Source of the DNA: an uncultured Flavobacterium sp.
GTDB lineage: Bacteria; Bacteroidota; Bacteroidia; Flavobacteriales; Flavobacteriaceae
Direction of reading: 5' to 3'
Length of the DNA: 15,686 nt
NCBI RefSeq assembly: GCF_946482535.1
Contig: NZ_CAMLRU010000048.1
Span: 1-15,686 of the forward strand
Below the pieces are notes generated by a model. It was given only the letters and a program-made list of their open reading frames with translations. It made no database searches and was not told the DNA's origin. Positions within the stretch are counted from its first letter, which is position 1, and the number at the start of each line of letters is the position of its first letter. Of the stretch, positions 1 through 15,686 are shown piece after piece. Both the position numbers and the translations under genes were made by a program.

Positions 1-741
1 TGTGCCCACCAATTGACCATCTACAAAGCCTGCCATACAAGACAAAGCCATGGTACCGTGATTGTGTGTTGAAAAAACGTTTGTATTGCCGCCAACATAG
101 TTATATCCGCCCAAATACAAACCATTGTTGAACATCCTATTAAAAGGAATAACAGTGTTTACAGCAGAAAATCCGGAGTCTAAAACCGCTATAATTTTAC
201 CGGAACCGGTAAAGTTTTGTTGGTGTAACAAATGAGCATTTAACATTTGTACTTGATTGGCAGAATTACCATAAGAAAATGTGGTTTGCGTATCTAATTG
301 TTTATTTACCGGAGTAATTGTCCTTGGTTGCTGCATTTTGGCATTCAAAGAATGGTCTGCAAATTTTACATGGTCAACGAACGGCAAGGTCGTTAAATTT
401 TGAATAGACGTAATACTTCCGCGAACGTGAAGACAGTTGAGCCATTTGGATTTGGCTTTTACTTCAATTCCCTCAGCGGCTAATATTTGATTGATGTAGG
501 ATTGCTCTATTGGCGCATCGTTAATGCTAAGTGTTATTCCTTGTGTAGTTCTTCTGTCGAGAGCTCTTTGAGACAATTCACTTAAGGGATTGGCAAAAAA
601 GTTTTGTGCGTTGGGTTTGTCAATGAAGTAAACCCATGCGTCTTCTTGAGCATATCCGAAGGAACATAAAAAAAGAAAAACTATGGATATTCCTTTTTTA
701 TTTAGCAGTAATAGTGGGTTAAAATGTATCTTTGATTTCAT
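1..741 (-). CDS. Secreted S8 (subtilisin-like) serine peptidase, N-terminal part, truncated by window edge
   Basis: Translating the minus strand from the ATG at 739-741 gives 247 uninterrupted codons to the window edge. Residues 17-32 form a hydrophobic signal segment ending FGYAQ, so export is expected. Residues 33-175 are a prodomain-like region. The catalytic Asp is D188 in IIAVLDSGF, and the catalytic His is H228 in HNHGTMALSCMAG, both classic S8 contexts. The catalytic Ser and any C-terminal T9SS sorting domain would lie outside the window. The n-region of the signal peptide is unusually long (16 residues before the hydrophobic core), but no later ATG precedes the core. The start lies 27 bases after the mnmA stop with no terminator between, so cotranscription with mnmA is possible. 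Substrate cannot be inferred. The family is secure; the function is probably extracellular or cell-surface proteolysis. Confidence 0.88.
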   Translation of the reverse strand, partial: MKSKIHFNPLLLLNKKGISIVFLFLCSFGYAQEDAWVYFIDKPNAQNFFANPLSELSQRALDRRTTQGITLSINDAPIEQSYINQILAAEGIEVKAKSKWLNCLHVRGSITSIQNLTTLPFVDHVKFADHSLNAKMQQPRTITPVNKQLDTQTTFSYGNSANQVQMLNAHLLHQQNFTGSGKIIAVLDSGFSAVNTVIPFNRMFNNGLYLGGYNYVGGNTNVFSTHNHGTMALSCMAGFVDGQLVGT

Positions 742-768
742 AGCAATTTACATTTGTAAAGTGCTAAT

Positions 769-1956
769 TTATGAAATTACTCCAGAACCAACTAATTCAT
801 CCCCAATATTCCATGCGACAAACTGTCCTTCGGTAATGGCCGACTGTGGTTCATCAAAGGAAACATACAAACCGCTTTCGAATTGGTACAAAGTTGCTTT
901 TTGTAAAGCCTGGCGGTAACGAATACGTGCCATAACCTCCATAGACTCACCATTTTTAAGTGCTAAATCTTCCCTTATCCAATGAATTTCAGCAGGTTGC
1001 ACTCTTAATGTTTTTTTGAATAATCCCGGATGATTTTGACCTTGTCCGGTATAAATAGCGTTACTTTTAACATCTGTTGCGATAATAAAAAGGGCTTCTT
1101 TAGTACCGCCAACGTTCAATCCTTTTCTTTGTCCAATGGTAAAATAATGAGCTCCTTGGTGTTTCCCGACTACTTTACCATGTTCGGAAGTATAGGAAAT
1201 ACCTTTGGCTTCATAAGCCAATTGTTCTTCTAACGAATGGAAATCAGGTGCTTTTTGCTTATAAATTTCATGATCGGCAGCGACTTCATAAATCAAACCT
1301 TCTTTGGGTTGTAATTGCTGTTGCAAAAATTCCGGCAAACGTACTTTACCAATAAAACACAAACCTTGAGAATCTTTCTTTTCAGCGGTAACCAAATCCA
1401 ATTGCATTGCAATTTCTCTTACTTGCGGCTTGGTTAATTCTCCTATAGGAAATAAAGATTTGGCTAATTGTTCTTGAGACAACTGACAAAGAAAATAGGA
1501 TTGGTCTTTGTTTGCGTCGATTCCGGCTAACAACTGATAGGTTTCTTTTCCGGCGCTTTGAATAGTTCCTTTTCTGCAATAATGCCCGGTTGCGACATAA
1601 TCGGCGCCTAAACTTAAAGCAATTTTCATAAAAACATCAAACTTGATTTCACGGTTACACAACACATCAGGATTAGGCGTCCTTCCTTGTTCGTACTCGT
1701 TAAACATGTAATCAACTATTTTTTCTTTGTATTGCTCGCTTAAATCAACGGTTTGGAAAGGAATCCCGAGTTTCTCCGCCACGAGCAGAGCATCGTTACT
1801 ATCTTCGAGCCAGGGACATTCATTGGAAATAGTCACCGAATCATCATGCCAATTTTTCATAAAAAGCCCGATGACTTCATAGCCTTGTTCTTTTAATAAA
1901 TAAGCCGCAACACTCGAATCAACACCTCCGGAAAGCCCTACAACAACTCTTTTCAT
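769..1956 (-). CDS. mnmA: tRNA-specific 2-thiouridylase MnmA
   Basis: MnmA catalyses ATP- and sulfur-relay-dependent 2-thiolation of the wobble uridine (U34) of Lys, Glu and Gln tRNAs in the cytoplasm. The PP-loop SGGVDSS is at residues 9-15. The nucleophilic Cys is C100 in [14 protein letters not shown], and the second catalytic Cys is C200 in DSQGLCFIG. The tRNA-binding and C-terminal barrel signature is [17 protein letters not shown], about residues 270-286. At 395 residues it is longer than proteobacterial MnmA. The extra length is mainly an insertion at about residues 225-256 between the catalytic domain and the GQRKG segment, which I recall as usual in Bacteroidota. The ATG start is preceded by a TAACTTTG promoter element 22 bases away. 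The S8 peptidase gene follows closely on the same strand. Identification is very secure. Confidence 0.97.
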
Positions 1957-1978
1957 TATTTTTTCAAAAATTTTTTGG

Positions 1979-1986
1979 CAAAGTTA
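1979..1986 (-). promoter_or_regulatory. Predicted Bacteroidota-type -7 element (TAACTTTG) for mnmA
   Basis: The minus strand reads TAACTTTG here, an exact match to the Bacteroidota TAnnTTTG -7 consensus, 22 bases upstream of the mnmA ATG. It implies a leader of roughly 15-20 bases. The nearest TTG that could act as the -33 element is about 27 bases upstream, longer than the usual spacing, so only the -7 part is well supported. Confidence 0.6.
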
Positions 1987-2059
1987 CGCCAAATTGAGAA
2001 TTAATAGACACCTCAATATCAGTTAAAACAATGAAACGGTAAACAAATTATATGGCGTT

Positions 2060-2767
2060 TTATTCTTCAGGTACTCTGGGCATGTTTGATTTTTTGAATT
2101 TTTTCCCTTGCTTGTCCATATTGACATCCTTCAACTTTCCTTTTTCAAGCATTTTCCAAATTCCTGTTTTTTTGCCGTTTTTAAAAAGTCCTTGTGCAGT
2201 AATGTTTTTTGTAGCATCTCTGTAAGTAGCTTGTCCGTCTAACAAACCCTCTTTATAATTGCTTTCCTCTAAAACCACATCGTTTTCAGCATAACTCTTG
2301 TATACTCCATCCTTTACTCCGTTCTTATAGGTAGTTTCCTCGGCAATTTTACCACTCTTGTAAAATACTTTTCTGATACCATTCAATTTCCCATTAACAT
2401 AAAACTCAGTCGTCATTACTATTGGAGAATTTTCGTGATAATATTTCCATTCGCCTTCAAATTGCTTATTGACTACTTTACCTTCGCTGACTTTATTGTT
2501 TTTTTGATTGTAAAAAGTAGTGTAACACGAATTATCATTGGCACTGAAGTCACGGGTAGCAATTACAGTTCCAACCTTAGTGTCATCAAAAAATTTAAAT
2601 AGCCCTACTTCTTTTCCATGCTCAAAAGTCCCTTCATATCTTGGTCGTTTTGATTCCTCATAAAAACCCTTCCAAAGCCCATGCTTTTTTCCGTTTTCAT
2701 CTAATTTATTAAAATCTTGAGCAAAAAGAATTACAGTTTGGAATAAAAAAAGGAAAATATATTTCAT
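2060..2767 (-). CDS. Secreted MORN/YwqK-type repeat protein
   Basis: The 235-residue protein starts with a hydrophobic signal peptide (residues 1-16, probable cleavage FA|Q). The rest is a run of degenerate MORN-like repeats of the form G-x-W/Y-K-x-Y/F ... E-x-x-Y-K-N-G-K-x-x-G. Clear units are near residues 26-50, 95-110, 118-135, 140-158, 165-182 and 195-210. Automated pipelines often label such proteins YwqK family antitoxin, but no toxin gene is adjacent and the signal peptide argues for an exported protein. MORN-type repeats usually form beta-hairpin arrays that act as scaffolds or bind membranes or proteins; a specific role cannot be assigned. The C-terminus is lysine-rich and ends in a short acidic tail. 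A TAAATTTG element 36 bases upstream of the ATG supports its own promoter. No convincing terminator is visible between it and mnmA. Confidence 0.8.
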   Translation of the reverse strand: MKYIFLFLFQTVILFAQDFNKLDENGKKHGLWKGFYEESKRPRYEGTFEHGKEVGLFKFFDDTKVGTVIATRDFSANDNSCYTTFYNQKNNKVSEGKVVNKQFEGEWKYYHENSPIVMTTEFYVNGKLNGIRKVFYKSGKIAEETTYKNGVKDGVYKSYAENDVVLEESNYKEGLLDGQATYRDATKNITAQGLFKNGKKTGIWKMLEKGKLKDVNMDKQGKKFKKSNMPRVPEE

Positions 2768-3089
2768 AAGTGTGCTTTTAATCGGTGTATAAAATCAATG
2801 ATACAAATTTAAAGTTATTATCTAAACGAGGAATATATATTTTTAGTATGCCCTGATTGTTAAAATATTCCAAAAACCTATGATTCATTTTGTTTAACTT
2901 TTATGATGTTAATGAATTTTCTCAACCCATTTAAAACACTTAATAACTCTACAAACTGCTTTTTTCATGACTTTCACAAGACTTAAACGAAACTGTTAAA
3001 ATATTTATAAATTATCATTTTGTTTATCTTTTTACAGATTTTGTTAAACAATGTTTAGTAATTTAGCCGAAACATTAAACAAAATAATT
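2768..3089. other. 322-base divergent intergenic region
   Basis: This region separates the start of the MORN-repeat gene (minus) from the start of the FAS1 lipoprotein gene (plus), so it should hold both promoters. I see no coding sequence, tRNA or strong hairpin. It is very AT-rich. A 12-bp direct repeat TGTTAAAATATT occurs at 2858-2869 and 2994-3005. A weak plus-strand promoter candidate TATCTTTT (one mismatch to TAnnTTTG) lies at 3025-3032, which would give the FAS1 gene a leader of about 50 bases. Confidence 0.6.
2804..2811 (-). promoter_or_regulatory. Predicted -7 element (TAAATTTG) for the MORN-repeat gene
   Basis: The minus strand reads TAAATTTG, an exact TAnnTTTG match, with 36 bases between it and the ATG at 2767. 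No clean TTG is seen at the -33 position. In such AT-rich sequence a chance match is possible. Confidence 0.5.
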
Positions 3090-4034
3090 ATGAAAAATCT
3101 AATCAAAAAAATGACGCTTGTTTGTATTGCCCTCACTATGTTTTCTTGTAGCGATGATGACGATAATTCAAACCAGCCGCAAACAATTGCAGAACTTGCT
3201 TCATCAAATGCTAATTTGAGCATCTTGGTTCAAGCATTAAACAGAGCCGGATTGGTATCAACCTTTGACAGTCCGGGAGATTTTACTGTATTTGCACCTA
3301 CAAATGACAAGTTTGAAGCATTCTTGAGTGCTAATGGCTTTGCCGATATTAATGCGGTGCCACTACCATTATTAACGGAAGTATTGAAAAACCATGTTGT
3401 ATCAGGGTCATTTTACAGTGACGAATTAACAACAGGCTATGTAAAAACTTTAGCAAAAGGATCGGCTTCTACTACTAACACCTTAAGTATGTTTGTGGAA
3501 GTTGGATCGACAGTTAAATTAAATGGAGGTGCAACCAATGGAGGTGCAACCGTTGTCGCCGCTGACATCGAAGCCTCTAACGGTGTAATCCATGTTGTTG
3601 ACAACGTTATCGGTTTACCAACAGTGGTAAATCATGCTATTGCCAATCCTAATTTTACCACTTTGGTTAGTTTAGTTAGCGGTGCAGGTTTAGTACCAAC
3701 CCTAAGTGGAACAGCCGGTTCTCCGTTTACAGTATTTGCTCCTACAAATACAGCTTTTACAACTTTTGAGACACAAAATCCGGGTGTATTGGCCAGTTTA
3801 ACTTCGGCTCAAGTAACTTCAGTGTTGACTTATCATGTAGTTGGTGGTGCCAATGTACTTTCAACAGGAATTCCAACTACTCCGATTACCACATTAGAAT
3901 CAGGAACGTTCACCATATCCGGAACTACAATAACCGATGAAGCTAACAGACAAACCGGTATTATAGCTGTAGATGTACAAGGTTCTAACGGAGTGATTCA
4001 TGTAATTAACAATGTATTGTTACCATCATTATAA
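3090..4034 (+). CDS. Two-domain fasciclin (FAS1) surface lipoprotein
   Basis: I chose the ATG at 3090 rather than the in-frame ATG at 3051 because MKNLIKKMTLVCIALTMFSC forms a complete lipoprotein signal peptide with the lipidated Cys at residue 20. The residues after Cys are SDDDDN, matching the Ser-Asp-rich lipoprotein export signal that directs Bacteroidota lipoproteins to the outer-membrane surface. Two FAS1 domains follow, about residues 32-177 and 178-314. Each has the FTVFAPTN motif, an (N/Y)HVV segment and a C-terminal SNGVIHV(V/I)(D/N)NV signature. FAS1 domains usually mediate adhesion or matrix interactions, so the inferred role is cell-surface adhesion or biofilm matrix binding. 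Domain 1 carries a tandem NGGAT duplication (residues 145-154). It is the only plus-strand gene here, monocistronic, and ends at a strong terminator. Confidence 0.92.
   Translation: MKNLIKKMTLVCIALTMFSCSDDDDNSNQPQTIAELASSNANLSILVQALNRAGLVSTFDSPGDFTVFAPTNDKFEAFLSANGFADINAVPLPLLTEVLKNHVVSGSFYSDELTTGYVKTLAKGSASTTNTLSMFVEVGSTVKLNGGATNGGATVVAADIEASNGVIHVVDNVIGLPTVVNHAIANPNFTTLVSLVSGAGLVPTLSGTAGSPFTVFAPTNTAFTTFETQNPGVLASLTSAQVTSVLTYHVVGGANVLSTGIPTTPITTLESGTFTISGTTITDEANRQTGIIAVDVQGSNGVIHVINNVLLPSL
3522..3551 (+). repeat. Perfect 15-bp tandem duplication inside the FAS1 gene
   Basis: AATGGAGGTGCAACC occurs twice back to back (3522-3536 and 3537-3551), encoding NGGAT twice in a loop of the first FAS1 domain. 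The unit is in frame. The identical copies, including at synonymous positions, suggest a recent slippage event. Confidence 0.9.
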
Positions 4035-4058
4035 TTAACCCATTGCTATGAAAAAGAG

Positions 4059-4086
4059 AAGCGCAGTTCAACACTGCGCTTTTTTT
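4059..4086 (+). terminator. Intrinsic terminator of the FAS1 gene
   Basis: A perfect 9-bp stem AAGCGCAGT / ACTGCGCTT (4059-4067 and 4073-4081) encloses a 5-base loop and runs into a T tract (4080-4086), starting 24 bases after the FAS1 stop codon. A purine-rich A run precedes it, so it may also work weakly in reverse. Confidence 0.92.
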
Positions 4087-4129
4087 ATGAACCAAAAGTA
4101 TTGTGGATGAATTCAACTTATGTTTAAAC

Positions 4130-4167
4130 AAAAAGCCTGTTTAAAGTTCAATCTTTAAACAGGCTTT
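4130..4167 (-). terminator. Intrinsic terminator of yidC (pyrG-yidC operon)
   Basis: A perfect 15-bp inverted repeat (arms 4132-4146 and 4153-4167, sequence AAAGCCTGTTTAAAG and its complement) encloses a 6-base loop. On the minus strand it begins 23 bases after the yidC stop and is followed by a T5 run. It stands back to back with the FAS1 terminator, insulating the two convergent units. Confidence 0.9.
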
Positions 4168-4190
4168 ATTATAAGTTTATAATTCGGAAA

Positions 4191-6098
4191 TTATTTCTTT
4201 TTGTTTTGAAGTTTCTTTTGTTCTTCAGCTTGTTCCATCATTTCACGCATCTTTCTTTGGAACTTACCTTCTGCTTTAGGTTTGGCTTTGTTTTCCTGAA
4301 TTTGAGCATGGATTTTATCACTGTCGATAAAGTACTTTTTAATCACCAACATAATACCTATGGTAATCAAGTTGGAAATAAAGTTATACAAACTCAATCC
4401 TGAACCGTAATTATTAAAGAACAACAACATCATAATCGGCGACAAGTAAATCATGATTTTCATGATTTTACCCATATCCGGCATACCGTCTTGTGGTGGT
4501 TGTGCCATAGCTTGATCTCCTGAAGTCATTTTCATATAGAAGAAAATCGCAATAGCTGCTAAAATCGGGAACAAACTGATGTGATTTCCATAAATAGAAG
4601 AGATAATCGGAATATGAGTATCCCATGTAATTACGGCATCAAAAGAAGATAAATCATCCGCCCAAAGGAACCCTTTTTGTCTCAACTCAATTGCCGATGG
4701 GAAGAATTGGAATGACGCATACATAAACGGAATTTGAATCAAAGCCGGAATACAACCTGCCATCGGATTCACGCCCGCTTTGTTATACAACTTCATGGTT
4801 TCCTGTTGCTTTTTCATCGGATCTTTTTGGAATTTTTCTCCGATTTCCATTATCTCAGGACGCAATACTTTCATTTTGGCTTGTGACAAGAAAGACTTAA
4901 ACGTAATTGGTGACATGGCTATTTTGATTAAAATCGTAAAGACAATAATAGCAATTCCCAATCCCATAAAAGTACTCAAGAATCCAAATAACGGCACAAA
5001 AATAAACTTGTTAATCCAACCGAAGATTCCCCAACCTAACGGGATGATTTCGTCTAAATTTCGGTCATAGTTGTTTAATAACGTATAATCCGACGGACCG
5101 TAATACCAGTTCATTTTGTAATCTAACTCACCATTAGTATAGGCTAAGGCAGCATTGGTTTTAAATGCCTTAGTGTATAGCGTGTCTTTGGAAACGTCAT
5201 CCACTAAATCATGCGAATGCAACTTGGCGCTTTCAAATGGCGTTTTAGTCAACAAGATTGAAGAGAAAAAGTGCTGTTTGTAAGCAATATAGGTTACCTT
5301 CTCCGGTGTTTCTTCTTTGTCTTTTCCTTGACCTACATAATCGTCTTTTCCGTCTTCATATTCAAAAACAATCTCTGCATAACGATTTTCATAAGAGATG
5401 CTTTTTTCGTTTCTGTAGGTTTTCATATCCCATTGGAAATCGACCGGTTTAGAAGTGTTCAAAGCCGTATTCAACCCTTGAGAACGAATGTCAAAATCAA
5501 GCATATAATCGTTTGGTTTCAATACATATTTGTATTCCAAATAACTATTGGCGCCCGACTTCAATTTCATCGAAAGCACTTGGTTTCCGTCTACTTTGGT
5601 TAACGTTGGTTCGAAAAACAAGTCTTTGGTATTCAACACGCGATTGTCTTTGGTTTGCAACTGCAGGTTGAAATTGGCATTGTTGTTTTTAATTAACTCT
5701 ACCAATTCTTTCGAATTTTTGTCGAATTTTTTAAAGTTTTTTAAAGTGGCTTCAGCGATAAATCCTCCTTTGTTGGCGATTTTTAAAACCATCAATTCGT
5801 TTTCGATAGTAGTAAATGCTTCTTTGGCTGAAGGCAATGTAGCGGAATAAGCAAAACTGCCTAATGATCCTTGTAGTTTTTGAATTTTAACCGAATCGGA
5901 AACGGTAGTATCGGCTATGGTTTGAGGAATTTGTTTTGTTGCCTCGTCATTTGCCTTTTTTTCCGCTGCTTTTTCTGTTTTGGCCTTCGCCTGATTTTTT
6001 ACTTCATCTTGTCTGTTATTGTACATCATCCAAAGGATAATGATAAAGATTAAAGCAAAACCGATAATCGAATTAAAATCAAATTTCTTTTGTTCCAT
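4191..6098 (-). CDS. yidC: Membrane protein insertase YidC
   Basis: YidC inserts and folds inner-membrane proteins, alone or with SecYEG. The 635-residue protein has an N-terminal transmembrane anchor (residues 10-26), a charged Ala/Lys-rich linker, a large periplasmic P1 domain (about 85-345) and the conserved C-terminal insertase core: helices near 366-396, 446-466, 505-522, 548-562 and 568-586. The segment AKMKVLRPEIMEIGEKF starts the cytoplasmic coiled-coil loop, and NPMAGCIPALIQIPF is the classic signature. The hydrophilic groove position occupied by Arg366 in E. coli is K392 here (ILIKIAMSP); I recall Lys as common in Bacteroidota. A strongly basic C-terminal tail (600-635) fits ribosome binding. 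It follows pyrG by 49 bases with no terminator between, so the two are probably cotranscribed. Confidence 0.97.
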   Translation of the reverse strand: MEQKKFDFNSIIGFALIFIIILWMMYNNRQDEVKNQAKAKTEKAAEKKANDEATKQIPQTIADTTVSDSVKIQKLQGSLGSFAYSATLPSAKEAFTTIENELMVLKIANKGGFIAEATLKNFKKFDKNSKELVELIKNNNANFNLQLQTKDNRVLNTKDLFFEPTLTKVDGNQVLSMKLKSGANSYLEYKYVLKPNDYMLDFDIRSQGLNTALNTSKPVDFQWDMKTYRNEKSISYENRYAEIVFEYEDGKDDYVGQGKDKEETPEKVTYIAYKQHFFSSILLTKTPFESAKLHSHDLVDDVSKDTLYTKAFKTNAALAYTNGELDYKMNWYYGPSDYTLLNNYDRNLDEIIPLGWGIFGWINKFIFVPLFGFLSTFMGLGIAIIVFTILIKIAMSPITFKSFLSQAKMKVLRPEIMEIGEKFQKDPMKKQQETMKLYNKAGVNPMAGCIPALIQIPFMYASFQFFPSAIELRQKGFLWADDLSSFDAVITWDTHIPIISSIYGNHISLFPILAAIAIFFYMKMTSGDQAMAQPPQDGMPDMGKIMKIMIYLSPIMMLLFFNNYGSGLSLYNFISNLITIGIMLVIKKYFIDSDKIHAQIQENKAKPKAEGKFQRKMREMMEQAEEQKKLQNKKK

Positions 6099-6147
6099 TT
6101 TTTATTTTTTTGTCATAAGAAGCAACAAGGATTTAATTGTTACAACT

Positions 6148-7770
<1,623 letters not shown>

Positions 7771-7807
7771 TTATGTTGTTGTGTTGTTGTTGCTGTAAAA
7801 AACGAGG

Positions 7808-7815
7808 CAAAAATA
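7808..7815 (-). promoter_or_regulatory. Predicted -7 element (TATTTTTG) for pyrG
   Basis: The minus strand reads TATTTTTG, an exact TAnnTTTG match, 43 bases upstream of the pyrG ATG. The expected transcription start falls next to a T6 run. The leader that follows is CAA-rich (CAACAACAAC and ACAACAACA) and should be unstructured. The -33 position lies inside the 8-bp tandem repeat at 7824-7855 and has no TTG. Confidence 0.6.
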
Positions 7816-7823
7816 CTGATTTA

Positions 7824-7855
7824 ATTTGAAGATTTGAAGATTTGAAGATTTGAAA
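7824..7855. repeat. 8-bp tandem repeat upstream of the pyrG promoter
   Basis: Four consecutive units read ATTTGAAG, ATTTGAAG, ATTTGAAG, ATTTGAAA on the plus strand. The array starts 8 bases upstream of the predicted pyrG -7 element, so it covers the -33 region. Related, imperfect TTCAAAT units in opposite orientation occur at 7893-7922. Confidence 0.9.
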
Positions 7856-7908
7856 ATTATTTTTTTACATCGATTAAAAACAATAACTACATCTTCAAAT
7901 TTTCAAAT
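7840..7908. repeat. Long imperfect inverted repeat between the DUF3820 gene and pyrG
   Basis: Arms 7840-7857 and 7891-7908 can pair over 18 positions with one mismatch and one wobble, with a 33-base loop. On the minus strand the stem starts 10 bases after the DUF3820 stop. It is AT-rich with no clean T tract directly after the stem, so it may be a weak transcript end or a 3'-protecting structure rather than a canonical terminator. Confidence 0.6.
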
Positions 7909-7918
7909 TATTTCATTC

Positions 7919-8164
7919 TCAAATTGGCTTAGGGTATTGCTTCTTGATATTGCGCACCAAGGCTTCTAAACCATTTAATTTAAGTTCGTAAACGAGTTGG
8001 AGTTGTGTTCCCAATTCTCCTTTGGGAAAACCTTTTTGGGAATACCAAACCACGTAATATTCTGGTAAATCAATGAGATAGTAGCCTTCATATTTGCCAA
8101 ATGGCATTTTGGTGTGGGCAAGTTTAATGAGAAGTTTTTGTTGGTCGTTCAAAATTACTTCCAA
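7919..8164 (-). CDS. DUF3820 family small protein
   Basis: The protein of about 77-81 residues has the DUF3820 signature KMPFGKYEGYYLIDLPEYYVVW followed by KGFPKGELG and a helical ELKLNGLEAL segment. The molecular function of the family is not established; some database entries name it a putative quorum-sensing-regulated virulence factor, which nothing here supports. The most upstream start is a TTG at 8164 that overlaps the osmC end by 10 bases. A second in-frame TTG at 8152 gives MNDQQKLLIKLAHTKMPFGKYEG, which resembles homologues more closely and would not overlap. No ATG exists before the motif, so initiation must be non-ATG or coupled to osmC translation. It is the last gene of the LysM-OsmC-DUF3820 unit. 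Confidence 0.85.
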   Translation of the reverse strand: MEVILNDQQKLLIKLAHTKMPFGKYEGYYLIDLPEYYVVWYSQKGFPKGELGTQLQLVYELKLNGLEALVRNIKKQYPKPI

Positions 8165-8559
8165 TTAAAAATAATTTCTCTTTTGATATCGGGATGCAAA
8201 CTGAAATGTACCGGACAAGTTAAGGCTGTTCTTTCCAAAATGGTTTTGGTTTTTTCATCGACTTCAATAGTCATGTCAAAAGTCACGTGAATTTCAGAAA
8301 TTCTTCTCGGGTCGGCCGCCATTACTTTGGTTACTTCTGCTGTTGAACCGGAAAAATCCACACCCATTTCTCGGGCTTTAATCCCCATAACGGTAAACAT
8401 ACAACTGGCTAATCCGTTGGCTACGGTATCCGTTGGAGAAAAGGCTTCTCCTTTTCCGTTGTTGTCTGTTGGCGCATCGGAAATGATTTCGCTTCCGGAT
8501 TGCAAGTGAATAGAAGACGTTCTCAAATCTCCTAAATAAGTAACTTTGGATGTAGGCAT
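8155..8559 (-). CDS. OsmC family peroxiredoxin-like protein
   Basis: The 134-residue protein matches the OsmC/Ohr fold family, thiol-dependent peroxidases that reduce organic hydroperoxides or handle reactive sulfur and electrophiles in the cytoplasm. Both signature cysteines are present: C53 in NGLASCMFTVMGIKA and C115 in ALTCPVHFSL. The PTDTVANGLASC context is more like the YhfA/general OsmC subgroup than Ohr, so hydroperoxide specificity is uncertain. Its ATG overlaps the stop of the upstream LysM gene in a TAATG arrangement, which indicates translational coupling. The DUF3820 gene overlaps or abuts its end. No separate promoter is visible. Confidence 0.93.
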   Translation of the reverse strand: MPTSKVTYLGDLRTSSIHLQSGSEIISDAPTDNNGKGEAFSPTDTVANGLASCMFTVMGIKAREMGVDFSGSTAEVTKVMAADPRRISEIHVTFDMTIEVDEKTKTILERTALTCPVHFSLHPDIKREIIFNWK

Positions 8560-10595
8560 TATGAAGCTTCTTTGATGGTTAAATCGGTATCATAATACAA
8601 AATGTAAATTCCGTTATTAGAATAACCGTAGGTGGTATTTTGGGTATAATCAAACTTGTTTTCGATTTGTTCCGAAGCATCAGACTGAATGGTTTCTTCG
8701 AAAGTTTTGTCTTGTGACAAACGCAATAAAGTATCAAAAGTCACATCAAAACCTCTAATCGCATATTGATTCGGGATAATTTTATTGAACTTCTTGTACT
8801 TGGCATCAAACTGATTGGCTTCCACGGTTTCATTCGGTCTTGACAATGACGGATAAAGCAATTTCAATTTGGTTAATCGTGTTAAGGATATTTCTTCAAA
8901 ATCCAGGGTTTCGTTAGGTTCCATGATGACCAACTGTACTTGATAATCTTTTTGGGCCGCCAACATGGCATTGGTCATAGCCAAAATCATACCGGTACTC
9001 TCGGAAGCTAATAGTACATAATTCATCTTGTCTTTTTGCAAATGCACTCGTAAACTATCGGCTACAAAAGAACCTTTGGCACTCAATCCGACTATTTTAG
9101 TATCGCTTTGCATTTCCTGAAGGTATTGTTTGACACTTCCTTTTTTGGCATCAACCACAGCAATAATATTACCACCTTTGGCTTTCATATATTGAAAAAC
9201 AGAACCGCGCATTTGCTCTAACGAAGGCATAGACTGGTATAAATTACTGTACTTTTTGCCTATTTCTTTGGATAGCGGAGAAATCACCGGGGTTTTGTTG
9301 GGCTCAAGCATTTCGGCTAATTTTTCCACATTAGCTTGATAAAAAGGCCCGATTATCGCATCCATAGCCGACAAATTGTTTTGTTGTGCCAATGTTGCTA
9401 CGTTTGAATTGTTTTTGGTTTCCTGCGAATCTAAGATTTTGATATCCACATTCATTCCCAAAACTTTAGCAGAATCAATCGCCATCAAAGCGCCGGAGTA
9501 AAAATCTAATGTCAAATTAAGAAACTTATCCTTTTTTAAACGCGCTTGGGTTGAATTGACCGTATCGTTTTCAATTTTATTGATATTAAAGGGTAAAAGT
9601 AATGCGAGTTGTTTTCTCGCATTAGTGTTTAAATTCTTCATTAAATTGCCTTGCTCCTTTTTGGGGACATTGACTTTGTCACCCATCGGAACTCTCAAAA
9701 TCATACCGAGTTTGATTCCTTTTTTTAATTCAGGATTCAGTTGGATTAATTCGGTTTCCGTAATGCCAAAATCGGCGGCTATACTTTGAATAGTTTCTTT
9801 TGGTTTTACCACATATTCCTGCAAATATTTTTTCCCTGAACTCGGATTCACATCTTTAGGCATATCTTTTATAGGTTCCGCAGAAACAACCGGTTTTGAA
9901 GTAACTGTGGGTGCATTTCCTGAAACCACTAATTTTAACCCAACCGGAAAATCGGATACTATCCCTGGATTTAATCTTTCCAATTCCGGAATGGTCATGC
10001 CGTATTTTTTGGAAATGCCATACTTGGTTTCCTTAGGTTCTATGACGTGATAAGTAACATTCCCTTTAGGCGTTTCCGCTTTTGGCTCATTTTTCACGAC
10101 CGGTTTTGGCGCTTCTTTTACCACTTCTTTTTGAGGAGCAACAGCAGCTGTAGTTGTTGTTGCATTACCGCTTGAAGTTGGAATTTTTATCGTTTGTCCA
10201 ATTTTTAAACCGTCTTTCAGCAATTCCCCATTGGCTTCTTTTAAAGCCTCAACCGAAACTCCATATTGTCTTGAAAGACTGAATAAAGTTTCTTTGGGTT
10301 GTACCAAATGAGTGGTCGGATTTGAATTGGCTTTAGGCTGTGTTTGCTTAGGCGGAATTACTGTAGGTTCAGCCGAAGAAGGCGGAATCAATAAAACGCT
10401 ATTCAATTGGATTCCGTTTTGAGAATCGGGATTAAGCTTATAAATATCAAAAGGAGTTACTTTGTACTTTTGCGCTATTAACGTAATAGTTTCTCCTTGC
10501 GCCACAGTATGCTTGACGTATTTGTCTTGTTTGGCTGATGTACTAAAGGTAAAACTCAGTACAAAAAGCAGTGAGAAAATAATTCGGTTTTTCAT
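8559..10595 (-). CDS. Exported protein with four LysM domains and a type I periplasmic-binding-protein domain
   Basis: The 678-residue protein has a signal peptide (1-21, STSA|K) and four LysM modules at about residues 27-71, 96-139, 181-225 and 259-303. Each shows the (H/Y)xVxxx(E/K)T...Y...LNP(D/E/G)...G..L.(I/V)P pattern, and Pro/Lys-rich linkers separate them. From about residue 327 (KQLALLLPFNI) to the end it resembles a type I periplasmic-binding fold, as in branched-chain amino-acid receptors (AIIGPFYQANVEKLAEML, TPVISPLS, YVLLASES, YAIRGFDVTFDTLLRL). LysM modules bind N-acetylglucosamine in peptidoglycan. The same fold is used by the penicillin-binding-protein activator LpoA, so a peptidoglycan-associated sensor or activator role is plausible. 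No transporter genes are adjacent. It heads a coupled operon with osmC and the DUF3820 gene. Confidence 0.88.
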   Translation of the reverse strand: MKNRIIFSLLFVLSFTFSTSAKQDKYVKHTVAQGETITLIAQKYKVTPFDIYKLNPDSQNGIQLNSVLLIPPSSAEPTVIPPKQTQPKANSNPTTHLVQPKETLFSLSRQYGVSVEALKEANGELLKDGLKIGQTIKIPTSSGNATTTTAAVAPQKEVVKEAPKPVVKNEPKAETPKGNVTYHVIEPKETKYGISKKYGMTIPELERLNPGIVSDFPVGLKLVVSGNAPTVTSKPVVSAEPIKDMPKDVNPSSGKKYLQEYVVKPKETIQSIAADFGITETELIQLNPELKKGIKLGMILRVPMGDKVNVPKKEQGNLMKNLNTNARKQLALLLPFNINKIENDTVNSTQARLKKDKFLNLTLDFYSGALMAIDSAKVLGMNVDIKILDSQETKNNSNVATLAQQNNLSAMDAIIGPFYQANVEKLAEMLEPNKTPVISPLSKEIGKKYSNLYQSMPSLEQMRGSVFQYMKAKGGNIIAVVDAKKGSVKQYLQEMQSDTKIVGLSAKGSFVADSLRVHLQKDKMNYVLLASESTGMILAMTNAMLAAQKDYQVQLVIMEPNETLDFEEISLTRLTKLKLLYPSLSRPNETVEANQFDAKYKKFNKIIPNQYAIRGFDVTFDTLLRLSQDKTFEETIQSDASEQIENKFDYTQNTTYGYSNNGIYILYYDTDLTIKEAS

Positions 10596-10610
10596 AAATT
10601 GGTCATTTAT

Positions 10611-10692
10611 TTAACGTTAAAGTTAACAAAACTTTTGACTTGCAAACTTTATGCCTTCATTTTTCATTAACTTTTTTGTGTTAACAAAAACT
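10611..10692. repeat. GTTAAC-containing direct repeats and palindrome upstream of the LysM operon
   Basis: A direct repeat GTTAACAAAA(A)CT occurs at 10622-10633 and 10680-10692, the latter reaching into the guaA stop. A perfect 10-bp palindrome TTAACGTTAA sits at 10611-10620, 15 bases upstream of the LysM ATG. These could be operator half-sites, but the low-complexity base composition makes chance repeats possible. Confidence 0.45.
10618..10646 (-). promoter_or_regulatory. Weak promoter candidate for the LysM-OsmC-DUF3820 operon
   Basis: On the minus strand TTTG (10643-10646) is followed after 17 bases by TAACTTTA (10618-10625), one mismatch from TAnnTTTG. The spacing is at the short end of the flavobacterial range. 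The -7 element overlaps the GTTAAC motif. Readthrough from guaA is an alternative, since guaA has no clear terminator. Confidence 0.3.
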
Positions 10693-12220
10693 ATTCCCAT
10701 TCGATTGTGGCAGGCGGTTTTGAACTGATATCATAAACCACTCTGTTTACTCCTTTTACTTTGTTGATGATTTCATTGGAGATTTTCATCAGGAATTCGT
10801 AAGGCAAATGAACCCAATCCGCTGTCATTCCGTCTGTCGATTCTACAGCGCGAAGGGCTACAACTTTTTCATAAGTTCTTTCATCTCCCATAACTCCAAC
10901 ACTATTGACAGGTAACAATATAGCGCCGGCTTGCCAAACTTTATCATACAAACCGTGTTCTTTTAATCCGTTGATGAAAACCGCATCTACTTCTTGAAGA
11001 ATTCTCACTTTCTCAGGTGTGATGGCGCCTAAAATTCTGATGGACAATCCAGGTCCCGGGAATGGATGTCTGCCCAACAATTCATCATCGATGCCTAATG
11101 TTTTCCCAACGCGACGCACTTCATCTTTGAAAAGCATTCTCAAAGGTTCTACGATTTGAAGTTTCATATAGTCGGGTAAACCGCCTACATTGTGGTGTGA
11201 TTTTATGGTAGCCGATGGTCCTTTTACAGAAACCGATTCGATTACATCCGGATAAATAGTCCCTTGTGCCAACCATTTTACGTCTTCTATGCGATGGGCT
11301 TCATCATCAAAAACTTCGATAAAAACTCTACCAATAGCTTTGCGTTTGGCTTCCGGATCTTCAATCCCGTCTAAAGCCGAAAGAAAACGGTCTGAAGCAT
11401 CAACGCCTTTCACGTTTAATCCCATGTCTTTGTATTGGTGCAATACATTTTCGAATTCATTTTTGCGTAGCAAACCATTGTTTACGAAGATGCAATATAG
11501 ATTTTTGCCAATGGCTTTATTCAGCAATACCGCTGCCACAGTGGAATCTACTCCGCCGGAAAGACCCAAAACCACTTTATCGTCTTTTACTTTTTCTTTC
11601 AATTCTTTTACGCAGTCTTCTACGAAAGCATTAGGCGTAAAATTTTGAGGCACTTCAGCAATTTTAACTAAGAAGTTTTCTAAAATTTGTTTTCCGTCTG
11701 TTGAGTGATATACTTCGGGATGGAATTGAATGGCATAAGTTTTCTCCCCTTCAATACGATAAGCCGCATTAGCCACATCTTTGGTGCTGGCTAACAATAC
11801 GCCATTGGTTGGCATTTGCTTAATGGTATCACTGTGACTCATCCAAACTTGACTGTTTAACGCTACTTCTTCAAAAAAGGCTTCATCATCTTTGATGAAA
11901 GACAAATTGGCTCTTCCGTATTCGCGAATGTTACTTGGTGCTACTTCACCACCATTAAAATGGGCTAAATATTGGGCACCATAACAAACCGCCAACAAAG
12001 GCATTTTGCCGCGAATTTGAGATAAATCAGGATGAGGAGCGTCTTCGGCTCTTACAGAATAAGGGCTACCCGAAAGGATAACTGCTTTGTAGGACGATAA
12101 ATCATCTGGAAAATGATTGAACGGAAAAATTTCGCAGAATATATTTAATTCGCGAACGCGGCGTGCAATAAGTTGTGTGTATTGCGAACCGAAATCTAAA
12201 ATAAGTACGTTGTGTTGCAT
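10691..12220 (-). CDS. guaA: GMP synthase (glutamine-hydrolysing)
   Basis: GuaA converts XMP to GMP with ATP and glutamine. I place the start at the ATG at 12218-12220 ([14 protein letters not shown]). An in-frame TTG at 12226 would add two residues, but it lies inside a predicted promoter -7 box. From the ATG, the class I amidotransferase domain has nucleophile C79 (LAVCYGAQY) and H167/E169 (QFHPE). The ATP pyrophosphatase PP-loop SGGVDS is at 221-226. The C-terminal dimerisation domain ends PPATIEWE, the normal GuaA terminus, at 509 residues. The gene is separated from the PNGase-like gene by a terminator and has its own promoter element immediately before the start, which suggests a very short or absent 5' leader. 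Confidence 0.98.
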
Positions 12221-12223
12221 GCG

Positions 12224-12231
12224 CAAAAGTA
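12224..12231 (-). promoter_or_regulatory. Predicted -7 element (TACTTTTG) abutting the guaA start
   Basis: The minus strand reads TACTTTTG, an exact TAnnTTTG match, then CGC and the guaA ATG. With the normal distance from this element to the start site, transcription would begin at or within a few bases of the ATG. No good TTG is found at -33. Confidence 0.5.
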
Positions 12232-12245
12232 CTACTCTCGATTGA

Positions 12246-12294
12246 AAATAAAAAACGGCAAAAGAAGAAACTTTAAAGGAATTTTCTTTTGCCG
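12246..12294 (-). terminator. Intrinsic terminator of the PNGase F-like gene
   Basis: Arms CGGCAAAAGAA (12256-12266) and TTCTTTTGCCG (12284-12294) form a perfect 11-bp stem. On the minus strand it starts 19 bases after the stop codon and is followed by a T-rich tract (TTTTTTATTTT). It ends about 15 bases before the guaA -7 element. Confidence 0.88.
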
Positions 12295-12313
12295 CAAATA
12301 TCTTAGATAGCTT

Positions 12314-13651
12314 CTACTCTTTTACTATTTTTTTGATCTTTTCTCCGTTGGTCGAATTGACTTTTAAGAAATAAATTCCGTTTAAATAGTTAGAAATATC
12401 AATTGTTGCTTGAGGTGTTTCGGCAATTTGAGTCATCAAAACCCTGCCTTGCATATCACATAACTGAATGGATTGGATTGAAGTATTGGCTGTAATTGTA
12501 ACCCTATTCTGAGTTGGATTTGGATAAAAATCAAAATCTAATGAGGTAAAACTTTCTACCCCAAGCACTGTATTTTGTCCTTGCAAATACAACGAAACCG
12601 GAATATAACCTTGACTATTGATGAAAACCGCATCGGGCACGGCCAATTGAAAAGTATGAGTTCCGGCAGCCAAATTTCCTAAGTTAATCTCACGAATCGG
12701 AATAACCGAACCCGGACACCAATTACTAAACGATTGCCATTGTGCCGGAGTTCTCGGACTTGATCCATAAATTCCGTTTGCTTGGGTGTTGTAAATTCTG
12801 TATGGCTCACAGGTTGGTTCACCGGGTATATACGTCAGGATTGGCGTGTCATCTAATGACACATAATGCCATCTTCTGTTGTATTCCTCTCCGCCGGCAT
12901 TCGCGCCATGATTAGATGTAATCAGATAAAACTTGGCATTATTGATAGCTGATGTCAGTTGGAACTCAATAAGGCGAACTGTATCTCCAATAACATCTGA
13001 TGCGCCTTCCGCATAATTATTTAAATCTTTTTTGAAATTTAAAGGTAAAACAAAGGTATCATTGGGCACTGAAGCCTCTGTATTAGTTATAAAATTCAAC
13101 GTGCCGTAAAACACATCATTCCTTCCCGAACAACCTGCAATTTGAGTGTTGGCTGCATAAGGCACTCCAAACAATTCAAACTCAACCCAAAAATCATAAA
13201 GAGAATTGAGGTAACTGTCTTTTAAAATTTTGGCTGCATTATCAACCGTAAAAGTATAAGGCACTAAATTGGGCGCAACATTTTTATTCATAAAAGGCGT
13301 TATAAATCGCCCTAACTCTATTCTGCTTGTGGTAGATGGATTATAAGAAACGGCACCTTTGGGCACTAATGCTAAGTTGATGTTTCCTATTCGGTCATAG
13401 TTGTCACAAGCCGCTGAAATTGAGATGCTAAGTTGCAAGGTGCTTCCAATTTGCGATAAAACATCGGTGGTTAATTTCTTAGTAAACAAATCGTTTCTCA
13501 ATCGCGTCACATCGGGTGCCGTCGGATGACTTACCAAGGCAGCATAACCATCATAGAACAATACATTATCGTAAATGTTAATGGTAGTTTGTGCTTTTGA
13601 AGTTAGTAGCAACCCAAAAAGGGAAAACAATAAAAAGTAAATTTTTTTCAT
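12314..13651 (-). CDS. PNGase F-like peptide-N-glycosidase with T9SS C-terminal sorting domain
   Basis: PNGase F cleaves N-glycans from the asparagine of glycoproteins, outside the cell. The 445-residue protein has a signal peptide (1-20, SKA|Q), a two-domain body (about 22-360) resembling Elizabethkingia PNGase F, and a type A T9SS sorting domain (about 365-445; FDFYPNPTQNRVTI ... YLNGIYFLKV ... KIKKIVKE). By hand alignment the known acidic active-site residues are kept: D60 as D86 in ACDNYDR, E118 as E159 in WVEFELF, and E206 as E256 in GGEEYNRRWH. The segments IELGRFITPF and WCPGSVIPIR match GRFITPY and WCPGMAVPTR. C281 and C312 match one disulfide; the C204/C208 pair is absent. No glycan utilisation genes are nearby. 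Family assignment is good; activity is inferred. Confidence 0.85.
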   Translation of the reverse strand: MKKIYFLLFSLFGLLLTSKAQTTINIYDNVLFYDGYAALVSHPTAPDVTRLRNDLFTKKLTTDVLSQIGSTLQLSISISAACDNYDRIGNINLALVPKGAVSYNPSTTSRIELGRFITPFMNKNVAPNLVPYTFTVDNAAKILKDSYLNSLYDFWVEFELFGVPYAANTQIAGCSGRNDVFYGTLNFITNTEASVPNDTFVLPLNFKKDLNNYAEGASDVIGDTVRLIEFQLTSAINNAKFYLITSNHGANAGGEEYNRRWHYVSLDDTPILTYIPGEPTCEPYRIYNTQANGIYGSSPRTPAQWQSFSNWCPGSVIPIREINLGNLAAGTHTFQLAVPDAVFINSQGYIPVSLYLQGQNTVLGVESFTSLDFDFYPNPTQNRVTITANTSIQSIQLCDMQGRVLMTQIAETPQATIDISNYLNGIYFLKVNSTNGEKIKKIVKE

Positions 13652-13677
13652 AGTAAGATTGTTGGTTGTTTGAAGTG

Positions 13678-13685
13678 CTAAAATA
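13678..13685 (-). promoter_or_regulatory. Weak -7 candidate (TATTTTAG) for the PNGase F-like gene
   Basis: The minus strand reads TATTTTAG, one mismatch from TAnnTTTG, 26 bases upstream of the ATG at 13651. No -33 TTG is evident. Since the eno terminator lies just upstream, the gene needs its own promoter, and this is the best candidate. Confidence 0.35.
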
Positions 13686-13739
13686 AGAAAAAATCAGGTT
13701 CCTTAATGCTTATTAATCTGAATAACAACAAAATCCAAA

Positions 13740-13780
13740 AATAAAAAACACCTGACCAATTTTAAAAACCGGTCAGGTGT
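13740..13780 (-). terminator. Intrinsic terminator of eno
   Basis: Arms ACACCTGACC (13748-13757) and GGTCAGGTGT (13771-13780) form a perfect 10-bp GC-containing stem with a 13-base AT-rich loop. On the minus strand it begins 22 bases after the eno stop and is followed by TTTTTTATTTTTG. Confidence 0.93.
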
Positions 13781-13802
13781 AAAAAAAATATTTTTAAAAA
13801 AA

Positions 13803-15119
<1,317 letters not shown>

Positions 15120-15138
15120 TTAGTTTTTAGATTTATCA

Positions 15139-15146
15139 CAAATATA
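15139..15146 (-). promoter_or_regulatory. Predicted -7 element (TATATTTG) for eno
   Basis: The minus strand reads TATATTTG, an exact TAnnTTTG match, 43 bases upstream of the eno ATG. A TTG lies 24 bases further upstream (in CAATTG), slightly beyond the usual spacing, making this the best-supported promoter in the window. Confidence 0.65.
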
Positions 15147-15248
15147 TTCCATCTTTTTTTAGGAATTTGACAATTGAACCGAATGTTATTAACGCAAACG
15201 TTTTAGTATTGTCACTTTTATCCGAAGCGAAACTTCCGTGATTATTTG

Positions 15249-15310
15249 CCATCCATTTTCCCGCTGTCCGAGTTACTCGGTAACTACTCCCATCGGGGCT
15301 AGTGAGCCAA
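15249..15310 (-). repeat. Candidate dispersed flavobacterial intergenic repeat with hairpin, downstream of carA
   Basis: On the minus strand this reads AGCCCCGATGGGAGT, a short central hairpin, then CAGCGGGAAAA, 12 bases after the carA stop. From memory, an AGCCCCGAT...AGCGGGA element with a variable hairpin is scattered between genes in many Flavobacterium genomes; only one copy is visible here. Outer CCCG/CGGG pairing (15260-15263 with 15294-15297) encloses two alternative 5-bp hairpins, CCGAG-TTA-CTCGG (15268-15280) and GTTAC-TCG-GTAAC (15272-15284), which overlap and exclude each other. It is far less AT-rich than the surrounding intergenic sequence. It may end or protect the carA transcript, though no T tract follows. 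Confidence 0.5.
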
Positions 15311-15312
15311 CC

Positions 15313-15686
15313 TTAAACCGTTTGTAAGCTTTTGGCTTTTTGCATATGGGTTACAAATTCATCAAACAAATATTCCGAGTCATGTGGTCCCGGACTGGCT
15401 TCCGGATGGTATTGCACCGAGAAACATGACTTTGATTTCATGCGCATTCCGGCTACGGTGTTGTCGTTGATGTGATAGTGTGTGATTTCTAAATCGGGAT
15501 GTTTTTCCAGTTCTTCTCGGTTTACGGCAAATCCGTGGTTTTGCGAGGTGATTTCACCTTTTCCGGTCAGTACATTCATCACAGGATGATTGATACCGCG
15601 GTGGCCGTTGAACATTTTGTAAGTGGACACGCCGTTAGCCAAACCAATAATTTGATGCCCTAAACAAATTCCGAAAACCGGTTTAT
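15313..15686 (-). CDS. carA: Carbamoyl-phosphate synthase small subunit, C-terminal part, truncated by window edge
   Basis: The small subunit hydrolyses glutamine and channels ammonia to CarB for carbamoyl phosphate (arginine and pyrimidine synthesis). The reading frame stays open to the window end, so this is a partial gene; the leucine (TTG) codon at 15642 is internal, not a start. The visible part begins [18 protein letters not shown], with the amidotransferase nucleophile Cys in GICLGHQ, and continues with [15 protein letters not shown] and NHGFAV. The His/Glu pair is in [13 protein letters not shown]. This combination is diagnostic of CarA rather than GuaA or PyrG. The protein ends AKSLQTV. 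The promoter and N-terminal domain lie outside the window. Confidence 0.96.

Follow-up and report, generated by a model that had tools for sequence, protein, structure and literature searches.

A predicted secreted peptide:N-glycosidase of Flavobacterium with a phenylalanine at the PNGase F E118 position

The window, by which we mean the whole 15,686-nucleotide stretch of DNA analysed here, encodes a protein that we predict to be a secreted member of the PNGase F superfamily with peptide:N-glycosidase activity, in a subfamily that most likely includes PNGaseL; we put the probability of this reading at roughly 0.83. Of the three classic active-site acids, the alignments indicate that two are kept. 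PNGases are standard tools for glycan release, and there is a use for those that also accept core alpha-1,3-fucosylated glycans from plants and insects. This large natural family, which has another residue at the position that governs fucose tolerance, makes it possible to test directly how specificity comes about. The single protein of the window is otherwise ordinary. The gene, its domains and the flanking signals are as follows:

12314..13651, minus strand: PNGase F-related protein, a 445-aa ORF with stop codon (Pfam and NCBIfam matches, fold match)
13592..13651, minus strand: residues 1-20 (MKKIYFLLFSLFGLLLTSKA), read as a Sec signal peptide-like N-terminus with a presumed cleavage site
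13136..13585, minus strand: N-glycanase_N, residues 23-172 (Pfam, 3e-13, 50.3 bits, cut-off 22.4)
12584..12976, minus strand: N-glycanase_C, residues 226-356 (Pfam, 1.5e-26, 93.3 bits, cut-off 25)
12317..12526, minus strand: type A T9SS C-terminal sorting domain, residues 376-445 (TIGR04183, 1.3e-15, 57.1 bits, cut-off 23)
13748..13780, minus strand: terminator-like hairpin of eno, upstream of the gene (15 pairs, then a T run)
12256..12294, minus strand: inverted repeat with 11-nt perfect arms and a T run, the probable terminator of the gene, before guaA

A first-pass annotation of this DNA had proposed a PNGase F-like glycosidase carrying a type A T9SS tail, and the Pfam, TIGR04183 and fold matches bear this out. 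The five segments on which it relied are all present (ACDNYDR, 81-87; IELGRFITPF, 111-120; WVEFELF, 155-161; GGEEYNRRWH, 253-262; WCPGSVIPIR, 311-320), and the profile search that it had suggested as a check matched both PNGase F domain families, in order and above their gathering scores. Residues ~16-370 superpose on PNGF-II and PNGase F, a superposition that gives the two adjacent eight-stranded jelly rolls of the superfamily as whole domains, not as a count of individual strands. Identity to PNGase F (1pnf, 1pgs, 1png, 3pms) in the structural alignment is 16-17%. The link to PNGase F itself through sequence is weak: it does not appear among the nine matches at E up to 10 in the single-sequence search, and the family profile reaches 1pgs at E 0.002 only, with the C-terminal domain as the best stretch.

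The N-terminus includes a predicted helix (residues 2-14) within the signal peptide-like stretch. At the other end, Pfam also matches Por_Secre_tail (1.3e-15), and the C-terminal domain has fold matches to the C-terminal domains of FspA and NucA. The protein would be exported by Sec and then by the T9SS through recognition of its sorting domain. SprA was found in all four related genomes searched. The T9SS tail is missing in six of 141 aligned proteins. Three of these six (L048, L055, L069) begin with lipoprotein-like signals, which suggests that a lipid anchor may replace T9SS export and that the anchor seems to be exchangeable within the family.

The neighbours are housekeeping genes, as had been noted at first reading: eno lies upstream (Pfam), with carA beyond it and guaA downstream, the latter two named by eye from their translations. 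The PNGase F-related gene is probably transcribed alone, apart from eno and guaA. The hairpin scan that gave the eno hairpin did not return the repeat at 12256-12294, whose T run was taken from the sequence. The motif TANNTTTG, which we take to be the promoter consensus, occurs 22 times in the window; because this equals the chance frequency, the copy at 13736-13743 is uninformative and gives no promoter evidence. Neither the ORF list of the window nor the eight proteins scanned with Pfam revealed a recognisable glycan-use gene. Elsewhere in it are a periplasmic binding protein-like domain fused to four LysM domains (8559-10595, minus strand) and a signal-like N-terminus followed by two fasciclin domains (3051-4034, plus strand); the remaining listed plus-strand ORFs are short and overlap genes on the opposite strand.

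Relatives are abundant, with at least 2494 at E <= 0.001 among 7998 candidates scored in the first protein search, and several Flavobacterium entries among the 120 listed bear the name 'peptide-N-glycosidase F-related protein'. In the grouping of 299 genomes by the genus of G001, which includes at least one Myroides genome (G010), 41 have a match that spans the catalytic part, with identities of 41-84%. In G179, which is among them, the match comes in two pieces (G179:C1:853669-854981), two open frames matching residues 9-277 and 280-444 that are probably a broken copy. PF09113 occurs in 188 of 398 genomes of the G001 genus grouping. In a tree of 35 sequences the window protein adjoins F. terrisoli (support 100/98), and a long branch sets type II and group 1 apart from the family (100/100); the family stands as one group against all others, type I included, in 27% of bootstrap trees, type I being a single row on a very long branch.

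The arrangement with carA and eno upstream on the same strand recurs in nine of 80 loci (L001-L009), four of which have guaA within about 2 kb downstream, and the other loci mostly have different neighbours. In a small, hand-picked sample of six of the 80 loci (L020, L023, L043, L048, L065, L070), the ten neighbouring ORFs include no glycoside hydrolase family and no SusD; one is a TonB receptor (L023), and one in L070 is an M6 peptidase with a short match of the chitobiase/hexosaminidase C-terminal type. Family members also occur in records titled Bifidobacterium breve, Rhizobium and Burkholderiales (L008, L027, L042). The title of L008 looks wrong, because that locus has the Flavobacterium-type carA and eno.

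We aligned 141 rows (137 distinct), comprising the window protein, the proteins of all 80 loci, four genome copies and 56 listed proteins, these last being every fourth of the 224 distinct proteins listed in two protein searches. Identical in every row are D86, E256, E255, R87, Y85, H248, Y36, E157, C82, C281 and C312. The positions that bear on the active site are:

13394..13396, minus strand: D86 in CDNYDR, equivalent to PNGase F D60 (conservation and hhalign)
12884..12886, minus strand: E256, equivalent to PNGase F E206 (conservation and hhalign)
13544..13546, minus strand: Y36 in loop 1 (FYDGY), invariant (141/141), a proposed counterpart of PNGaseL Y38
13181..13183, minus strand: E157, the invariant Glu of the family (141/141), Gly in type II, at a position other than that of E118 (alignments)
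13175..13177, minus strand: E159, non-conserved (Glu in 98/141)
13169..13171, minus strand: F161, at the position of PNGase F E118 and of the type II Gly (structural alignment)

The catalytic Asp and Glu of the superfamily are both present. As the type I reference we used L097, which is clearly orthologous to PNGase F (E 1.4e-145 to 1pnf) and in which E118, counted from D60, lies in YTETW. Against this sequence hhalign pairs D86 with D60 at a posterior of 0.99 and E256 with E206 at 0.91; for their pairing with the acids of type II the posteriors are 1.00 and 0.998. The first-pass annotation had placed D86, E159 and E256 at the positions of D60, E118 and E206. The outer two assignments hold, and the middle one fails.

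A type I-like enzyme with three acids, in which E159 did the work of E118, would explain the WVEFELF strand with Glu at both 157 and 159 and the presence of Glu at E159 in 98 rows. We nevertheless consider it very unlikely, since residue 118 of all four PNGase F entries (1pgs, 1png, 3pms, 1pnf) aligns in the structural alignment with the fragment end at F161, and the E159 column holds something other than Glu in 43 of 141 rows (Gln in 18, a different residue in each of the others). E159 is also never paired with E118 by hhalign, whatever the setting, though the posteriors there are low. Two hhalign results count against F161 as the E118 equivalent. Against L097 alone, E118 falls on V163 in all three settings, at 0.29; the other is one of the type II settings. 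The Gly of the type II core-fucose pocket (G380) falls on F161 by MAFFT and in two of three hhalign settings (posterior 0.29), in agreement with the structural register, while the third setting places F161 five residues further on, past a gap. Under that register V163 takes the position of PNGase F W120. The F161 column is Phe in 137 rows, Tyr in three and Leu in one.

We rejected E159 as a third acid on strand register (hhalign and structural alignment) and on variability. A second candidate for the equivalent of E118, E157, had been paired by eye with the earlier Gly of the type II strand, and was set aside as the gating residue is the second Gly, the one in IGNY; in the Bacteroides enzymes the gate position is the Asp of IDTW. 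The E118 gate is an aromatic residue in this protein, and E159 is no conserved active-site acid.

With the E118 gate replaced by F161, specificity would be set otherwise than in types I and II. The lack of an acid at this position could also suggest a catalytically silent, glycan-binding relative, but we give that scarcely any weight: the two essential acids and the substrate-lining residues are invariant, and type II enzymes are active though they lack E118, as stated in the portion of PMC9522356 available. For the predicted peptide:N-glycosidase, the fold match suggests that outside the cell the two jelly-roll domains would form a cleft for the chitobiose core of an N-glycan, with the first GlcNAc lined by Y85, R87 and H248. 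Y36 of loop 1 would probably serve as the aromatic platform that another loop supplies in PNGase F. The likely use would be the consumption of eukaryotic glycoproteins as food, or their loosening.

The closest characterised likeness is PNGaseL of Flavobacterium akiainvivens, which, in the parts of the 2025 report available (PMC12381499), has a T9SS signal and strips mammalian, plant and invertebrate N-glycans with a measured broad specificity. According to the same parts, its aromatic residue for the second GlcNAc is Y38 of loop 1; most other PNGases take theirs from a different loop, which in PNGaseL is enlarged. The window protein shares with this description the superfamily, the T9SS tail, a loop-1 Tyr (at position 38 in L053 and others), an enlarged loop (162-178) and the aromatic-D-positive and His/Glu motifs. 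The two are probably of the same genus, since the closest neighbour genes are from Flavobacterium. The likeness is to the published description as available in PMC12381499, through features that we infer to be equivalent; among the 224 distinct proteins listed (240 rows, most of them without an organism name) none is shown as F. akiainvivens. We consider the evidence that PNGaseL belongs to this family good but indirect, and if it does, one would expect by default a broad specificity that extends to core alpha-1,3-fucose. The family is large and probably partly characterised.

A rival reading is that the enzyme acts mainly on N-linked glycans unlike the usual test substrates (algal, fungal, protist or bacterial), with F161 shaping a different pocket for the first GlcNAc. 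In its favour, the specificity-determining position is Phe rather than the Glu, Asp or Gly of types I and II and group 1. Six of ten genomes that bear the family also encode a type II-like protein (open frame 558-595 aa), which suggests a division of labour. We regard this reading as unlikely, because the features match those of PNGaseL, and the available parts of PMC12381499 describe that enzyme as active on standard substrates from mammals, plants and insects. The first-pass annotation had also seen a divergent protein outside any glycan-utilisation locus that could have new specificity. This argument is weakened by the size of the family, by the PNGaseL-like features and by the fact that most of six characterised PNGase genes are themselves orphans (PMC12381499, section 3.2, from the available text), although a new specificity of the window protein is possible.

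In contrast to type I PNGase F, the protein has F161 for E118 and lacks the C204-C208 disulfide, and so shows neither the acid nor the cystine that mark that type. Compared with type II (PNGF-II; 4r4z, 4r4x) and the B. massiliensis PNGase (7zgn), it is without the N-terminal bowl-like domain, its catalytic domain beginning at residue 23; it also has Phe for the fucose-pocket Gly, and a T9SS tail. The Bacteroides group 1 enzymes (3ks7, 4qhb) have Asp where it has Phe. H248 stands where PNGase F has a Trp, a His shared with the other PNGases of the accessible part of PMC12381499, and zebrafish Ngly2 (9lwg) differs in being an animal enzyme with an acid pH and extra domains, going by the part of PMC12753239 available.

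We tentatively propose, as a doubtful but possible extension, that the family, with its typical strand W-[VIML]-E-[FL]-x-[LV]-F-G-[VI]-P-Y, represents a third gate design beside the catalytic Asp. F161 would stand in for the Glu or Asp of type I and group 1 and the Gly of type II, with E157 in support further down the strand, giving either a site that tolerates core alpha-1,3-fucose with no pocket devoted to it, or one that prefers glycan cores outside those assayed so far.

Four cysteines are conserved throughout or nearly so:

13406..13408, minus strand: C82, aligned with PNGase F C56, proposed disulfide with C174 (141/141)
13130..13132, minus strand: C174, proposed partner of C82 (140/141)
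12809..12811, minus strand: C281, proposed disulfide with C312 (both Cys in 141/141; aligned to type I and type II Cys)
12716..12718, minus strand: C312 in NWCPG (141/141)

The absence of the C204/C208 disulfide, already noticed at first reading, is confirmed by the alignment, in which G254 and N258 occupy those positions; the pair is also missing from the aligned type II and group 1-like sequences. The alternative pair suggested there, C82/C174, is Cys at both positions in 140 of 141 rows, which is compatible with a disulfide without proving one, and we regard the predicted bond as plausible. C51, presumably the disulfide partner of C56 in PNGase F, has no counterpart here, while C281 and C312 correspond to what we take to be the C231-C252 pair.

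Two further kinds of relative were noted. L147, L148, L149 and L150 are 396-aa PNGases with sequences like those of Bacteroides group 1 (L147: E 8.5e-115 to 3ks7). Their fucose-gate residue, however, is the Gly of type II (IGNY), and their length leaves no room for an N-terminal bowl domain, so they may combine type II specificity with a group 1 frame. L098 is a multidomain protein whose 1208-aa open frame combines a PNGase-like region with a T9SS-like tail; it seems to have no acid in either the D60 or the E206 column, which could reflect either a non-catalytic relative or misalignment.
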